From Acinetobacter lwoffii (GTDB lineage: Bacteria; Pseudomonadota; Gammaproteobacteria; Pseudomonadales; Moraxellaceae), in assembly GCF_019343495.1 (NCBI RefSeq), contig NZ_CP072549.1:992001-1056000 (forward strand): a stretch of DNA of 64,000 nucleotides, in the 5' to 3' direction. Below, piece after piece: positions 1 to 64,000 of the stretch. Below the pieces are notes generated by a model. The model was not told the DNA's origin and did no database searches. It saw only the letters and a program-made list of their open reading frames with translations. Positions within the stretch are counted from its first letter, which is position 1, and the number at the start of each line of letters is the position of its first letter. A program made the position numbers and the translations under genes.

Positions 1-817
1 CTGTGGTTGAAGTCACCAGTTCGCGGACGCCTTCCAGCTCACGAATTTGTGAAATAAAGGTTCCTGTTGATTTGGAACGTTCGCTGTTTTTAATCCGTAA
101 TGAATGACCAAACACCCGGTCGGAAATTTTTAAATCCGCGCGTTTACCAATAATGTCTGATAGATAGATCCGCGAGACACGTAATACAAATTCAAAAATC
201 GCAGCGATCAGCACGCCACCGGCCAACACCCATAACGTCGGAATAGATTGCGATGGAATGACACGGTCATAGACATTCATCGAGAAAACTATCGTGGCCA
301 GTGCCAGAATATTGGCAATTAAAGACGCAAACATCACATCGATATAGCGCTTCCAGTCATTCAGGACAATTGACCAGAACCAGTTTTTCTCAAAGGGTTT
401 GATATATTCATCCACCCGCGCATCTGGAACTGAAGATTCAGGACGCAGCACATAAAGATGCTTTATGCCAACCTCTAACTGTTCAATCATGAAACTTTGA
501 GATAAACCTTCATCACCACTGAGCTGGATGCTGACATTGCCCTGTGTGTCGATGCGTTCAATCACCCCCACATCACCACTATCGAATTCAACCAGTAAAG
601 GTAAACGCCATGGATTCAGCAGGCTGCGCTCAAATTTATTTTTACGGACATTTAAACCCATCTGACGACTGATTATCTTGAGCATGTCATCGATGTCATG
701 ATGCTGGTCTCAGTCCAGTTGCAGGCGAATCCGCTCCTCAGAAGGCTCGATCCGGTAATGCCGGGCAATATTTAAAACCGCTTTAAGCCACGGTTGATAA
801 TTTATTGTAGTACTCAT
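1..817 (-). pseudogene. LapB/HlyB-like type I secretion ABC transporter, 5' part, with in-frame stop
   Basis: Reading on the minus strand from an ATG at 817, which overlaps the stop of the TolC-like gene (ATGA), the frame encodes the N-terminal part of a type I secretion permease/ATPase. It has a degenerate C39-peptidase-like domain (about residues 1-135) and then the first hydrophobic segments, and runs off the window edge. A TGA at 710-712 (codon 36, after ...RLQLD, before DQHHD) interrupts a frame that is otherwise open. One base would restore a sense codon, and Trp (TGG) is the likeliest. By family analogy the intact protein would energise export of a large RTX/Bap-type adhesin through the inner membrane. 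Translation might restart at the ATG near 685 and lose part of the N-domain. The ATPase half is not visible. Confidence 0.75.
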
Positions 818-2308
818 GGCTGAACTTCAAACCCCTGAATAGAAATACGGTTAAGCGCGTAAATATCCCGTGTACGGCCGGTGACCTGAATGTACTGTAC
901 GATCGCCGAATAAATATCATAGCGTGCCGATTCAATTTCCTGCGCGGCACTATGAATGGCTTGCTCTGCATTCAGCAAATCCACTACGGTTCGGGTACCC
1001 AATTTATATTGTTCTTGATACAGCTCTTTGGTGCGCACCGTGGTTGCGCGGCGCTGGGATAAAACCCCCATTTGTTTTTGTTTATTTTCAATCTGCTCGC
1101 GGATCAAGCGCACCTGATCCAGCACATCCAGATAGACCGTATTGACCTGTGCGCGTGCAGCTTCTTCGGCATAGCTTGCGGCACGGGTCTGTGAACGCGT
1201 TGCACCACCCTGATACAAATTACTGCTGGCTTCAATCATGACTGAATTATAGAAGCCATCATCTTCATTATTATTTGGATTCCGTCCATTCATCGCCTGA
1301 CTTAGACTGCCTTTAACACTAATAGTCGGATAAGAACTTAATCGCGCCTGATCTTTTTGCAAACGGGCAACATTGACCCCGGCATGGGCCAGAATCATGT
1401 TCGGAATCTGGGTAAATTCCGGATCCTGATAAAGATCAGCCTGTGCCACAATACGCTCAGGAATCTCTCATTCAATAGTGGATACATCAAATCCTAGCAA
1501 GGTACGTAAGCGTTGTTGATATTGTCTGAGCTGGGTCTGCTGTACAATCAGATTCGATTGCGCTGCTTCCAGATTGGACTGCGCCTGAATCGGGTCGGCC
1601 TGACTGCTGATTCCGGCGCGGGCACGCAAATTGGCAATTTCTGCAATCCTTCCAATGCCCTGAATTTGCTGTTGGGCAATCTGGGGAATTTGCTGATAGC
1701 GTTTGATACTCACTATTGCATCAGCCACTTCAAATGCGATCTGATCCAGACTGACCAGCACCTTGGCCTGTTCTTCTGCCAATCGCGCTTCTTCCACACT
1801 TACATTGGTTTTAATTTTGCCAAAGTCATACAGCATCTGGGTGGCATTCAAAGAAACCATTTGTTGTCCACGTTCACCGGAAGTGAGGTCACCTGTCCCG
1901 ATACCCCCGGATAACTGCGGATAATAACCCGCTCTCGCCACATCGATATTCGCGGCCTGCGCAGATAATGTCGAAATACTCTGTGTGATTTCAGGACGTC
2001 GCTGCACTGCCCGGTGTACAGCTTCCACCAAATTCATTTTTTGTGGAATACCAGCTGTGACCGTAGGACTGAAAGCTGGCTGTCCTGACTGTGGCCGGGT
2101 AATTTGCGGCAGCTCAGCTACTTTTGATGTATCTAATGAATAATGACCGAGCGAGGTAATATCAATGGTATGCGCTGACCGTGTCGGTTTGGGTGCAATC
2201 AGCTGACCTAAGCTATTCTTGAGATTGGTAAAATAATGGGGTGAGCTTTCTGCATGCCCTAAAGACACAGATAAAGGCAAAAGAAGAATTAATCTCCTTT
2301 TTTTTCAT
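814..2308 (-). pseudogene. TolC/LapE-like outer membrane secretion protein, two lesions
   Basis: The two open pieces (814-1467 and 1471 to about 2297) lie in the same frame, separated only by a TGA at 1468-1470. Together they encode a TolC-family outer-membrane efflux protein of about 497 residues with the usual two coiled-coil repeats. The natural start is ATG at 2308, preceded by AGGGGA, but the following tract is eight A's (2298-2305). With seven, the frame would read MKKRRLILLLPLSVSLGHA, a good signal peptide joining directly to the open frame; with eight, it shifts out of frame. The stop lies between STIE and EIPER, where one base change gives Trp or Arg. The gene is followed by the LapB-like transporter with a 4-bp overlap, so it should be the outer-membrane channel of the same system. 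Confidence 0.8.
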
Positions 2309-2435
2309 TCTGTTTTCCCCTGATTTCTTTAAAAGTGTTCTGCTCTAAATCGCATAATTATGTAATGTTTTCTTGTTTTAGCATAACAATAGGTCAAATC
2401 ACTTTAAAAGAAATCTTTTTCACTTTGATTTGATC

Positions 2436-2480
2436 AAAAAAACCCTGCATCCGACAACTGGCGTCTGATGCAGGGTTTTT
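2436..2480 (-). terminator. Intrinsic terminator after lptB
   Basis: Inverted repeat with arms AAAACCCTGCATC and GATGCAGGGTTTT flanked by A and T runs. It lies just downstream of the lptB stop and separates the LPS operon from the secretion genes. Confidence 0.85.
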
Positions 2481-2497
2481 ATATAAAGCAGGATTAT

Positions 2498-3241
2498 TTA
2501 AACAGTGAAATCATCACCCAGATAAACTTTTCTCACGGTCTCATTCGCCAGAATTTCTTCTGGTGTGCCTTCAGCAAGCAATGCGCCTTCACTGACAATA
2601 TAAGCATGCTCACAAATCGCCAGCGTTTCACGCACGTTATGATCGGTAATCAGCACCCCAATTCCGCGATCTTTCAAGTTCGTAATAATATCCTTAATAT
2701 CTCCAACCGAAATCGGATCGACACCGGCAAAAGGCTCATCGAGTAGCATAAATTTTGGGTCAGCCGCAAGTGCACGCGCAATCTCAGCACGACGTCGTTC
2801 CCCACCAGATACGCTCATGCCCAAAGAATCTTTGATATGGGTGATTTTAAAGTCTGCCAATAGCTCCGCCAGACGTTGCTGACGTTGTGCCTTGGTCATA
2901 TCTTTACGGGTTTCCAGAATCGCCATAATATTTTCGGAAATTGTCAGTTTTCGGAAAATCGAAGCTTCCTGCGGCAAATAACCAATTCCCTTACGTGCCC
3001 GTTCATGCATTGCGAGGTCGGAAAGATCTAGATCATCGAGATAGATTTCCCCCTTATCCATCCGCACCAGACCGACCACCATATAGAAACTGGTGGTTTT
3101 ACCGGCGCCATTTGGTCCCAGCAACCCAACAATCTGGCCACTTTCCATGCTGAACGACACATCTTTCACTACCCAGCGTTTATTATAGTTTTTCGCCAGA
3201 TGCTTAATGGTTAAGGTTTGAACCTGCTGTGATTGCTCCAT
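2498..3241 (-). CDS. lptB: LPS export ABC transporter ATPase LptB
   Basis: A 247-residue ATPase of the LptB2FGC complex, which extracts lipopolysaccharide or lipooligosaccharide from the inner membrane and drives it along the LptC-LptA bridge. Walker [10 protein letters not shown] is near residue 42, the ABC signature [15 protein letters not shown] near 147, Walker [14 protein letters not shown] near 163 and the H-loop ITDHNVRE near 199. Length and motifs are typical of the family. Its ATG overlaps the lptA stop by one base (TAATG), so the two are translationally coupled as the last genes of the kdsD-kdsC-lptCAB operon. A strong terminator follows. Confidence 0.97.
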
Positions 3242-3807
3242 TAATCACGCGCTCCCGGGAAGGATGTTGAACTAGAGGGTGGAATCACGATTTGTACACG
3301 GCCAGACGATGAACCGGTTTTGTTTGGTGTTCCGGTAGCTTCGATATCGCCTTTGTTCATGCTGTATTTTAAAGTCGCACCACGAATACTGGCACCGTCC
3401 TGTTGCAGGAAGGCATTACCTGACAAGGTAATAATCCCGGTTTCAGCATTGTAGACAATTTTCTGCGCCTGACCTTTGGCAAGACCTTTGGCCGGATCCA
3501 CTTTTTGCTGGAACTGTGCCGGGCTGCCTGTCGCTGTAATCAGGCTGATCTGACGCTTATTGTTCAGATTGGCCACAATCGAATTGGCTTGCAGCTTCAT
3601 GGTGCCCTGTTCAATGATAACGTTGCCCGAATACGTCGTCACACCCGTCCGCTCATTGAAAGTCGCCCGGTCAGCCAGCAAAGTGATTGGCTGGTTACGG
3701 TCAGATGGCAGTGCAAAAGCAGCGATTGAACCGAGTCCAACCACAGTCGCCAGCGTCATACGCTTCAGGAAAGTGTGCATCATTTTGGCTTTAGGAGTTT
3801 GGTTCAT
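3241..3807 (-). CDS. lptA: LPS transport periplasmic protein LptA
   Basis: A 188-residue OstA/LptA-fold protein with a Sec signal peptide ([11 protein letters not shown] then a hydrophobic stretch ending in AAFALP). It forms the periplasmic bridge that carries LPS from LptC to LptD. I start it at 3807 because GAGGAAAG lies just before that ATG; a longer in-frame ATG at 3900 would sit deep inside lptC and lengthen the leader unnaturally. It overlaps the end of lptC by 17 bp and the start of lptB by 1 bp. The body has the repeated beta-strand pattern of the family ([31 protein letters not shown]). Confidence 0.93.
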
Positions 3808-4339
3808 ACTTTCCTCGAATATTAAAGAATTCGTATTGACCATCATTAAGATTGGCTTTAAGACCCTGGCTGACGAATTCAGCCTGTGGAGATTCCACAA
3901 TCACTGTCTTGTCTGTTTCAATTTCACGTGTTTTCGGAAAAGCAGTCAGTTCTTCAGTACGAAACTGCATTTTTCCATTTTGCATGATTTTGGTGGCGAG
4001 CACTTCTTGAGAGAGTACAACTTTTGTATTGTCATCATAACCATGCGCCATTTTGGCAAAGAAAGTCGCATCGACTTTACCATTGTCATAGGTCGATGCT
4101 CGCAGATTTTCCAGCTTTGAGGTTTCTAGCTGCAGGTTCTGCTCGAGTCGGTCCACTTGGGCACGAACCGACACCTGGCCTGCTTCATCCGTCTGGGTTA
4201 AGTTAATATTTTGAGCGGAATAGGTCATGCTGCGCGCAGAGTCTGCCTGCAGCTTGTTGCCCTTGCCGCTGTAATAGTAATAACCACCACTTATTGCGGC
4301 AATAATCACAGCCGTAATATATAAAACTTTAGTATCCAT
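3791..4339 (-). CDS. lptC: LPS export protein LptC
   Basis: A 182-residue bitopic inner-membrane protein. One N-terminal transmembrane helix (residues about 5-24, VLYITAVIIAAISGGYYYYSG) is followed by a periplasmic LptC beta-jellyroll with ESPQAEFVSQGLKANLNDGQYEF near the C-terminus, which is typical of the family. It accepts LPS from LptB2FG and passes it to LptA. It sits between kdsC and lptA, the order usual in gammaproteobacteria, and its 3' end overlaps lptA. No lesions seen. Confidence 0.93.
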   Translation of the reverse strand: MDTKVLYITAVIIAAISGGYYYYSGKGNKLQADSARSMTYSAQNINLTQTDEAGQVSVRAQVDRLEQNLQLETSKLENLRASTYDNGKVDATFFAKMAHGYDDNTKVVLSQEVLATKIMQNGKMQFRTEELTAFPKTREIETDKTVIVESPQAEFVSQGLKANLNDGQYEFFNIRGKYEPNS

Positions 4340-4372
4340 AAGCGGTGTACTTAATCCAAAAGATATGACTTA

Positions 4373-4912
4373 TTAATAAGGCGTACGAGTATATTTTTCA
4401 AGTAACTCTTGGTACATGCCTTTGGACATTAACAACATATCGCAGATTTCACGCACCGCACCACGTCCACCCTGCGCCTGAGTCACCAGATCGGCACGGC
4501 GACGAACTTCGACATGACCATTAGGCACGGTCACTTTCATGCCGGCAATGGCAAAAGCAGACAGATCAGGCCAGTCATCGCCCATGTACAGGCAATCTTC
4601 AGGATCAATATTAAGCTGCGCACAGGCTTCACGAAGTGCTGTACCTTTATCTTCACGCCCCTGATAGACCAAATCAACACCCAGATCCGACATACGCTTT
4701 TCTACGATATTGCTTTTACGTCCGGTGATAATAATCACCTTGATTCCCGCCTGCTGAACCAGTTTCATGCCCAGACCATCACGAATGTCAAAGGATTTGA
4801 TCTCATCGCCAGTATTGGTCAGCGTTACAAAGCCATCACTTAAAATACCATCTACATCAAGCACCAGTGCTGCAATATGACGTGCCTGTTCTAATAATAC
4901 ATAAGATGCCAT
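4373..4912 (-). CDS. kdsC: 3-deoxy-D-manno-octulosonate 8-phosphate phosphatase KdsC
   Basis: A 179-residue HAD-superfamily C0-type phosphatase that hydrolyses Kdo-8-phosphate to Kdo, the inner-core sugar of LPS. Motif I is LDVDGILSDG (residues about 17-26), motif II is IITGRKS and motif III/IV is GDDWPDLSAF. Length matches tetrameric KdsC without a cap domain. It begins 3 bp after the kdsD stop, so it is cotranscribed with the preceding isomerase and the lpt genes. The operon thus combines Kdo synthesis with LPS transport. Confidence 0.96.
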   Translation of the reverse strand: MASYVLLEQARHIAALVLDVDGILSDGFVTLTNTGDEIKSFDIRDGLGMKLVQQAGIKVIIITGRKSNIVEKRMSDLGVDLVYQGREDKGTALREACAQLNIDPEDCLYMGDDWPDLSAFAIAGMKVTVPNGHVEVRRRADLVTQAQGGRGAVREICDMLLMSKGMYQELLEKYTRTPY

Positions 4913-4915
4913 TTA

Positions 4916-5989
4916 TTAATTTACCCCAGCCTGAATCAGGTCATGCATACTAATCACGCCAATGACTTTATTGGCATCATCAACAACTACAAATTGATTA
5001 ATTTTATGCTCATTCATACGTTCCAGTGCCACCACTGCACGTGCTTCCTGAGAAATGGTCAACGGATTTTTGGTCATCACGTCCTGAATAGCCAGATTGA
5101 CATCAAAACCTTGCTGCTTATCAATCAAGCGACGCAAGTCACCATCGGTAAAAATCCCCAGCAACACATCATTTTCATCGACGACTGTGGTTAAGCCCAA
5201 GCGCTTGTTAGAAATTTCGTACAATACTTTATTCATGGCGGTATCTGGCGAGACTTTAGGTAAATCAGTACCAGTACGCATCAGATGCTTCACGTGCAAT
5301 AACAGACGTTTACCCAATGCACCTGCAGGATGTGAACGTGCAAAATCATCCGAAGTAAAGCCGCGAGCATCCAGTAAAGCCACCGCTAAAGCATCACCCA
5401 AAGCCAATGTTGCCGTCGTTGACGATGTCGGCGCTAAACCCAGTGGACAAGCCTCCTGAATATTACCTAGCGTCAAAGCCACATCAGCATTTTGTGGCAT
5501 TGGACCACGATCATCACCACTGATGGTAATCAGCGGAATTTCCAGATGCTTGATCAGCGGCATCAGCATCATGATTTCATCACTCTTGCCCGAGTTGGAA
5601 ATGGCAATCAGCACATCACCAGCCACCAGCATCCCTAAGTCACCATGACCGGCTTCACCTGGATGCATAAAGAATGAGGGAGTTCCGGTCGAAGCAAAGG
5701 TCGCCGCCATTTTACGGCCAATATGACCTGACTTGCCCATTCCGGTAATCACCAGACGGCCAGTACACTGTAAAATAATTTCACATGCCCGGCTAAAACG
5801 GTCATCAATCTGTGTTGCTAAAATCTGTAGTGCATTTTCTTCGATGCGCAGTGTTTTAAGTGCGACTTTCTGGAAATCTAGTTGATTCGCTGTTTTTTGT
5901 GGATTCAAAGCCTGTTTACCTACGCTAAGGACAGAGAAAAACTCTGGTTTGATGGGCATAATTTTCGCAATTTTAGCATAGCTATGCAA
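4916..5989 (-). CDS. kdsD: Arabinose-5-phosphate isomerase KdsD
   Basis: It interconverts ribulose-5-phosphate and arabinose-5-phosphate, the first committed step of Kdo synthesis. An N-terminal SIS domain (about residues 75-215, with TGMGKSGHIGRKMAAT and ISNSGKSDEI) is followed by two CBS domains (about 235-350). The stretch SSTTATLALGDALAVALL is characteristic. The first ATG (5989) gives 357 residues; an ATG at 5959 (MPIKPEFF) gives 347, and neither has a clear ribosome-binding site. It is the first gene of the kdsD-kdsC-lptCAB operon and is divergent from cysS. Confidence 0.95.
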   Translation of the reverse strand: MHSYAKIAKIMPIKPEFFSVLSVGKQALNPQKTANQLDFQKVALKTLRIEENALQILATQIDDRFSRACEIILQCTGRLVITGMGKSGHIGRKMAATFASTGTPSFFMHPGEAGHGDLGMLVAGDVLIAISNSGKSDEIMMLMPLIKHLEIPLITISGDDRGPMPQNADVALTLGNIQEACPLGLAPTSSTTATLALGDALAVALLDARGFTSDDFARSHPAGALGKRLLLHVKHLMRTGTDLPKVSPDTAMNKVLYEISNKRLGLTTVVDENDVLLGIFTDGDLRRLIDKQQGFDVNLAIQDVMTKNPLTISQEARAVVALERMNEHKINQFVVVDDANKVIGVISMHDLIQAGVN

Positions 5990-6392
5990 TTGTAAGCTTT
6001 CTAAATATAGAAGATTCGACGGATTTTTAATATATTCAGATTGTATTCAACTTGCACAATCTGGTATCTCCATCTCTACATTCGCTCCATTTTTAAATTG
6101 GTTAAATGCGCTTGTTTTTATTTTTATAGAAATATAATTACACTATTCGAAATAGGTTGGGTTCAAATAAAATCTTACTCATCCAAATACAACTTAAGCA
6201 CACTGGCAGACATTATCTCTAAAAATGTGAACCTAATATCCCCCCATTTCACTTCCTAAACCTCTTTTTTATAAATCGCTCTCGTCGCCTAACTCCCCTA
6301 AATAACTGAGGCTTTTTACGCTTTTATCTTTATGAATAATTATGCTTAGGTTAAGATGATTCATCCTTTTATTTGAAGTCTTTTGAACAGCT
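5990..6392. other. AT-rich divergent intergenic region kdsD / cysS
   Basis: A 403-bp spacer between two divergent genes that must hold promoters for both. Short open frames occur in it, but their composition (many Tyr, Phe, Ile, Cys) and lack of a ribosome-binding site argue against coding. I see no clear RNA gene or repeat. Confidence 0.6.
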
Positions 6393-7814
6393 ATGCAACC
6401 ATTTGTTCTATATAACTCAGAGCAACGCAAAAAAGTAGAATTCGTACCTCGTGTTGAAGGTCAAATTGATCTGTATGTCTGTGGTATGACGGTTTATGAC
6501 TACTGTCATATTGGACATGCACGTACAGTGGTTGCATTTGACTATATTATCCGTTTCCTGCGTAGCCAAGGCTGGAAGGTCAAATATGTGCGCAATATTA
6601 CGGATATTGACGACAAAATTATTAAACGTGCCAATGAAAATGGCGAAAGTATCTCAGAATTAACAGGTCGCTTTATTGATGCGATGAATGAAGACTTTGC
6701 CAAACTGGGCTGCCTTGCACCTGATGTTGCACCTAAAGCGACAGATTACATCGATCAAATGCAAGATATGATCGGCAACCTGGTCAACAAAGGTACGGCT
6801 TATCCTTCCAATAATGGCGATGTCTACTTTGAGGTCGAGAAATTCGCCAAATACGGTCGTCTATCTGGCCGTAAACTAGAAGATATGCAAGCGGGTGCGT
6901 CTGAACGTGTCGATGTCGAAGTAGAAAAGAAACACCCGTTTGACTTTGTACTGTGGAAACATGCCAAGGAAAATGAGCCATCATGGGCATCACCGTGGGG
7001 TAATGGCCGTCCAGGCTGGCACATCGAATGTTCCGCAATGTCGACCTGCTGCCTAGGCAATCATTTCGATATTCATGGCGGTGGTGCTGATTTAACCTTC
7101 CCGCATCATGAAAATGAAATTGCACAATCTGAAGCATCTACTGGCGAACAGTATGTCAATTACTGGATGCATGCCGGATTTATTAATGTCGATGGCGAGA
7201 AAATGTCGAAGTCTTTAGGCAATTTCTTCACCATTCGCGACGTGATTGAAAAATTCCATCCGGAAGTGGTACGTTATTTTATTGTATCTTCACACTATCG
7301 TAGCCCGGTGAATTACTCGGATGTTGCCTTAAAAGAAGCGAAAAATACCTTATCTCGTTTCTACCACTCATTTAAAACCTATCAGGCGATTTATGGTGAT
7401 CATCTAGTTGAAACTCTGGATGAGGCTTTGGTTGAGCGTTTCAATGCCGCTATGCGTGATGATTTCAATACGCCTGAAGCGATTGCGGTATTGTTCGAAA
7501 TCAATAAAGAGCTGAATCGTACCGTGAAAGAAGAAAATGCGGAACAGGCAGCGATCTACTACGCAACTTTACGTCACCTGACCAATATTCTCGGTCTGGT
7601 ACAGCAAAATGTAGATGAGTTCCTCAAATCTGACATTGGTCAAGAAGCATTGGGACTATCGCCTGAACAAATTGAAGATTTGATTCAACAGCGTCAGGAT
7701 GCCAAGAAATCCAAAGAATTCGCACGCGCAGACGAAATCCGTCAATCTTTACTTGATCAAGGTGTTGTTCTTGAGGATACCCGTCAAGGTACAGTTTGGC
7801 GCCGTGCTGATTAA
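6393..7814 (+). CDS. cysS: Cysteinyl-tRNA synthetase
   Basis: A 473-residue class I aminoacyl-tRNA synthetase that charges tRNA-Cys in the cytoplasm. The HIGH signature (CHIGHART, residues about 38-45) lies after the zinc-ligand Cys30 in YVCGMTVYD. Further zinc and active-site residues are in [10 protein letters not shown] and [14 protein letters not shown]. The KMSKS loop is [11 protein letters not shown] near residue 270, and the C-terminal DALR-type helical domain ends in QGTVWRR. Length is normal. It is followed by tRNA-Gly, which has its own promoter. Confidence 0.97.
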
Positions 7815-7838
7815 TTAATCAAACAGATTTATAGAGAG

Positions 7839-7866
7839 TTGACACTGCTGTGGAATTCTCTATAAT
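7839..7866 (+). promoter_or_regulatory. Consensus sigma-70 promoter for tRNA-Gly
   Basis: TTGACA (7839-7844), a 16-bp spacer and TATAAT (7861-7866), both hexamers matching consensus exactly. The tRNA begins 11 bp after the -10, so the transcript leader is only a few bases long. Confidence 0.9.
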
Positions 7867-7876
7867 TCACCTCATT

Positions 7877-7952
7877 GCGGGAATAGCTCAGTTGGTAGAG
7901 CATAACCTTGCCAAGGTTGGGGTCGGGAGTTCGAGTCTCCTTTCCCGCTCCA
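7877..7952 (+). tRNA. tRNA-Gly (GCC)
   Basis: A 76-nt cloverleaf with acceptor GCGGGAA pairing TTCCCGC, a D-loop with AGTTGGTAGAG, an anticodon stem-loop centred on TTGCCAA (anticodon GCC), a TTCGAGT T-loop and an encoded CCA end. It lies alone between cysS and the PaaX-like gene, with its own promoter and terminator. Confidence 0.97.
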
Positions 7953-7959
7953 GAATACG

Positions 7960-7990
7960 AAAAACCCTTATCGAAAGATAAGGGTTTTTT
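7960..7990 (+). terminator. Terminator of tRNA-Gly
   Basis: Perfect hairpin AACCCTTATC / GATAAGGGTT with a GAAA tetraloop, followed by a T run, 8 bp after the tRNA CCA end. Confidence 0.92.
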
Positions 7991-8129
7991 ATTGTGTTTG
8001 AAAAAAATTTATTAATAAAATGCATATCTCAAATCACTTATTCATCCTCTTTTACCCTGACAATTTTTTTGGGTTAGTCATGACAAAGTGCTATTGTGGA
8101 TAAACTTTAAAACTTTCAATCCCTTTCAT

Positions 8130-8141
8130 AACGATATCGTT
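8130..8141. promoter_or_regulatory. 12-bp perfect palindrome just before the PaaX-like start
   Basis: AACGATATCGTT ends two bases before the ATG at 8144. Its position fits an autoregulatory operator. The gene has no Shine-Dalgarno sequence here, so a leaderless or poorly translated transcript is possible. The function is inferred only from symmetry and position. Confidence 0.35.
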
Positions 8142-8143
8142 TC

Positions 8144-8932
8144 ATGACTTATAAATTAAATGCTCGTCATCTAATTCTAGATCTTTTATATGCATCTAAA
8201 AACTCCACCCTGTCTATTAAGCGGATCTTAGCTGCTGCTGAATTATTAGGTATATCTGACAATGGTATCCGTGTCGCTGTAGCCCGATTAAATCAGGAAA
8301 ATGTCATTCAAGCTGTAGAGCGCGGCGTGTATCAATTGCTAGAGAAAAAATTCGATACTTCTTTTATCAGCTTAAACAAACATCCTGATATGCAAACGGC
8401 GACTACATGGAACGGAAAATATGTGCTGGTCTATACCGGTACTTTGGGACGTGTAGACCGTACGGCATTATCTAAAAGGGAAAAAGCGCTACGTTATTAT
8501 GGTTTTCAGGAACTAGAGCAAAATGTTTTTATTCGTCCCGATAATTTAACGCTAAATCTAAGTCCATTAAAAACAGCTGTAATCCAGTTTGGATTAGATC
8601 CTGACGCACGTTTTTTTCAAGTCAGTCAACTGGAAAGTGAAACCGAAATTCGTGATTTATGGGATATCGAAGAGCTACATCAGACCTATCATCAAGTACA
8701 GCATGATATTAACGACTGGTTTGAAAATTACCAAAATCTGACTTTAGCAGAGGCTGCAAAAAGTGCTTTTTATTTAGGTAAATCTGCCCTATTTAGTTTG
8801 CGTGCTGACCCTTTGCTTCCTGCAGAATGGATAGATACCGAGGCTCGACAACAATTTGAGCTCGCAGTCCGCAAAATAGAAAAACAGGGACAACTTTTAT
8901 GGCAACACTATTTTAAAGACCAAGGGCTCTAA
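8144..8932 (+). CDS. PaaX-family transcriptional regulator
   Basis: A 262-residue protein resembling PaaX, the phenylacetyl-CoA-responsive repressor. It has an N-terminal winged helix (residues about 8-70, with LGISDNGIRVAVARLNQENVI as the recognition region), a central ferredoxin-like domain and a C-terminal PaaX domain rich in aromatic and acidic residues. No paa catabolic genes are nearby; the next gene on the same strand is a fatty acid desaturase 93 bp downstream, so the target is unclear. A 12-bp palindrome abuts its start codon. The region is more AT-rich than its neighbours. Confidence 0.85.
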   Translation: MTYKLNARHLILDLLYASKNSTLSIKRILAAAELLGISDNGIRVAVARLNQENVIQAVERGVYQLLEKKFDTSFISLNKHPDMQTATTWNGKYVLVYTGTLGRVDRTALSKREKALRYYGFQELEQNVFIRPDNLTLNLSPLKTAVIQFGLDPDARFFQVSQLESETEIRDLWDIEELHQTYHQVQHDINDWFENYQNLTLAEAAKSAFYLGKSALFSLRADPLLPAEWIDTEARQQFELAVRKIEKQGQLLWQHYFKDQGL

Positions 8933-9025
8933 ATTATTTCTTTTTTATACACAAAAATAAATTGACTGTAATATTTCATCCAAATATATTGAATATAGCA
9001 ATAAGAACTAAATATAGGCAGAAGA

Positions 9026-10003
9026 ATGAACAGCAAGGTCAGTGTCACAGAACTTTTTAGTCGTGATGAAATTAAAGAACTCACCACGACCTCAGACTTG
9101 CACGGTGCCTGGGCAGTAGGTTCGACATGGACTGTAATTGTCATGACCTTTGGCACGGTAGCCTATAGTTGGGAGTATTTACCTACGTGGGGAAAAGTAC
9201 TGATGTGTGCGCTGGCACTGGCCATTCTTGCTGGACGCCAGCTTGCACTGGCCATCTTGATGCATGATGCTTCGCACCATAGTCTTTTTAAAACCAAATG
9301 GTTGAACACTCATTTGACTGACTGGCTCTGTGCACGCCCGATCTGGAATGATGTCAGCAAGTATCGTCCTTATCATCTGAAACATCATGCTAAAACCTCG
9401 CAACCAGATGATCCTGACTTGGGGTTGGTAAAAAATTTTCCCATTACTCAAAGCTCACTATTCAGGAAATTCTTCCGTGACCTGAATGGGCAATCTGGGC
9501 TTAAATTTCTCGCTGGTCGAGTATTAATGGATCTTGAGTTACTGGAATGGAGTGTTTCCAACGACCCCAAGCCAATTCCGCGTGGTGATCGCAGCAATCT
9601 AGAGTTAGCGAAAAACTTGCTTAAAAATAGTTCTGGTATGTTGATCTCAAATGCTGCGATTTTTTCTGCACTGTGGGCCAGCGGCCACCCTAAACTGTAT
9701 TTATTATGGCCTCTCGCCTATATCACTCCATTTCCTTTGTTCATCCGCATCCGCGCCATGGCTGAGCATGCGGGCCTAGAAACCAGTCATTCTGCCCTTA
9801 GCAATACCCGAACTACTCGTGCAGGTTGGTTGGCACGTGCTTTGGTTGCCCCGATTCATGTGAACTATCATATTGAACATCATTTGATGGCCTCTGTTCC
9901 GCATCAAAAGCTGGCGAGAATGCACCAGATGTTAAGGGAGCGTCAGTATGTCGATGCTCCACCAAGTTATCTGGATGTGATTCGCTCACTTTTAAAAAAA
10001 TAA
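9026..10003 (+). CDS. Membrane fatty acid desaturase / hydroxylase-like protein
   Basis: A 325-residue integral membrane di-iron protein of the fatty acid desaturase superfamily. The three histidine boxes are visible: HDASHH (near residue 83), HLKHH (near 119) and HIEHH (near 286). Hydrophobic segments flank the first box and precede the last. The substrate cannot be told from sequence. It lacks the acyl-CoA desaturase context of the 29-31 kb locus (no reductase partner). It may share regulation with the upstream PaaX-like gene, but there is a 93-bp gap and no evidence of an operon. Confidence 0.88.
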   Translation: MNSKVSVTELFSRDEIKELTTTSDLHGAWAVGSTWTVIVMTFGTVAYSWEYLPTWGKVLMCALALAILAGRQLALAILMHDASHHSLFKTKWLNTHLTDWLCARPIWNDVSKYRPYHLKHHAKTSQPDDPDLGLVKNFPITQSSLFRKFFRDLNGQSGLKFLAGRVLMDLELLEWSVSNDPKPIPRGDRSNLELAKNLLKNSSGMLISNAAIFSALWASGHPKLYLLWPLAYITPFPLFIRIRAMAEHAGLETSHSALSNTRTTRAGWLARALVAPIHVNYHIEHHLMASVPHQKLARMHQMLRERQYVDAPPSYLDVIRSLLKK

Positions 10004-10028
10004 AAAATATTTCTGCTGTTAAGACTAT

Positions 10029-10991
10029 TCAATTGTAATGCTGATGGCTTTCGGCATGTGAGTGCTGATGTGAGGATTGTCCCCGATGTTCCGGCGGACA
10101 ATCTTCCGCTTCGATCTGCAAGGTCATTTCGGTAATATGATGCTCATGGTGGAGCATCTCAAAGGCCTGATGACGCAGTTTCTGATAATCCACATTCGGC
10201 GCAACCAGATGCACGGTCAGCATGACTTTTTTGGAAGTAATCGCCCAGACCTTGAGCTGATGAATATCCTGGACCCCATCAAGCGCCAAAAGATCGTGAC
10301 GTAATTTTTCAATATCAATTTCCTCCGGCACACCTTCAAGCAGAATATTGATGCTCTGTTTCAGCAAAATCCAGGTTCTTGGCAATACCCAAAATCCGAT
10401 TAATACTGCAATGAGTGTATCTATCCACATCCAGCCGGTGAAATAAATCACTAGTGCTCCAATAATCACGCCTACAGATCCCAGTGCATCACTGAGCACT
10501 TCCAGATATGCACCTTTGACATTGAGACTTTCCTGACTGCTGGACACCAGTATTTTCATGGAAATCAGGTTAATGATCAGCCCCAAAACAGCAACAATCA
10601 TCATGCCAAGGCTCTGGATTTCTGGTGGATGACTCAAACGCTGATAAGCTTCAAACAAGATATAAATCGCAACTATAAACAGCATCAAGGCATTAAACAG
10701 GGCAGCCAGAATTTCAAAACGCTGATAACCAAATGTCCGTTTATTGTCTGCCGGTTTTTGTCCAATTTTGATAGCGACTAAAGCAATAGCCAATGCAGCA
10801 GCATCGGTAAACATATGCGCCGCATCAGAAAGTAGGGCCAAACTTTGAGTCAGAAAACCGGCAATTACTTCCACAATTAAAAAAGTGGTGGTTAATGCCA
10901 ACGCTATTGATAATTTTTTGGCATTTTTTGCAGTCACAGTGACATGACTATGCTCATGATGATGTGAATTCCCCACCGCCCACTCCTTCAT
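10029..10991 (-). CDS. Cation diffusion facilitator (CzcD/ZitB-like) Zn/Co/Cd efflux protein
   Basis: A 320-residue CDF transporter with six predicted transmembrane helices and a cytoplasmic C-terminal dimerisation domain. Metal-site residues appear in LLSDAAHMFTDAAAL (helix 2) and VLSDALGSVG (helix 5), the HxxxD and DxxxD-type patterns of zinc CDFs. Both termini are histidine-rich (HHHEHSH near residue 10 and HQHSHAESHQHYN at the end), as in CzcD and ZitB. By family it expels divalent zinc, cadmium or cobalt from the cytoplasm in exchange for protons. It stands alone and converges on the desaturase gene. Confidence 0.93.
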   Translation of the reverse strand: MKEWAVGNSHHHEHSHVTVTAKNAKKLSIALALTTTFLIVEVIAGFLTQSLALLSDAAHMFTDAAALAIALVAIKIGQKPADNKRTFGYQRFEILAALFNALMLFIVAIYILFEAYQRLSHPPEIQSLGMMIVAVLGLIINLISMKILVSSSQESLNVKGAYLEVLSDALGSVGVIIGALVIYFTGWMWIDTLIAVLIGFWVLPRTWILLKQSINILLEGVPEEIDIEKLRHDLLALDGVQDIHQLKVWAITSKKVMLTVHLVAPNVDYQKLRHQAFEMLHHEHHITEMTLQIEAEDCPPEHRGQSSHQHSHAESHQHYN

Positions 10992-11106
10992 TATTCTTTA
11001 ACGAGGACTTTATCCTCACTATCTTTCAAGTTTTATTCTGATTCATATTACGCTTGAATTTTACCTATTTAAGTAGGTTTTTTATGAACTGTTTTATCAG
11101 TCGGCA

Positions 11107-11748
11107 TTAAATTAAAGTTTTAGCTTTTTCATGTTCTTCCAGCCACGCCTGTACCGAAGCACGCTTAAAATTACCCTCGACATATTCTATTATTTTCACA
11201 GGAAGTTTCACCTGATGGCTCAGCAACCGATGCAATATAAAGGCCAGATCAAAGTCTGCAATTGACCAGTGTTCAGTTAACCATATATCCTCCAGCATAT
11301 GTTCTGCCACATTTAACAATCGCTGAATTTCTTCAGTTATCGGAGCTGTAAGAGGTGTAGATATTTTTGGTGGATGAAATACCGAATCGGAAGGCATTTG
11401 CTGGCGGATTTGCATAAAATCGGTTTTGACCAAGGCTTGTATAGCGCGGCATTTGGCTCTGGCCTGAATTTCCTTAGGATATAAGGCCGGATAACTTGGA
11501 GCCGGAAAGGTATCTTCCAAGTATTCAGTGATTGCCCATGATTCAAACAGGCTAAAGTTATCTACTATTAAACACGGAACTTTAGCACTTGGACAAATAG
11601 CCTGATAAGCCGCAGATTTCTGTTGCTGCTGATCTAAATCAATCACGATTTCCTGAAAATCTAAACCCTTTTCTTTTAAGGCAACATAAACCGACATGGC
11701 ATAGGGGCTGATTCTGTTTTTATCGACATATAAACGTATATTTTGCAT
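11107..11748 (-). CDS. Glutathione S-transferase, YfcF-like
   Basis: A 213-residue GST with an N-terminal thioredoxin-like domain (residues 1-80, start NIRLYVDKNRISPYAMSVYV, cis-Pro region KVPCLIVD, then ESWAITEYLED) and an all-helical C-terminal domain (IADFDLAFILHRLL). Serine or threonine near SPYAM replaces a catalytic Tyr, as in the beta/YfcF-type enzymes. The likely role is glutathione-dependent peroxide or electrophile detoxification. It is a single-gene unit; the upstream 240 bp carries only AT-rich spacer. Confidence 0.88.
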   Translation of the reverse strand: MQNIRLYVDKNRISPYAMSVYVALKEKGLDFQEIVIDLDQQQQKSAAYQAICPSAKVPCLIVDNFSLFESWAITEYLEDTFPAPSYPALYPKEIQARAKCRAIQALVKTDFMQIRQQMPSDSVFHPPKISTPLTAPITEEIQRLLNVAEHMLEDIWLTEHWSIADFDLAFILHRLLSHQVKLPVKIIEYVEGNFKRASVQAWLEEHEKAKTLI

Positions 11749-11988
11749 ATCCTTGATCCTGATGGTCTTGTTGTTTTTATTCAGTACGGCAGTCTTACTC
11801 TACTCTCTTTCCTACACAAAAGAAAAAATGAACTGCTTAATGTAGTGATCACACGGAAATTTTTAGAAACTTTCTGATAGCGCAGCGATGCTCATTATTT
11901 TCTATTTTGCACAGGATCGGTAGATAAAGCCTTTTATTTTGCTTTTGATTCACGTTAAATTAAATCATTCTCTTGATATCAAAAAACT

Positions 11989-12705
11989 ATGCTGAACTTA
12001 GCCCACCTCCCCGATACCGTTTATGCCATTCAACATCTCGCTTTTGAAGACTTAGGCGCTTGGGAAGATATTTTTTATCAGCTCGGCTTACGTGTGCGTT
12101 ATTTCGAAGCCGGTATCGATGATCTCACTAAGGCTTTTGAACATCCCGGATTAACAGTCATTCTCGGTGGCCCGATTGCAGTCTATGAAACTGAGGATTA
12201 TCCTTTTTTACAACAGGAAATAGACTTACTTAAAGTTCGCCTGCAAAAGAATTTACCGACATTAGGCATCTGTTTAGGTGCGCAATTAATTGCTGCTGCA
12301 TTGGATGCTGAAGTCTATCCAGGAGATGTAAAGGAAATTGACTGGTCTAAACTCAGTCTTGCTTCTATTGAAAATAATCCACTAAAAGCTCTGGATGATA
12401 TTGACGTCCTGCATTGGCATGGTGATACCTTTGACCTACCTGAACAGGCTGAATTGCTGGCCAGCTCTGATCTTTATCCAAATCAGGCCTTTCGGGTAGG
12501 ACAGAACATTCTGGCACTACAATTCCATGCTGAAGTGGCCAGTGAAAGTTTAGAGAAATGGCTGATTGGACATACCTGTGAGTTACGCAAAGCCCAGATC
12601 AATATTCCCGCCTTACGGGCGGATCATCAAAGCTATGCGCCCGCGCTTGAACAGGCAGCCAGTTCGGTATTGATGCATTATTTAGAAAACCTGCAACTTA
12701 AATAA
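11989..12705 (+). CDS. Class I glutamine amidotransferase (GATase1) protein
   Basis: A 238-residue stand-alone GATase1 domain related to the GuaA amidotransferase half and to YfeJ-like proteins. The nucleophile elbow GICLGAQL (Cys95), the oxyanion-region ILGGPIAVYE and the His-Glu pair in LQFHAEVASE complete a plausible Cys-His-Glu triad. The substrate is unknown; relatives hydrolyse gamma-glutamyl bonds, for example in polyamine or glutamine metabolism. It is followed by a bidirectional terminator shared with the convergent yceI-type gene. Confidence 0.88.
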   Translation: MLNLAHLPDTVYAIQHLAFEDLGAWEDIFYQLGLRVRYFEAGIDDLTKAFEHPGLTVILGGPIAVYETEDYPFLQQEIDLLKVRLQKNLPTLGICLGAQLIAAALDAEVYPGDVKEIDWSKLSLASIENNPLKALDDIDVLHWHGDTFDLPEQAELLASSDLYPNQAFRVGQNILALQFHAEVASESLEKWLIGHTCELRKAQINIPALRADHQSYAPALEQAASSVLMHYLENLQLK

Positions 12706-12712
12706 CCGTAAT

Positions 12713-12740
12713 AAAAAAGCACCCTGTTGGGTGCTTTTTT
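12713..12740. terminator. Bidirectional terminator
   Basis: AAAAAAGCACCC ... GGGTGCTTTTTT with a short loop, between the convergent amidotransferase and YceI genes. A and T runs on both sides fit use from either strand. Confidence 0.9.
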
Positions 12741-12752
12741 AATTTGTCATTC

Positions 12753-13340
12753 TTACTTTTTCGGAGCAGGTACAGAAGCCTCAGTAGTAATGTTCACTGT
12801 AATTTTATCGCCCACATTTGGAACATAACCGCCTACCCCAAAGGCTGAACGGTTAAATGAAGTGGTTGCATTAAAACCAATCGTTTGTAATTTGGTCATT
12901 GGGTGCACACCTTGTTTGTTTAAAACCGCATCCAGTACCACAGGTTTAGTGACATCTTTCACGGTTAAGTTACCGGTGATTTTGTATTTGTTTTTGCCTA
13001 GAGCCTGAACTTTAGTACTTTTAAAAGTGATATTCGGATATTTGGCAGCATCAAAAAATTCTGCTGTCTTAATATGGTCATCCAGTGCTTTCACATTCGT
13101 ATTAATGCTTGCAACCGGGATATTCACATTGACCGAGGAATTCACAGGTTTTGCATTATCAACATTAATGGTACCCTGGATGTCACTGAAGTTTGCAGAT
13201 GGTGTAGAGAAACCAAAGTGGCTCCAAGAGAACACCGTTGCTGAATGAGTCGGGTCAATCGTATAGGCCACTGGTTTTGCCATAGAAACTGTTGCTACAG
13301 ATGCGACCGCCAAGCCTAATGCTAATGTTTTGAAATTCAT
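12753..13340 (-). CDS. YceI-family periplasmic protein
   Basis: A 195-residue secreted lipocalin-like beta-barrel protein. The signal peptide MNFKTLALGLAVASVATVSMA (cleavage likely after SMA, near residue 21) precedes the conserved YTIDPTHSATVFSWSHFGFS opening of YceI proteins and the later VKDVTKPVVLDAVLN and IGFNATTSFNRSAFGV segments. The family binds polyisoprenoids and is often induced by alkaline or osmotic stress; the function here is not proven. It is monocistronic with its own terminator. Confidence 0.94.
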   Translation of the reverse strand: MNFKTLALGLAVASVATVSMAKPVAYTIDPTHSATVFSWSHFGFSTPSANFSDIQGTINVDNAKPVNSSVNVNIPVASINTNVKALDDHIKTAEFFDAAKYPNITFKSTKVQALGKNKYKITGNLTVKDVTKPVVLDAVLNKQGVHPMTKLQTIGFNATTSFNRSAFGVGGYVPNVGDKITVNITTEASVPAPKK

Positions 13341-13469
13341 GTTTTTATCTCACGTTTTGGATGTTATTAAGTGTATAGAATCTGGAACCGTTTACAGCCC
13401 TAAAGATAAAACGTTTTGTTGCAGCGATGAAACGATAAAATTGTAAGTTATTTTTTTAATTTTTGAGCT

Positions 13470-13925
13470 TTAATCCATACGGTACTGGATGAATCCAGTT
13501 TTCTTGGCGACTTTGTTATACAACGCTTGTGCCTGATGGTTTAATTCATGAGTCAGCCAGTAAACCCGGTCGCAATTACGCTGCTGCGCGACCTGATAGA
13601 CATGCTGAATCAGCTTGCGCGCCACGCCCTGTCCGCGATAATCAGGATGGGTAAATAGATCCTGTAAATAGGCATAGGGTCTTACTGTCCAGCTACTGTT
13701 ATGTTCGATGACATGCACAATCCCTACGACCTTTCCATCAATCAAGGCCGCAAAACCGTACATTGAATCTAACTCATAATTAGTTAATTTATCCCAGGTA
13801 TTTTTACTTACCTCATCCGAAATTTGGGTCTGATAAAAGCGTTGATAGTCTTGCCATAAAAATAGCCATTCCGGCTGTGATATTTGCTCTAGAGATTTGA
13901 TCTGGATCTGGCACTGTATATTCAT
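13470..13925 (-). CDS. GNAT-family N-acetyltransferase
   Basis: A 151-residue Gcn5-related acetyltransferase. The acetyl-CoA binding motif A is DLFTHPDYRGQGVARKLIQHV (R/Q-x-x-G-x-G/A pattern, near residue 90), followed by the VYWLTHELNHQAQALYNKVAKKTGF segment typical of the C-terminal motif B. The acceptor substrate is not identifiable. It is transcribed alone, 130 bp upstream of the yceI-type gene start. Confidence 0.9.
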   Translation of the reverse strand: MNIQCQIQIKSLEQISQPEWLFLWQDYQRFYQTQISDEVSKNTWDKLTNYELDSMYGFAALIDGKVVGIVHVIEHNSSWTVRPYAYLQDLFTHPDYRGQGVARKLIQHVYQVAQQRNCDRVYWLTHELNHQAQALYNKVAKKTGFIQYRMD

Positions 13926-14062
13926 GTTTAACTGCTTCTTTGGCTTATTTCTTTAATTTAAGTCGTTTCAATAGTGGTCGCTGAATTTTTATAGCGGCCT
14001 AAACTTAGCTTTATCTCATCTGGTGCTCATAAGCAACCTGTCAGATGAAAATCATCCGGCAT

Positions 14063-14088
14063 AAAAAAAGTCCCAATCAGGGACTTTT
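14063..14088 (-). terminator. Terminator after the 73-aa gene
   Basis: AAAAAGTCCC / GGGACTTTT hairpin with a 5-nt loop. On the minus strand it ends in a T run immediately downstream of the small gene at 14101. Confidence 0.85.
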
Positions 14089-14100
14089 CATGCATTATGT

Positions 14101-14322
14101 TTAAAGTTTTTCAACCAGAATACGATCAACCTGTTTTAGGCCAGTCGTCTTTTCATGATTTTTACGACGCACTTTAATGACCTTTTCTTCGGCTAATTCT
14201 TGCAGCATTAAATCAACTGCAACCATCGCTTCAAGAGGTAATTCCTGTCCGATCCACTTGAGTTCGCCTGCATCCATTAAAGTAATTTCATCGTTAATTT
14301 GTTCATACAAGCTCATGTTCAT
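14101..14322 (-). CDS. Conserved small hypothetical protein (73 aa)
   Basis: I do not recognise a named family. The 73-residue product is soluble and charged, with an acidic N-terminal half (YEQINDEITLMDAGELKWIG) and a basic C-terminal half (KVIKVRRKNHEKTTG). The LDA.EL..IG...PLEAMVAVDLMLQELAEE pattern suggests a small helical bundle, perhaps winged-helix-like. A terminator directly follows, and codon use matches neighbouring genes, so it is probably real. It precedes transketolase on the same strand but is separated from it by a terminator. Confidence 0.7.
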   Translation of the reverse strand: MNMSLYEQINDEITLMDAGELKWIGQELPLEAMVAVDLMLQELAEEKVIKVRRKNHEKTTGLKQVDRILVEKL

Positions 14323-14397
14323 CTCACTCTTTCATTTCGACTATGGGAGAACTTTCTAACGATTGCCACATGAAAACAACGCTAAAAAGCGAAAAAA

Positions 14398-14431
14398 TAA
14401 AAAACGCCCCTTTAACTGGGGCGTCTTTTTA
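14398..14431 (-). terminator. Terminator after transketolase
   Basis: Hairpin ACGCCCC TTTAACT GGGGCGT with A-rich and T-rich flanks, 19 bp downstream of the tkt stop. Confidence 0.9.
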
Positions 14432-14449
14432 ACCTATTAATCGAATTGA

Positions 14450-16438
14450 TTAAGCGGTAATTTCTTGCACTGCTGCAACCACTGCTTCGGTGGTAATACC
14501 GAAGTATTGGAACAAATCTTTTGCAGGTGCAGATTCGCCATAAGTGGTCATACCGATAACACGACCATCAAGACCTACAAATTTCCACCAGTAATCTACA
14601 TGTGCAGCTTCAACAGCAACACGTGCACGAATATTTGATGGAAGAACCGCTTCACGATAAGCTGCATCTTGCTTCATGAATTCTTCAGCACATGGCATAG
14701 ACACGACACGCACGCCTTCAAGCTGTGCATAAGCTTCCATTGCCAGAGATACTTCAGAACCAGTGGCGATGATGATGGCTTTCAATTCACCTTTTTCTTC
14801 AGCCAATACATAACCACCTTTCGCAGCGTTCTCAATTTGAGCTTGAGTACGAGTCTGGAATGGCAAGTTCTGACGAGAGAAGATCAATGCGGTCGGACCT
14901 TCAGCACGCGTTAATGCAGATTTCCAAGAAATTGCTGCTTCAACGGTGTCACATGGACGCCATGTGTTTAGATTTGGCGTACCACGAAGGGATGCGATCT
15001 GCTCAACAGGTTGATGCGTTGGACCATCTTCACCTAGACCAATTGAGTCATGCGTATACACATGGATCACGCGCTGTTTCATCAATGCAGACATACGTAC
15101 CGCATTACGTGCATATTCCATAAACATCAGGAATGTTGCTACATAAGGGATGAACCCGCCATGCAGTGCAACACCATTCGCGATTGCAGTCATACCGAAT
15201 TCACGTACGCCATAGTGTACGTAGTTACCTGCCGGATTGTCCTGTAAGCCTTGCGCGCCTTTCCAAAGGGTCAGGTTAGAACCTGCAAGATCCGCAGAAC
15301 CACCTAGAACTTCTGGCAATAATGGAACAAGTGCTTGCAATGCATTTTGGCTGGCTTTACGCGTTGCAATTGTTTCAGCTTTGGCATTCACTTCTGCAAT
15401 ATAGGCATCCGCTTTTGCAACGAAGTCAGCCGGTAATTCACCAGATAAACGACGTTTAAATTCAGCGGCTTCAGTTGGATATTTTGCAGCATAAGCAGCA
15501 AATGTTTCGTTCCAAGCTGCTTCTGATTCAGCACCTTTAGCTTTCGCATCCCAAGCTGCGTAAACATCTTCAGGAATTACAAATGCTTCATCAGTCCAGC
15601 CTAGTGCTTCACGAGTCAAGACGATTTCGTCATGACCGAGTGGTGCACCATGACTGTCTTCTTTACCTTGCTTGTTTGGTGAACCTAGACCAATCACAGT
15701 TTTACAAATAATGATGGTTGGTTTAGCAGTTTCAGCTTTAGCTTCTAAAGTTGCCTGACGGATTGCATCTGCATCGTGGCCATCAACTTTAATCACTTGC
15801 CAGCCGTACGCCAGGAAGCGTTGTTCTGTATTGTCAGAGAACCAGCCTTCCACTTCGCCATCAATCGAGATGCCATTGTCGTCATAGTAAGCAATCAATT
15901 TGCCCAGACCCAATGTTCCTGCCAAAGAACATGCTTCGTGAGAAACACCTTCCATCAAACAGCCATCGCCAAGGAAGCAGTAAGTGAAGTGATCTACAAC
16001 TTGGATATCGTCTTTGTTAAATTGTGCAGCTAGGGTTTTTTCAGCCAGTGCAAAACCAACAGCATTCGCGATGCCTTGACCTAAAGGACCAGTCGTCGTT
16101 TCAATTCCTGGCGCATAGCCCAATTCCGGGTGACCAGGTGTTTTAGAATGAAGTTGACGGAATGCTTTTAGATCTTCAATCGAAAGATCGTAGCCCGTTA
16201 AATGAAGAAGCGCATATTGAAGCATAGAGCCATGGCCATTTGACAATACAAAACGGTCACGGTTTGCCCAATTCGGGTTGGTCGGGTTGTGGTTCATGAA
16301 TTCACGCCAAACCACATCAGCGATATCTGCCATCCCCATTGGAGCACCTGGATGTCCTGAGTTTGCTTTTTGCACAGCATCCATTGCCAATACACGAATT
16401 GCGTTTGCAATACGACGTTCATTAAGCGGGGTTGTCAT
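14450..16438 (-). CDS. tkt: Transketolase
   Basis: A 662-residue thiamine-diphosphate enzyme of the non-oxidative pentose phosphate pathway that moves two-carbon ketol units between sugar phosphates. The N-terminal ThDP domain has [18 protein letters not shown] and the GDG...N cofactor motif ([15 protein letters not shown] to [11 protein letters not shown]). The central pyrimidine-binding domain has [18 protein letters not shown] and the donor-binding [18 protein letters not shown]. The C-terminal domain ends in [14 protein letters not shown]. Length is as expected. It supplies ribose-5-phosphate and erythrose-4-phosphate, and also feeds the Kdo pathway seen at 5 kb. Confidence 0.97.
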
Positions 16439-16531
16439 AAATCAGAGTCCAAAATATTCAGAAATAGGAAATGATGAAAAGACTTTCAAAACTGCTGTCT
16501 ATTGTCTTAAAAAAACAGCGAGGGGTAAAGA

Positions 16532-16765
16532 CTAACCAACAATATTTATCAGTTTATTGAGTGTCTCTTGCCTTATCGTACAATTATTCCACATTTCTTC
16601 TTCGGCTTTGATTCGCTCTACTGGTTTACAGATTGAATTATCCTGCATTTCAAAAGCGACTTTAATTTCTGTATCTGGATTTCAAGCTGATAAACAGGAT
16701 TGAATTTATGCTGATTTTGTTTCTATTTCATAGGTCTCACACCATTATTTTTGAAGAAAATTCAT
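16532..16765 (-). pseudogene. Possible decayed small gene with three in-frame stops
   Basis: From an ATG at 16765 the minus-strand frame reads a protein-like sequence interrupted by three stops (TAA, TAA, TGA) and ends at a TAG at 16532-16534. The last 49 codons after the TGA are uninterrupted and look coding, with two Cys and a K/E-rich helix (for example EIKVAFEMQDNSICKPVERI). CAA-to-TAA and TGG-to-TGA changes would account for all the stops. No family is recognised. It sits between the prepilin gene and tkt, in a 445-bp region otherwise without features. Chance is possible in such AT-rich DNA. Confidence 0.3.
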
Positions 16766-16883
16766 ACAATTCTCTGATCTATTCATAATGTAATTTGTAT
16801 TAAATTTTATAAAATATTGGCAGGATTGTTTGATATACAGGTGAAATCTAATTTGCTTAGGCTAATTTCCAACCTCGGCAGAC

Positions 16884-17267
16884 TTATTGTCCTTGACAAT
16901 CTTTAGGCAAATAGCGCTGCTGAATATCAGTGGAATAACATTTGTCACTATGAACATCAAAAGCGACTGATTTCCCGCGAATGGCCATATCGACTCCCTG
17001 CTCTCGTATCTTGAACTCTATCCGGCAAGCGGCATTAATAACGACTTTTTCGATATATTGACCATGCCCACCAATCTGGCGTCCGGCATCACAGTGCTGA
17101 TCCGAAGCAATAAACTGGGTTCGATATGCTCCAGCCTGTTCAAACACTTCGGCCAATTGATTACGCACGACATAAGCTTGATAACTCATAAAAGCCATCG
17201 TCACTAAAATCGCGATAATGATGAGCACGATCAGCACTTCAATCAGGGTAAATGCCTTTTGATACAT
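16884..17267 (-). CDS. Type IV pilin-like / minor prepilin protein
   Basis: A 127-residue protein with a class III (prepilin) signal: MYQKA then FTLIEVLIVLIIIAILVTMA. It has Phe at +1 and Glu at +5 of the mature protein and a hydrophobic N-terminal helix. Position -1 is Ala rather than the usual Gly. A C-terminal region with Cys residues (SDQHCDAGR, NAACRIEF, SDKCYS, PKDCQG) could form disulfides, as in PilA/PilE-like pilins. I start it at 17267, where AAGGAG precedes the ATG, not at the upstream ATG 17312. It is an orphan here with no pilus assembly genes adjacent. Confidence 0.85.
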   Translation of the reverse strand: MYQKAFTLIEVLIVLIIIAILVTMAFMSYQAYVVRNQLAEVFEQAGAYRTQFIASDQHCDAGRQIGGHGQYIEKVVINAACRIEFKIREQGVDMAIRGKSVAFDVHSDKCYSTDIQQRYLPKDCQGQ

Positions 17268-17740
17268 GATTTCTGATCTCCTTACAGTCTTGCTCCAAGA
17301 AGTCCATAGCAAAAAATGTCGCCATTCCTAACCAGCTAATGTGGAAGACTTAGCGCTAATATGAAGATATACCCGAACATCAACAAGACATTTGGTCGCA
17401 AGGCGCACAGCCTGAATCTGCTTTATTGATGTAATGATCACTTGCTTAAGTAAATTTTGAATTTTGAGCTTTGTATTTTTTCTATCGTCTATTTTTTTAA
17501 GATTTAATCGGAAATCTAAGCATTTAATTTTCTGACAGTCTGACGGATTAAAATATTGTTGCTTCATATTCCCCAATCAATAATGCTGTCTAAATAGACA
17601 TATCAATTTTTTTAATTCTATTAATCAATTAAAAACACAATAATTTGAAACAATTTCGACCAATTTTGTCGTGTTAAGCTAGTCCTAGAGCGCAACTCGA
17701 TGTAACATATCGGGTCTTTAAAATTAACTGTGATAGGACT
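17268..17740. other. Intergenic region prepilin / metK
   Basis: About 470 bp of AT-rich sequence between two divergent genes. An 82-codon minus-strand open frame (17328-17576) has no ribosome-binding site or protein-like composition. I could not identify a SAM riboswitch or another RNA element before metK. Confidence 0.5.
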
Positions 17741-18907
17741 ATGCGCGAGTACGCTGTATTTACTTCGGAATCTGTAAGCGAAGGCCATCCAGATAAAATG
17801 GCTGACCAAATCAGTGACGCTATTTTGGATGCAATCTTAAAAGAAGACCCATATGCACGGGTTGCTTGTGAAACGCTTGTAAAAACAGGTGCGGTTGTAC
17901 TTGCCGGTGAAATCACAACGACAGCAAATGTTGATTTTGAGGCAATTGTACGTCATACCGTAAACGGAATTGGTTATCACCATTCTGATCTTGGTTTTGA
18001 TGGTTCAACCTGTGCCGTGATCAACATGATTGGTAAACAGTCACCTCAAATTGCTCAGGGTGTAGACCGCCAGAAACCTGAAGATCAGGGTGCCGGTGAC
18101 CAAGGTTTAATGTTCGGTTATGCAAGCCGCGAAACTGATGTATTAATGCCTGCGCCGATTTCATATGCGCATCGCTTGATGGAAAAGCAGGCTGAATTAC
18201 GTCGTAATGGCACCTTGCCATGGTTACGCCCAGATGCAAAAAGTCAGGTAACTTTTGCTTATGAAAATGGCGTACCAGTTCGTTTAGATGCAGTCGTTCT
18301 TTCAACTCAACATGATCCTGAAATCACTCAAGCAAACCTGAAAGAGGCTGTGATTGAAGAAATCGTGAAGAAAATCATTCCTGCTGACATGTTCCATGCA
18401 GACACCAAATTCCACATCAACCCAACGGGTATGTTTGTGATCGGTGGTCCTGTAGGTGACTGTGGTTTGACTGGCCGTAAAATTATCGTAGATACCTACG
18501 GCGGTATGGCACGTCACGGCGGTGGTGCTTTCTCTGGTAAAGATCCATCTAAAGTTGACCGCTCTGCTGCGTATGCAGGTCGTTATGTGGCGAAAAACAT
18601 CGTTGCTGCTGGCTTGGCTGACAAGTGTGAGATTCAGGTGTCTTATGCGATTGGTGTTGCTGAGCCAACTTCAATTTCAATCAATACATTCAATACTGCA
18701 AAAGTCTCTGAAGAATTGATTATTGCACTGGTTCGTGAACATTTCGACTTACGTCCATATGGCATTACCCGTATGCTTGACCTGATCCAGCCAATGTATA
18801 AGCAAACTGCTGCTTATGGTCACTTCGGTCGTGAAGGTTCAGATACTGCATTTACTTGGGAAAAAACTGACAAAGTGGAAGCGCTTAAAGCCTCTGCTGG
18901 TCTATAA
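17741..18907 (+). CDS. metK: S-adenosylmethionine synthetase
   Basis: A 388-residue enzyme that makes SAM from methionine and ATP. All signature segments are present: [20 protein letters not shown] at the N-terminus, the [12 protein letters not shown] hexapeptide region, the KTQVT-like [11 protein letters not shown], the phosphate-binding [16 protein letters not shown] and the C-terminal YGHFGRE. It acts as a cytosolic homotetramer. TAGGA precedes the ATG, and a strong terminator follows. SAM made here also serves the radical-SAM repair protein at 22.5 kb, though only as a general metabolite. Confidence 0.98.
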
Positions 18908-18916
18908 GTTTTTCTT

Positions 18917-18946
18917 AAAAAAAGCCTGCATCATGCGGGCTTTTTT
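18917..18946 (+). terminator. Terminator of metK
   Basis: AAAGCCTGCA / TGCGGGCTTT hairpin with a T6 tail, 10 bp after the metK stop. Confidence 0.9.
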
Positions 18947-19237
18947 ATGTCTTTCATTTCTTCATTTTTAGAATTATCTCTGGCTCATGATGCCAAATAT
19001 CTAAATACCAAACTTCATACTATAATCTGCATGTCGAATGATAGTTTTGAAGCTCCCCTCTCTGTGAATATCACTATTCCATGAAACTTTAAACAACTTC
19101 CGACTGTGCCATTACAGTATAAGTATCGAAAAAAGTTACAGTTAATCAACAAATGTTGATCTATTTGCTAGCATAAATCTAAACAAATGGCTGCTAAATT
19201 AGATTGCAGCTCTACAACAACAAAAGGATATTACTCG
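18947..19237. other. Intergenic region metK / alanine-rich lipoprotein
   Basis: About 290 bp without a recognisable gene. The ATG at 19187, in frame with the lipoprotein, is rejected as its start because the lipoprotein signal begins at 19238. Confidence 0.5.
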
Positions 19238-19582
19238 ATGAATAAATTACTGATTGCTTTAGGTTTGGCGACCACTGTTGCCTTAGTCGGCTGTAGTAAA
19301 GAAGAAGCGCCTGAAACCGGCGCAACCACAGGTGAGCATTTAGAAAATGCAGCCAATCAAGCCGGTCATGATATGGAAGATGCCAGCCGTGAGGCTGCGG
19401 TAGAAACCGAACGAGCAATGGATAATGCCGCGGAAAATACTGCTCAGGCAGCGGACGAAGCAGCTGCTGCAACGTCTAGAGCAGCAGATGCCACTGCGGA
19501 AGCAGCACGTAAAGCAACTGCAGCAACAGCTGCGGCAGTTGAGGAAGGTGCCGGAGAAGTTCGGGAAAAAGCTGAAAACTGA
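19238..19582 (+). CDS. Alanine-rich small lipoprotein
   Basis: A 114-residue outer-envelope lipoprotein. The signal MNKLLIALGLATTVALVGC ends in lipobox LVGC (Cys19), followed by SKEEAPETG. The mature part is Ala/Glu-rich with heptad-like repeats (AADEAAAATSRAADATAEAARKATAA), consistent with one long amphipathic helix, as in Lpp- or entericidin-like proteins. I chose the ATG at 19238 because AAAGGA precedes it and because it gives the proper lipoprotein signal. A terminator follows. No specific function is known; a structural or stress-related envelope role is a guess. Confidence 0.85.
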   Translation: MNKLLIALGLATTVALVGCSKEEAPETGATTGEHLENAANQAGHDMEDASREAAVETERAMDNAAENTAQAADEAAAATSRAADATAEAARKATAATAAAVEEGAGEVREKAEN

Positions 19583-19606
19583 TTTTAGGATTCAGCTTGA
19601 TGTTTA

Positions 19607-19632
19607 AAAGCCTGCGATTGCAGGCTTTTTTA
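19607..19632 (+). terminator. Terminator after lipoprotein gene
   Basis: AAAAGCCTGC GATT GCAGGCTTTT with a T run, 24 bp after the stop. Confidence 0.9.
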
Positions 19633-19848
19633 TCAGAGATGATTTTAAATATCGAATGATCTAAATTGAAATTGCATTATTTCTTGATGGGATCAATTTT
19701 TTATCTAAATGATTCGATAAAATCAAATAAATTGATAAAACTTATCAAGTATTAGAATGACTTAATTGTGATTGAATCGGCAAAACGGGCTGCATTTAAA
19801 CTGAAATTCAGTAGAATACCAGCCTTTATTTTTAAAATTTAATCTCCC

Positions 19849-21060
19849 ATGTCAGTCATTGTTGCTGCTTCCCAACGGTCGAATATTTCGGTCTGGGCAG
19901 CTTTTATTTTGCTTATCATAGGTACAATCGGTGCCTATCAAATCGTAGGCTTAAATCAGGCCCTATTATTTTTGGTTGGTGGTGCACTGGGCATGACCCT
20001 GTACCATGCTTCATTTGGTTTTACTTCGAGCTGGCGTGTCTTTATCAAGGAACGTCGCGGCCGTGGTTTACGTGCGCAGATGATTATGCTGGCGCTGGCA
20101 GTTTTACTGTTCTTCCCCGCTTTAGGTGCAGGTGAATTGTTCGGCAACCCAGTCAAAGGCAATGTTAACCCCGTTTCCATGTCAGTCATGATTGGTGCCT
20201 TTATTTTCGGTATCGGTATGCAACTTGGTGGCGGCTGTGCATCCGGTACCCTTTATACCGTAGGTGGTGGTAGCGCACGTATGCTGGTGACGCTCTTGTT
20301 CTTCTGTATCGGGTCAGTGATTGCGACCTCGCACCTTGACTGGTGGTTTGCCCTTCCGCATCTTAAACCCATTTCTCTAGTAGAAAGTTTAGGCGTCCTC
20401 CCTGGATTGCTGTTGAGCTTTATCGTTTTTGCCATCATTGCTGCGGCGACTGTTTATTTCGAAAAGAAACGTCATGGCAGCCTGGAAATTGAGCCACGCA
20501 GTGAATATCAGGGCTGGAAGCGCTTTATTCGTGGTCCATGGCCTTTGATTTGGGGCGGTATTATCCTGACCTTACTCAACTTTGCTACTTTGGCACTGGC
20601 AGGTCGTCCTTGGGGCGTGACCTCTGCACTGGCTGTGTGGGGTGCCAAAGGTGCAAGTCTTGTAGGTGTTGATGTAGCCTCTTGGGATTATTGGCAAAGA
20701 GCAGGCAATGCCAAAGCACTGGCAGAATCATTATGGTTTGATATTACCTCAATGATGAACTTCGGTATCATGCTGGGTGCTTTGTTGGCGGCGAGTCTGG
20801 CAGGTAAATTTGCGCCGAATTTCAATATTCCAAAACGTTCACTGATTGCTGCTGTTGTAGGTGGCATAATGCTGGGTTACGGCGCACGCTTAGCTTATGG
20901 TTGTAATATCGGTGCATATTTCAGTGGAATTGCGTCGGGTAGTCTGCATGGCTGGTTATGGCTGGTCTTCGCTTTTATTGGTAACGGGATCGGGGTAAAA
21001 CTTCGTCCGATTTTCTTCCCGGATGAAAAACCGCAGTCTGAAAAACTGACCGGTTGCTAA
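19849..21060 (+). CDS. YeeE/YedE-family sulfur compound transporter
   Basis: A 403-residue inner-membrane protein with two YeeE/YedE repeats and about nine to ten transmembrane helices. Family hallmarks are the cysteine motifs GGGCASGTLYTVGGG (first repeat) and YGCNIGAYFSGI (second repeat), whose cysteines relay thiosulfate-type substrates in characterised members such as TsuA. The likely role is uptake of thiosulfate or another sulfur species. No rhodanese or TusA partner is adjacent, so the substrate is inferred from the family only. Its own terminator follows. Confidence 0.9.
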   Translation: MSVIVAASQRSNISVWAAFILLIIGTIGAYQIVGLNQALLFLVGGALGMTLYHASFGFTSSWRVFIKERRGRGLRAQMIMLALAVLLFFPALGAGELFGNPVKGNVNPVSMSVMIGAFIFGIGMQLGGGCASGTLYTVGGGSARMLVTLLFFCIGSVIATSHLDWWFALPHLKPISLVESLGVLPGLLLSFIVFAIIAAATVYFEKKRHGSLEIEPRSEYQGWKRFIRGPWPLIWGGIILTLLNFATLALAGRPWGVTSALAVWGAKGASLVGVDVASWDYWQRAGNAKALAESLWFDITSMMNFGIMLGALLAASLAGKFAPNFNIPKRSLIAAVVGGIMLGYGARLAYGCNIGAYFSGIASGSLHGWLWLVFAFIGNGIGVKLRPIFFPDEKPQSEKLTGC

Positions 21061-21071
21061 TGCTTAAAATC

Positions 21072-21100
21072 AAAAAAGCCCATCTGTGATGGGCTTTTTT
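21072..21100 (+). terminator. Terminator after YeeE/YedE gene
   Basis: AAAAAAGCCCATC / GATGGGCTTTTTT hairpin between convergent genes, probably usable in both directions. Confidence 0.9.
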
Positions 21101-21113
21101 CTGGCTTTAGGAT

Positions 21114-21623
21114 TTACAGCGCAGCTTTTAAATTACAGCCATAACCCATGGTCTGCTGAACCTGACGATAAGTCGTATAACGATCCAGAATAAAGGTATA
21201 AAAATGATCAGCATCAGAGAAATTAGCTTTTAAATTTTCATTCTTGGCATTGGGCAATTTAATGTCATCGACCAGTTTCAGATTGTAATGTCCCAAACGG
21301 TACATATCGGAAAAATAACTATTCATCATATTGCAATAGGCGACTTTACTGGGTTTTAATGCAGTACTGCTGACAAGATGCTGGTTCAAGCTTTGCAGAT
21401 TATTGACATCTAAAGGAAACTGGTGCGCGAAAGCAATGCTTTCGACTTTCTTAAATTTCTGAAAGTCTTGGGCTAACTGGACATTGAGTGCATCAAAACG
21501 TTGCTGCAGTTCCTCTGCAGTCTGAACCTGATATTTGACTGGATCTACGACCGGTTTTTGTGGTTGTTCCGAACATGCAGTTAATCCAGTGAGCAGCGCT
21601 AATGACGTTAGCCATACCTTCAT
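21114..21623 (-). CDS. Hypothetical lipoprotein (169 aa)
   Basis: A 169-residue predicted lipoprotein: signal MKVWLTSLALLTGLTAC with lipobox LTAC (Cys17), followed by SEQPQKPVVDP. The mature region is helical (AEELQQRFDALNVQLAQDFQKFKK), with two further Cys (VAYCNMM and YGCNLKAAL at the very end) that could pair. I do not recognise a named family. It is monocistronic and converges on the sulfur transporter gene. Confidence 0.75.
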   Translation of the reverse strand: MKVWLTSLALLTGLTACSEQPQKPVVDPVKYQVQTAEELQQRFDALNVQLAQDFQKFKKVESIAFAHQFPLDVNNLQSLNQHLVSSTALKPSKVAYCNMMNSYFSDMYRLGHYNLKLVDDIKLPNAKNENLKANFSDADHFYTFILDRYTTYRQVQQTMGYGCNLKAAL

Positions 21624-21686
21624 GTTTATACACTCAATTTAAATATACCAACACTTATTATGCCTGAAAGCAGTTTGATGTACTGT

Positions 21687-22466
21687 TTAAAGTATTTTCT
21701 CATTCATATAACGCCAGTAGCGCTTTGGCACATATTGAATATGCAATTTCATGTTCTTGCGCGCCTGAATATTCACACTGTTGAAATAATCTTTCCAGAG
21801 CTGATCATATAGCAGCTCTTGATCATCCAATTCAATACTGAATGACTGACTATGACCAATCCGGATTTGTGGATCAATTATTTCAGCGTTCATCTCGACC
21901 TGATGCATTTGCCTTAAATCATAATAAATACCGTAATTACGCTGCTCGTCATAAATCAGCCAGCTTTGATCCTGATAACGCTCCTGAAAATGTCGGGAAA
22001 TAATCGGCAAGACATTAAAATCCGGTCTGACCAGACTCAGAAACAAACCATCTTTGGCTTTTTTAAAGCGTACAAAAGCCTCCATACGATGCTTTTCCCG
22101 CCCCACTTGCTTGGCCCATTGCGACATGCCGATCACCGCAGTATGACCATAATCTTTATCGACTGGACGCTGGTTTTGAAAGACATAGACTGCAAAATCA
22201 AAAAGAGTCTGGAACGCTGCTTCCTGCTCTGACAAAAACGTATAGTAAAAAGCACGCAAACTGCTGGAAGATACTTTCTGCTTTAATCCCTGCCACACCC
22301 GCTGCCCATGCTGATCATTAGAGGCCACATGGATAAATTCATCAAATAAACCTGTTTGTGCTTGAGGATTGGCCGTCACTATCACGTTAAATTCTTTAAA
22401 CTCGAAAGCACGAAATACACAACTGAGCAGACCAGTCATGCTGCCATCAAAACAGTAACTTGCCAC
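21687..22466 (-). CDS. DUF4130 / TIGR03915-type putative DNA repair protein
   Basis: A 259-residue member of the TIGR03915/DUF4130 family. The opening CFDGSMTGLLSCVFRAFEFKEF and the motif around KEKHRMEAFVRF (here GREKHRMEAFVRFKKAKDG) are characteristic. The family is linked by genome context to the radical-SAM partner encoded immediately upstream and, in some genomes, to the uracil-DNA glycosylase UdgX. It starts at a GTG that shares one base with the partner's TAG stop, so the pair is translationally coupled. The biochemical reaction is unknown; a role in processing damaged or modified DNA is inferred from family names and co-occurrence. Confidence 0.88.
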   Translation of the reverse strand: MASYCFDGSMTGLLSCVFRAFEFKEFNVIVTANPQAQTGLFDEFIHVASNDQHGQRVWQGLKQKVSSSSLRAFYYTFLSEQEAAFQTLFDFAVYVFQNQRPVDKDYGHTAVIGMSQWAKQVGREKHRMEAFVRFKKAKDGLFLSLVRPDFNVLPIISRHFQERYQDQSWLIYDEQRNYGIYYDLRQMHQVEMNAEIIDPQIRIGHSQSFSIELDDQELLYDQLWKDYFNSVNIQARKNMKLHIQYVPKRYWRYMNEKIL

Positions 22467-23725
22467 TAGAAACCCAATCCTAATTGAGGTGAAAGTTGCT
22501 GCTGATATTTGGATTGTCCTGACATCAAAATTTGCTGGCGAATCTGATGGGACTGCTGATCTTTCTTAAATTTCGGTGTATCTGCACAGCGGATAAAATG
22601 CTGCGCCCGGTTATAAGCCACGCCCATGCGTTTTAGCTGGTCAATATGAATCTGTCCAAAACGGCGGGCCTGTACAATTTTCTGGGCAGAACGTACACCT
22701 ATACCGGGTACCCGTAGAATCATTTTATAGTCGGCACGGTTAATATCGACTGGAAAGGCTTCAGGATGACGCAAGGCCCAACTGAGTTTGGGATCAATAT
22801 CCAGCTCCAGATTCGGATGCTGCTCATCGACAATTTCATCAGCAGCAAAGCCATAAAAACGCATTAGCCAGTCAGATTGATACAGACGATTTTCTCTTAA
22901 TAATGGTGGTGCTGAGCCAATGGCGGGTAAGGCTTTCTCTTCAGGGTTAATCGGAATATAACCAGAGAAATACACCCGTTTCAGCTTGAATTCCTTATAA
23001 TGCCGATCAGCCATTAAAATAATGTCCTGATCGGTTTCACTATGCGCGCCCACCACCATCTGTGTGGTTTGTCCGGCAGGTACAAATTTTGGAACGGACT
23101 TGATCAGCTTGCGTTCATCTTTGAGCTGGATCAACCGGTCGCGTACAATGCCCAAGTCTTTTTGTACTTCGGCATGGGTTTTCTCAGGCGCAAATTTTTG
23201 CAGTCCCGCTTCCGTCGGCATTTCAAGATTAATACTCATACGGTCGACATACAGTCCGGCTTCGGTAATGATCTCCTGTGATGCACCCGGAATAGTTTTC
23301 AGATGGATATAGCCATTAAAGTTTTCTTCGAGTCTAAGTTTTTTGACCACCTGTAGCATCCGTTCCATGGTGTGATCGGCCGATTTAAAAATTCCCGAAC
23401 TGAGAAACAGCCCCTCAATATAATTACGCCGATAAAAATTCATGGTCAGATCGACGACTTCCTGCACGGTAAATGCTGCACGCTGGACGTCATTGGAACG
23501 GCGCGAAACACAATAGGAACAGTCAAAAATACAGACATTAGAGAACAGAATTTTCAATAAGGACACACAGCGGCCATCTTCGGTATAACTATGACAGATA
23601 CCACTCCCGGTATTGCCCACACCCTTGTCTTTATTTTTACGGGTGCTACCACTAGATGAACAAGACACATCATACTTCGCAGCATCGGCTAAAATTTGCA
23701 GTTTTTCACGGATACGATCAGACAT
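22466..23725 (-). CDS. Putative DNA modification/repair radical SAM protein (TIGR03916)
   Basis: A 419-residue radical SAM protein. The cluster-binding motif is C65-x3-C69-x2-C72 (VCIFDCSYC), with further Cys at 22, 44 and 53 that could bind another metal centre. A helix-hairpin-helix segment near residues 340-380 (LRVPGIGVRSAQKIVQARRF) indicates DNA binding. This arrangement matches the TIGR03916 family, which pairs with DUF4130, and the partner gene overlaps its stop. The likely chemistry is SAM-dependent radical repair or modification of a base, but no substrate is established. The pair lies alone, with no UdgX gene in the window. Confidence 0.9.
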   Translation of the reverse strand: MSDRIREKLQILADAAKYDVSCSSSGSTRKNKDKGVGNTGSGICHSYTEDGRCVSLLKILFSNVCIFDCSYCVSRRSNDVQRAAFTVQEVVDLTMNFYRRNYIEGLFLSSGIFKSADHTMERMLQVVKKLRLEENFNGYIHLKTIPGASQEIITEAGLYVDRMSINLEMPTEAGLQKFAPEKTHAEVQKDLGIVRDRLIQLKDERKLIKSVPKFVPAGQTTQMVVGAHSETDQDIILMADRHYKEFKLKRVYFSGYIPINPEEKALPAIGSAPPLLRENRLYQSDWLMRFYGFAADEIVDEQHPNLELDIDPKLSWALRHPEAFPVDINRADYKMILRVPGIGVRSAQKIVQARRFGQIHIDQLKRMGVAYNRAQHFIRCADTPKFKKDQQSHQIRQQILMSGQSKYQQQLSPQLGLGF

Positions 23726-23932
23726 GAGCTCAGAGAATATGTGACCAAAAAGCTATTATAAAGTGTTCAATTCTAGGCTAATAAAAGTTCTATCTTCTTG
23801 GCGACGTAGCGTGTCGCAAGAAATGTAAATAACACGTAACCCATGCTGCAGTATTTCAAAATAAAATAACCAATATGATTTGCTTAATTTTGTGCTCAAA
23901 GGCAAAGTAAAAGCATAACAAGGAGCAAATCT

Positions 23933-24976
23933 ATGTCTTTATTAGAAAATCTCGGAATTAAACATCCTATTTTCTTGGCACCGATGGCAGGTGTCTCTAC
24001 GCCCGAGCTTGCTGCCGAAGTGTCCAATCAGGGCGGCTTGGGTTCACTGGGTCTGGGGGCCAGCAGTATCGAGGCTGCACGAGAACAGATTTTAAAGACC
24101 CAGGAACTGACAGATTGCCCTTTTCAGGTTAATTTTTTCTGTCATGAGAGTGTACCTGTAGATGAGGCTGTAGCGCAGGCATGGATTGCACAATTTAAAG
24201 ATAAATTTGCCGAATATGGCGCTCAGGCACCGGATCATTTGGAATGCATTTATCCGAGTTTTAAAGACAATGATAACTTCCTGAATCTGGTATTAGAAAC
24301 CAAACCGCGAGCAGTCAGCTTTCATTTTGGGATTCCGCATCCGCATCAGATTCAAGCCTTAAAACAGGCCGGGATTCTGACCATGGTGTCTGCCACCAAT
24401 TTTGCCGAAGCTAAAGCTATTGAAGCGGCCGGAATTGATATCATTATTGCGCAGGGTATTGAGGCTGGTGGCCATCGCGGGATTTTTAGCACCAAGTTTG
24501 ATGCTTCAGTCAAAACCTCCAATCTGGTGAAGCTGATCAAACAGCATTCTTCCTTGCCGATTGTAGCGGCAGGCGGGATTATGACGGGTGAGCAAGCGCG
24601 TCAAATGATGGATTTCGGTGCAGATGCCGTGCAACTTGGGACTGCATTTGTGCAGTGTAAATCTTCTAATGCCAATGATGCCTATCGTAAAGCCTTATTT
24701 TCCAAGCCACTCACTCAGGTGAGTGCCAGTATTTCCGGTCGTCCTGCACGTGGCATTATTAACCACTGGCATATTGAGGTGGATACACCCGATCGGCTGG
24801 ATGTTCCCGCTTATCCATATACTTATGATCTGGCCAAGCAATTACATGCTGCTGCTGCCAAACATGGGGATCAAGGTTATGGTGCATTCTGGGCAGGTTC
24901 GAACGTGGCACAGATTCGTGAAATGGAAGCTTCCGATCTGATTAACCAGCTCATACTGGAAATGAAGCATCTTTAA
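23933..24976 (+). CDS. NAD(P)H-dependent flavin oxidoreductase / nitronate monooxygenase
   Basis: A 347-residue FMN-dependent TIM-barrel enzyme of the 2-nitropropane dioxygenase family. Landmarks are PIFLAPMAGVSTPELAAEVS at the N-terminus, the central IIAQGIEAGGHRG with the catalytic His, and the phosphate-binding PIVAAGGIMTG and GADAVQLGTAFVQC. It would oxidise alkyl nitronates, protecting against toxic propionate-3-nitronate-type compounds. AAGGAG lies seven bases before the ATG, and a terminator follows. It is a single-gene unit. Confidence 0.93.
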   Translation: MSLLENLGIKHPIFLAPMAGVSTPELAAEVSNQGGLGSLGLGASSIEAAREQILKTQELTDCPFQVNFFCHESVPVDEAVAQAWIAQFKDKFAEYGAQAPDHLECIYPSFKDNDNFLNLVLETKPRAVSFHFGIPHPHQIQALKQAGILTMVSATNFAEAKAIEAAGIDIIIAQGIEAGGHRGIFSTKFDASVKTSNLVKLIKQHSSLPIVAAGGIMTGEQARQMMDFGADAVQLGTAFVQCKSSNANDAYRKALFSKPLTQVSASISGRPARGIINHWHIEVDTPDRLDVPAYPYTYDLAKQLHAAAAKHGDQGYGAFWAGSNVAQIREMEASDLINQLILEMKHL

Positions 24977-24988
24977 TACTTGAATCAT

Positions 24989-25019
24989 AAAAAAACCTCT
25001 CCACATGGAGAGGTTTTTA
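24989..25019 (+). terminator. Terminator after nitronate monooxygenase
   Basis: AAAAACCTCTCC ACAT GGAGAGGTTTTT, perfect stem, between convergent genes. Confidence 0.9.
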
Positions 25020-25031
25020 ATTTATCTAGAA

Positions 25032-25709
25032 TTAGCGTGTGACACGATGCCAGGCATCTTTAACTGCAAATTTCGCTTCTTCCCAGTTGAGGCGAGACTC
25101 ACCTTTTAACTGTTCCCACTTGGTACGCAGTTCAGGTTCGGCACGGTCAAAATCCGTATCATGCTCATACATCGGACGATTTTCATAACCAACCCGGTAA
25201 GCACCACGATAATCACGATCATAATCTAGATCGCCATATGTGCTACGCGTTTCATTGAAATACGGGCGATTATGATACTCATCTCTCCAGTAATTATCTT
25301 CTGCTCTCAAATGATCTGGATGTCGATAGTTATCTGCCTCAGGAAAGTTCTCTGGGTGCTGGTAATTATCTGCCTGTTTCTCATGATCAGGTGTCGCAAT
25401 GTCATTACCTGCAATACCGCCAACAACACCACCGATAATACCACCCACCACTGCACCTGGAGGGCCACCTACCAGACCTGCAACTGCGCCTACCGCAGCT
25501 CCACCCAAAGTACCGGCACTGGTCGCAGCCAGATTATCTTCACCTTCATTCATGTCTGGAACACGAGGATTATCTTTCACGGGTGTATTCAAATCTGGAC
25601 GTGCATTAGTATCAGTCGGATTGATATTCAGGCCTTCACTGCGTTCTTGTGGCAATTCCGTTGACGTTTTATGGCTAAACTCTGTGACTGGACGATTGGT
25701 ATTTGTCAT
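25032..25709 (-). CDS. Glycine-zipper protein with DNY repeats
   Basis: A 225-residue protein with three zones. The first is a polar N-terminus of about 60 residues rich in Asn, Asp and Pro. The second is a glycine-zipper membrane-like segment (about residues 63-100, GGAAVGAVAGLVGGPPGAVVGG). The third is a charged region with a repeat of about 12 residues containing DNYxHP or DNYW (QADNYQHP, EADNYRHP, AEDNYWRD). It lacks a signal peptide, and its C-terminus (WEQLKGESRLNWEEAKFAVKDAW) resembles the CsbD-like stress protein pattern. A stress-induced role is plausible but unproven. Confidence 0.8.
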   Translation of the reverse strand: MTNTNRPVTEFSHKTSTELPQERSEGLNINPTDTNARPDLNTPVKDNPRVPDMNEGEDNLAATSAGTLGGAAVGAVAGLVGGPPGAVVGGIIGGVVGGIAGNDIATPDHEKQADNYQHPENFPEADNYRHPDHLRAEDNYWRDEYHNRPYFNETRSTYGDLDYDRDYRGAYRVGYENRPMYEHDTDFDRAEPELRTKWEQLKGESRLNWEEAKFAVKDAWHRVTR

Positions 25710-25958
25710 TACAGATCTCCCTCAATGATGACGATAAACAAGATGGATCACATCTGGTTTATATCTGGATAGGTTCATCATAGAGGAAGCTTGAGTAAGC
25801 AATGTCCAAGTCCTGTCCAGTTTAAGTGAACAAACTGTGCTGCTATGTATTAGACAGGCTGAAGTGTAAACAAAATGCAAAAATCAGCCTGCTCAAGATA
25901 AAAAAGGTAGGGATTTCATGCAAAAAATATTACATGATTCGCTGAATTTTGCCCGTCA

Positions 25959-26984
25959 TTACTTGGTTTCCAGTAAATTCACCTGCTCGACCTGTACATC
26001 AGTCATGGTTAAACCATGTTCTAGCAGTGCATTAAAATAATCTTCTACCACACGATACTGGTCAGCGGTATTTTCTACCTGATACATGCTTTGACGAAAC
26101 TCGTTACTGGAACGCAGTCCTTTGGTGTACCAGGCAATATGTTTACGGGAAATTCGGCAGCCGGAATACTCGCCGTAAAATTCGTATAATTCTGTCAAAT
26201 GTCCCAGCAGTACATCTTTAACTTCTGTAATACTTGGTGCGTCAAGATGTTGACCAGTTTTTAAATAATGGGCAATTTCACGAAAAATCCAGGGGCGACC
26301 TTGTGCTGCACGACCAATCATAATTGCGTCTGCACCGGTATAATCCAGCACGTATTTGGCTTTTTCCGGACTGTCGATATCACCGTTGGCAATCACAGGA
26401 ATCTTCAACATTTCCTTTACGTCTTTGATTAAAGAATAACGCGCGGTATTCAGGTACATATCTTCACGGGTACGGCCATGTAAAGCTAGCGCTGCAATTC
26501 CGGCTTGTTCAGCACATTTAGCGACACGCATAATATTTTCCTGACCGTTCAAATAACCAAGACGGGTTTTTAAGGTCACTGGCACATCAACTGCAGCCAC
26601 AACTGCATCCAGAATACGCGCAACTAGATCTTCATCCTGCAATAAAGCAGAACCGGCGAGTCGGTTACAGACCTTTTTGGCTGGGCAGCCCATATTAATA
26701 TCAACAATTTGCGCACCATTGGCCACCTGATAACGTGCCGCTTCAGCCAGATCATGGGGATCTGAACCAGCAATCTGCGCTGAAATCGGTGCCAGCTCTC
26801 CATCAAAATTGGCACGATATAAGCTCTTTTTACTCATGCGCAAAGTTTTGTCAGATGTCATCATTTCACTGACCGCATGGCCTGCACCAAAGTATTTGCA
26901 CAAGGTTCTAAACGGACGATCGGTCACACCTGCCATGGGAGCGACAATCAAATTGTTTGACAGTTGATATGGACCAATATACAT
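25959..26984 (-). CDS. dusB: tRNA-dihydrouridine synthase B
   Basis: A 341-residue FMN enzyme that reduces uridine in the tRNA D-loop. The N-terminal TIM barrel opens with VAPMAGVTDRPFRTLCK. The catalytic loop is INMGCPAKKVCNR, whose Cys acts as the acid, and the FMN phosphate site is IANGDI plus GADAIMIGRAAQGRPWIF. The C-terminal helical recognition domain contains HIAWYTKGL. In enterics dusB precedes fis; here no fis gene follows. It diverges from the DUF1615 gene with an 80-bp promoter region between them. Confidence 0.95.
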   Translation of the reverse strand: MYIGPYQLSNNLIVAPMAGVTDRPFRTLCKYFGAGHAVSEMMTSDKTLRMSKKSLYRANFDGELAPISAQIAGSDPHDLAEAARYQVANGAQIVDINMGCPAKKVCNRLAGSALLQDEDLVARILDAVVAAVDVPVTLKTRLGYLNGQENIMRVAKCAEQAGIAALALHGRTREDMYLNTARYSLIKDVKEMLKIPVIANGDIDSPEKAKYVLDYTGADAIMIGRAAQGRPWIFREIAHYLKTGQHLDAPSITEVKDVLLGHLTELYEFYGEYSGCRISRKHIAWYTKGLRSSNEFRQSMYQVENTADQYRVVEDYFNALLEHGLTMTDVQVEQVNLLETK

Positions 26985-27064
26985 ATAAATTCATCACTTT
27001 TTTGATGGGCATAGTATACTGCATCTGCCTTATTCGCTCATCTTTTCAATTAATTTACGACACC

Positions 27065-28273
27065 ATGAATAAAACTTTCGCTTCTTGTTTTTCTTTTAAG
27101 TCATTGTCTGTACTTGTACTTTCTCTGGGTCTTGCCGGTTGTGGCAATGGTTCATGGTGGTCAAAAGATGATGAACCGACACTTGAAGTTGAACATATTC
27201 GCAAAGCTATTCCAAACCGTGTCAACCAACGTGAGTCTTGGGCACAAGATATTTATGACATTACCGAACAGCTCGGCATTCCTCAGACCAAGGAAAATGT
27301 TTGTACGATTGTGGCAGTGGTTGATCAGGAATCTAACTTTGTTGCAGATCCTACTGTTCCGGGTTTGGGTGAAAAGGCGGTTAAGGAAGTCCAAGGTCGC
27401 CTTGATGAAAAATTCAAAGATAAGCTTGGTCAAGCAATTGGTGGCACAGTTGCAGGATATTTCCAGGAAGTTCTCAAGAACCATCCGAGTCCTGAAGACA
27501 ACTACTTAAGCCAGATGCGCCGGGTCAAAACCGAACGTGAACTCGACGAATTATATCGTGAAATATTTGATTATATGTCAAAGCATTATCATGTTAGCGC
27601 CCTGACTGGTGCTGCCAAACTGGTCGGCCAGAATATTGGCGAGAAAATGAATCCAATTACCACCTTGGGTTCAATGCAGGTACATATCAGCTATGCGAAA
27701 GAACATAAACGCCAAGGCGGCAATATCGCAGAGTTACGTACCGATCTCTACAGTCAATATGGCGGTCTGTATTATGGGATTCATCGCCTGATGATGTATC
27801 CGGCGGATTATGACAAGCCAATTTATCGTTTTGCGGACTATAACTCGGGCATGTATTCCAGTCGAAATGCCGCTTTTCAGAGCATGTTAAATGATTTAAC
27901 TGAAGCCGAACTTGATCTGGATGGCGACTTATTGCTCTATACTAAAGATGGCGCGATCCGTTCGCAGAAGAGTCAATCTGAGCGTGAGTTAATCAGTGTT
28001 TTTGCCAAAAATAATTTTATTATCACTGAACGTCAAATCCGAGCTGATTTAAAGAAAGAAAAAGATAAAGACTTTGAAGATACGATGACTTATCGTGGTG
28101 TCAGCAAGCTTTATCAGGAAAAAACGGGTAAAGATCCTATCTATGCCATTATGCCTGAAGTGGTCATTTCCGGACCAAAATTAAGTCGTGATTATAATAC
28201 TAACTGGTTTGCTACCCGCGTCGATGGTCGATATCAAACATGCATGCGCAAAATCAAAAATCTAAAACTCTAG
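27065..28273 (+). CDS. DUF1615-family lipoprotein
   Basis: A 402-residue lipoprotein: the signal MNKTFASCFSFKSLSVLVLS continues LGLAGC (Cys26). The DUF1615 body includes CTIVAVVDQESNFVADPTVPG, where the ESxF-type segment resembles the catalytic Glu region of lytic transglycosylases, and MQVHISYAKEH and FADYNSGMYSSRNAAFQ, also transglycosylase-like. Peptidoglycan cleavage is therefore a reasonable but unproven guess. I start at 27065 because earlier in-frame ATGs add a leader that overlaps dusB and lacks the lipobox spacing. The gene's 3' end overlaps the HAD gene by 34 bp. Confidence 0.85.
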   Translation: MNKTFASCFSFKSLSVLVLSLGLAGCGNGSWWSKDDEPTLEVEHIRKAIPNRVNQRESWAQDIYDITEQLGIPQTKENVCTIVAVVDQESNFVADPTVPGLGEKAVKEVQGRLDEKFKDKLGQAIGGTVAGYFQEVLKNHPSPEDNYLSQMRRVKTERELDELYREIFDYMSKHYHVSALTGAAKLVGQNIGEKMNPITTLGSMQVHISYAKEHKRQGGNIAELRTDLYSQYGGLYYGIHRLMMYPADYDKPIYRFADYNSGMYSSRNAAFQSMLNDLTEAELDLDGDLLLYTKDGAIRSQKSQSERELISVFAKNNFIITERQIRADLKKEKDKDFEDTMTYRGVSKLYQEKTGKDPIYAIMPEVVISGPKLSRDYNTNWFATRVDGRYQTCMRKIKNLKL

Positions 28274-28893
28274 CCTTATTTGATTTTGATGGAACCCTGT
28301 ATCTACATGATAGCTTTACCGGGTTCATTTTCCATGCCTTAAGAAAACGGTATATTGTGAAACGCGGCATGCAAATTTTGCCATGGATACAGGCCTATTA
28401 TTTAAATTTCTATCCGGCACACCGCATGCGACCCAAATTGTATGCCAGCATGTTTAAAAACAGTGATGCAGAGGAAATTCTGCAATTAGCTCAGGATTAT
28501 GCACAACAACTAATATTCAAGTTGAATCCGAAATTATTAGAACAACTTAAACAGCATCAACAATTAGGACATGAAGTCGTGCTGGTATCAGCCTCATTGG
28601 ATTTGTATCTTAAACCGGTGTGCAGTTATTTAAATATCGATTTAATCTGTAGCGAAGTTGAAATCAAAGCTGGGAAATTGACAGGGTTTTATCAAACTCC
28701 TGACTGTAGTAACACACAAAAGAAAATTAGAATTCTAGAAAAATATAATCTGGATAATTATGCTGAAATTTATGCTTATGGGAATAGCAAGGAAGATATA
28801 GAAATGCTCAGTCTGGCGCAGCAAAGCTATTTTGAGGGTCAAGATCAACAGCTTCCAAAAATTAATATTTCAGCTCATTCGATGCCATATTAG
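28240..28893 (+). CDS. HAD-IB family hydrolase (SerB/PlsC-associated type)
   Basis: A 217-residue haloacid-dehalogenase phosphatase. Motif I is LALFDFDGTLYLHDSF (nucleophile Asp in DFDGT, near residue 15), motif II VLVSASLDLYLKPV, motif III Lys region NTQKKIRILEKY, motif IV AYGNSKEDIEMLSLA. The family includes phosphoserine phosphatase-like and phospholipid-related enzymes; the substrate is unknown. Its ATG lies inside the last 34 bp of the DUF1615 gene in another frame, so the two are almost certainly cotranscribed and coupled. A functional link to envelope metabolism is inference. Confidence 0.88.
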   Translation: MHAQNQKSKTLALFDFDGTLYLHDSFTGFIFHALRKRYIVKRGMQILPWIQAYYLNFYPAHRMRPKLYASMFKNSDAEEILQLAQDYAQQLIFKLNPKLLEQLKQHQQLGHEVVLVSASLDLYLKPVCSYLNIDLICSEVEIKAGKLTGFYQTPDCSNTQKKIRILEKYNLDNYAEIYAYGNSKEDIEMLSLAQQSYFEGQDQQLPKINISAHSMPY

Positions 28894-29040
28894 TCCTTTC
28901 CATTCTATCGGGTTAACCTACTAAACACCTTTAGACAACGCTATAAATGGCAGATTAACTTTTTACTTTATGCCTTGAAATCATCTTAAATAGCTTCGTA
29001 ATCAGGGCTTTTACTTCCTGAAGTATTCGCCTCCTAGCTA

Positions 29041-29070
29041 AAAAAACCACTTCATTTGAAGTGGTTTTTT
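29041..29070. terminator. Bidirectional terminator
   Basis: Perfect hairpin AAAAAACCACTTCA TT TGAAGTGGTTTTTT between the HAD gene and the convergent desaturase. Confidence 0.92.
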
Positions 29071-29085
29071 TAGCTTTAAGAAAAA

Positions 29086-30180
29086 TTATTTCTTAAACGG
29101 AAATGCATATTTCACAATACGTTTGATCACACTACCGTACTGTTTTACCAAGCTGGCATTGTTATAGTTCAAACCATATTTTTCACAAACAGCCTGAACT
29201 TTCGGTGCCATTTGACGATAGCGACGTGCAGGTACATCAGGATACAAATGATGTTCAATCTGATGACTTAAATGACCCGTCAAGATATGAAACGCTTCAG
29301 AACCGGTCAGGTTGGATGAACCACGGATCTGACGCATATACCAGTGACCACGACTTTCATTTTGCAGTACCGATTTCGGGAATACTTCGACATCTTTGGT
29401 AAAGTGACCGCAGAAAATAATACTAAAGGTCCAGATATTACGCAGACCGTTGGCCACCATATTACCGGTCAAAACCGGTAAAGCCGCAGGACCTGCTATC
29501 AATGGAAAGAATACATAATCCTTAAACAACTGTTTACCAATTTTGCTCTGCATTGGACGCCATTCTTCTTTGGTCTGCTCTTTGCTTTTGCGACCTTTGA
29601 AGTATTTACCCAATTCAAGATTCTGAATCGCAACGCCCCACTGGAACAATAAACAGAATGGCACTGCATAAATCGGTTGCAATAAATAACCCGGTTTCCA
29701 GCGCTGTTCCGGGAACAAGCGTAATAGACCATAACCGATATCATCATCCATACCCTTAATATTGGTATAAGTATGATGCTTAAAGTTATGGGTTTGACGC
29801 CAGTTGTCTGAAGTCCCTACAATATCCCATTCATAGGTCTGACCATTCAATTTAGGATCATTCATCCAGTCATATTGACCGTGCATGACGTTATGACCCA
29901 GTTCCATATTTTCCATGATTTTGGCAAAGCCCAACAGGCCTGTCCCCAACAACCACGCTGGCGGGAACCAGCCTGCAAACAGCAAAGCACGACCGGCAAT
30001 CGATGAATAGCGAATGGTTGAATAGACACGACGGATATATTTGGCGTCTTTTTCACCCAGATCATCTAGCACTTCTTGTTTAATTGCATCAAGTTCACGT
30101 GCAAGTTCATCGAGTTCTACTTGTGATAATTCACGGTTTTTAGGATTTTTAAAATATTGAAATTTTACTGGCATATTCAT
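29086..30180 (-). CDS. Membrane acyl-CoA (DesB-like) fatty acid desaturase
   Basis: A 364-residue di-iron membrane desaturase. Histidine boxes are HNVMHGQYD (near residue 95), HNFKHHTYTN (near 131) and HQIEHHLYPD (near 307), with paired hydrophobic segments between. It would introduce a double bond into saturated acyl chains to adjust membrane fluidity. It begins 14 bp after the ferredoxin-reductase gene, which should supply its electrons. The divergent TetR gene and palindrome match the Pseudomonas DesT-DesC-DesB arrangement. The exact desaturation position is not readable from sequence. Confidence 0.93.
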   Translation of the reverse strand: MNMPVKFQYFKNPKNRELSQVELDELARELDAIKQEVLDDLGEKDAKYIRRVYSTIRYSSIAGRALLFAGWFPPAWLLGTGLLGFAKIMENMELGHNVMHGQYDWMNDPKLNGQTYEWDIVGTSDNWRQTHNFKHHTYTNIKGMDDDIGYGLLRLFPEQRWKPGYLLQPIYAVPFCLLFQWGVAIQNLELGKYFKGRKSKEQTKEEWRPMQSKIGKQLFKDYVFFPLIAGPAALPVLTGNMVANGLRNIWTFSIIFCGHFTKDVEVFPKSVLQNESRGHWYMRQIRGSSNLTGSEAFHILTGHLSHQIEHHLYPDVPARRYRQMAPKVQAVCEKYGLNYNNASLVKQYGSVIKRIVKYAFPFKK

Positions 30181-30194
30181 AGGATAAAACTCGC

Positions 30195-31259
30195 TTATAG
30201 GTCGATGACTAGATCAGTCTGCGCTGAGTTAACACAAATTTTGAGCAGATTACCTGGCTCAGTATTTCGTGCGCCGTTTACCAAATTCTTGGTCGAACCT
30301 TCCACTTTATTGCAGGCGCATTTATTACAAATGCCCATACGGCAACCATGTGTCGGTTTGATATTTTGTTGTTCCAGACTCACCAAAATGGACTGGCCTT
30401 TTGGAATACTGACAATTTTTTTCGACTGAGTCAGGGTGACATTAATAAAGCCGATATCGGATTGATCCGCCAGACTCATGCTAAAGGCTTCACCCTTAAA
30501 CTCTTTGGCTGAAGCAAACAGCTGCTCTGCAGTCGATACAAAACCTGACGGGCCGCAGCAATAGACCGTGCTATTTTCCAGATTTTGCAAATCTGTCAGA
30601 TAAGTTTCATTCAGACGAGCTGCCGCAGCTTGTTCTTGCGTGGCATAAACATGAAATGAGAAATTTGCATGTTTCTGAGCAAGTTCTTCGAAACGTGCTT
30701 TAAATGCTGCATCTTGATGTTTTTTAACCCAGTACCACAAGCTCACTGGTGTTGATAATTCACCCTTTTTGCTCAGGCTTTCCAGCATGCTCAGCATTGG
30801 GGTAATCCCGCTGCCTGCTGCAAGCAAGATCAGTGGACTCGCCTGCTGAGGCACAGTCATATCGCCATAAGGCTGACCAAATTCGATGACATCACCCACT
30901 TGCGCCTGCTCTGCAAACCAGGTGCTGACTTTACCGGCATGGACTTTTTTCACAGTCAATAACACATGCTGGGCATCTACATGGGTCAAACTATAGCTAC
31001 GTTCATAACGGATGCCCTTCACCACCACATAGACCGGATGGTGTTGCCCCGCTTTACCAAACTTAAATAAACGATTCACTTGAATTTTCAGACTCAGCAT
31101 ATCCTGTGCAGCATTTTCCTTGTGCACAATCTTGCCCAATGGCTGATTCAACGACCATATCGGATTGAGTTTCTGAATCCAGAAATTAATCGCATGCTGA
31201 TCGACGACACTGTCAGACAGTGCATTCAACGGCATTTTAAGTTTTTGGAGTACATGCAT
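30195..31259 (-). CDS. Ferredoxin-NAD(P)H reductase partner of the desaturase (DesC-like)
   Basis: About 354 residues. An FAD-binding barrel (ERSYSLTH, the RxYS motif) is followed by a NAD(P)H-binding domain (PLILLAAGSGITPMLSML) and a C-terminal plant-type [2Fe-2S] ferredoxin domain with CRMGICNKCAC and a last Cys near the end. It passes electrons from NAD(P)H to the desaturase. I start at the ATG 31259 (MHVLQKLKM); in-frame ATGs at 31271-31274 or 31301 are possible, but the last lies inside the operator palindrome. It is first in a two-gene operon. Confidence 0.9.
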   Translation of the reverse strand: MHVLQKLKMPLNALSDSVVDQHAINFWIQKLNPIWSLNQPLGKIVHKENAAQDMLSLKIQVNRLFKFGKAGQHHPVYVVVKGIRYERSYSLTHVDAQHVLLTVKKVHAGKVSTWFAEQAQVGDVIEFGQPYGDMTVPQQASPLILLAAGSGITPMLSMLESLSKKGELSTPVSLWYWVKKHQDAAFKARFEELAQKHANFSFHVYATQEQAAAARLNETYLTDLQNLENSTVYCCGPSGFVSTAEQLFASAKEFKGEAFSMSLADQSDIGFINVTLTQSKKIVSIPKGQSILVSLEQQNIKPTHGCRMGICNKCACNKVEGSTKNLVNGARNTEPGNLLKICVNSAQTDLVIDL

Positions 31260-31293
31260 CGTTATCGACATCATCTTGAGGTTTTGAATTATT

Positions 31294-31329
31294 ATACACA
31301 TGTATATATATTTGTATATACATGTGTAT
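31294..31329. promoter_or_regulatory. Perfect 15-bp inverted repeat: probable TetR/DesT-type operator
   Basis: Arms ATACACATGTATATA (31294-31308) and its exact complement (31315-31329) flank a 6-bp AT spacer. The repeat is between the divergent reductase/desaturase operon and the TetR gene. By analogy with DesT and FabR it should be the operator that controls both directions. Confidence 0.8.
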
Positions 31330-31385
31330 TGTTTCCATTCATTTCACAAGCCTGTCGTGCTCGGTTATAATCAAACGATTCATGC

Positions 31386-32093
31386 ATGAACCTATTGATG
31401 AACGAGCCTTCAATGAAAATAAGCAGTGACGCATCTCTACTACAATCGAAAAGCATTGATGAGCCGATTATCGTACGGAGTGTCGGTCGCAAGGCCACCA
31501 TTACCAAAGAAGAACTGTTTCAGGCAGCATTAAACCTGATTGGTCCACAAAAAAGTATTGCATCGTTGAGCCTGCGCGAAGTCGCACGTGAGGCCGGTAT
31601 TGCGCCAAACAGTTTCTATCGTCATTTTAAAGATATTGATGAGCTGGCCATTGAGCTGATTGATCGTGCCGGGATTGTATTACGTCAGATTCTGCATGAA
31701 GCACGCTTAAAAGCCTCCCGACAAAGCAGTATTATTCGTAGTTCGGTCGAAATTTTTATTGCTCAGCTGGATGCAGATGAAGGCAATTTAAGCCTGTTAT
31801 TGCGTGAAGGTTATACCGGTTCAAAATCGTATAAACAGGCTGTAGAACGCCAGTTAAATTATTTTCAGCAGGAATTGCAGGATGATTTGATTCGTCTGGA
31901 ACGCCTGAATAATAGAAAGTTATTACATGCCGATATTGCCGCCAAAGCCATTACTCAACTGGTGTTTAACATGGGGGCCAATGTCATTGACATGCCGGCT
32001 GAAGACCGCCAGGAAATTGCCGAACAGACCATGCTCATGATTCGGATGATTCTGGAAGGCGCTCGCCATCTGGAAGATTCGCAGCTGCGTTAA
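31386..32093 (+). CDS. TetR-family regulator, FabR/DesT-like
   Basis: A repressor of about 226-235 residues. The N-terminal helix-turn-helix (near residues 45-85) has LSLREVAREAGIAPNSFYRHF and DIDELAIELIDRAG, a pattern shared with FabR and DesT, which sense the ratio of unsaturated to saturated acyl-CoA or acyl-ACP. The C-terminal helices would bind ligand. The start may be 31386, 31398 or 31413; none has a clear ribosome-binding site. It is divergent from the desaturase operon across a perfect palindrome and presumably represses it. Confidence 0.9.
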   Translation: MNLLMNEPSMKISSDASLLQSKSIDEPIIVRSVGRKATITKEELFQAALNLIGPQKSIASLSLREVAREAGIAPNSFYRHFKDIDELAIELIDRAGIVLRQILHEARLKASRQSSIIRSSVEIFIAQLDADEGNLSLLLREGYTGSKSYKQAVERQLNYFQQELQDDLIRLERLNNRKLLHADIAAKAITQLVFNMGANVIDMPAEDRQEIAEQTMLMIRMILEGARHLEDSQLR

Positions 32094-32117
32094 TTTTCCG
32101 ATTTGCATGAAGTAGTA

Positions 32118-32147
32118 TAAAAAGAGACGTAATCAACGTCTCTTTTT
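32118..32147. terminator. Terminator between TetR and hydrolase genes
   Basis: AAAAGAGACG / CGTCTCTTTT hairpin between convergent genes, flanked by A and T. Confidence 0.88.
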
Positions 32148-32155
32148 TATGATGA

Positions 32156-32956
32156 TTACAAAAGTGCGAGTTGGGCTTTGACCGCCTTTGCAGTGGCTTC
32201 CGGATACTCAAGCGGAAACATATGTCCGCCTTCGACCACTGAATAATTGATCCGATAAATCTTGTGCATGCCTTGCGGCAAACCCTGCTGATAAAACTGG
32301 CTCTGCTCTGCAGTCATCAGATGAATCGGCACTTCAGGTGGTCGTCTTGGCGTACGCCACCACCATGCCGGTACAGTCCGGAAAATCTCCGCTTCTACCT
32401 GTTTTAGAATGCTCAAAGTCACCCCACCGCGTTCAGGTTCTGGCTGAATGCCACTCTCGATATAATCAGCAAAACATTGCTCATCAAAATTGCTAAATAA
32501 GCGGTTTGATCTGAGTGCATCAACTGCGGCCTGTTTCGATGGCCAGTGATCCTTGCGTTTTAGCGTAATTCCTGCAGGTGTATAGCGATCGATACTTTTC
32601 AGATTCAGCTTTTTAACCAGTTCAAACATGGCGCTGTTTTTTCCAATAATAAATGGCGGATCCATAATTAACAGTTTGGAAAACAGTTCCGGACGTCGAT
32701 ACGCTGCCATCAAAGTCACCAGACCACCAAAGGAATGTCCAAGACCCACCACCTGCTGCTGAGGAAATTGCTGCTCGATATCTGCAATGACTTCATCGAC
32801 CAGATAGCGCCAGTCTGGCGTAATCGGATATTGCGACTTCATGCCAATCAGGGGAATCGCTTTGACCTCATATTCTGGCTGGAAACAGTCCAGAAATTTC
32901 TGATAGGTTGCCGCAGGGATGCCATTGGCATGGGTAAAATGTAGGGCTTGTTTCAT
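32156..32956 (-). CDS. Alpha/beta hydrolase
   Basis: A 266-residue alpha/beta hydrolase. The nucleophile elbow is GLGHSFGG (Ser in G-H-S-F-G, near residue 85), preceded by HANGIPAATYQKFLDCF, which carries the oxyanion region, and followed near the end by VEGGHMFPLEYPE with the catalytic His. The acid is probably in the MTAEQSQ strand region, not certain. It is most like the lipase/esterase or haloperoxidase-type enzymes; the substrate is unknown. I start at 32956 (TGGAAAATAATG gives a ribosome-binding site) rather than at 32983. Confidence 0.87.
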   Translation of the reverse strand: MKQALHFTHANGIPAATYQKFLDCFQPEYEVKAIPLIGMKSQYPITPDWRYLVDEVIADIEQQFPQQQVVGLGHSFGGLVTLMAAYRRPELFSKLLIMDPPFIIGKNSAMFELVKKLNLKSIDRYTPAGITLKRKDHWPSKQAAVDALRSNRLFSNFDEQCFADYIESGIQPEPERGGVTLSILKQVEAEIFRTVPAWWWRTPRRPPEVPIHLMTAEQSQFYQQGLPQGMHKIYRINYSVVEGGHMFPLEYPEATAKAVKAQLALL

Positions 32957-33095
32957 TATTTTCCAAACGCAGCGCGTATTCATCCTGAAATCATCGGATG
33001 AGCTTACTGATCTGAAAAGTCATGTGGCAGTGCCAAAATGCTCAAAGTATGACCTTAAAGTCATCTCTTCTTATTTTATTAAACGAATTTAAGAT

Positions 33096-33362
33096 TTATT
33101 TCTGCGATACCGTCAAATGCTGCATGGCTAGAAAAGTTGCCCCGCAACTGGTCTTATCCCCCGCGATGACGATTGCCCGTCCTTTGACAGTAACAGATAA
33201 ATCGCTGGAGATTGCGGTGACCATGGTCTGGCATTTGGGACAATAATGCTTCATGCCATTTAAATGTACGGCGATGCCATTCATAATCAAAGACGGCTCA
33301 CTTCCCACCACAATACCACCGTGAGTGGTTTTGGCACCGAGACCAATAAAGGCTTTGGACAT
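33096..33362 (-). CDS. PAAR-domain protein (orphan type VI secretion spike tip)
   Basis: An 88-residue protein made almost wholly of a PAAR domain: SKAFIGLGAKTTHGGIVVGSEP, then GIAVHLNGMKHYCPKC and VTVKGRAIVIAGDKTSCGATF. The His and Cys residues match the zinc-binding set (CPKC, TSCGATF). PAAR proteins sharpen the VgrG spike of the type VI secretion system and can carry effectors. No VgrG, effector or immunity gene is adjacent, so this is an isolated tip protein that would need T6SS parts encoded elsewhere. Confidence 0.9.
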   Translation of the reverse strand: MSKAFIGLGAKTTHGGIVVGSEPSLIMNGIAVHLNGMKHYCPKCQTMVTAISSDLSVTVKGRAIVIAGDKTSCGATFLAMQHLTVSQK

Positions 33363-33464
33363 ACTTTTTAGTTCTTGTTATTCAGTAGGCTGATTTTAAA
33401 CACAAGAAAAATGACAGGCCAGTATTCCCCGACCAAAACAATATAAAAGCCGAATTTCGGCCAT

Positions 33465-33495
33465 AAAAAAAAGCAGCCCGAAAGCTGCATTTTTT
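33465..33495 (-). terminator. Terminator of rapA
   Basis: Minus-strand hairpin with GCAGC / GCTGC arms followed by eight T's, 14 bp after the rapA stop. Confidence 0.85.
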
Positions 33496-33508
33496 AATTG
33501 CTTAAAAC

Positions 33509-36388
33509 TTAAGGCTTGACGACTACCATCACCTGGATTGCTTCCGGGGTCACAGATAAACCATCCAGTAGGCTGAGACCTTCTTTCTGCAACTTCTGTA
33601 AACGTGAAATTTCATCTTCACGGATACTTGGATTAAACTGTTTCAGATAGGTCAGACGGTCAATTTCATATTGCCATTTATTGCCATACACTTCTTTGGC
33701 TTGCTGCTTGAAGTTTGGCAATGCACTACGTGCCAGTTCAAGTGCTTGCTGATAACGTGCCTCAATCACATCACGACGTGCTTTCACTACCTGGCGGCAG
33801 CTGTTGCCATCTAAATGGTGTAGATACGGCTTCAGGATTTCTGGCGCAATTTTTTGTGAAAGATCCTGACCTTTCTCGCTTAATAACACACGAACCAATT
33901 GTTGCGGCAGGCTTGATGGCAAGTTCAATGCTTTCGGTGCAACCACATCGACCTTGAACCAGACTTCCAGCAATACCGAACCTTGTGGCAGTGCCGCAGA
34001 TTTCAATACCGCAACGTTGGTGCTACCAAAGCCTTGAGTATTGATCATTTCCATCACACTTTCAGTGAATGGATGTTCCAGGGTCAGGTATTGCGCATCT
34101 TCGCGGATTTGTGCCTGATCACGATAGAAAGTGGCAGTGATGCCTTCTTCATCCAGCGTCAAACCTTGAACCTGCATTTGATCTGTTGGCTTGATGATCA
34201 CGGTACCGTTACTTTGCTCGTCAAAGTCAATATTCGTGGACGCCATAAAGCGTTTCATGAAGATCGGCAAAGTAGTATTGTCATCATAGTCTTCAAGTGC
34301 GTTGACAATTTCCTGTGCTACCACCGGACGGCAAGAGTTGTACTCTAGCAAACGGTCACGGCCTTCCTGCAATTCAGCTTCCAGCGCTTCACGTTGCACG
34401 CTGACTTCTTCCAGCAGGTCTTCAAACGCTTGACCTTTGTCTGCCAATAGACAGTCTTTCAAGCGAACAATAAAGTTTTCTTGCAAGGTTTGTGCAGTTG
34501 GGGAAATATTGCCGAAAATATTCAAGGCTTCGTTATACCAGCGGAACATACGTTCTTGCGCAGTTCCCACCAGATAAGGCACATGAATCTGAATCCGGTT
34601 TTCCTGACCGATACGATCTAAACGGCCAATACGCTGCTCTAAAACGTCCGGGTTGGCAGGAAGATCGAACAGAATTAAATCAGATGCAAACTGGAAGTTA
34701 CGCCCTTCTGAACCAATTTCCGAACAAAGTAAAATCTGCGCGCCATACGAATCTTCAGCAAAATAAGCGGCAGCCTGATCACGCTCTAACAAGCTCATGC
34801 CTTCATGGAACATCGCGGTACGAATACCGGCATGTAAGCGAAGTACATTTTCCAGCGCTTCAACCACTGGCCCGCTACGCGCAATCAGTAAGACTTTCTT
34901 GTGTTTAAGATCGGTACGTAAACGCTCCATCAGCCACATCACGCGTGGATCGGCTTCCATCCATGCACCATCGAGCTGGGCTTCTTCAGGCCACATTTGC
35001 TCACGCAACTTACCATCTTTCGACCAGTGTTCCGGTGCTGGTAATGGTGCCGGCTGACAGTCACGACCCGGGAAGCCCTGAATGGCTTCACGCGTATTAC
35101 GAAACAGGATACGACCGGTACCATGACGGTCTAAAAGTTCGTGAATGGCACGGAAACGCTGCTCAGGATGATCTTCAATTGAATGACCCAACAAGGCCTC
35201 AATCGCAGTCAAATGTTCTGCTTCAAGTGGCAGATTTGACATCAACACTTCTGCAATTTTAGCGGTGTGCTGATATTGCGCTTCTTCATCCAGGAAACGA
35301 TCCAGCGAGTTAAAGCGCTGCGGATCGAGTAAACGCAGGCGTGCAAAGTGACTTTCTACCCCGAGCTGTTCCGGTGTTGCCGTCAATAACAATACGCCCG
35401 GCGTATGTTCAGCCAGTTCTTCGACCAGATCATAACGGTCATTACCGCCATCTTCTTCGCTCCACATCAAATGATGTGCTTCATCGACCACCAGCAAGTC
35501 GAAACCGGCTTCGAGCGCCTGTTCACGCAGATCTTCATGGTCGACCATCAAATCGACAGAGGCAATAATTTTTTGTTCGGTCAGGAATGGGTTTTGTTCA
35601 GGATCATGCTCTTTGATTGATGCAGTACGGGTCAAATCAAATAACGAGAACTCAAGATTGAAACGACGGCGCATCTCAATCATCCACTGATATTGCAGCG
35701 AATCTGGTACTAAAATCAGGATGCGTTCAGAACGGCCAGTTTTCAGCTGTTGATGGATAATCAAACCCGCTTCGATGGTTTTACCCAGACCGACTTCATC
35801 GGCCAGTAATACACGCGGAGCAAAACGCTGACCGACTTCATGCGCAATATACAACTGGTGCGGAATCAGGCCGACACGTGAACCGACCAAACCGCGCAGT
35901 GGACTGCTTTGCATATTGGCCTGCATCAGCAGCGCTTCAATGCGCAAGTCATACCATTCTTTATAATCGACCTGACTGGCCAATAAACGGTCTAGAGGCT
36001 TGGACAACTGGATGGTGGCACCAATGCGGGTTTCATTCAGCGATTTACGTTCTTCAGTCCCATCTTCCAGGGTACGAATGACGTGATAACGCACCACGCC
36101 ATTGCGGTCTTCCACGGATTCTACAATCCATTTGGTTCCTTCCTGATCCTGTAATTCATCTTTCACATTAAATACGATACGAGATAAGGGTGCATTGCTA
36201 CGTGCATAGACGCGAGTTTCATCGCTTTTCGGGAATAAAATGCTAACCGACCGCTCATCAACATCAATAAGAACGCCTAAACCGAGTTCTGTTTCAGTAT
36301 CTGATAACCAACGTTGACCAATAGCAAATTGCTGCAATTTTTCCACCTTTATCTTAAGTACAAGATTATGAATATTAGGCTCAATCAC
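33509..36388 (-). CDS. rapA: RNA polymerase-associated protein RapA (Swi2/Snf2 ATPase)
   Basis: A 959-residue Snf2-type translocase that recycles RNA polymerase from stalled post-termination complexes. It has N-terminal Tudor-like domains (to about residue 105), RecA-like domain 1 with Walker A LLADEVGLGKTIEAGL and the DEAH box VVDEAHHLMW, and RecA-like domain 2 with the helicase motif QRIGRLDRIGQ. A long C-terminal region follows (RapA_C-type). The size matches E. coli RapA (968). It is transcribed alone with its own terminator. No lesions seen. Confidence 0.96.
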   Translation of the reverse strand: MIEPNIHNLVLKIKVEKLQQFAIGQRWLSDTETELGLGVLIDVDERSVSILFPKSDETRVYARSNAPLSRIVFNVKDELQDQEGTKWIVESVEDRNGVVRYHVIRTLEDGTEERKSLNETRIGATIQLSKPLDRLLASQVDYKEWYDLRIEALLMQANMQSSPLRGLVGSRVGLIPHQLYIAHEVGQRFAPRVLLADEVGLGKTIEAGLIIHQQLKTGRSERILILVPDSLQYQWMIEMRRRFNLEFSLFDLTRTASIKEHDPEQNPFLTEQKIIASVDLMVDHEDLREQALEAGFDLLVVDEAHHLMWSEEDGGNDRYDLVEELAEHTPGVLLLTATPEQLGVESHFARLRLLDPQRFNSLDRFLDEEAQYQHTAKIAEVLMSNLPLEAEHLTAIEALLGHSIEDHPEQRFRAIHELLDRHGTGRILFRNTREAIQGFPGRDCQPAPLPAPEHWSKDGKLREQMWPEEAQLDGAWMEADPRVMWLMERLRTDLKHKKVLLIARSGPVVEALENVLRLHAGIRTAMFHEGMSLLERDQAAAYFAEDSYGAQILLCSEIGSEGRNFQFASDLILFDLPANPDVLEQRIGRLDRIGQENRIQIHVPYLVGTAQERMFRWYNEALNIFGNISPTAQTLQENFIVRLKDCLLADKGQAFEDLLEEVSVQREALEAELQEGRDRLLEYNSCRPVVAQEIVNALEDYDDNTTLPIFMKRFMASTNIDFDEQSNGTVIIKPTDQMQVQGLTLDEEGITATFYRDQAQIREDAQYLTLEHPFTESVMEMINTQGFGSTNVAVLKSAALPQGSVLLEVWFKVDVVAPKALNLPSSLPQQLVRVLLSEKGQDLSQKIAPEILKPYLHHLDGNSCRQVVKARRDVIEARYQQALELARSALPNFKQQAKEVYGNKWQYEIDRLTYLKQFNPSIREDEISRLQKLQKEGLSLLDGLSVTPEAIQVMVVVKP

Positions 36389-36489
36389 GAAACGTCATTG
36401 GAGCAAAATTTCACACCTTCAAGCAATGTATTTTGACATAAAGCCCACTAAAAAGTGAGCATAATTCACGCCGATTCAAGAAGTATTTC

Positions 36490-37134
36490 CTAGAACGGCG
36501 CCGGACAATAAAATTCGACCAGCTGATCTGTTTGAGGATGATAAAAACTCAAACGTTCAGCATGTAAATGTAGACGCGAGCTGAGCTGTTGCTGTTCAGG
36601 TGTCGCATATAAGGTATCGCCGATAATCGGATGTCCCAGATATTGCATATGCACACGCAACTGATGCGAACGGCCGGTAATTGGCGTAAGTTTCACCCGA
36701 GTCACGGCTTGTCCCTGAATATTAAAGTGTTCGATCGCCTGCCAATGTGTGATGGCCGGCTTGTTATGTGCCGGATCTGCGATATGTAAGGGCGGACGGC
36801 TTGGGTCATATACCACGGGCACCTCAATGCTACCTTCACCTTCGAGTGTACCGGCAACCACGGCCTGATAGGTTTTGTCGGTCTGGCGTTCCTGAAACTG
36901 GCGGGAAATGGTTTTTTGTCCCCATTTTGTGAGACCAAACACGAGAATGCCGGAAGTATCGCGATCCAGTCGATGAATCAGTAAGGTTTTTGGTTCTATT
37001 TTTAATAATCGGTTAATCAGGCAATCTTGTAAATCTTCTGTTTTACCGGGAACTGTGAGTAAACCTGCAGGTTTGTGGATGACCATGAAATCGTCATCAC
37101 GATGTATCAGATGTTCGGTTAGAAAATTACTCAA
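36490..37134 (-). CDS. RluA-family pseudouridine synthase
   Basis: A 214-residue pseudouridine synthase. The catalytic loop HRLDRDTSGILVFGL carries the essential Asp (HRLDxxTSG). Other conserved pieces are IHKPAGLLTVPG at the N-terminus and RSHQLRVHMQYLGHPIIGD. The short length without an S4 domain fits RluA (23S rRNA U746 and tRNA U32) better than RluC or RluD. It isomerises uridines in structured RNA. It lies 100 bp upstream of rapA but is not obviously in an operon with it. Confidence 0.9.
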   Translation of the reverse strand: MSNFLTEHLIHRDDDFMVIHKPAGLLTVPGKTEDLQDCLINRLLKIEPKTLLIHRLDRDTSGILVFGLTKWGQKTISRQFQERQTDKTYQAVVAGTLEGEGSIEVPVVYDPSRPPLHIADPAHNKPAITHWQAIEHFNIQGQAVTRVKLTPITGRSHQLRVHMQYLGHPIIGDTLYATPEQQQLSSRLHLHAERLSFYHPQTDQLVEFYCPAPF

Positions 37135-37267
37135 AGTTCAATCCCAGGCTGATCGCGAAAAACAAGGCGGCAATGATAGAAAGCTTAGCTCATAATTACA
37201 ATGCGCATTTATGTAAATGGCGATGAAATTTCCGATTTAGTTCATAAAAATGCTCAATCGCAGCACA

Positions 37268-37975
37268 TCAACCTGAGGATTTTAAAATGAAGCCTGCCAA
37301 TTCATGCAAAGACGAATGCTTTAGCACATCTTCATAACGGATATTCGCACCATGTGCACGCCATATACCGATCAGACTCACCATCGCTACCGAATCCAGA
37401 CCATAATTTTTTAAGTCGACATAGGGATCAATTTCCAAAGCATCCATATCCAGCTGTTCTGCGACGGCCAACATAATGCCTTTGGTCGACAATACATATT
37501 CGGAAGATGCGCTTAAATCCCATAAGCGAGTCAGGCTATAGGTATTTAAGTGATGTATCCCCTGTGCCGAAATATTTTCAATCCACTGAATATGCTGATC
37601 TTGATTTGATAATAAAATTGCATCATCAACTACACAGATTTGCTCGGTGACACTTTGCAGATGCGGTAAAATCTGTTTCAGCATTGGTGTGACCTGCCCG
37701 GCAAAAATTAGCTGCGGATGCGTTGAGGCATATTCTCCCAATTGCTGCATGCCTTGCATCAAATCATCACCGTACAAATCAACAATCGGAATATCCAGCG
37801 CTTTGGCTTTATTGGTTAGTTGAATCAAATTCCCCATGAGTCCACTCTCTTGTATGCCCTGTTGCATACGCAAGTTTTGCAATCCAACTAAAACCAAAAC
37901 AGATTGTGTTGAGGACAGCTGCCATTTAGCTTGGGATGGAGCAAGTTGGATTTTTTTGGGCATAGAGTACAGCAT
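37268..37975 (-). CDS. Isochorismatase-like / carrier protein fusion (degenerate, EntB-like)
   Basis: A 235-residue two-domain protein laid out like EntB/VibB. An N-terminal isochorismatase-fold domain (about residues 22-155) is followed by a C-terminal carrier domain (about 160-235) with the phosphopantetheine motif YGLDSVAMVSL (Ser195). The isochorismatase catalytic residues look lost: the strand that normally carries Asp reads VLVLVGLQNLRM, and the nucleophile Cys region is not recognisable. So the N-domain is probably structural. No adenylation, condensation or siderophore genes are next to it. It may serve a remote NRPS as an aryl carrier; that is inference. Confidence 0.82.
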   Translation of the reverse strand: MLYSMPKKIQLAPSQAKWQLSSTQSVLVLVGLQNLRMQQGIQESGLMGNLIQLTNKAKALDIPIVDLYGDDLMQGMQQLGEYASTHPQLIFAGQVTPMLKQILPHLQSVTEQICVVDDAILLSNQDQHIQWIENISAQGIHHLNTYSLTRLWDLSASSEYVLSTKGIMLAVAEQLDMDALEIDPYVDLKNYGLDSVAMVSLIGIWRAHGANIRYEDVLKHSSLHELAGFILKSSG

Positions 37976-37994
37976 GGGAGGCTCTTATAAATAC

Positions 37995-38022
37995 AAAATA
38001 GCATGATGATTCATGCTATTTT
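37995..38022. promoter_or_regulatory. 12-bp inverted repeat upstream of the carrier protein gene
   Basis: Perfect arms AAAATAGCATGA and TCATGCTATTTT around a TGAT loop, 20 bp before the carrier protein ORF's first start. It could be an operator, or a terminator for minus-strand transcription arriving from the HEPN-like gene. Confidence 0.5.
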
Positions 38023-38214
38023 AGTTTAGCATTATTTGAAAAAACACTTTGATTTCACAGATGATTATTGTTCTAATTTCGTATAATCGCCATTATATTA
38101 AATATGCCTAGAGTTGATTAACGCGACTATCCTAAAAATAGGGTGATTTAGCCAAATAAGGACTAAATGCTAAAACTAACATAAGCAAAAGAGGAGTATC
38201 TGAGGCACTAAAAA

Positions 38215-39063
38215 TCACTCTGCCCAATGAGTCCACTCAAAAATTTTCTTCGGGTCATCAATTTCATAAATTCGCCACTTCTTATCTAAAAAACCTAATG
38301 GAAAAACCTCATTCGATATATCGTTTTGAATAAAGTGGTTAAGAATATAAATGCTTGAATTAAGAATATCTAATACGTTATTTGATAACATTTTTTTGTA
38401 TTTTCAATGCTATTTTTCTTTTTTGAATGAATAATTTCATTTCTAAGGGTTTCTAATTCTTTAAACATTGACCAATACTTGATTTGCTTAGGTGATTCAC
38501 AGTTCAAAATATTTGGAATAATTTCAGTGAGTTTTTCTGAAGTTGGTATCCATTTTTCAATTTGAGAAATTTCATAGACCTCTTGAATACCTTTTGAGTT
38601 TGTTTTTTTATAAACGAAGTCATTAGGGATTGTGGCGTTGCAAAATGCTTCAACTGCTTTATAAGAAAAAACAGATGCTATTTGTATTTGTTCAATTATT
38701 TGTATTTGTTCAATATAGTCATAAAATAACGAGACATTTTCACTATAAAAATCTTTATTCTTTTCCATATCTTTTTTAAGTTTTTCTAGTAGATTTTCAG
38801 CTTCATCTCTAGCTTTAGTAAATATATTCAATGATAGTCCGATCTCATTAGGAAGCGATAAATTGATCTCTTTATTATCAATTTTTAAATCTAACATTCT
38901 CTGTAAAAAAACCAATTGATCGTTTTTTTTTAACATTATAAATTAAGGGTTTTGAGCACCTAATATCTGGAATTTTGTAAGAGCCGAAACCTGTCTCAGA
39001 TTTAGAGTAGCTGTTCACAACATGAACACATACCATTTGTAAATTTACTAAAGCTACGTTCAT
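38215..39063 (-). pseudogene. AT-rich HEPN-like protein gene split by A-tract frameshifts
   Basis: The only good ribosome-binding site (AAGGAATTTTT) precedes ATG 39063. That frame runs 41 residues to LIYNVKKK and then breaks at an A9 tract (38927-38935). With eight A's it joins the main frame (KKNDQLVFLQRMLDLKI). The main frame reaches ENTKK and stops because an A7 tract (38391-38397) is one short; with eight A's it continues MLSNNVLDILN to FEWTHWAE and ends at 38215. The full product would be about 282 residues, helical, with LRNEIIHS near two-thirds, an R-x4-H motif of HEPN ribonucleases. The uninterrupted 188-aa piece is 38370-38936. It is much more AT-rich than its neighbours, suggesting transfer. 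A defence or toxin role is inference. Confidence 0.6.
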
Positions 39064-39237
39064 AAAAATTCCTTCAAAATCATTTTTTTATAGTTATAGA
39101 TAAGAATTGAGCGAGTGTCTACGAGCGATGACTGCTTCTGTCGCATTTGAAAATTAAGTTTTCCTAAAATTAATATAATACATGTTATATGAAATCCTCT
39201 GTAAATTTCATTTTAAAACAAACTCTTATATTGGTGT

Positions 39238-39269
39238 AAAAAGCCCAATCATTAGCGATTGGGCTTTTT
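39238..39269. terminator. Intrinsic terminator downstream of the GlcG-like gene
   Basis: AAAAAGCCCAATC / GATTGGGCTTTTT, perfect stem with a 6-nt loop, about 85 bp downstream of the GlcG-like stop. It separates that gene from the HEPN-like gene. Confidence 0.88.
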
Positions 39270-39353
39270 AGCTGACATTTCACATTCCACGCTTCATTTT
39301 GGAACATCTTTGGATGATTTTATTAAATTGAGCTGATCAATTTCTATTTTAGA

Positions 39354-39770
39354 TTAGCTTTGCTGCGCCAAAAACTTCTCAATCGCTACCTGTGCAATCT
39401 CCGCATCTTCAAACGACTTTACACCTGACACGCCCATTGCACCTACCAACTGCCCTTGATACATAATCGGTTCACCACCTTCCAGCATTCCTGAGAAACT
39501 TTCCATGGTCAAAAAACCCATCTGTCCGCCTTTGATAATATCTTCAAATAACTTCGATGGACGGCGACTCATAGCGGAACATTTGGCTTTTTCAATAGCC
39601 AGATTTGCAGTCATTGGTGCTGCGCCATCCATACGCTTCATCGCCAGTAAATTTCCGGTTTCATCCACTACAGCAATACTGACATTAAAACTGTTCTGAA
39701 TCGCATATTGATGAGCTTCATTTAATAAAAATTCCGCATCACTTAAAGTCAAATAATGTTTGGTTTTCAT
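39354..39770 (-). CDS. GlcG/HbpS-family heme-binding-like protein
   Basis: A 138-residue single-domain protein of the GlcG/HbpS (DUF336) family. It opens with LTLSDAEFLLNEAHQYAIQN, followed by SIAVVDETGNLLAMKRMDGA and the glycine-rich EGGEPIMYQGQLVGAMGVSGV core. Members bind heme or cobalamin, or act in glycolate and diol metabolism, but in most genomes the role is unknown. No signal peptide, so it should be cytosolic. It is next to hemL, which may hint at a tetrapyrrole link, though a hairpin lies between them. Confidence 0.9.
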   Translation of the reverse strand: MKTKHYLTLSDAEFLLNEAHQYAIQNSFNVSIAVVDETGNLLAMKRMDGAAPMTANLAIEKAKCSAMSRRPSKLFEDIIKGGQMGFLTMESFSGMLEGGEPIMYQGQLVGAMGVSGVKSFEDAEIAQVAIEKFLAQQS

Positions 39771-39832
39771 TGATCTATCTAATCCTTTAATTTATCAATT
39801 TCAAATCTTATGATGTCTAATCCAAAGAATGA

Positions 39833-39881
39833 AATAAGCCCGATCACTCGGGCTTATATTCCCTCTCCTTTTAGGAGAGGG
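39833..39881 (-). terminator. Double hairpin downstream of hemL
   Basis: Two adjacent stems: ATAAGCCCGA / TCGGGCTTAT (39833-39856) and CCCTCTCC / GGAGAGGG with a TTTTA loop (39861-39881). The first is a plausible hemL terminator. The second resembles a short GC-rich intergenic repeat and may be a REP-like element. Confidence 0.65.
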
Positions 39882-39897
39882 TCAGGGAGAGGTCGAA

Positions 39898-41199
39898 TTA
39901 TCCTTTCATCTCAGCAAAAGTTTCTTTTGCTGCTTGAATCGTGTAAGCAATATCTTCATCACTATGCGCAGCAGAAATAAATCCTGCTTCAAATGCTGAA
40001 GGCGCAAGGTTCACGCCACGATCGAGCATTCCATGGAAGAATTTACGGAAAGCATCGACATCACATTTCAACATTGAATCGAAGCTGGTGATGTCTTCCT
40101 GATCGGTAAAGTACAGACCAAACATCCCACCAACCTGTTGTGTCTTGAATGGAATGCCTGCTTCATCCGCAGCAGCTCGCAAGCCAACCAGCAGTTTCTC
40201 AAGTTGCGCAGACAATTTCTCATAGAAACCTTCAGCACGGAGATGTTTGAACATCTCGATACCGGCACGCATTGCCAATGGGTTACCTGATAGCGTACCT
40301 GCTTGATACACTTTACCCAATGGCGCGATGCATTCCATCACTTCACGTTTACCACCGAAAGCACCCACTGGTAAGCCTGCACCGATGATTTTACCTAAAG
40401 TGGTTAAATCCGGAGTAACGCCATAATGTGCTTGCGCACCGCCAAGACCGACACGGAAACCAGTCATCACTTCATCAATGATAAACACTGAACCATGCTC
40501 ATCACAGACATCACGAATCGCTTGCAGGAAACCATCAATCGGTTTCACAAGGTTCATGTTGCCTGCGACTGGCTCAACAATCACGCCGGCAATTTCCGAA
40601 CCAAATTTGGCAAAGCATTCTTTTAAAGTCGCGATGTCGTTATATGGAAGTGTCAGCGTATGTTTTGCAAAATCCGCTGGCACGCCTGCCGACGTCGCTT
40701 CCCCTTCACCACTGGTCAATAAACCTGAACCGGCTTTTACCAATAATGAATCCGAATGACCGTGATAACAGCCTTCAAATTTTACAATCTTGTCACGGCC
40801 AGTATAACCACGCGCTAAACGAATCGCGGTCATGGTCGCTTCTGTACCTGAGTTGGTCATACGAACCAGCTCAATCGATGGCATGATCTCGCAGATAATG
40901 TCTGCCAGTGTGGTTTCATGAACTGTGGGCGCACCAAAGCTCAAACCGTCTACTGCGGCATCCTGAACCGCTTTAATAATCGCTGGATGCGCATGACCCA
41001 AAATCATCGGCCCCCATGAACCTACATAGTCCACATAACGTTTGCCATCGACATCATACAGATACGCACCTTGGGCTTTTTCGATAAAGACCGGCGTCCC
41101 ACCGACACTATTAAATGCGCGTACAGGTGAATTGACGCCACCCGGGATATGTTTATTGGCTTGTTTGAACAATTGTTCTTGCTTTGGAGATAAGCTCAT
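39898..41199 (-). CDS. hemL: Glutamate-1-semialdehyde 2,1-aminomutase
   Basis: A 433-residue PLP enzyme that makes 5-aminolevulinate in the C5 tetrapyrrole pathway. It shows [18 protein letters not shown], the [13 protein letters not shown] segment, [13 protein letters not shown], and the PLP-binding Lys in [19 protein letters not shown] (near residue 267). Length is normal. It is followed by a hairpin and lies between the GlcG-like gene and thiE, all on the minus strand; thiE ends 38 bp upstream, so cotranscription with thiE is likely. Confidence 0.97.
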
Positions 41200-41237
41200 G
41201 AAGGCACTCGACTCAAAATTAAATCAATCAAAAAATT

Positions 41238-41870
41238 TTATGCTGTAGCTTGAAAAAGCGCAGACCATTCATCTAAACGTTCAGGAATGGCATTCATAGG
41301 AAGTCCCAATATATCACTAATCACCGCGCAATAATCCGCACCTGACTCAATGACATCCTTTGAATTTTCAACCGTTAAACCACCAATGGCACAGAGAGGC
41401 ACGTTCAATTTTTCTTTGGCCAGTTTTAAGGTTTCAAGACCAATATTACCCGCTTCAGGTTTACTATCAGTCGCATAAATTGCTCCAAATGCCACATAAT
41501 TCGCACCATCGGCAATGGCCTGTTTAGCCAGCTCAAGTGAGTTATTACAGCTACGGCCAATCAACACGCCTTTAGGCAAACGCGCAACAGCGTCGACAAT
41601 CGAACCATCATCCTGGCCTAAATGCACACCCACGCCGTATTTAACCGCCATTTCCAGATCATCGTTAATCACGAAAGGTACGCCATATTCAGCACACATG
41701 GCTTTCATGTACTCGATTTCGTAAATTTGATCTTCTTTCGCCACTTTTTTACGGCGATATTGCAAGACCGCAACACCACCATTGGCCATTGCACCTTCCA
41801 ACTTCGCCAATAAAAGCTCTAATGGATCATCATTGGTAATTAAATATAAACCGCGCATCTTGCTCGCCAC
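41238..41870 (-). CDS. thiE: Thiamine-phosphate synthase
   Basis: A 210-residue TIM-barrel enzyme that couples HMP-pyrophosphate to the thiazole phosphate. Family motifs are LYLITND at the N-terminus, VLQYRRKK, VINDDLEMAVKYGVGVHLGQDDG, IGRSCNN and the phosphate site CAIGGLTVENSKDVIESGADYCAVIS. No TPP riboswitch is visible upstream on the minus strand. A TATAAT at 41886-41891 on that strand is a possible -10. Probably cotranscribed with hemL. Confidence 0.95.
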   Translation of the reverse strand: MASKMRGLYLITNDDPLELLLAKLEGAMANGGVAVLQYRRKKVAKEDQIYEIEYMKAMCAEYGVPFVINDDLEMAVKYGVGVHLGQDDGSIVDAVARLPKGVLIGRSCNNSLELAKQAIADGANYVAFGAIYATDSKPEAGNIGLETLKLAKEKLNVPLCAIGGLTVENSKDVIESGADYCAVISDILGLPMNAIPERLDEWSALFQATA

Positions 41871-41951
41871 TTGCTAGGATGGCTCTATTATAGGCATAAC
41901 TCGGTTTAATTGCCGCCATCTTGCTGTTTCTGAGACCAGGTAGCAACAGAT

Positions 41952-42160
41952 TTGCAGTTTTTTAGCGCGATTTATCAATTAAATCTTAAATATCCCCATT
42001 TTCAGGGATATACGGTCTTTCAAATCTGCGTTTTAATTGCCTTATAACAATAATTATAAAGTGTTAATGCTTACGCCCTCCGACAAACGCTTTTAGGATT
42101 TTGCAGATAACTTGGTGGAGAAGTTGCAAAATTCTAAGAGCGATTTTTTTGTCTTTTTTT
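41952..42160 (+). ncRNA. Candidate structured RNA element A (tandem copy 1)
   Basis: A non-coding unit with, in order: an AT-rich promoter-like stretch; a TATCCC / GGGATA hairpin holding CCCATTTTCAGGGATA (41995-42010); a second conserved block near 42028-42049; and a long stem with arms CGCTTTTAGGATTTTGCA (42088-42105) and TGCAAAATTCTAAGAGCG (42125-42142). The 19-nt loop contains CTTGGTGGAGAAGT, and a T7 then a T-rich tract follow, as in a Rho-independent terminator. The only frames are tiny. The strand is chosen by the T tract. No known RNA family is recognised. A close relative lies about 208 bp downstream. Confidence 0.55.
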
Positions 42161-42372
42161 CGCCTGGCTCAAGCGTACTCAAATTAATTAATATTAAAAA
42201 TACCCATTTTCAGGGATAGCCCAATCGGCACGAAGCGTCTTAAATAGCCTTAGACACAGAAAATAAACAGAAAAATAAATACCTGTGTCGGTAATACCCG
42301 ATCCTTTCTGGTTTTGAGTCATTCTTTTGTGGGGAGACGTTTCAAAGCCAGAAAGGATCTTTTACTTTCAGC
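42161..42372 (+). ncRNA. Candidate structured RNA element B (tandem copy 2)
   Basis: Same order of parts as element A. An AT-rich leader similar to A's precedes CCCATTTTCAGGGATA (42203-42218), identical over 16 nt. A second conserved block near 42235-42258 follows, then GACACAG/CTGTGTC short arms. The long stem has arms GATCCTTTCTGGTTTTGA (42300-42317) and TCAAAGCCAGAAAGGATC (42342-42359), 17 of 18 pairing. Its loop contains CTTTTGTGGGGAGACG, like that of A. The stem sequences of A and B differ but pair equally well, which favours a conserved RNA structure. A TTTT tract follows. Confidence 0.5.
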
Positions 42373-42461
42373 ACAAATCCACATGAATTCTTCCATGAAT
42401 ATTTACACAATAGCATCAGCAAAATTTTAGACATTTATTGATAGCAAACAGGCATAAAAAA

Positions 42462-42491
42462 AGCCCGGAGAAGGTCGCTCCAGGCTTGGAA
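42462..42491 (-). terminator. Minus-strand terminator
   Basis: Minus-strand hairpin AAGCC-TGGAG / CTCC-GGGCTT (one mismatch) with a T7 tail. It probably ends transcription from the Mpo1-like gene about 150 bp upstream and insulates the RNA elements. Confidence 0.7.
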
Positions 42492-42638
42492 AACTGTTGT
42501 ATTGATTAAAATAGAATGGTTGATCAAAAAACCTAATCTGCAATAACATAATTATTAGAATAATAATTCTAGACTTGCAAGGCTTTTATCGAAATTTCAT
42601 GCTTTAAGTGGGCACATTCCGATAAAAGTCATTCTGGC

Positions 42639-43022
42639 TCAACTGGAAATTTTATCGTATTTACGGTCGATCAGACTGATATTACCGCGCAGGACATCGG
42701 CAAACATGCGCCAGTCCGAGATAAAGCTATATACAGGCTGTTTGAAGCTGGCCGGTTTATTGCGCTCAAAGATAAAATGACCGACCCAGGCACAGGCATA
42801 ACCAGATAGCAAACCATAGGCAAAATATCGCGGCTTGCCTTGACGAATGGCTTTGGCAAAACAGTATAAACCGATGCTACTGCCGGCCACGTGCAGGCGG
42901 CGGCTGATAATATGCCGATGCTCAGTCAAATAGAAGCGATAAAATTCATGATAACTCTTAATCGGCATCTGGGGCTGAACCATCACCTCATTCTTACTTT
43001 CTGGTTGTACTTGTACATTCAT
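42639..43022 (-). CDS. Mpo1-like / DUF962 membrane protein
   Basis: A 127-residue DUF962 (Mpo1/YGL010w-like) protein. Conserved features are SYHEFYRFYLTEHRHIISRRLHVAGSS (His in EHxHxxxRRLHxxG), the membrane segment with YFAYGLLSGYACAWVGHFIFERNKPA and the FSISDWRMF-type ending VYSFISDWRMFADVL. Yeast Mpo1 is an iron-dependent dioxygenase of 2-hydroxy fatty acids; bacterial members may degrade fatty acids similarly, but this is not shown. Predicted two hydrophobic helices. Single gene. Confidence 0.9.
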   Translation of the reverse strand: MNVQVQPESKNEVMVQPQMPIKSYHEFYRFYLTEHRHIISRRLHVAGSSIGLYCFAKAIRQGKPRYFAYGLLSGYACAWVGHFIFERNKPASFKQPVYSFISDWRMFADVLRGNISLIDRKYDKISS

Positions 43023-43350
43023 CTGTCATCATCCTGACGTTTTTGTTTTACATTAGCGTATATTTTAGCCAAATAACAGCCTTTTGATGCGCACTTCAAT
43101 GCATCTTGCACATCCTCGTGAAGGCCTGAATCCGATTGTTTTAGCCTAAAATGAACCGATGAAATCTAAGTTTCAAACTTCTGTTTAAGCTTTTTATGTT
43201 CCGTCAAGTCTTACATGCATTTTGATTTTGGTTACAATCTGCTGCGCACAAATCTAAAAATATAATTGCGGCTGCTGTCCGCCTTATTTCATAACCTTAT
43301 TCAAGTGAAGATTCAGCGCTTAATTGCACTGAACAGATAGGATGATCATC
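43023..43350. other. Intergenic region Mpo1-like / CYTH-CHAD 1
   Basis: About 330 bp between divergent genes. I see no RNA gene, repeat or convincing short coding frame. It must hold the promoters for both flanking genes. Confidence 0.5.
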
Positions 43351-44808
43351 ATGGTTGAAGTTGAACTCAAGTTCCAGATTCCTGCGGCACGACGCACTGC
43401 ACTGCTCAAGGCACTTGATCCGAAAAAGTCTCAACAGATCCAGCTTCAAGCCAAATATTATGATACTGCCGACCGCCAACTGGCCCGGCATGGGGTGGCA
43501 CTGCGTCAGCGTCTGGAAGGTACACGTTGGGTGCAAACGCTAAAAGCGGCCGGAAAAAGCCATATCGAACGCTTTGAACATAATCATGATCTAGGGGAAT
43601 TAACCGCATCTCCTGAACTGGATTTAGATATTTATAAAAAATTTCCAGAAGCCGGGGCAATTCTCAGCAATGCGCTCAGCAATCAGTTCAACCAGCTACA
43701 ACTCCAGTTTGAAACCGACATTTCCCGCACGTTAAGGGTAATTGACTATGAAGACACCCAGATCGAAGTCAGCCTGGATATTGGACAGATCCGCACACAG
43801 GATGCCGAGCAAGAAGTACATGAAGTCGAGTTCGAACTAAAAAATGGTTCAATTCAACATCTGCTGGCGTTTAGTTTTGAATGGGTCAAGAAATACCAGC
43901 TCTGGCTCGATGTACGTAGCAAGGCTGAAATAGGCAATCTATTGGCCACTTCACAGCGCGTCAGTCCTGCGACCCTTAGCAAAGAATTTCAGATCAGCAA
44001 AAAAGACAGCGCCAGTAAAACCATGTACAGTCTGATTGCACAGCAGATGCAGCATTTATTGCCGAATATCGCGGCGATTGCAGCTCAGGTTGCAGAGCAG
44101 GAACATATTGATCAGGCACGACTGGCACTGGATCACTTATATCTGACCTTGCTGCTCTTCAAAGACTGGCATCCACAGCTTTCGGACAAATGGGCACATC
44201 AACTGGCGGCCTTTAAGCAGCAATTTGAACATTTGCAACATTTACAGCATATGCAAAACAGCTTGGCCGGCTTCCTGCAAAATCCCACCACGGCAGAAAA
44301 CCTGAGCAAAGATATTCTGTATGCGCAGGAGAAACTCGGTAATCTGGTCAAATCTACCCAGAATGTGCATCATTATCTGGAATTACTGATGTTCAGTTTA
44401 AATGAAAATGAGCATGCCTCGCTGGACTTGAAAACTGCTGCTCAAACTACCTTGCAACAGCAATATAAAGCTTTGCAGGAACAAATGAACCAGACCGATA
44501 TCACTGATTTTGAAAGTCTGGATCAATTGTCGGGCCGGATTCAGGAGCTCAAATTCAGCTTTCCGATTTTAACCACGATCTATGATGTCAAAAATTTGCA
44601 GAAATACAGCAAAGCGCTGAACGATGCTCAACTGGCAGCCAGTGAATATCAAACTTTGGCCTCTTCTGCAGTTTATATTCAGCAGACCGAGCTGGAAGCA
44701 AGTGACTGGTTTGTGCTGGGCTGGCTGACTGCCAAGCAGGAAGTCTATGCGCAGAAACTGCTTGAAGCGACCGAACAGTTCTTGGTCAGTCGTAAATTCC
44801 TGAAATAA
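43351..44808 (+). CDS. CYTH-CHAD protein 1 with degenerate CHAD half
   Basis: A 485-residue protein. The N-terminal CYTH domain (residues 1 to about 195) has the EVELK (ExExK) signature at residues 3-7 and the paired acidic/basic strands of triphosphate-tunnel enzymes. The C-terminal half aligns with the CHAD domain of the next gene, but the basic HxxRVxxRRLR helix is replaced by HIDQARLALDHLYLTLLLF, so phosphate binding is probably reduced or lost. The usual role of such fusions is hydrolysis or binding of inorganic triphosphate or polyphosphate. I start at 43351, with AGGA before it, rather than at 43342. A terminator follows the stop. Confidence 0.87.
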   Translation: MVEVELKFQIPAARRTALLKALDPKKSQQIQLQAKYYDTADRQLARHGVALRQRLEGTRWVQTLKAAGKSHIERFEHNHDLGELTASPELDLDIYKKFPEAGAILSNALSNQFNQLQLQFETDISRTLRVIDYEDTQIEVSLDIGQIRTQDAEQEVHEVEFELKNGSIQHLLAFSFEWVKKYQLWLDVRSKAEIGNLLATSQRVSPATLSKEFQISKKDSASKTMYSLIAQQMQHLLPNIAAIAAQVAEQEHIDQARLALDHLYLTLLLFKDWHPQLSDKWAHQLAAFKQQFEHLQHLQHMQNSLAGFLQNPTTAENLSKDILYAQEKLGNLVKSTQNVHHYLELLMFSLNENEHASLDLKTAAQTTLQQQYKALQEQMNQTDITDFESLDQLSGRIQELKFSFPILTTIYDVKNLQKYSKALNDAQLAASEYQTLASSAVYIQQTELEASDWFVLGWLTAKQEVYAQKLLEATEQFLVSRKFLK

Positions 44809-44840
44809 AAATATTGAAATAAAAATATTGAAATAAATAT
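44801..44840. repeat. Short tandem repeat across the stop codon
   Basis: A 14-bp unit TGAAATAAAAATAT occurs twice exactly and a third time with a 2-bp shortening. The CDS stop lies in the first unit, so unit-number changes would not alter the protein. Confidence 0.85.
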
Positions 44841-44854
44841 CACAAGAAAAACTC

Positions 44855-44883
44855 AAAGCACGCCTTCTCTGGCGTGCTTTTTT
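44855..44883 (+). terminator. Terminator after CYTH-CHAD 1
   Basis: AAAGCACGCC / GGCGTGCTTT hairpin with a T6 tail, between the two paralogues. They therefore appear to be separately transcribed. Confidence 0.88.
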
Positions 44884-44962
44884 GTTGCAGAAGCACATCA
44901 CACCCCTGCCGATCTTTGGGCTATATTAATCTATAAAACCAACATCGCGGAGGAATGACCCG

Positions 44963-46417
44963 ATGGCAGAAATAGAACTCAAATTCCAGATTCCGCCACA
45001 GTCTCGTGTGCAATTTGAACAGGACATTCAGAAACTTCAGCCGACTCGGCATCGTCTGTGTGCACGCTACTTTGATACTGAAGCGCAACAATTACAACAA
45101 CATCAGATTGCCCTGCGGCAACGTCTGGAAGACCAGCAATGGATTCAAACCCTGAAAGCAGCGACTGAACAACAATTTGAACGTTTTGAACTTGAGCATG
45201 AATTAAAAAGTCCTCCGGAACATTGTGATTTTCAGTTATATCGCAAACATAAACCTGCCAAAAAAATCCTGAAACAGGCGCTCGGTGATCTGGAGACACC
45301 GCTTATTCTGCAATTTGAAACAGATGTCGTACGGTATGTACTCACAGAAAGTCATCTGGACAGTAAGATTGAAATTGCCTTTGATGTCGGAGAAATTCGA
45401 CACAATGATCAAGCCATCGATATTTATGAAGTCGAATTTGAGCTTAAATCCGGCCAGCTGAGTGAATTGATTGATTTCATTCAGCCCTGGGTTCAGCGTT
45501 ATGCTTTGTGGCTGGATACACGGAGCAAATCGGAACGCGGTTATGCCTTATTACATGATGAAGAGAGTCTGCCAGTTCAGCATCAGCTTCCCTTAGTGCT
45601 TGAACAGAAAGATCAGATCAGTACGATTTTACAAAAAATTGTCGCCAACTGTCTGGCTCATCTTTTCCCAAATGCGACGGCGATTGCTGCCGAGAATTAT
45701 AATAGTGATCATGTGCATCAGGCACGTGTTGCGATTCGACGTTTGCGCAGTGCTTTTAAAATTTTCCAGTCCGTGACTGAACATGTACAGCCAGAATGGC
45801 CGGAACAGCTGCGGGATATTTTTCAGCAACTGGGTTCCACCCGAGATCGCGATGCCCTGGCAGAAAGCCTGATTCCACAACTGGAAAAAGCAGGTTCACC
45901 CTTACTGAAATTACCACCACACCGACAAAAACAACCAGATATCAGTGCGCTGTTCAGAAGTCCTGCTACCGTAGAACTAATGCTGCAACTATTCAGCTTT
46001 AGCCAAGAAAAAACGGATAATAAAGCCAAGTCTTCGCATAAAATTTTGTGTAAAGGCTTAAGCAAACTGCACCAGCAAATCTGTCAAGATGCCGATAACT
46101 ATCAAGAACTGGATATTGAATCCCGGCATCGGACACGCAAACGGGTCAAACGCTTACGCTATAACGTAGAATTCTTGCAAAGCCTGTTTCCTGAAAAAGA
46201 GGTTAAAGCTTATTTAAAAGCCTTAAAACCCTTGCAAGAAAGCCTTGGGCATTATAACGACCTATTTGTTGCAGACGAGTTATTTAGACCTTATGTCAAA
46301 CAACAGGCCAAGGCCTGGTTTGTACTGGGCTGGATAAGTGCGGAACAGCAGCGTTTGTCGAACGAAGCAGCAGAGCGTTTACAGCAGTTTGCAGAAAATA
46401 CCAAGCCCTTCTGGTAA
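44963..46417 (+). CDS. CYTH-CHAD protein 2
   Basis: A 484-residue paralogue of the preceding protein. CYTH domain: EIELK at residues 3-7, then RARYFDTEAQQL-type CARYFDTEAQQL and RQRLEDQQWIQTLK. CHAD domain: VHQARVAIRRLRSAFKIF and SRHRTRKRVKRLRYNVEFL carry the conserved His and basic residues, so this copy has an intact phosphate-binding surface. GGAGGAATGACCCG precedes the ATG. The predicted function is triphosphatase or polyphosphate-linked binding in the cytosol. It is more conserved than copy 1 and is likely the ancestral activity. Confidence 0.9.
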   Translation: MAEIELKFQIPPQSRVQFEQDIQKLQPTRHRLCARYFDTEAQQLQQHQIALRQRLEDQQWIQTLKAATEQQFERFELEHELKSPPEHCDFQLYRKHKPAKKILKQALGDLETPLILQFETDVVRYVLTESHLDSKIEIAFDVGEIRHNDQAIDIYEVEFELKSGQLSELIDFIQPWVQRYALWLDTRSKSERGYALLHDEESLPVQHQLPLVLEQKDQISTILQKIVANCLAHLFPNATAIAAENYNSDHVHQARVAIRRLRSAFKIFQSVTEHVQPEWPEQLRDIFQQLGSTRDRDALAESLIPQLEKAGSPLLKLPPHRQKQPDISALFRSPATVELMLQLFSFSQEKTDNKAKSSHKILCKGLSKLHQQICQDADNYQELDIESRHRTRKRVKRLRYNVEFLQSLFPEKEVKAYLKALKPLQESLGHYNDLFVADELFRPYVKQQAKAWFVLGWISAEQQRLSNEAAERLQQFAENTKPFW

Positions 46418-46439
46418 GACCGGGCTTGGTCAAACTGTG

Positions 46440-47081
46440 CTAGCGATATTTGCCGAATACTTTCCAGGTATTATTGTCTGCCAGAGGATCGTTATAACTG
46501 TCGCTGCGTTGCTTGCGTGGCTTATCGCGTGCATCGACCAGTTCAAAATGTGGCTCAACACTCAGCACAATCCCATTCACATAAAAACGGGTGCGCGTAT
46601 ATTCGCTCTGGCCATGCTGAAACACATAAGTGCGTAAATCCACAAATTCACGGTGTGCCACCAAAGCTGCAGTATCGTCACTATCAAGCCACTGCCGCAT
46701 GGCTGCAATCTGCTCGGGTTCGAACTGGCCGCATTTTTCGATCAGGCTGGCGACCCCACGAAAAGTTTTGGATTCCTTGGCGCGGGTTTTATTAATGCGA
46801 ATCCGGTCAACATGAAAATAAAACAGCGGCAAGTTTAAATGACTCGGCAGATGGATCGCATCCAAGATTTCATCTTCCATAAAAGGCTGAAACAGATCCT
46901 GTGCCCTTTCAATCAGCCCGAGCCACTGGCTATAGTATTCATCTACCTGTGACTGGCTGCCATAATAAATCGGCAAGCCTTCAACATTGGCTAGATTTGC
47001 CGGTGGCCAAATATTCTGGCGCAATAAGGCAATATCACTTTTTAGGCTTTGTACTGCAATCGCATCCTGCATGGCATTCAC
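46440..47081 (-). CDS. Conserved hypothetical protein (213 aa)
   Basis: No family recognised. The 213-residue product has no signal peptide or membrane helix. It is rich in charged residues, with long helical stretches (SLKSDIALLRQNIWPP, QSQVDEYYSQWLGLIERAQDLF) and a beta-rich C-terminal half (TRFYVNGIVLSVEPHFELVDARDK). Codon use resembles the neighbours and no overlapping gene conflicts, so it is probably real. It converges on CYTH-CHAD 2, whose stop is 22 bp away; no clear terminator lies between. Confidence 0.7.
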   Translation of the reverse strand: MNAMQDAIAVQSLKSDIALLRQNIWPPANLANVEGLPIYYGSQSQVDEYYSQWLGLIERAQDLFQPFMEDEILDAIHLPSHLNLPLFYFHVDRIRINKTRAKESKTFRGVASLIEKCGQFEPEQIAAMRQWLDSDDTAALVAHREFVDLRTYVFQHGQSEYTRTRFYVNGIVLSVEPHFELVDARDKPRKQRSDSYNDPLADNNTWKVFGKYR

Positions 47082-47183
47082 TTTTATATGCTTAGGCTAT
47101 TTTTTAGATTAAGGCAAAGGTTTAGTTTCTGCAAGGCTTTGCCTATAATTAACGATTGAGATTTTAGTGTTAGGAACAAATTC

Positions 47184-47585
47184 ATGGTTCAAAAGATTGA
47201 AGCAACCGATGTAACCGAAGAAGAAGCGTTAAATGCGGCATTCTTTGAACGTGCTGATGAATTTATTCAACAAGCCAACGAGTTTTGTCGCGTAGAAAAA
47301 GGCTCACAGGAAAAACCGAGCGATAAGCGCGGTCAAGTCAGTGCGGCGATGTTATTTGGTACTGCCCGTTTCAATACCTGGGTGGCAGCGAATAACTTTA
47401 AAGATGGGAATGAAATGCGCGATGCCAAAGATCAGGTCATGTCTTATATCTTGCAGCAATTTCAAATGATGCTGGAAGATAACTATGATGAATATTGTGA
47501 ACAGTTCGAAAACTATTTACGTTTCCGTCACAATGAAGAGTTTCATGCCAACAAGCATAATCATGATCACAAGCACGATCATTGA
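47184..47585 (+). CDS. DUF3144 family protein
   Basis: A 133-residue protein that matches the DUF3144 pattern: ADEFIQQANEFCRVEK, VSAAMLFGTARFNTWVAANNF and QFQMMLEDNYDEYCEQFENYL. The C-terminus is a His/Asn/Lys tail (HANKHNHDHKHDH) that could bind metal. Cytosolic, function unknown. A terminator follows 10 bp after the stop. Confidence 0.88.
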   Translation: MVQKIEATDVTEEEALNAAFFERADEFIQQANEFCRVEKGSQEKPSDKRGQVSAAMLFGTARFNTWVAANNFKDGNEMRDAKDQVMSYILQQFQMMLEDNYDEYCEQFENYLRFRHNEEFHANKHNHDHKHDH

Positions 47586-47594
47586 TTAAATACG

Positions 47595-47617
47595 AAAAGC
47601 CCCGCGGGGCTTTTTTT
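47595..47617 (+). terminator. Terminator after DUF3144 gene
   Basis: Tight hairpin AAAAGCCCCGCGGGGCTTTT with a T7 tail. Confidence 0.9.
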
Positions 47618-47702
47618 ATTTGTTGTCATTTATCATATTGACTTTGAAATGATTTTTACCCTATATAAATTGAATAATAAATAAACTAAAACAAGGCATC
47701 TT

Positions 47703-48767
47703 ATGCAGCAACTTCCCTTTCCGATCATTGACCCGCATATTCACCAATGGGATCCGTATAACACGCCACATGCGGCAGCGCTCGCGGTCAAGCTGTTCGG
47801 CAAGCACCCCAGATTGCTGGACAAAATGGTGCGGCTGCTAAAACCTAAAGATGTAATTGAGACCATTGGACTGACTCAGCATCTGACCGCCCCTTATCTG
47901 CCTGCGAATTACAAGAAAGATCTTGGGCATTACGAAATCGAACAAATTTTACATGTCGAAGCCAGCTGGCATGATCAGAAAGGTACAGGCGTGGTGGATG
48001 AAACCCATTTTATCGCCGGACTTCCTTTTGATCAGCATAATATCCGGCTAGGTGGGATTGTCGCCACGGCGGACCCACGACAGAAGAACTTCAAGCAACT
48101 GATTCAACTACATCGAGAAGCTTCTCCCAAGTTTCGCGGCATCCGTAAAATGGCTGCGGTACATCCGGATAAAGGGATTCATGCCTGGACCAATGAACCG
48201 CATCTCTATCGCAACAAAAATTTTCTGAAAGGCTTTGAGGAACTGGCCAAGCAAGATTTAAGCTTTGATGCCTGGGTATATTCTCCCCAGATTGCGGATG
48301 TTACTGCGCTGACCAAAGACTTTCCAGAAACGCCCATCATACTGGATCACCTCGGTACGCCCGCAGGTTTATTTGGCAAGGTGGGCAAAGCTACAGGCAA
48401 GACCGAACAAGATCGCGCCCAGATATTTGCAGACTGGAAAGATCAGTTGGCAGAACTGGCCGAATGCAAAAATGTATCGACCAAAATGTCTGGTCTGTTT
48501 ATGCCCGTTTTAGGTCATGATTTTCATCAGCAGAAACGGCTGGCAAGTAAACAGGAATTAGTGGAACGTGCAACTCCCTTGATCCAGCATGCTTTAGACT
48601 GCTTTGATTCTAAACGCGTGATGTTTGCATCCAACTTTCCAATGGACAGTGTCAGCAGCTCACTCACCAATATTATTGATGCCTTTAGCGATATTGTACA
48701 GGCTTATAACGAAAATGCCTTAAAGCCGATTTTTTATGAGAATGCTAAATGCTTTTATCGACTTTGA
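47703..48767 (+). CDS. Amidohydrolase-2 family metal-dependent hydrolase
   Basis: A 354-residue TIM-barrel amidohydrolase. The metal-binding HxH is in FPIIDPHIHQWDPY (residues about 5-18). Later family features are HVEASWHDQ, PIILDHLGTPAG, with catalytic His and Asp candidates, and RVMFASNFPMDSV near the end. The reaction may be lactone or dicarboxylate hydrolysis, or decarboxylation; the substrate is unknown. The next gene follows immediately, so both may be cotranscribed. Confidence 0.9.
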   Translation: MQQLPFPIIDPHIHQWDPYNTPHAAALAVKLFGKHPRLLDKMVRLLKPKDVIETIGLTQHLTAPYLPANYKKDLGHYEIEQILHVEASWHDQKGTGVVDETHFIAGLPFDQHNIRLGGIVATADPRQKNFKQLIQLHREASPKFRGIRKMAAVHPDKGIHAWTNEPHLYRNKNFLKGFEELAKQDLSFDAWVYSPQIADVTALTKDFPETPIILDHLGTPAGLFGKVGKATGKTEQDRAQIFADWKDQLAELAECKNVSTKMSGLFMPVLGHDFHQQKRLASKQELVERATPLIQHALDCFDSKRVMFASNFPMDSVSSSLTNIIDAFSDIVQAYNENALKPIFYENAKCFYRL

Positions 48768-48779
48768 GTGGATGAGGAC

Positions 48780-49046
48780 ATGTTAAGTTGGATAACAGAT
48801 TCCAGTCTAAATACGCCTTCAGGCAAAGGACTTTGTATCTTACTCACTATTATTTCAAGCTGGATAACGTCTTATTATTATCAAGTGGCGATCCATCATC
48901 CTTTTGATCAAGATATTGCTTTCGTTTCAACTTTGATTGGCTGTGGAATATTGATTTTCCTTCTTATTGTATCTGTTTGGAGTCTGCTCCTATCTATCCT
49001 TGCAAGCTTAACTGGAGGGATTGTTTTTAGCCATAGAGCAACCTAA
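48780..49046 (+). CDS. Small membrane protein (88 aa)
   Basis: An 88-residue protein with two predicted transmembrane helices (around residues 15-35, LCILLTIISSWITSYYY, and 50-80, TLIGCGILIFLLIVSVWSL). I use ATG 48780; a GTG at 48768 directly after the amidohydrolase stop is possible and would add four residues. It has only a short-spaced GAGGA before the ATG. No family recognised. A terminator follows, supporting a real transcript end here. Confidence 0.6.
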   Translation: MLSWITDSSLNTPSGKGLCILLTIISSWITSYYYQVAIHHPFDQDIAFVSTLIGCGILIFLLIVSVWSLLLSILASLTGGIVFSHRAT

Positions 49047-49062
49047 AGCATAAAACTAAAAT

Positions 49063-49093
49063 AAAAAAATCCCCTCACTTGAGGGGATTTTTT
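49063..49093. terminator. Bidirectional terminator
   Basis: AAAAAAATCCCCTCA CTTGAGGGGATTTTTT, near-perfect stem between convergent genes. Confidence 0.9.
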
Positions 49094-49100
49094 ATCAACA

Positions 49101-51872
49101 CTATGATGTTTTAACTTGCTTACCGTACTGATCAGCCATCACTTCCACCAGCTGGTCCGGCTTGATGTATTTTTTGATCATGGCATCAATATCGGCTTTG
49201 CTCAGTTGAGCAATCGCCTGATCACGTTTTTCCCGGTAAACCAGATTACGGTCTTTTTCCAGCTGTGGAATCAACATAGTGTGAATACGGCGATCATCTT
49301 CGAGTGCAGTTAAACGCTGTTTCAAGATACTGGCTTTTGCCGCTTCGACTTCCTGTTCAGTCACGCCACGTGTCAGCAGTTCATTGAGTACCTTATGCAC
49401 TGCCTGAGAAACCTGTGCGGATTTTCCAGCCGTATAATTGGCACTAATCATCATGGCGCCTACATCTGCCCATTCATCGAGTTGCACATCTGCACTAAAA
49501 CCATAGACTAGTGCATTTTTCTCGCGTAGCTCTTGTGCCAGTCGTGACGATAACTGTGAATCACCCAGAATATATCGAAATACCTGTAATGCAGGTGCAT
49601 CGGCATGATCTGCGCCGACCGGCATGCTCATGAATGCCTCATAACTCCCGAATTCACGCTGCTCAGACAACGCATGAATTTTCTGGGCTGGATAGCTTCG
49701 ATATTCCGATTTCAGACGCTCATAAGGCTGTGTAGCTTTCCAGTCTGAGAAACTGTTTTTCAGCGTTTTTTGCATCGATTTCGGATTAAATTCGCCCGTA
49801 ACCGCGATTTGCGCATGCTGGGTTTTTAAAAACTGCTGATACAGTGCCATAACCTGTTCGCGAGTCGCTTTCTGATACTGTTTTTTGGCCAGTTCCGGCT
49901 CGAAATGAAAACGTAGATCGCCAGGCTGATAGATCTCGATCGTTCGAGCCATCGTCAAGCTCGACACGGTATCTGGTTCAGTATAAGGACGATCCAGACT
50001 GGATAAAGTCTGCCCCTTGATCAAGTCAAACTGGCTTTGCTCAAATGCCGGCGTTTTCAGCACATCAACCACATACTGAAAAAACTCTTCAAACTTTTCT
50101 TTTTTGGCGCTGATCTGCAAGGTCAGGCCATTACCGGATGCACTGGCAGTCGCCGAACCGCCTACTTCAATAATTTTATCGGCAATCTGCTGCAAGCTTT
50201 GGGTTTTCGATGAGCGCAACATTAAATAAGCTGTCAGGTCCAGAATCTCGCCTTTATTCATCAGGCTTTGAGCGGTACCAAAATCCAGTGAAATTGTGGC
50301 ATAAACCTTGTCATCGCGGGTAGTCGTTGGAAACAGCGCGTATTTAATGCCATTTTTCAACTTGCCACGCTGAATCTGTGTGTCTTTACTATGCAAATAC
50401 TCTTTAGACTGCTGTATATATTGTTTTACTTCAGCCTGATAAACACTGACATCTTTCAGTGGCTCTTCTGCTTCAGTCTGTTGATCCAGAGTTTTTGCCG
50501 GTGCTTCTGTTTGTGCCAGTTCCTGCGCTTTTTTCTGATCTTCCGGGGTAGGTAAAATATTGCCAGAAATACGGTATTCAGGTTTTAAAAAATTCTTATA
50601 GACCTGATTGACCTGATTCACATTCAGGTTTTGAATCGCGCTCAGATCTTTAAAATACTGGCTCCAGTCACCCGAATACGCCACTGCATAATCACTTAAA
50701 CGTGAACCTAAAGCAGTCGCACTATTTTTAATATTGTCGGCCTGATTTCGGGTCAGATTTTTAGCCCGGTTTAATTCTGCTTCGGTAAATGGCTGGCTCT
50801 TTTCTACGCCTTGGATCAGCCCCTTTTCAATATCCTGTGCCTGATGATTCGGAGCATAGATTGCTCCCATAAACACCAGATTAAAGTCTTTATCCAGCCA
50901 GGTACTGGATTGCACCGCTGTTGACTTCCCAGTTTCCACCATATTCTGATAGAGATGTCCACTTGGCTGCAAAGTATAGAGTGTTGGCGAAACAGCCAAA
51001 GCCGTTTTAATGCTTTCTTCTGATTGATTCAAATAAAGATTAAACTTGGCCAGATCACTGCCTTTCTTTACTGTAAATTCACGCTGTTTGATTTGCTCTG
51101 GTTTAAGCGCTGGGACTTTCACTTGCGCTGGTACATTTCGGGATTGAATCGGACTGAAATGCGTATCCAGCTGTTTTAAGACTTCGGCCTTATCAAATTT
51201 GCCCGAAATGACCACAAAGGCATTATTCGGTGCATACCATTGACGGTAAAAACGGTTTAGTTCCTGCATATTGATTGATTGCAGCTCATTTAGGTCACCA
51301 ATCGGCAAACGGCCTAAATACTGATTACCGTAAGCCGATTTAAACACCTGATCGATCAATACCGAAAATGGCTGATCCAGACGAATTTCACGTTCGCGTT
51401 TTACAATATCGATTTCAGTCGGTACATATTTTTCCTGAAGCACCAGCTTGTCCATACGCTCGGCTTCGAGAAAAATGACTTCACTCAGCGCAGTTTTTTC
51501 AGGACGGATCACATTGGTATATTTGGTAGAGTAATAATCGGTGCTGGCATTAGTCATCAAGGTATATTGATCCAATCGACGCTGGAATTCATCCCCTTTG
51601 ACATTTTCTGTACCTTTAAAAGCCAAATGTTCCAGCAGATGGGCCAGTCCGCCCTTACCTTGAGGATCGTTCAGGGAACCGGTCAGATAGACCGTATTCA
51701 TAAAAATCTTATTTTCTTTATCATTCGGAGCCAAGATAATGCGCAGTCCATTATCCAGTCGGTATTCTTCAATATTCTGTTCCGTTTTCACCAAAACAGG
51801 CTGTGCAAAACTTAGTACACTACAGCCAGACAATATAATAGCCAGACTTAAATTTTTATAACGTAGCAACAT
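49101..51872 (-). CDS. M16-family zinc metallopeptidase (PqqL-like), envelope
   Basis: A 923-residue two-half M16 peptidase. The active site is inverted HxxEH, H78-L-L-E81-H82, with the distal Glu in the following helix region. The second half (from about residue 500) is the inactive, clamshell-forming repeat. The N-terminus has a signal with LSGC at residues 14-17 that may be a lipobox; cleavage after FAQP is also possible. It degrades peptides in the periplasm or outer membrane. It is long and undamaged, and lies in the same orientation as the PhzF gene upstream. Confidence 0.92.
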   Translation of the reverse strand: MLLRYKNLSLAIILSGCSVLSFAQPVLVKTEQNIEEYRLDNGLRIILAPNDKENKIFMNTVYLTGSLNDPQGKGGLAHLLEHLAFKGTENVKGDEFQRRLDQYTLMTNASTDYYSTKYTNVIRPEKTALSEVIFLEAERMDKLVLQEKYVPTEIDIVKREREIRLDQPFSVLIDQVFKSAYGNQYLGRLPIGDLNELQSINMQELNRFYRQWYAPNNAFVVISGKFDKAEVLKQLDTHFSPIQSRNVPAQVKVPALKPEQIKQREFTVKKGSDLAKFNLYLNQSEESIKTALAVSPTLYTLQPSGHLYQNMVETGKSTAVQSSTWLDKDFNLVFMGAIYAPNHQAQDIEKGLIQGVEKSQPFTEAELNRAKNLTRNQADNIKNSATALGSRLSDYAVAYSGDWSQYFKDLSAIQNLNVNQVNQVYKNFLKPEYRISGNILPTPEDQKKAQELAQTEAPAKTLDQQTEAEEPLKDVSVYQAEVKQYIQQSKEYLHSKDTQIQRGKLKNGIKYALFPTTTRDDKVYATISLDFGTAQSLMNKGEILDLTAYLMLRSSKTQSLQQIADKIIEVGGSATASASGNGLTLQISAKKEKFEEFFQYVVDVLKTPAFEQSQFDLIKGQTLSSLDRPYTEPDTVSSLTMARTIEIYQPGDLRFHFEPELAKKQYQKATREQVMALYQQFLKTQHAQIAVTGEFNPKSMQKTLKNSFSDWKATQPYERLKSEYRSYPAQKIHALSEQREFGSYEAFMSMPVGADHADAPALQVFRYILGDSQLSSRLAQELREKNALVYGFSADVQLDEWADVGAMMISANYTAGKSAQVSQAVHKVLNELLTRGVTEQEVEAAKASILKQRLTALEDDRRIHTMLIPQLEKDRNLVYREKRDQAIAQLSKADIDAMIKKYIKPDQLVEVMADQYGKQVKTS

Positions 51873-52015
51873 TCTTCATCCAAATTATAAATATAAATTT
51901 TTATTCGCGCCCTTCTTAGAGAATGATTCTTTTTCTGAATAATCTATTCCAAGCCGAACCATCAAAATAACATGCCGCCTCACCTGACGACATGTATATC
52001 TATGTAATTAAAAAA

Positions 52016-52837
52016 TTAAAGATAGATTTCAGCCTGCATATATAACTTTCCATAACCGGAAATTTCAATTCGTTCCTGATCTTGCAAGGCACAATACAGC
52101 ACGCCACCACGTGCTGATGCCTGATAGGCGACTAATTCATTTTTACCGAGTTTCTCGGCCCACAGCGGCGCAATTCCGGTATGAATCGAACCGGTTACCG
52201 GATCTTCATTGATGCCATTACTCGGTGCAAAATAACGTGAAATACAGTCGTATTGCGTATCTTGTGAAGTAATTGCGACATCTAAATAGGTATTCTGAGC
52301 AGTAATCGCAGTACGCTTACCATTCAACTGTTTCAACAATTCAAAATCAGGCGTTTCATCCAGCACATCCTGTACCGATTCATATTCAATAATATAGCCC
52401 TGTGCATTCAGATAAACCTGTTTAAACGGTTTGCTCAAGGCCTGTCTTAAGGCTTCAGGATATTCAGCAACAGGCTCTGCACGACGGATTGGAAAGTTCA
52501 TTCTGATCTTGCCATCTGCATCCTGACTGACTACAAAAATGCCTAAGTCTTTTACATGAAAATGAATCGTTTTCCCCGTATCAAATTGATTGAATAGTAC
52601 AAAGCTGCTGGCCAATGTCGCATGACCACAAAAATCCACTTCCTTGGTTGGCGTAAACCAGCGGATGGCATAATTATCGCTATCGATGACTTTAACAAAA
52701 GCCGTTTCGGACAGATTATTTTCCAAGGCGATATTTTGCATCAGACCATCTTCGAGCCATTCATCCAGCACAATCACGGCTGCAGGATTGCCTTTAAACA
52801 GTTCCGTGGTAAACGCATCGACCTGGTACATTTTCAT
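52016..52837 (-). CDS. PhzF-family isomerase / epimerase-like protein
   Basis: A 273-residue PhzF-fold protein. It opens MKMYQVDAFTTELFKGNPAAVIVLDEWL, contains the conserved FCGHATLASSFVLF and EDPVTGSIHTGIAPLWAEKL segments, and shows the catalytic Glu in the NNLSETAFV loop (near residue 45). Members act as isomerases in phenazine or related metabolism; most, like this, have no known substrate. Cytosolic. Confidence 0.93.
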   Translation of the reverse strand: MKMYQVDAFTTELFKGNPAAVIVLDEWLEDGLMQNIALENNLSETAFVKVIDSDNYAIRWFTPTKEVDFCGHATLASSFVLFNQFDTGKTIHFHVKDLGIFVVSQDADGKIRMNFPIRRAEPVAEYPEALRQALSKPFKQVYLNAQGYIIEYESVQDVLDETPDFELLKQLNGKRTAITAQNTYLDVAITSQDTQYDCISRYFAPSNGINEDPVTGSIHTGIAPLWAEKLGKNELVAYQASARGGVLYCALQDQERIEISGYGKLYMQAEIYL

Positions 52838-52956
52838 TTTTTGAATTCCTGAATATAACGATCTCTAGTTTAAAAGCTTTTTTGCAAGAATGAACTTGAA
52901 TATGTTAATGATCTCATTAATCTGGCCTAGTAAATAAATAGAGCAAATGGTGCTGC

Positions 52957-53544
52957 ATGACAAACTCCCATATTCAAAGCGTTCCCTTAGAAAAAGCTTA
53001 TCGTCTGATTACCCATGGCCCTACTGTACTGGTATCTGCTCAAGATCAGCAGGATACAGATGTTATGGCAGCAGCCTGGGCATGCGCATTGGAATTCAGC
53101 CCCGCAAAAGTGACTGTGGTTCTGGATAAAAGCACCAAAACCCGAAATATTATTGAAAATTCAGGTTATTTCGCGCTGCAAATTCCAACATTGAAACAAC
53201 TGAATATGGTCTATCGTCTGGGTATGCAGAGCCTGCATGATGTGCCGGACAAACTGGCACAATCCGGAGTAGAACTATTTCATTTTCCTGATGCTGATAT
53301 TCCTGTAGTACAAGGCTGTGCGGCCTGGATACTCTGCGAGCTGATTCCTGAGCCGCATAACCAGCAAATGCATGACCTGTTTATAGGCAAGGTGATTGCA
53401 GCCTATGCCGATGATCGGGTCTTCCGCGACGGCCACTGGCATTATCATGAAGTGGATGAAGAATGGAAAAGTATTCATCATGTAGCCGGCGGGCATTTTT
53501 ACACCATCGGCAATGCGGTGAGCATTGATGATCCGGAATTATAA
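52957..53544 (+). CDS. Flavin reductase family protein (FMN split barrel)
   Basis: A 195-residue flavin reductase-like domain. It has the split-barrel pattern TVLVSAQDQQDTDVMAAAWACALEFSPAKVTVVLDKSTKTRNIIENSG and the later HDLFIGKVIAAYADDRVF and HHVAGGHFYTIG segments. It would reduce flavin with NAD(P)H, or act as an FMN-binding oxidoreductase. Divergent from the PhzF gene with about 120 bp between. Confidence 0.9.
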   Translation: MTNSHIQSVPLEKAYRLITHGPTVLVSAQDQQDTDVMAAAWACALEFSPAKVTVVLDKSTKTRNIIENSGYFALQIPTLKQLNMVYRLGMQSLHDVPDKLAQSGVELFHFPDADIPVVQGCAAWILCELIPEPHNQQMHDLFIGKVIAAYADDRVFRDGHWHYHEVDEEWKSIHHVAGGHFYTIGNAVSIDDPEL

Positions 53545-53660
53545 ATTTTTCAAATTTGGAATAATGAAAGTAATCGCGGATGAATAGATGATATCTGCAA
53601 GCCCCAGAGCATCCGAAATTATGCTACTTTATCTATAATCTTCATTTGATGTGATGTGCT

Positions 53661-54395
53661 ATGACACCCTTTAAAATTCACTGTATTGATGTCCAGAATT
53701 CACTGCAAAATTATATCTGGTTGCTTGAACATACCGCGTCGCATCAGGTGGCTGTGATTGATCCAACCGAAGCAGAATTGGTACAAGACTATTGTGCCGA
53801 ACACGGTTTAACTGTAAGTCAAATCTGGCTGACTCACTGGCATAAAGATCATATTGGCGGTGTGCCGGAACTGATCCAAGGACAAAATCTGCCTGTGTAT
53901 GGCCCACGGGCAGAACTAAGCAAAATTCCGTTTATCACCCATCCTCTTGAGCATGAAGAACAGTTTAATTTTCATGGAATAGATATCCAGGTGATTGCTG
54001 TACCCGGGCATACACTCGGCCATATTGTTTATTTTATTGATGCGATTGATGTGCTGTTCTGCGGCGATACCTTATTTGCCATGGGTTGTGGCCGGGTTTT
54101 TGAAGGCACCTATTCACAGATGTATCATTCACTGTCCCGTCTGGCTGCCTTGCCACCGCGCACCCAAGTCTATTGCACCCATGAATACACATTATCGAAT
54201 GCACAGTTTGCCAAACACGTTGAACCGGACAATTCGGCAATTCTGGAACGCTTCGAACATATTGAGCGTTTGCGTATACTAGGCCAGTGCACGCTGCCAA
54301 GTAGTATTGAAGATGAATTGCAAACCAATCCTTTTCTGCGCGCAGAAAGCGTGGAAGAATTCCAGCGTTTAAGAACCCTGAAAGATCAGTTTTAA
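53661..54395 (+). CDS. gloB: Hydroxyacylglutathione hydrolase (glyoxalase II)
   Basis: A 244-residue metallo-beta-lactamase-fold hydrolase that releases lactate and glutathione from S-lactoylglutathione. The binuclear metal motif is LTHWHKDHIGG (His59, His61, Asp63, His64), with VPGHTLGHIVYF and FCGDTLFAMGCGRVFEGT supplying the remaining His and Asp ligands and THEYTLSNAQFAKHVEP the last His. Length matches. It acts in methylglyoxal detoxification with GST-type proteins. Single gene. Confidence 0.94.
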   Translation: MTPFKIHCIDVQNSLQNYIWLLEHTASHQVAVIDPTEAELVQDYCAEHGLTVSQIWLTHWHKDHIGGVPELIQGQNLPVYGPRAELSKIPFITHPLEHEEQFNFHGIDIQVIAVPGHTLGHIVYFIDAIDVLFCGDTLFAMGCGRVFEGTYSQMYHSLSRLAALPPRTQVYCTHEYTLSNAQFAKHVEPDNSAILERFEHIERLRILGQCTLPSSIEDELQTNPFLRAESVEEFQRLRTLKDQF

Positions 54396-54518
54396 ACCGG
54401 ATTCAAAGCTGAAGATCAATGCTTCAGCCGACTTACTTATTTGTCATTTGCGATGCATAGAATGTTATTGAAAGGCACGTACAAATTTTGCACAAATTGG
54501 AATAAGTTGAATCTCCAT

Positions 54519-54680
54519 CTAAAAAATGTCTTTCTGTGCCATTTTTGCTTTCTTATAATTAATCAAGTCCTCTATTTTTTTAGAAACCAATTTCAGTTCC
54601 AACACATGAAATAATGACTTATAAATAACAGGATGATATTGATTTAAATTAGAGAAATTCGTGGAACATTGCTTAAATAA
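54519..54680 (-). pseudogene. Possible protein-coding remnant
   Basis: A minus-strand frame of 53 codons between a TGA (54681-54683) and a TAG (54519-54521) with no ATG near its start. It reads like a real C-terminus, with helical and basic character (for example VLELKLVSKKIEDLINYKKA). No family is recognised. Similar runs arise by chance in AT-rich DNA, so this is weak. Confidence 0.22.
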
Positions 54681-54704
54681 TCAGCATGGAACCTAACAAG
54701 TGAA

Positions 54705-54735
54705 TAAAAAAGCCCAATTTACTTGAATTGGGCTT
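54705..54735. terminator. Terminator-like hairpin
   Basis: AAAGCCCAATT / AATTGGGCTTT hairpin in the 503-bp spacer between gloB and the YkvA-type gene. The T run on the minus strand (six T's) is clearer than on the plus strand, so it may end a minus-strand transcript. The rest of the spacer is AT-rich and unassigned. Confidence 0.6.
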
Positions 54736-54898
54736 TCACTTATACGCTAAACATATAATTTGTATAAAATAAAAAATAGCATTTCGTATAACGCGTATTA
54801 TGTTAATTTTAGAAAATCGTAATAGGATAATAAAAATCTATATTGTTTTAAGAAAACTCTCTTATGATTAAATCTCTATAGTTCTTTTAATATTTGCT

Positions 54899-55300
54899 AT
54901 GTATCAAAGAATCAAGCAATGGGCTAAATCAATTAAAAAAGACATCTTGGTTGTTTGGCTTATTGCAAAAGACAAGCGAACGCCCAATTCTGTAAAGTTT
55001 TTAGCTTTAATTATTGCTGCTTATGCCTTCTCACCAATTGATTTAATTCCAGATTTTATTCCCGTACTTGGGTATTTAGACGATATTATTATTGTACCTT
55101 TAGGTATTTTATTAGTTATCAAGCTTACCCCACAAAACATTGTAGATGATTGTAGAATTCTTGGAGAAATCTTAGTTGAAAGGCCTATAAACTGTTGGGC
55201 AGCAGGAATTATTATCCTGATATGGCTTGTAGTATTGGGATATTTAACCATGTACTTCATGAACGATTCACTGTCTATACTGTCTATTTTTGACAAGTGA
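54899..55300 (+). CDS. YkvA-family (DUF1232) membrane protein
   Basis: A 133-residue DUF1232 protein. The conserved core is AYAFSPIDLIPDFIPVLGYLDDIII (residues about 41-65), with a second hydrophobic helix near the C-terminus (AAGIIILIWLVVLGYLTMYF). Membrane-associated, function unknown. It is AT-rich relative to gloB upstream. Confidence 0.9.
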   Translation: MYQRIKQWAKSIKKDILVVWLIAKDKRTPNSVKFLALIIAAYAFSPIDLIPDFIPVLGYLDDIIIVPLGILLVIKLTPQNIVDDCRILGEILVERPINCWAAGIIILIWLVVLGYLTMYFMNDSLSILSIFDK

Positions 55301-55540
55301 GATTTAAATACCCTCTCTCATTTGCACCCATTTAATATAATGGGCATTATTCAAAATTAAAATGTAAACCAAAATAGAAATAAAATGTCTGCTTTCAGAG
55401 CATGACATTAGTTCTGTCGTACAAATTTAAAAGTGACATTGGCCATGTCGATCCCGAATGATGATATGTAGGATAGCAGTAACTAGTTTCTTGGATTCTA
55501 TTTACTAAAACTGACAACGTATCTGTCGCCTAAAGCCATG

Positions 55541-55813
55541 TTAAAGAATCTGGTTACTTTGTGCATAAGCATCCAGTTCACCTTGAGTCACGACACGCAC
55601 CGCCTGCATTTCATCAATACGTACCAGTAGCAAGCCACCTAAAGCAGGCTGATAACGACGGGCACTGCCGAAAGGCGTATAGGCCACTTTCGACTGAATA
55701 CTAAAGCTCAACCAGTCTTCATGTCCCAACATCACAGCAACCGGATCAAGTCCCTGCTGCTGCATTAATTCAATTTGCTGATTCACATAGTCTTCAATGG
55801 TTAATTCAGTCAT
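55541..55813 (-). CDS. Conserved hypothetical protein (90 aa)
   Basis: A 90-residue protein without a recognised family. It opens ELTIEDYVNQQIELMQQQGLDPVAVMLGHEDW and ends RVVTQGELDAYAQSNQIL. It is soluble and helical with a short beta segment (PALGGLLLVRIDEMQAV). Probably a real Acinetobacter-type gene because codon use matches its neighbours; no shadowing gene competes with it. Confidence 0.65.
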   Translation of the reverse strand: MTELTIEDYVNQQIELMQQQGLDPVAVMLGHEDWLSFSIQSKVAYTPFGSARRYQPALGGLLLVRIDEMQAVRVVTQGELDAYAQSNQIL

Positions 55814-56246
55814 GGTGCGGGTATTCAGTTTGAGAATTACATTTCAGACAGTATAAAGCATGCAAATCGAGCTGAAGATCAGAAAACCAGCAGCCGGTAT
55901 TCTTTTAATAAATAAGTCGATTGGATTTTAATTTTCTCATTCTAGATCTGAAATTTTCTATTTCATACGATTGATAAAATTAGAAAATAACCTGGTTCAC
56001 TAATAAGCTATTGAATTAGAAAATTAATTATCCAAATTTATAGCTTATAAAAACTTAATATTTAGTTACAACCTATTCAATATGATAAAAATCATTTACT
56101 TAGCGTTTAAATTGATTTTTTCTTAATCAACCGATGTTCACTATATACACAAATTCATTTAAATTAATTTAAATAAAGGCATTTGCCCTTTAAAAGATAA
56201 TTTTTCACCCTTATTTAAGATTTAACAATGATGAAGGAGTGATCTC
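55814..56246. other. AT-rich intergenic region
   Basis: About 430 bp between divergent genes. I see only AT-rich sequence with no RNA gene, repeat or credible short gene. It must hold promoters for both neighbours. Confidence 0.5.
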
Positions 56247-56450
56247 GTGAAAAAAGTGGTTAAAGCGAAAAATTTGATTGCATTTCGACTATGGTTAGAA
56301 AAATTGGGATATTCGGTACGCACCCTGGCGGATGATCGTGGTTTCAGTTTCAGCTTCAAGAAAGAATATGGCCTGGTGACCTGTGATCTGGCAGGTAATG
56401 CTCTGGCACTACAGTTAGGCGAGGAATTTGAAGATCATTTAAAAGCCTGA
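56247..56450 (+). CDS. Small conserved hypothetical protein (67 aa)
   Basis: A 67-residue basic-to-acidic protein (KKVVKAKNLIAFRLWLEKLG near the start, EEFEDHLKA at the end) with a beta-rich middle (GFSFSFKKEYGLVTCDLAG). GAAGGAG precedes its GTG-overlapped start region (ATGATGAAGGAGTGATCTC), consistent with active translation. No family recognised. A terminator-like hairpin lies about 70 bp downstream. Confidence 0.6.
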   Translation: MKKVVKAKNLIAFRLWLEKLGYSVRTLADDRGFSFSFKKEYGLVTCDLAGNALALQLGEEFEDHLKA

Positions 56451-56521
56451 TTGCTTCTATTTAAGAGAAGAAAAATAAATTAATCTTTCCACTGATTCAA
56501 CAGCGCTATTCTCCAGTTATT

Positions 56522-56546
56522 CAGCCCATTTCGATGGGCTTTTCTT
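56522..56546 (+). terminator. Terminator after the 67-aa gene
   Basis: AGCCCAT TTCG ATGGGCT hairpin with a pyrimidine-rich tail. Confidence 0.75.
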
Positions 56547-56567
56547 TGTTTAGTAAATTTGAGGCAA

Positions 56568-56595
56568 TAAAAAAGCAAGGCATTTGCCTTGCTTT
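56568..56595 (-). terminator. Terminator of distal tRNA transcript (copy 1)
   Basis: AAAGCAAGGC / GCCTTGCTTT hairpin, with a T6 tail on the minus strand, directly after tRNA-Leu 56603-56687. Confidence 0.88.
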
Positions 56596-56602
56596 AATAT
56601 GA

Positions 56603-56687
56603 TGGTGGGGACGGAGAGACTCGAACTCTCACACCTCGCGGCGCTGGAACCTAAATCCAGTGCGTCTACCAATTTCGCCACGTCCCC
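56603..56687 (-). tRNA. tRNA-Leu (TAG)
   Basis: An 85-nt class II tRNA with a long variable arm, acceptor GGGGACG / CGTCCCC, anticodon loop TTTAGGT (anticodon TAG), discriminator A and encoded CCA. One of four identical Leu(TAG) genes in the window, in a Leu-Trp-Leu cassette. Confidence 0.96.
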
Positions 56688-56726
56688 ATCAGGGTACCAA
56701 CTTAGCGTTGGATTTTTTTCAAACTT

Positions 56727-56800
56727 TGGCAGAGGATCAAGGATTCGAACCTTGACGAACGGTTTTGGAGACCGTCATGCTACCATTACACCAATCCTCT
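56727..56800 (-). tRNA. tRNA-Trp (CCA)
   Basis: A 74-nt tRNA with acceptor AGAGGAT / ATCCTCT, anticodon loop CTCCAAA (anticodon CCA), discriminator G and encoded CCA. A1-U72 and G73 fit bacterial Trp identity. Its D-arm is short (TGTAATGGTAGCA), unlike E. coli tRNA-Trp. Identical to the copy at 57881-57954. Confidence 0.9.
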
Positions 56801-56835
56801 ACTTCCACCCAATATTCAGTTTCCCAAATATCGAT

Positions 56836-56920
56836 TGGTGGGGACGGAGAGACTCGAACTCTCACACCTCGCGGCGCTGGAACCTAAATCCAGTGCGTCT
56901 ACCAATTTCGCCACGTCCCC
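56836..56920 (-). tRNA. tRNA-Leu (TAG)
   Basis: Identical to the Leu(TAG) gene at 56603-56687. First gene of the distal Leu-Trp-Leu cassette in transcription order. Confidence 0.96.
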
Positions 56921-56933
56921 AATGGCTGTGTAT

Positions 56934-56960
56934 ATTATAGAGATAGACCGGCATTGACAA
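56934..56960 (-). promoter_or_regulatory. Promoter for distal tRNA cassette
   Basis: On the minus strand, TTGTCA (56955-56960), a 15-bp spacer and TATAAT (56934-56939), with the tRNA starting 14 bp after. The same spacing occurs in all three tRNA promoters here. Confidence 0.8.
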
Positions 56961-57256
56961 GCGATTTTACAAGCAATCACAATCTATTCCGCTATAAAAT
57001 AAACAGTTAGTTTAATTTTTTATAAAATTTATGTCGAAAATTTGATTGATTTGAAGATATGACTGCCCATCCGTTATTTTTAATCATTTCGATTCAATTC
57101 CAACATTTCAAATTAAAACTCAAATAAATTTCTAATCTTGATCAACATGAGCATTCAAAATACTGAAACTATTATTCATAAATTATTTTTGAAGCAGTGC
57201 ATGGAATCAGAATACAACACAGCATAAATACAACGGCTTTGCCAAATTTCAGGCAA

Positions 57257-57284
57257 TAAAAAAGCAAGGCACTCGCCTTGCTTT
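57257..57284 (-). terminator. Terminator after tRNA-Leu (CAG)
   Basis: AAAGCAAGGC / GCCTTGCTTT hairpin, with a T6 tail on the minus strand. It shares its sequence with the other two tRNA terminators. Confidence 0.87.
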
Positions 57285-57291
57285 AATATGA

Positions 57292-57377
57292 TGGTGGGGA
57301 TAGAGAGACTCGAACTCTCACGCCCAGAAGGCGCTGCGACCTGAACACAGTGCGTCTACCAATTCCGCCATATCCCC
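57292..57377 (-). tRNA. tRNA-Leu (CAG)
   Basis: An 86-nt class II tRNA with acceptor GGGGATA / TATCCCC, anticodon loop TTCAGGT (anticodon CAG) and encoded CCA. It lies alone between the two Leu-Trp-Leu cassettes, with its own promoter and terminator. Confidence 0.96.
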
Positions 57378-57389
57378 ATGGCTGTGTAT

Positions 57390-57416
57390 ATTATAGCGAT
57401 CAGACCTGATTCACAA
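57390..57416 (-). promoter_or_regulatory. Promoter for tRNA-Leu (CAG)
   Basis: On the minus strand, TTGTGA (57411-57416), a 15-bp spacer and TATAAT (57390-57395). Confidence 0.78.
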
Positions 57417-57722
57417 GTAGTTCTATAAAAAGCTAAATACTTTTATATCAAAAATTAATCAGTTAATTCCCTATTGAGCAAATACTGCTCTATTTAGACC
57501 AATATATAAAATTGATAGACACCATGGGACTGATTCATATGACATTTAAATTATTGAATATAGAGATCGCATGAATTCTTGCAGCAATACAATGAAATTT
57601 GCTAAGGCCCCACCCTTGCCTGATCATTCACTTAAGAAGTGAAATCCTGAATGCATTGTAATTCATTAATCTTGACAGCAAAAATCTGATACTAAAAAAA
57701 CCGACCTCAAATTTGAGGCAAT

Positions 57723-57750
57723 AAAAAAGCAAGGCTGATGCCTTGCTTTA
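57723..57750 (-). terminator. Terminator of proximal tRNA cassette
   Basis: AAAGCAAGGC TGAT GCCTTGCTTT, with a T6 tail on the minus strand. Confidence 0.88.
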
Positions 57751-57756
57751 ATATGA

Positions 57757-57841
57757 TGGTGGGGACGGAGAGACTCGAACTCTCACACCTCGCGGCGCTG
57801 GAACCTAAATCCAGTGCGTCTACCAATTTCGCCACGTCCCC
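57757..57841 (-). tRNA. tRNA-Leu (TAG)
   Basis: Identical to the two Leu(TAG) genes of the distal cassette. Last gene of the proximal cassette. Confidence 0.96.
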
Positions 57842-57880
57842 ATCAGGGTACCAACTTAGCGTTGGATTTCTTTCAAACTT

Positions 57881-57954
57881 TGGCAGAGGATCAAGGATTC
57901 GAACCTTGACGAACGGTTTTGGAGACCGTCATGCTACCATTACACCAATCCTCT
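57881..57954 (-). tRNA. tRNA-Trp (CCA)
   Basis: Identical to the tRNA-Trp at 56727-56800, including the short D-arm and the CTCCAAA anticodon loop. The flanking spacer differs from the other copy by one base (GATTTC versus GATTTT). Confidence 0.9.
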
Positions 57955-57989
57955 ACTTCCACCCAATATTCAGTTTCCCAAATATCGAT

Positions 57990-58074
57990 TGGTGGGGACG
58001 GAGAGACTCGAACTCTCACACCTCGCGGCGCTGGAACCTAAATCCAGTGCGTCTACCAATTTCGCCACGTCCCC
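57990..58074 (-). tRNA. tRNA-Leu (TAG)
   Basis: Identical Leu(TAG) gene, first in transcription order of the proximal Leu-Trp-Leu cassette. Confidence 0.96.
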
Positions 58075-58087
58075 AATGGCTGTGTAT

Positions 58088-58114
58088 ATTATAGAGATCA
58101 TTTCCGGCTGACAA
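58088..58114 (-). promoter_or_regulatory. Promoter for proximal tRNA cassette
   Basis: On the minus strand, TTGTCA (58109-58114), a 15-bp spacer and TATAAT (58088-58093), the same as the distal cassette. Confidence 0.8.
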
Positions 58115-58181
58115 GCCGTTTATCATAAAAAAACACTCGTTTGATTAAATAAGAAACAATTCAAGTTTTATTGTATTTTTC

Positions 58182-59003
58182 TCATTCAATTTCAGTCATT
58201 AAGTAGTCTTTCACAGCTTGAAAATCGACCAATCTATGCTGCTTCTGCTTACTTAACATTTCTTCTAATAAGCCTTGAAAAGCCTGTAAGTGCTGCGGTA
58301 ACTCAACTTTCAGACGCTGACAATGCAAAAAGGCCCAATCCAGATAATCTGTCGCCTGTAAACGCTGACCACTCAACCACTCATAAAAAATAACACCCAA
58401 AGCATAAACTTCACTTTGTAGGCTCTTGGCTTGGCCTTGGAACAGTTCCGGCGCCATATAACGCGGTGTCGCATTCAGTTCATGCAGGTCATTCTGATGG
58501 AGTATTTGGACATGCTCAAAATCAAGCAGGCAGACCCTGCCCTGATTATTTACAAAATGTTCCTGCTTTAAATCGGCATGCAAATAACCCAATTCTTGCA
58601 GGCAGATTAAAGGCTCCACAGCTTGCAGCAAATGTTGCCGAATTTGCGTGATGGATTGCTGATGCGGCATGATCTGAAAATGCGCCGGCGCATCGACCAG
58701 AATTAAGGCCTGCTCAAATTGTTCATGATTGATCTTGAAAGGCTGTTGAATAATTTGATGTGGAAGGAAAAAATTTAGATCACCTGAGCTGGCATGAGCC
58801 TGATAAAAATCCAGCTCATGTTGCCAGCCTAGTTCAGCATGTGGAGATGATATTAAACTATCAGATCTATGCGATATCTGGGTTTTTAGCCAGAGCGCAT
58901 TTCCCTTGGCATAATAAAGACGCCGACCAAAACCCAGACTACGGGCTTTGGTTCGTAGTTCAAAATCAGAAATATCGAGATGATCTAAATTAAGTCGTGG
59001 CAA
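58182..59003 (-). CDS. Kinase-like protein (Ser/Thr kinase fold, altered catalytic loop)
   Basis: A 273-residue protein-kinase-like fold. The catalytic loop is HADLKQEH (142-149), in which the usual Asn is His149. The metal-binding DFG is DFE (161-163), and the APE motif is RYMAPELF near 181-188. No clear glycine-rich loop is seen; Lys40 and Glu63 may be the VAIK Lys and helix-C Glu. Asp144 and Lys146 persist, so weak activity is possible, but it may be a pseudokinase. Its start overlaps the end of the patatin gene by 14 bp, so the two are cotranscribed, which may tie it to lipid metabolism. Confidence 0.85.
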   Translation of the reverse strand: MPRLNLDHLDISDFELRTKARSLGFGRRLYYAKGNALWLKTQISHRSDSLISSPHAELGWQHELDFYQAHASSGDLNFFLPHQIIQQPFKINHEQFEQALILVDAPAHFQIMPHQQSITQIRQHLLQAVEPLICLQELGYLHADLKQEHFVNNQGRVCLLDFEHVQILHQNDLHELNATPRYMAPELFQGQAKSLQSEVYALGVIFYEWLSGQRLQATDYLDWAFLHCQRLKVELPQHLQAFQGLLEEMLSKQKQHRLVDFQAVKDYLMTEIE

Positions 59004-60501
59004 TGTATTCAGGTATTGGATTAAGTGTATGCTGATAATTTAGCAGCTCCAGACAATGCTGAATAGTTTTCCCGACCCGTTCCTGAGTCTCAATGAGGGA
59101 GATTTTTGGCCAAGTAGCCCGCTCCCCTTCACGCTGTAAAATTTTAAACAGATACGGCCGCGGATTTTGCAACATATAGCTATAGTGGCGTAGGCTATAT
59201 TTACCGACAATATTCACATCACCATAATAACGCTGGTCAACTACACCATAGCCATGATCCAGTAGACGGCGTACAGGAGGTAAGCTTCCGGCATGCTCTC
59301 TGGCAAAATCCATCATGCCTTTGGTAATCACCGCGCCCTGACGGCGAACAATTCGTTGTGGCCAGCTCAAAGTACCTTTACGGAAACGTGAAATATCATC
59401 CTGCATGAATGGCACGATATGCGGGTTGGTCTGACTGGCAATGGTATAATTGATATTATACAGGCGTGCCATTTTCTCCTGCGGAAAATCACTGCGCACG
59501 CTGCCATCCACCCAGCGGGTTGAACCCATATAAGGCGTATATTGACCATCATAGCGCTTACTGGTCAAACGAACCGGTGGAAACAGAACCGGCACCGCAC
59601 AAGACGCCAGTACCGCACTCCAGACCAGCAAATCCGGAGAAGTATAGGCATTTAAAATGCGTGCATCCTGTCCAGCATCATAAGGTGCAACCGCAATATT
59701 GATATGCAGACCTGAGGTTTTGAGTGCTTCTTCGAAGGTCAGATCACCCAGATTTTCGACTAGAAATTTTTTCAGATATTTTACATCCGCCAGACCACCA
59801 TTGCCTTTCATCAATTCACTCATGGTGCGAAAATGAAAAGCCTCATGAAAGAAATTATGGCCTTTCAAAATATCAATATATTGCGAAGGTTTGGATACAC
59901 CTAACATGGCGGTCATGATGGCACCCGCACTTGAACCGGACATTACCTTCGGCAACAAGTCCTGCTCCATTAAGGCTTTGCATACACCAGTATGAAACAG
60001 ACCCAGCGTCGAACCACCGGAAAACATCAGGGCTGGCTGGCCATAGGCGCGCTGACAATGCTGAAAATATTCGATTTTTTCTTCCATACTGAGACAGGTA
60101 CAGTCTATTGAAGCAATATAGGCTAAGCCTTGGCTGACTTCTTCGACATAATCTTCAATAATTCTTTTAGTGCCCACATAGGCTTCGGTAAACAGTAGAG
60201 GATGGGCAATGTTGGCAATATCGTAGCTCAGGCCTTCGCGCAAAATATACATCAGGTCACGGGTGCGCTTTTGTTGTCGATAGCGTCGTAATTTACCCAG
60301 ACGATGTGCAATCACTTCTGCATCAAAGTATGGTGAACTGTTATCAAATTTCCATTCCTGTGCACCTGATTCTTCATCTATTTTCAGGGCAATATATTTC
60401 CATTCCTCATAGGACTCAACCTGTTGCAGCTGCTGCTTGAGCTTTTTAATACGATAGGCCTGATGTGGATTAATATCCTGAGTAAAATCTTTAAACAGCA
60501 T
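58990..60501 (-). CDS. Patatin-like phospholipase / triacylglycerol lipase with DUF3336
   Basis: A 503-residue protein. An N-terminal DUF3336 region (about residues 10-140) precedes the patatin domain, with the oxyanion loop SGGSTLG (161-167), the nucleophile GSSAG (Ser191) and the catalytic Asp in VDGSVRSDF. This layout matches Tgl3/4/5 triacylglycerol lipases and bacterial relatives. It would hydrolyse acyl esters of neutral or phospholipids, perhaps storage lipids, which many Acinetobacter accumulate. It overlaps the kinase-like gene downstream. Confidence 0.92.
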   Translation of the reverse strand: MLFKDFTQDINPHQAYRIKKLKQQLQQVESYEEWKYIALKIDEESGAQEWKFDNSSPYFDAEVIAHRLGKLRRYRQQKRTRDLMYILREGLSYDIANIAHPLLFTEAYVGTKRIIEDYVEEVSQGLAYIASIDCTCLSMEEKIEYFQHCQRAYGQPALMFSGGSTLGLFHTGVCKALMEQDLLPKVMSGSSAGAIMTAMLGVSKPSQYIDILKGHNFFHEAFHFRTMSELMKGNGGLADVKYLKKFLVENLGDLTFEEALKTSGLHINIAVAPYDAGQDARILNAYTSPDLLVWSAVLASCAVPVLFPPVRLTSKRYDGQYTPYMGSTRWVDGSVRSDFPQEKMARLYNINYTIASQTNPHIVPFMQDDISRFRKGTLSWPQRIVRRQGAVITKGMMDFAREHAGSLPPVRRLLDHGYGVVDQRYYGDVNIVGKYSLRHYSYMLQNPRPYLFKILQREGERATWPKISLIETQERVGKTIQHCLELLNYQHTLNPIPEYIATT

Positions 60502-60689
60502 CTGCCTTTTCCCTATATTTATTCTTGATACAGCTCGTACCCAGAGCCAGAAAATGTGTACAAATTTTCTATCCTCTACAATAACGAAAATTCTCTACTT
60601 TAAGCAAATTATCATACTTTTCCGGCTTTGACTGTGAATTTTGCAATGCTACTATCTTAGGCATAATTTCAAATCTGTAATGTTAAATC

Positions 60690-61562
60690 ATGGCGAAAAT
60701 TGAGTTACCTGAGCATATTTTAAATACCCTTTCGACTGTTCTGCAGCAACTTCAGCAAAGTCTGCCCGAACTGAAACAAATTCCTGATTTTTCTGCCCAT
60801 GCCTATAAGTGGCAACAGGGTGAACTCAAACCGATTCATCAGCTTAGACAGATGGAACTGGCCGATTTAAAAGGGATTGAGCGACAAAAAGAAAAAGTCA
60901 TCCAGAACACGTTGCAGTTTTTAAACGGCTTACCTGCCAATGATGTCTTACTGACCGGTTCACGCGGTACGGGTAAATCCTCCATTGTTCGTGCCCTACT
61001 CACCGAGTATGCAGATCAAGGGTTACGATTAATTGAAATCGAACGGGATGATTTATCCGATCTGCCTCAAATTCAGCAACTCATTGCAGAGCGTCCAGAG
61101 AAGTTTATTGTCTACTGTGATGATCTGGCCTTTAATGCCGAAGATGAAAATTATCGCAGTTTAAAGAGTGTTCTGGATGGTTCTTTACAGTCCGGTTCCA
61201 GCAATTTTGTGATTTATGCGACCAGTAACCGTCGTCATTTATTACCCGAATTCATGCATGAAAATACGCCCGTTACCCGAGTTGATGTGCCGCAATATAC
61301 TGAATTACATCCTCAGGAAGCGATTGAAGAAAAAATTTCACTGTCTGACCGCTTTGGTTTATGGCTGTCTTTCTATCCAATGGATCAGAACCTGTATTTG
61401 GAAATTGTCGAACATTACCTCAAAAAGGCAGGCATGGAACTCACGCCAGAAACCCGTGCTGAAGCCCTACGCTGGTGTCAGGCACGCGGTCAACGTTCAG
61501 GACGTGCTGCCTATCAGTTTTCCAAGCACTGGATTGGTTCAACCCAACTAAATGCCTCTTAA
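60690..61562 (+). CDS. DUF815-family ATP-binding protein (AAA+)
   Basis: A 290-residue AAA+-type ATPase of the DUF815 family. Walker A is LLTGSRGTGKSS (near residues 87-98), Walker B FIVYCDDLAF (near 140) and a sensor region has VIYATSNRRHLLPEFM. The N-terminal helices (LNTLSTVLQQLQQSLPELK) precede the core. The cellular role is unknown. It ends just before a terminator, so it is a single transcript. Confidence 0.92.
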   Translation: MAKIELPEHILNTLSTVLQQLQQSLPELKQIPDFSAHAYKWQQGELKPIHQLRQMELADLKGIERQKEKVIQNTLQFLNGLPANDVLLTGSRGTGKSSIVRALLTEYADQGLRLIEIERDDLSDLPQIQQLIAERPEKFIVYCDDLAFNAEDENYRSLKSVLDGSLQSGSSNFVIYATSNRRHLLPEFMHENTPVTRVDVPQYTELHPQEAIEEKISLSDRFGLWLSFYPMDQNLYLEIVEHYLKKAGMELTPETRAEALRWCQARGQRSGRAAYQFSKHWIGSTQLNAS

Positions 61563-61568
61563 CAACTT

Positions 61569-61596
61569 AAAAGCGACCGGTTCAGGTCGCTTTTTT
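61569..61596 (+). terminator. Terminator after DUF815 gene
   Basis: AAAAGCGACC GGTTCA GGTCGCTTTTTT hairpin, 7 bp after the DUF815 stop. Its position shows that the next gene starts downstream of it. Confidence 0.9.
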
Positions 61597-61644
61597 CATA
61601 TAAATCATTTATATAATGATGATACTCAAAAGAAAATTAAAATT

Positions 61645-61965
61645 ATGGATGTCGGCGCAGTTCTCATTCAACTTAAGCCCTTACACATGCAGCAAGTTCA
61701 TGACTGGCAGCGTACTTTGAAAGCACGTCAAGACGAAGTAATTGAAACGCTTAAGGCTGAACAGGTTCATGTCGAGTCCTGGTTTTATCTGCAACTTCAT
61801 GGTCAGGACTATTTGATTGCATATATGCGCGCCGACAATATTCAAAAAGCGCAAAATATTGCAAAACTCAGTACTTTCCCAATTGACCAAGTGCATAAAC
61901 AGTTTAAAACTTCATGGCAAGCGGTTTATCCCGCCGAATTGTTATTGGATGCTACAGTTACCTGA
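61645..61965 (+). CDS. DUF6176-family small protein
   Basis: A 106-residue protein in the DUF6176 family, with a ferredoxin-like beta-alpha-beta feel: AVLIQLKPLHMQQVHDWQRTLKARQDEVIETLKAEQVHVES, then QDYLIAYMRADNI. I use ATG 61645 because the frame's upstream ATG (61552) lies inside the DUF815 gene and the terminator between them would cut that transcript. Cytosolic, function unknown. Confidence 0.75.
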   Translation: MDVGAVLIQLKPLHMQQVHDWQRTLKARQDEVIETLKAEQVHVESWFYLQLHGQDYLIAYMRADNIQKAQNIAKLSTFPIDQVHKQFKTSWQAVYPAELLLDATVT

Positions 61966-62024
61966 TTTATTAGCACGGCTATTCAAAATAGTTTTGTAAT
62001 AAAGACTTCTCCCCAATCAATAAT

Positions 62025-62055
62025 AAAAAAAGCCCTGGAAATACAGGGCTTTTTT
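62025..62055. terminator. Bidirectional terminator
   Basis: AAAAAAAGCCCTG / CAGGGCTTTTTT hairpin between convergent genes. Confidence 0.9.
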
Positions 62056-62066
62056 GACATCTCGAA

Positions 62067-63113
62067 TTATTGTTTATCCCCAATAATGGTAGACCATAGC
62101 AGGTCATCAATTTCACTGCCATTGAAATAAACAGTAGCCTTCAATGATTCAGGCTGGTTCTGTTTGACCTCAATTACCTGATCATCGCTGTCCTTAATTC
62201 TAAGCACGCCCTCTTTTGGCAAATGCTTATAGTTATTTAATACGGTTTCATCCATTTTAAATGGTGTCGTGATATTAAAATCAAAACTGTAACGATAATC
62301 TGCCAGATCAGGCTGACCGATAATCGTACCACGACTGGTTAAGGTACGAATCCCATTACTGCCACTGCCATAATCATCGACCAAGCTGTAATTATAATTA
62401 CGCACCTGCAGATATTCTTTGCTCTTTGTATCAAACGCGATTCCAGAAGTACCTGCCTGACCGGTCTCGGCGATACGCTGGAATTCCAACTGATCGATTT
62501 GATAAGATTCGGATTGCCCCATGTTATTTTTGGTTTTACGATGCACAATTGTGCCAGAAATCAGGTAGTCGTCCTTGAGATTAAAATCTACATTTGAACC
62601 ATAACGGACATTGCTAAAGCTTAAAGTCGTCGTGTCACCATTCACCGTCTGAGTAATGTTTGAGCCTTTACGGTAAGTTTTATCCAGAATAATACAGTTA
62701 TCTTTATCTGTTTTTAATTTCAGGGTTTTGACCGAACCAGTGGTATTGACTTCCGAACAGATCAGATTTGGATATTTAATACTATTGATGCCCAAATTAT
62801 AAATTTTGATAATACGTGCAGTACGCCCATAAGGATAATCTGCGAATACTTCTCCAATCATGTGACCTAGAGCAACATTATAGTCGGTATCATTACTGGT
62901 ATTTCCGGAAATTTTATCGCGAATTTTCTTTACAATATCCTGATCTTCAAACGGGACAAACTCCTCTGAAAGCTCAGGGGAAATACTTTCCTTAGGAACA
63001 TTTGGAGGTGTAGTGACAGTAGGACTGTCTGAGCTACTTCCCCCACCACCGCCACAGGCACTCATTAAACCCGAAACAAGAGCAAGTCCAAAGATAGAAA
63101 TCTGCTTTTTCAT
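62067..63113 (-). CDS. Hypothetical Gly/Ser-linker lipoprotein (348 aa)
   Basis: A 348-residue predicted lipoprotein: MKKQISIFGLALVSGLMSAC (lipobox MSAC, Cys20) followed by a low-complexity linker GGGGGSSSDSPTVTTPPNVP, a common tether in Acinetobacter surface lipoproteins. The body is beta-rich (TQTVNGDTTTLSFSNVRYGSNV, YRYSFDFNITTPFKM) with no recognised domain. Probably outer-membrane anchored and periplasmic or surface-exposed. Single gene with its own terminator. Confidence 0.8.
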   Translation of the reverse strand: MKKQISIFGLALVSGLMSACGGGGGSSSDSPTVTTPPNVPKESISPELSEEFVPFEDQDIVKKIRDKISGNTSNDTDYNVALGHMIGEVFADYPYGRTARIIKIYNLGINSIKYPNLICSEVNTTGSVKTLKLKTDKDNCIILDKTYRKGSNITQTVNGDTTTLSFSNVRYGSNVDFNLKDDYLISGTIVHRKTKNNMGQSESYQIDQLEFQRIAETGQAGTSGIAFDTKSKEYLQVRNYNYSLVDDYGSGSNGIRTLTSRGTIIGQPDLADYRYSFDFNITTPFKMDETVLNNYKHLPKEGVLRIKDSDDQVIEVKQNQPESLKATVYFNGSEIDDLLWSTIIGDKQ

Positions 63114-63573
63114 AAAATTTATTCCCTAAAATTTCTTTGCATTTTTATTTGGTGATCACTAAAGATTGGCCTTCTCGAAACTGAACAGCTCAAATGCTAT
63201 TTCTGCCGGTAATGTTTTTTCTTGGCAGCCAGCTTTATCCTTCGATAGCGCTTTATCTTTAAACAAAGAAGTTTTTGGTTCTGTAATTTTAATGTATATT
63301 TCAAACAACAATTATCATAAGAAATGAAGTGCTTATTTGAATCTTGTTCCTTACCAGAGTCACTTTTCAACACACTTAAAGCGCATTTAATTAGATCGAT
63401 TAACTTTGCAACAAAGCTTATAAAATTTGTAATGGTTAAGTTAAAGACGGATTGAATTTTCTTTTTATGGAGAATCATGCTCAACTTTCATACATGGCTA
63501 TGAAAGAGAATATTGAAAGATAGGATAACTTTAGAGCATAGAAAATGATCATTTTTATGATATGAAATACTTA
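63114..63573. other. Intergenic region lipoprotein / insertion sequence
   Basis: About 460 bp of AT-rich sequence. A 95-codon minus-strand frame (63197-63484) is very basic and Leu/Lys-rich, with no clear start signal or family, and is not called. Confidence 0.5.
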
Positions 63574-64000
63574 GGGCGTGTCCTCATTTGGCTTTACACC
63601 AAATAAATATGCAAGCAATGTAAATCATAGACTGGTAATTTCGTGCAAGCTTATCAAATCGGGTTGCAATCGCTCGGAAATGCTTCAATCTCGCAAACAC
63701 ATTTTCAACTAAATGTCTTAATTTATATAGATATTTATCAAACTCCTTATTCGATCTTTTACTATTTGATCTCATTGGAATGATGGGAATCATATCCTTG
63801 TTCTGGGCATATATTCTAATGTGCTCAGCATCATACCCCTTATCAGCAATGAGATAAGTTGCCTCGCCTACAGTATCAATCAGTTGTTTTGCAACTTGAC
63901 TGTCGTGGACGCCACCCCCAGTGATTTTAAAATCAATCGGTAATCCATTCGCGTCGGTTGCAAGATGTATTTTTGTTGTTCGTCCACCACGTGATTGTCC
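63574..64000 (-). mobile_element. IS5/IS427-type insertion sequence, 3' end (partial)
   Basis: The element ends near 63574, where GGGCGTGTCCTCATTTG begins close to the transposase stop at 63584; this fits an IS terminal repeat. The rest lies beyond the window. Confidence 0.75.
63584..64000 (-). CDS. IS5-family (IS427-type) transposase, C-terminal part
   Basis: The minus-strand frame is open from the window edge to a stop at 63584, about 138 codons. It shows the DDE catalytic landmarks: SRGGRTTKIHLATDANGL (first Asp), YLIADKGYDAEHIR (second Asp) and LRHLVENVFARLKHFRAIATRFDK (Glu with the Y/R-E signature), the pattern of IS427-group orfB proteins. A downstream ATG at 63793 is only an internal Met. 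Not enough of the element is present to name it. Confidence 0.9.
   Translation of the reverse strand, partial: GQSRGGRTTKIHLATDANGLPIDFKITGGGVHDSQVAKQLIDTVGEATYLIADKGYDAEHIRIYAQNKDMIPIIPMRSNSKRSNKEFDKYLYKLRHLVENVFARLKHFRAIATRFDKLARNYQSMIYIACIFIWCKAK

Follow-up and report, generated by a model that had tools for sequence, protein, structure and literature searches.

What is encoded between thiE and the Mpo1-like gene of Acinetobacter lwoffii is the question raised by this locus. In the window (the whole stretch of DNA analysed, 64,000 nucleotides long), the list of open reading frames leaves about 770 bp between thiE (41238-41870, minus strand, TMP-TENI domain) and the Mpo1-like gene (42639-43022, also on the minus strand), and no ORF of at least 60 aa lies inside 41871-42638. 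This is in agreement with a previous sequence-only reading, which had considered the region non-coding and had proposed that it harbors a pair of small RNAs. The scenario that we consider probable, on the basis of comparative sequence analysis, is that of a small-RNA family under the control of a two-component system, doubled in the A. lwoffii clade and belonging to an adhesion-like regulon.

Organization of the two units

The two units, A and B, both lie on the plus strand between the two genes, and the box that opens each of them was found at 41993-42010 and at 42201-42218, which confirms the two paralogous copies 208 bp apart that had been described. The order of the parts is the same in both: the box, a -10-like hexamer 21 bases further on, a leader and a 19-bp hairpin. 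The box of unit A, TCCCCATTTTCAGGGATA (41993-42010, plus strand), bears one mismatch, at its second base, and represents a candidate operator for a NarL/LuxR-type response regulator, given the association between box and regulator reported below; the putative -10 hexamer TTTAAT (42032-42037, plus strand) is placed 21 bases past it, as in most other units, an automated hexamer scan favouring the alternative TATAAC (42043-42048). Judging from the -10, the hairpin and the T tract, small RNA A would extend on the plus strand from about 42045 to about 42160; its predicted hairpin (42088-42142, plus strand) consists of a 19-bp stem, with arms 42088-42106 and 42124-42142, and of the loop ATAACTTGGTGGAGAAG, and is followed by a T-rich tract. 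The corresponding parts of unit B, on the same strand, are the box TACCCATTTTCAGGGATA (42201-42218), identified by pattern match, the putative -10 TTAAAT (42240-42245), again 21 bases past the box, a predicted small RNA B with a leader of A-rich composition (approximately 42253-42375) and a folded hairpin (42300-42359) with a 19-bp stem (arms 42300-42318 and 42341-42359) and the loop TCATTCTTTTGTGGGGAGACGT. Several named A. lwoffii records share this unit-B hairpin (L287, L291, L292, L294 and L300). Unit A closes with the T-rich ATTTTTTTGTCTTTTTTT, that is, the T tract already noticed, and unit B with the poorer tract TTTTACTTT; a terminator-like site behind the Mpo1-like gene (42461-42487, minus strand) represents a boundary and lies outside the units.

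The long stems previously predicted are present in both units, but each of them counts 19 pairs and not 17-18. As had been claimed, their arms diverge and still pair: the 5' arms of A and B are 37% identical by position and both are fully paired. The loops share the expected core GTGGRGA, and the second common block (GCGT.TTAA) was also recovered and covers the putative -10 region. The folding z-scores are -6.23 for unit A and -5.64 for unit B, none of 200 shuffles being equally stable. The box itself was also considered as an RNA hairpin and discarded, being weak alone (z -1.74 and -0.79) and preceding the predicted transcription start.

The Rfam search gave no match at gathering scores, either at the region, which had been thought to hold an undescribed family, or in 15 related loci; in a permissive search the hairpins drew only sub-threshold matches, all to microRNA models except rliE (other strand). 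The overall body of data supports the interpretation of A and B as putative paralogous structured small-RNA genes, absent from Rfam at gathering scores.

The box and the predicted promoters

The box is a dyad, TACCCAT-N4-AGGGATA, which occurs twice in the window at up to three mismatches, the average over 100 shuffles being 0.06 matches; in the whole genome only the two unit boxes match at up to one mismatch, and a looser pattern adds one site. We take the box of unit B to consist of two NarL-type heptamers (TACYYMT) placed face to face across four bases. The centre of the box would fall near -42 of the predicted promoter, where a class II activator would be expected to bind. In 19 of the 24 units that make up the family (see below), the distance from the box to the best -10-like hexamer is 20-21 bases, and in 14 out of 31 regulator-type genes it is 21-22 bases. 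No sigma-70-like -35/-10 site was found on the plus strand between 41880 and 42640, and since the unit promoters have no good -35, an activator bound to the box is probably needed for their transcription. As to the GacA upstream box, for which we assumed the consensus TGTAAG-N6-CTTACA, no match with up to three mismatches exists in 39960-47129, and the 23 matches in the window correspond to chance level (26.3 expected).

The response regulator and the genes preceded by the box

The genome of the window harbors, about 104 kb from the units, a response-regulator gene with an adjacent kinase gene. The regulator contains the Response_reg (2.9e-19) and GerE (6.6e-19) domains, and the kinase contains HATPase_c (5.5e-13) and 7TMR-DISM_7TM, the latter at 1.8e-4 and below its curated cut-off. 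A receiver joined to a GerE/LuxR DNA-binding domain, with a histidine kinase gene next door, is what characterizes the NarL/FixJ family, and the fit of the box to the NarL heptamer is a further likeness between this family and the proposed activator. The box also precedes a NarL/LuxR-type response-regulator gene in L011 and, in 16 out of 30 regulator loci, it begins (at up to four mismatches) 69-88 bases ahead of the matched regulator start; the 14 loci without it include all ten loci of the A. lwoffii clade.

To describe the distribution of the box among 149 Acinetobacter genomes, we called RR+ the 78 with a regulator match at E <= 1e-50, including a few broken or incomplete ones, and RR- the other 71. 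The RR+ genomes contain 151 box sites and the RR- ones 19 (Mann-Whitney p 1e-15, uncorrected for kinship), an excess to which the regulator's own promoter boxes contribute in part, whereas a reversed-pattern control gave 64 and 61 sites, respectively (p 0.83). At least one box is present in 66/78 RR+ and in 16/71 RR- genomes, and a box at up to one mismatch was found in 82 of the 149. The box of the units most likely answers to a NarL/LuxR-type two-component system, as this co-occurrence suggests.

In other species, the box precedes the genes for two ESPR/TPS exoproteins, for one fimbrial and one GGDEF protein (L112, L195, L165 and L144) and for further regulators, a set that differs, like the hairpin RNAs, from the nitrate respiration genes of the NarL/FixJ family; of ten box-preceded proteins searched in Pfam, three matched no family and a fourth gave only a match below the cut-off. 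Judging from the domain names, the box genes look like a surface-attachment (adhesion-like) regulon. The guess that the motif CAGGGAT is an RNA-level CsrA site finds no support: it lies upstream of the predicted transcription start and behaves as a DNA operator, common to the response-regulator gene and to adhesin genes. In the same way, the shared sequence CCCATTTTCAGGGATA, previously assigned to the RNA, is most likely a DNA operator near -42 of each predicted promoter.

Homologues of the units

A sequence search in 58 genomes, including that of the window, revealed five others with matches at 82-96% over the greater part of the region, and a further four with short partial matches only. Because the stem sequence changes quickly, homologues were searched by means of the box. 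We took 80 regions, mostly around box sites, plus the loci collected earlier, for a total of 131 distinct box sites. None of the 59 sites placed before a coding frame (at least 120 aa, starting within 150 bases) had a stem score of at least 11.5, whereas 24 out of the 72 other sites did. Units with a stem score above 10.5 were assigned to the family, 24 in all, once L164, L187 and L118 had been set aside for their dissimilar hairpins; L164 is still counted among the 24/72, and the family member L023 falls below the 11.5 cut. In the 24 units the stem is positioned 74-103 bases past the box, and the apical loop is mostly G-rich (TTGGGGAA or GTGGGGA, for instance); the stem sequence is not kept, the 5' arms of ten lineages being 11-78% identical. 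When named genomes were searched with the box alone, 23 stretches were retrieved, with the hairpin in 12 of the 17 from Acinetobacter (score 10.7-17.4) and in none of the six from other taxa (score up to 8.3); the species of these named genomes overlap with the 149-genome set. Both elements occur together in named records of A. lwoffii, A. variabilis, A. pragensis, A. cumulans and A. tianfuensis, among others.

Covariation of the stems

MAFFT misregisters the stems, so a six-member seed was used and the sequences were then re-aligned with the model. In this structure-fitted alignment of 14 members, 17 out of 24 pairs changed on both sides, and 96.0% of the cells are paired, versus 79.3% after shuffling and at most 52.3% when the partner is slid. 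A sequence-only alignment (A2, 19 members) gave 11 pairs, six of which with double changes, and -1.29 kcal/mol. Homologues of the same build with strong compensatory stem change, on which the sequence-only reading had made its proposal depend, therefore exist in other Acinetobacter genomes.

For this purpose a model made from A and B had been suggested; the covariance models used here, built from other species, retrieved homologues with covarying stems but missed units A and B themselves. The model R1, obtained from six members of other species, recovers L186 and also very different stems (L108, L107, L027, L159, L200, L184 and L140; E 1e-9 to 1e-5) from loci which had been collected by box or Mpo1 flank and not by the model. 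Close relatives of unit B score with it (L015 at 7e-4, L022 at 1e-3), whereas R1 misses the two units of the window at E up to 10, and the second model, R2, misses them in their own genome at E <= 0.01 with strict filters. Their probable membership of the family is based on the box, the spacing, the length of the stem, the loop and the location. The palindromes also match more weakly on the opposite strand (L038, L033, L186, L139, L194, L027 and L155 antisense, with R1).

With R2, matches at E <= 0.01 are present in 38 of the 149 genus genomes, 29 of which have one just 3' of the Mpo1-like gene; all 19 matches with E up to 1.2e-8 are located there. Among 249 family genomes from 16 genera, 16 matched R2 at E <= 1e-4, and 15 of these are Acinetobacter; the outside match, in G236 (L324), is a perfect hairpin with no box or GGGG loop, with CCCTATTTT behind it, as in the family.

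Presence, loss and doubling beside the Mpo1-like gene

The survey of the Mpo1-like gene flanks covered 93 of the 126 genomes with this gene, G069 (94 bases) having been dropped. A box (up to three mismatches) with a hairpin was found in 43/93 flanks, a figure that overstates the frequency because 24 flanks entered the survey on account of a unit already known from box or model searches; the partition is 40/67 RR+ versus 3/26 RR- flanks (Fisher p 2e-5). Among the flanks chosen blind, 19/69 have a unit (17/44 RR+ versus 2/25 RR-, Fisher p 0.01). An equally good box before a random point occurred in 8 out of 1860 shuffled flanks.

No unit was detected in 27 of the 67 RR+ flanks, two of which, from G012 and G168, have R2 matches. 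The three RR- exceptions (G033, G151 and G154) lack the regulator in a laxer search, too; in G033 unit A has lost the match of its 3' arm and unit B has one mismatch and 18 pairs, and a good hairpin persists in G151 and G154. According to a stem search, unit A is present in 12/93 flanks (G000, G002, G009, G023, G025, G064, G079, G081, G082, G133, G136 and G167), always together with unit B, so that the doubling belongs to the A. lwoffii clade; the other unit-bearing genomes have one unit each.

Possible mechanism and alternative explanations

The transcription of units A and B, the direction of their regulation and their mode of action can be outlined as follows, by inference from their parts. 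A signal would be perceived by the kinase through its 7TMR-DISM-like membrane part, and the NarL/LuxR-type regulator, once phosphorylated, would bind the box and activate the RNA genes. The products would be RNAs of about 110-120 nt, in which a single-stranded A-rich leader (mean 53% A across the family) precedes a rigid stem (16-25 bp across the family) showing a G-rich apical loop. Such an RNA might act as a post-transcriptional regulator through this loop, by pairing with C-rich stretches of mRNAs or by binding a protein. That the loop is the contact surface is a tentative suggestion, on which we would not insist; the leader as a landing site for Hfq is a guess held just as loosely, its composition being suggestive. 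A more speculative and rather doubtful extension is that selection keeps only a rigid rod of 16-25 bp and the G-rich loop, as a scaffold commanded by the response regulator that would capture a protein or C-rich RNAs independently of Gac/Rsm, with paralogues in the genus under other control, namely a multi-copy branch of which some members have CRP/Vfr-like sites.

A different possibility is that the RNAs are sponges of CsrA (RsmA), i.e., a second Rsm-like pair in which the GGA of the loop binds CsrA and the response regulator replaces GacA. Twin RNAs coupled to a two-component system are reminiscent of Gac/Rsm. Indeed, GacS/GacA-RsmX/Y/Z (CsrB/C) also combine a LuxR-type regulator with paralogous RNAs bearing GGA loops, even though regulation is here predicted, and RetS and LadS of the Gac/Rsm systems have 7TMR-DISM sensors. 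Moreover, the stem presents a loop with GGA in 22/24 units, and CsrA was reported, in the available part of the paper, to be essential for A. baumannii growth in rich medium (PMC12802169). However, the several unpaired GGA of CsrB/RsmZ are not seen: one loop GGA occurs in those 22 units and none in the other two, so that each RNA exposes at most one, and GGA occurs 1.9 times per transcript versus 1.4 in shuffles. The sequence GGGCA is found in loops of the G011/G016/G073 type, and neither GGA nor GGG in that of G088. Gac/Rsm RNAs have many short GGA hairpins, whereas the units have one long covarying hairpin in which GGA is not strictly kept; the operator is a NarL-like dyad, with no GacA-type box nearby. 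The loop GGA as a CsrA site, which had been put forward as a guess, is possible but weak, and we regard the sponge as unlikely, ranking it below RNA pairing by the loop, or binding of another protein to it, because of the single GGA per RNA and of the GGGCA loops. In A. baylyi ADP1, Rsm-type RNAs have been predicted between ACIAD0018/0019 and ACIAD2750/2751, according to the accessible portion of PMC5568370.

It appears very improbable that we are dealing here not with RNAs but with DNA-level or mobile elements (MITE, REP or attC-like sites): long palindromes and a related branch that is multi-copy in some genomes would fit such an origin, but the units' region has a single match in its own genome and none in 72,556 plasmid records, its place by the Mpo1-like gene is constant in many species, the operator/-10 spacing is fixed, and the loop is kept while the stem changes. 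The idea that the structures are leaders or terminators of an adjacent gene hardly deserves credit, since, apart from the T tract that ends unit A, thiE and the Mpo1-like gene are both on the minus strand, no plus-strand frame of at least 60 aa starts between the units and 43342, and a terminator-like site of its own lies behind the Mpo1-like gene.

The reading that we prefer, that of small RNAs controlled by a two-component system, belongs to a well-known kind; the family, the operator and the architecture appear to be new. A search of titles and abstract openings, with most subscription papers outside its coverage, gave no report on these RNAs or their regulator. Other Acinetobacter small RNAs are AbsR11, AbsR25, AbsR28 and Aar: AbsR11 and AbsR28 are called Acinetobacter-specific in the part of PMC3976366 at hand, and Aar, described in the consulted section of PMC11472050 as mostly single-stranded with two 3' hairpins, is set apart from the units by this description only. 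The published small-RNA papers, as far as their available parts indicate, mainly concern A. baumannii, and the carriers reported here are other species. If the proposal is true, it adds a regulatory RNA family at the level of the genus, with a dedicated regulator and operator predicted for it, and one testable regulon joins small RNAs with adhesins, a GGDEF enzyme and a two-component system. A stem almost free of sequence constraint with a kept loop also poses the question of the binding partner of that loop.

Other elements of the genus and of the window

A second long-hairpin branch, with a related stem of the CTCTCTAATTCTTTG type, is multi-copy in some genomes. Most of its 14 loci (L314-L323 and L325-L328; genomes G103, G105, G107, G058, G154, G266, G102, G023, G168 and G018) have a similar -10 and an A-rich leader, with no response-regulator box and no GGGG loop, and three of them (L314, L323 and L328) have an exact TGTGA-N6-TCACA upstream, which we take to be a CRP/Vfr-like site. 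The copy of G023 (L326) had no match in the genome of the window, in a search run without a positive control.

In several species the box is also found 55-78 bases ahead of a frame of 27-32 codons for a membrane-like peptide (MDIYLIAVLFLLLIALLLGISMYKSRF and similar ones), in seven loci (L104, L106, L119, L136, L141, L181 and L204) from a list filtered to frames of 22-34 codons starting with MD. The elements present in other box-driven non-coding stretches (L118, L187, L191, L197 and L135) are the hairpin AATATTTYTATTAC...GTAATRGAAATATT and AGGTTTA...TAAACCT, which resembles a terminator and has T after it.

Finally, two adjoining frames of the window, 43342-44808 (488 aa) and 44963-46417 (484 aa), presumably CYTH/CHAD-like, have similar starts (VEVELKFQIP and AEIELKFQIP), and seven tRNA genes lie on the minus strand at 56603-58074, where two copies of a Leu-Trp-Leu set are separated by about 1150 bp.
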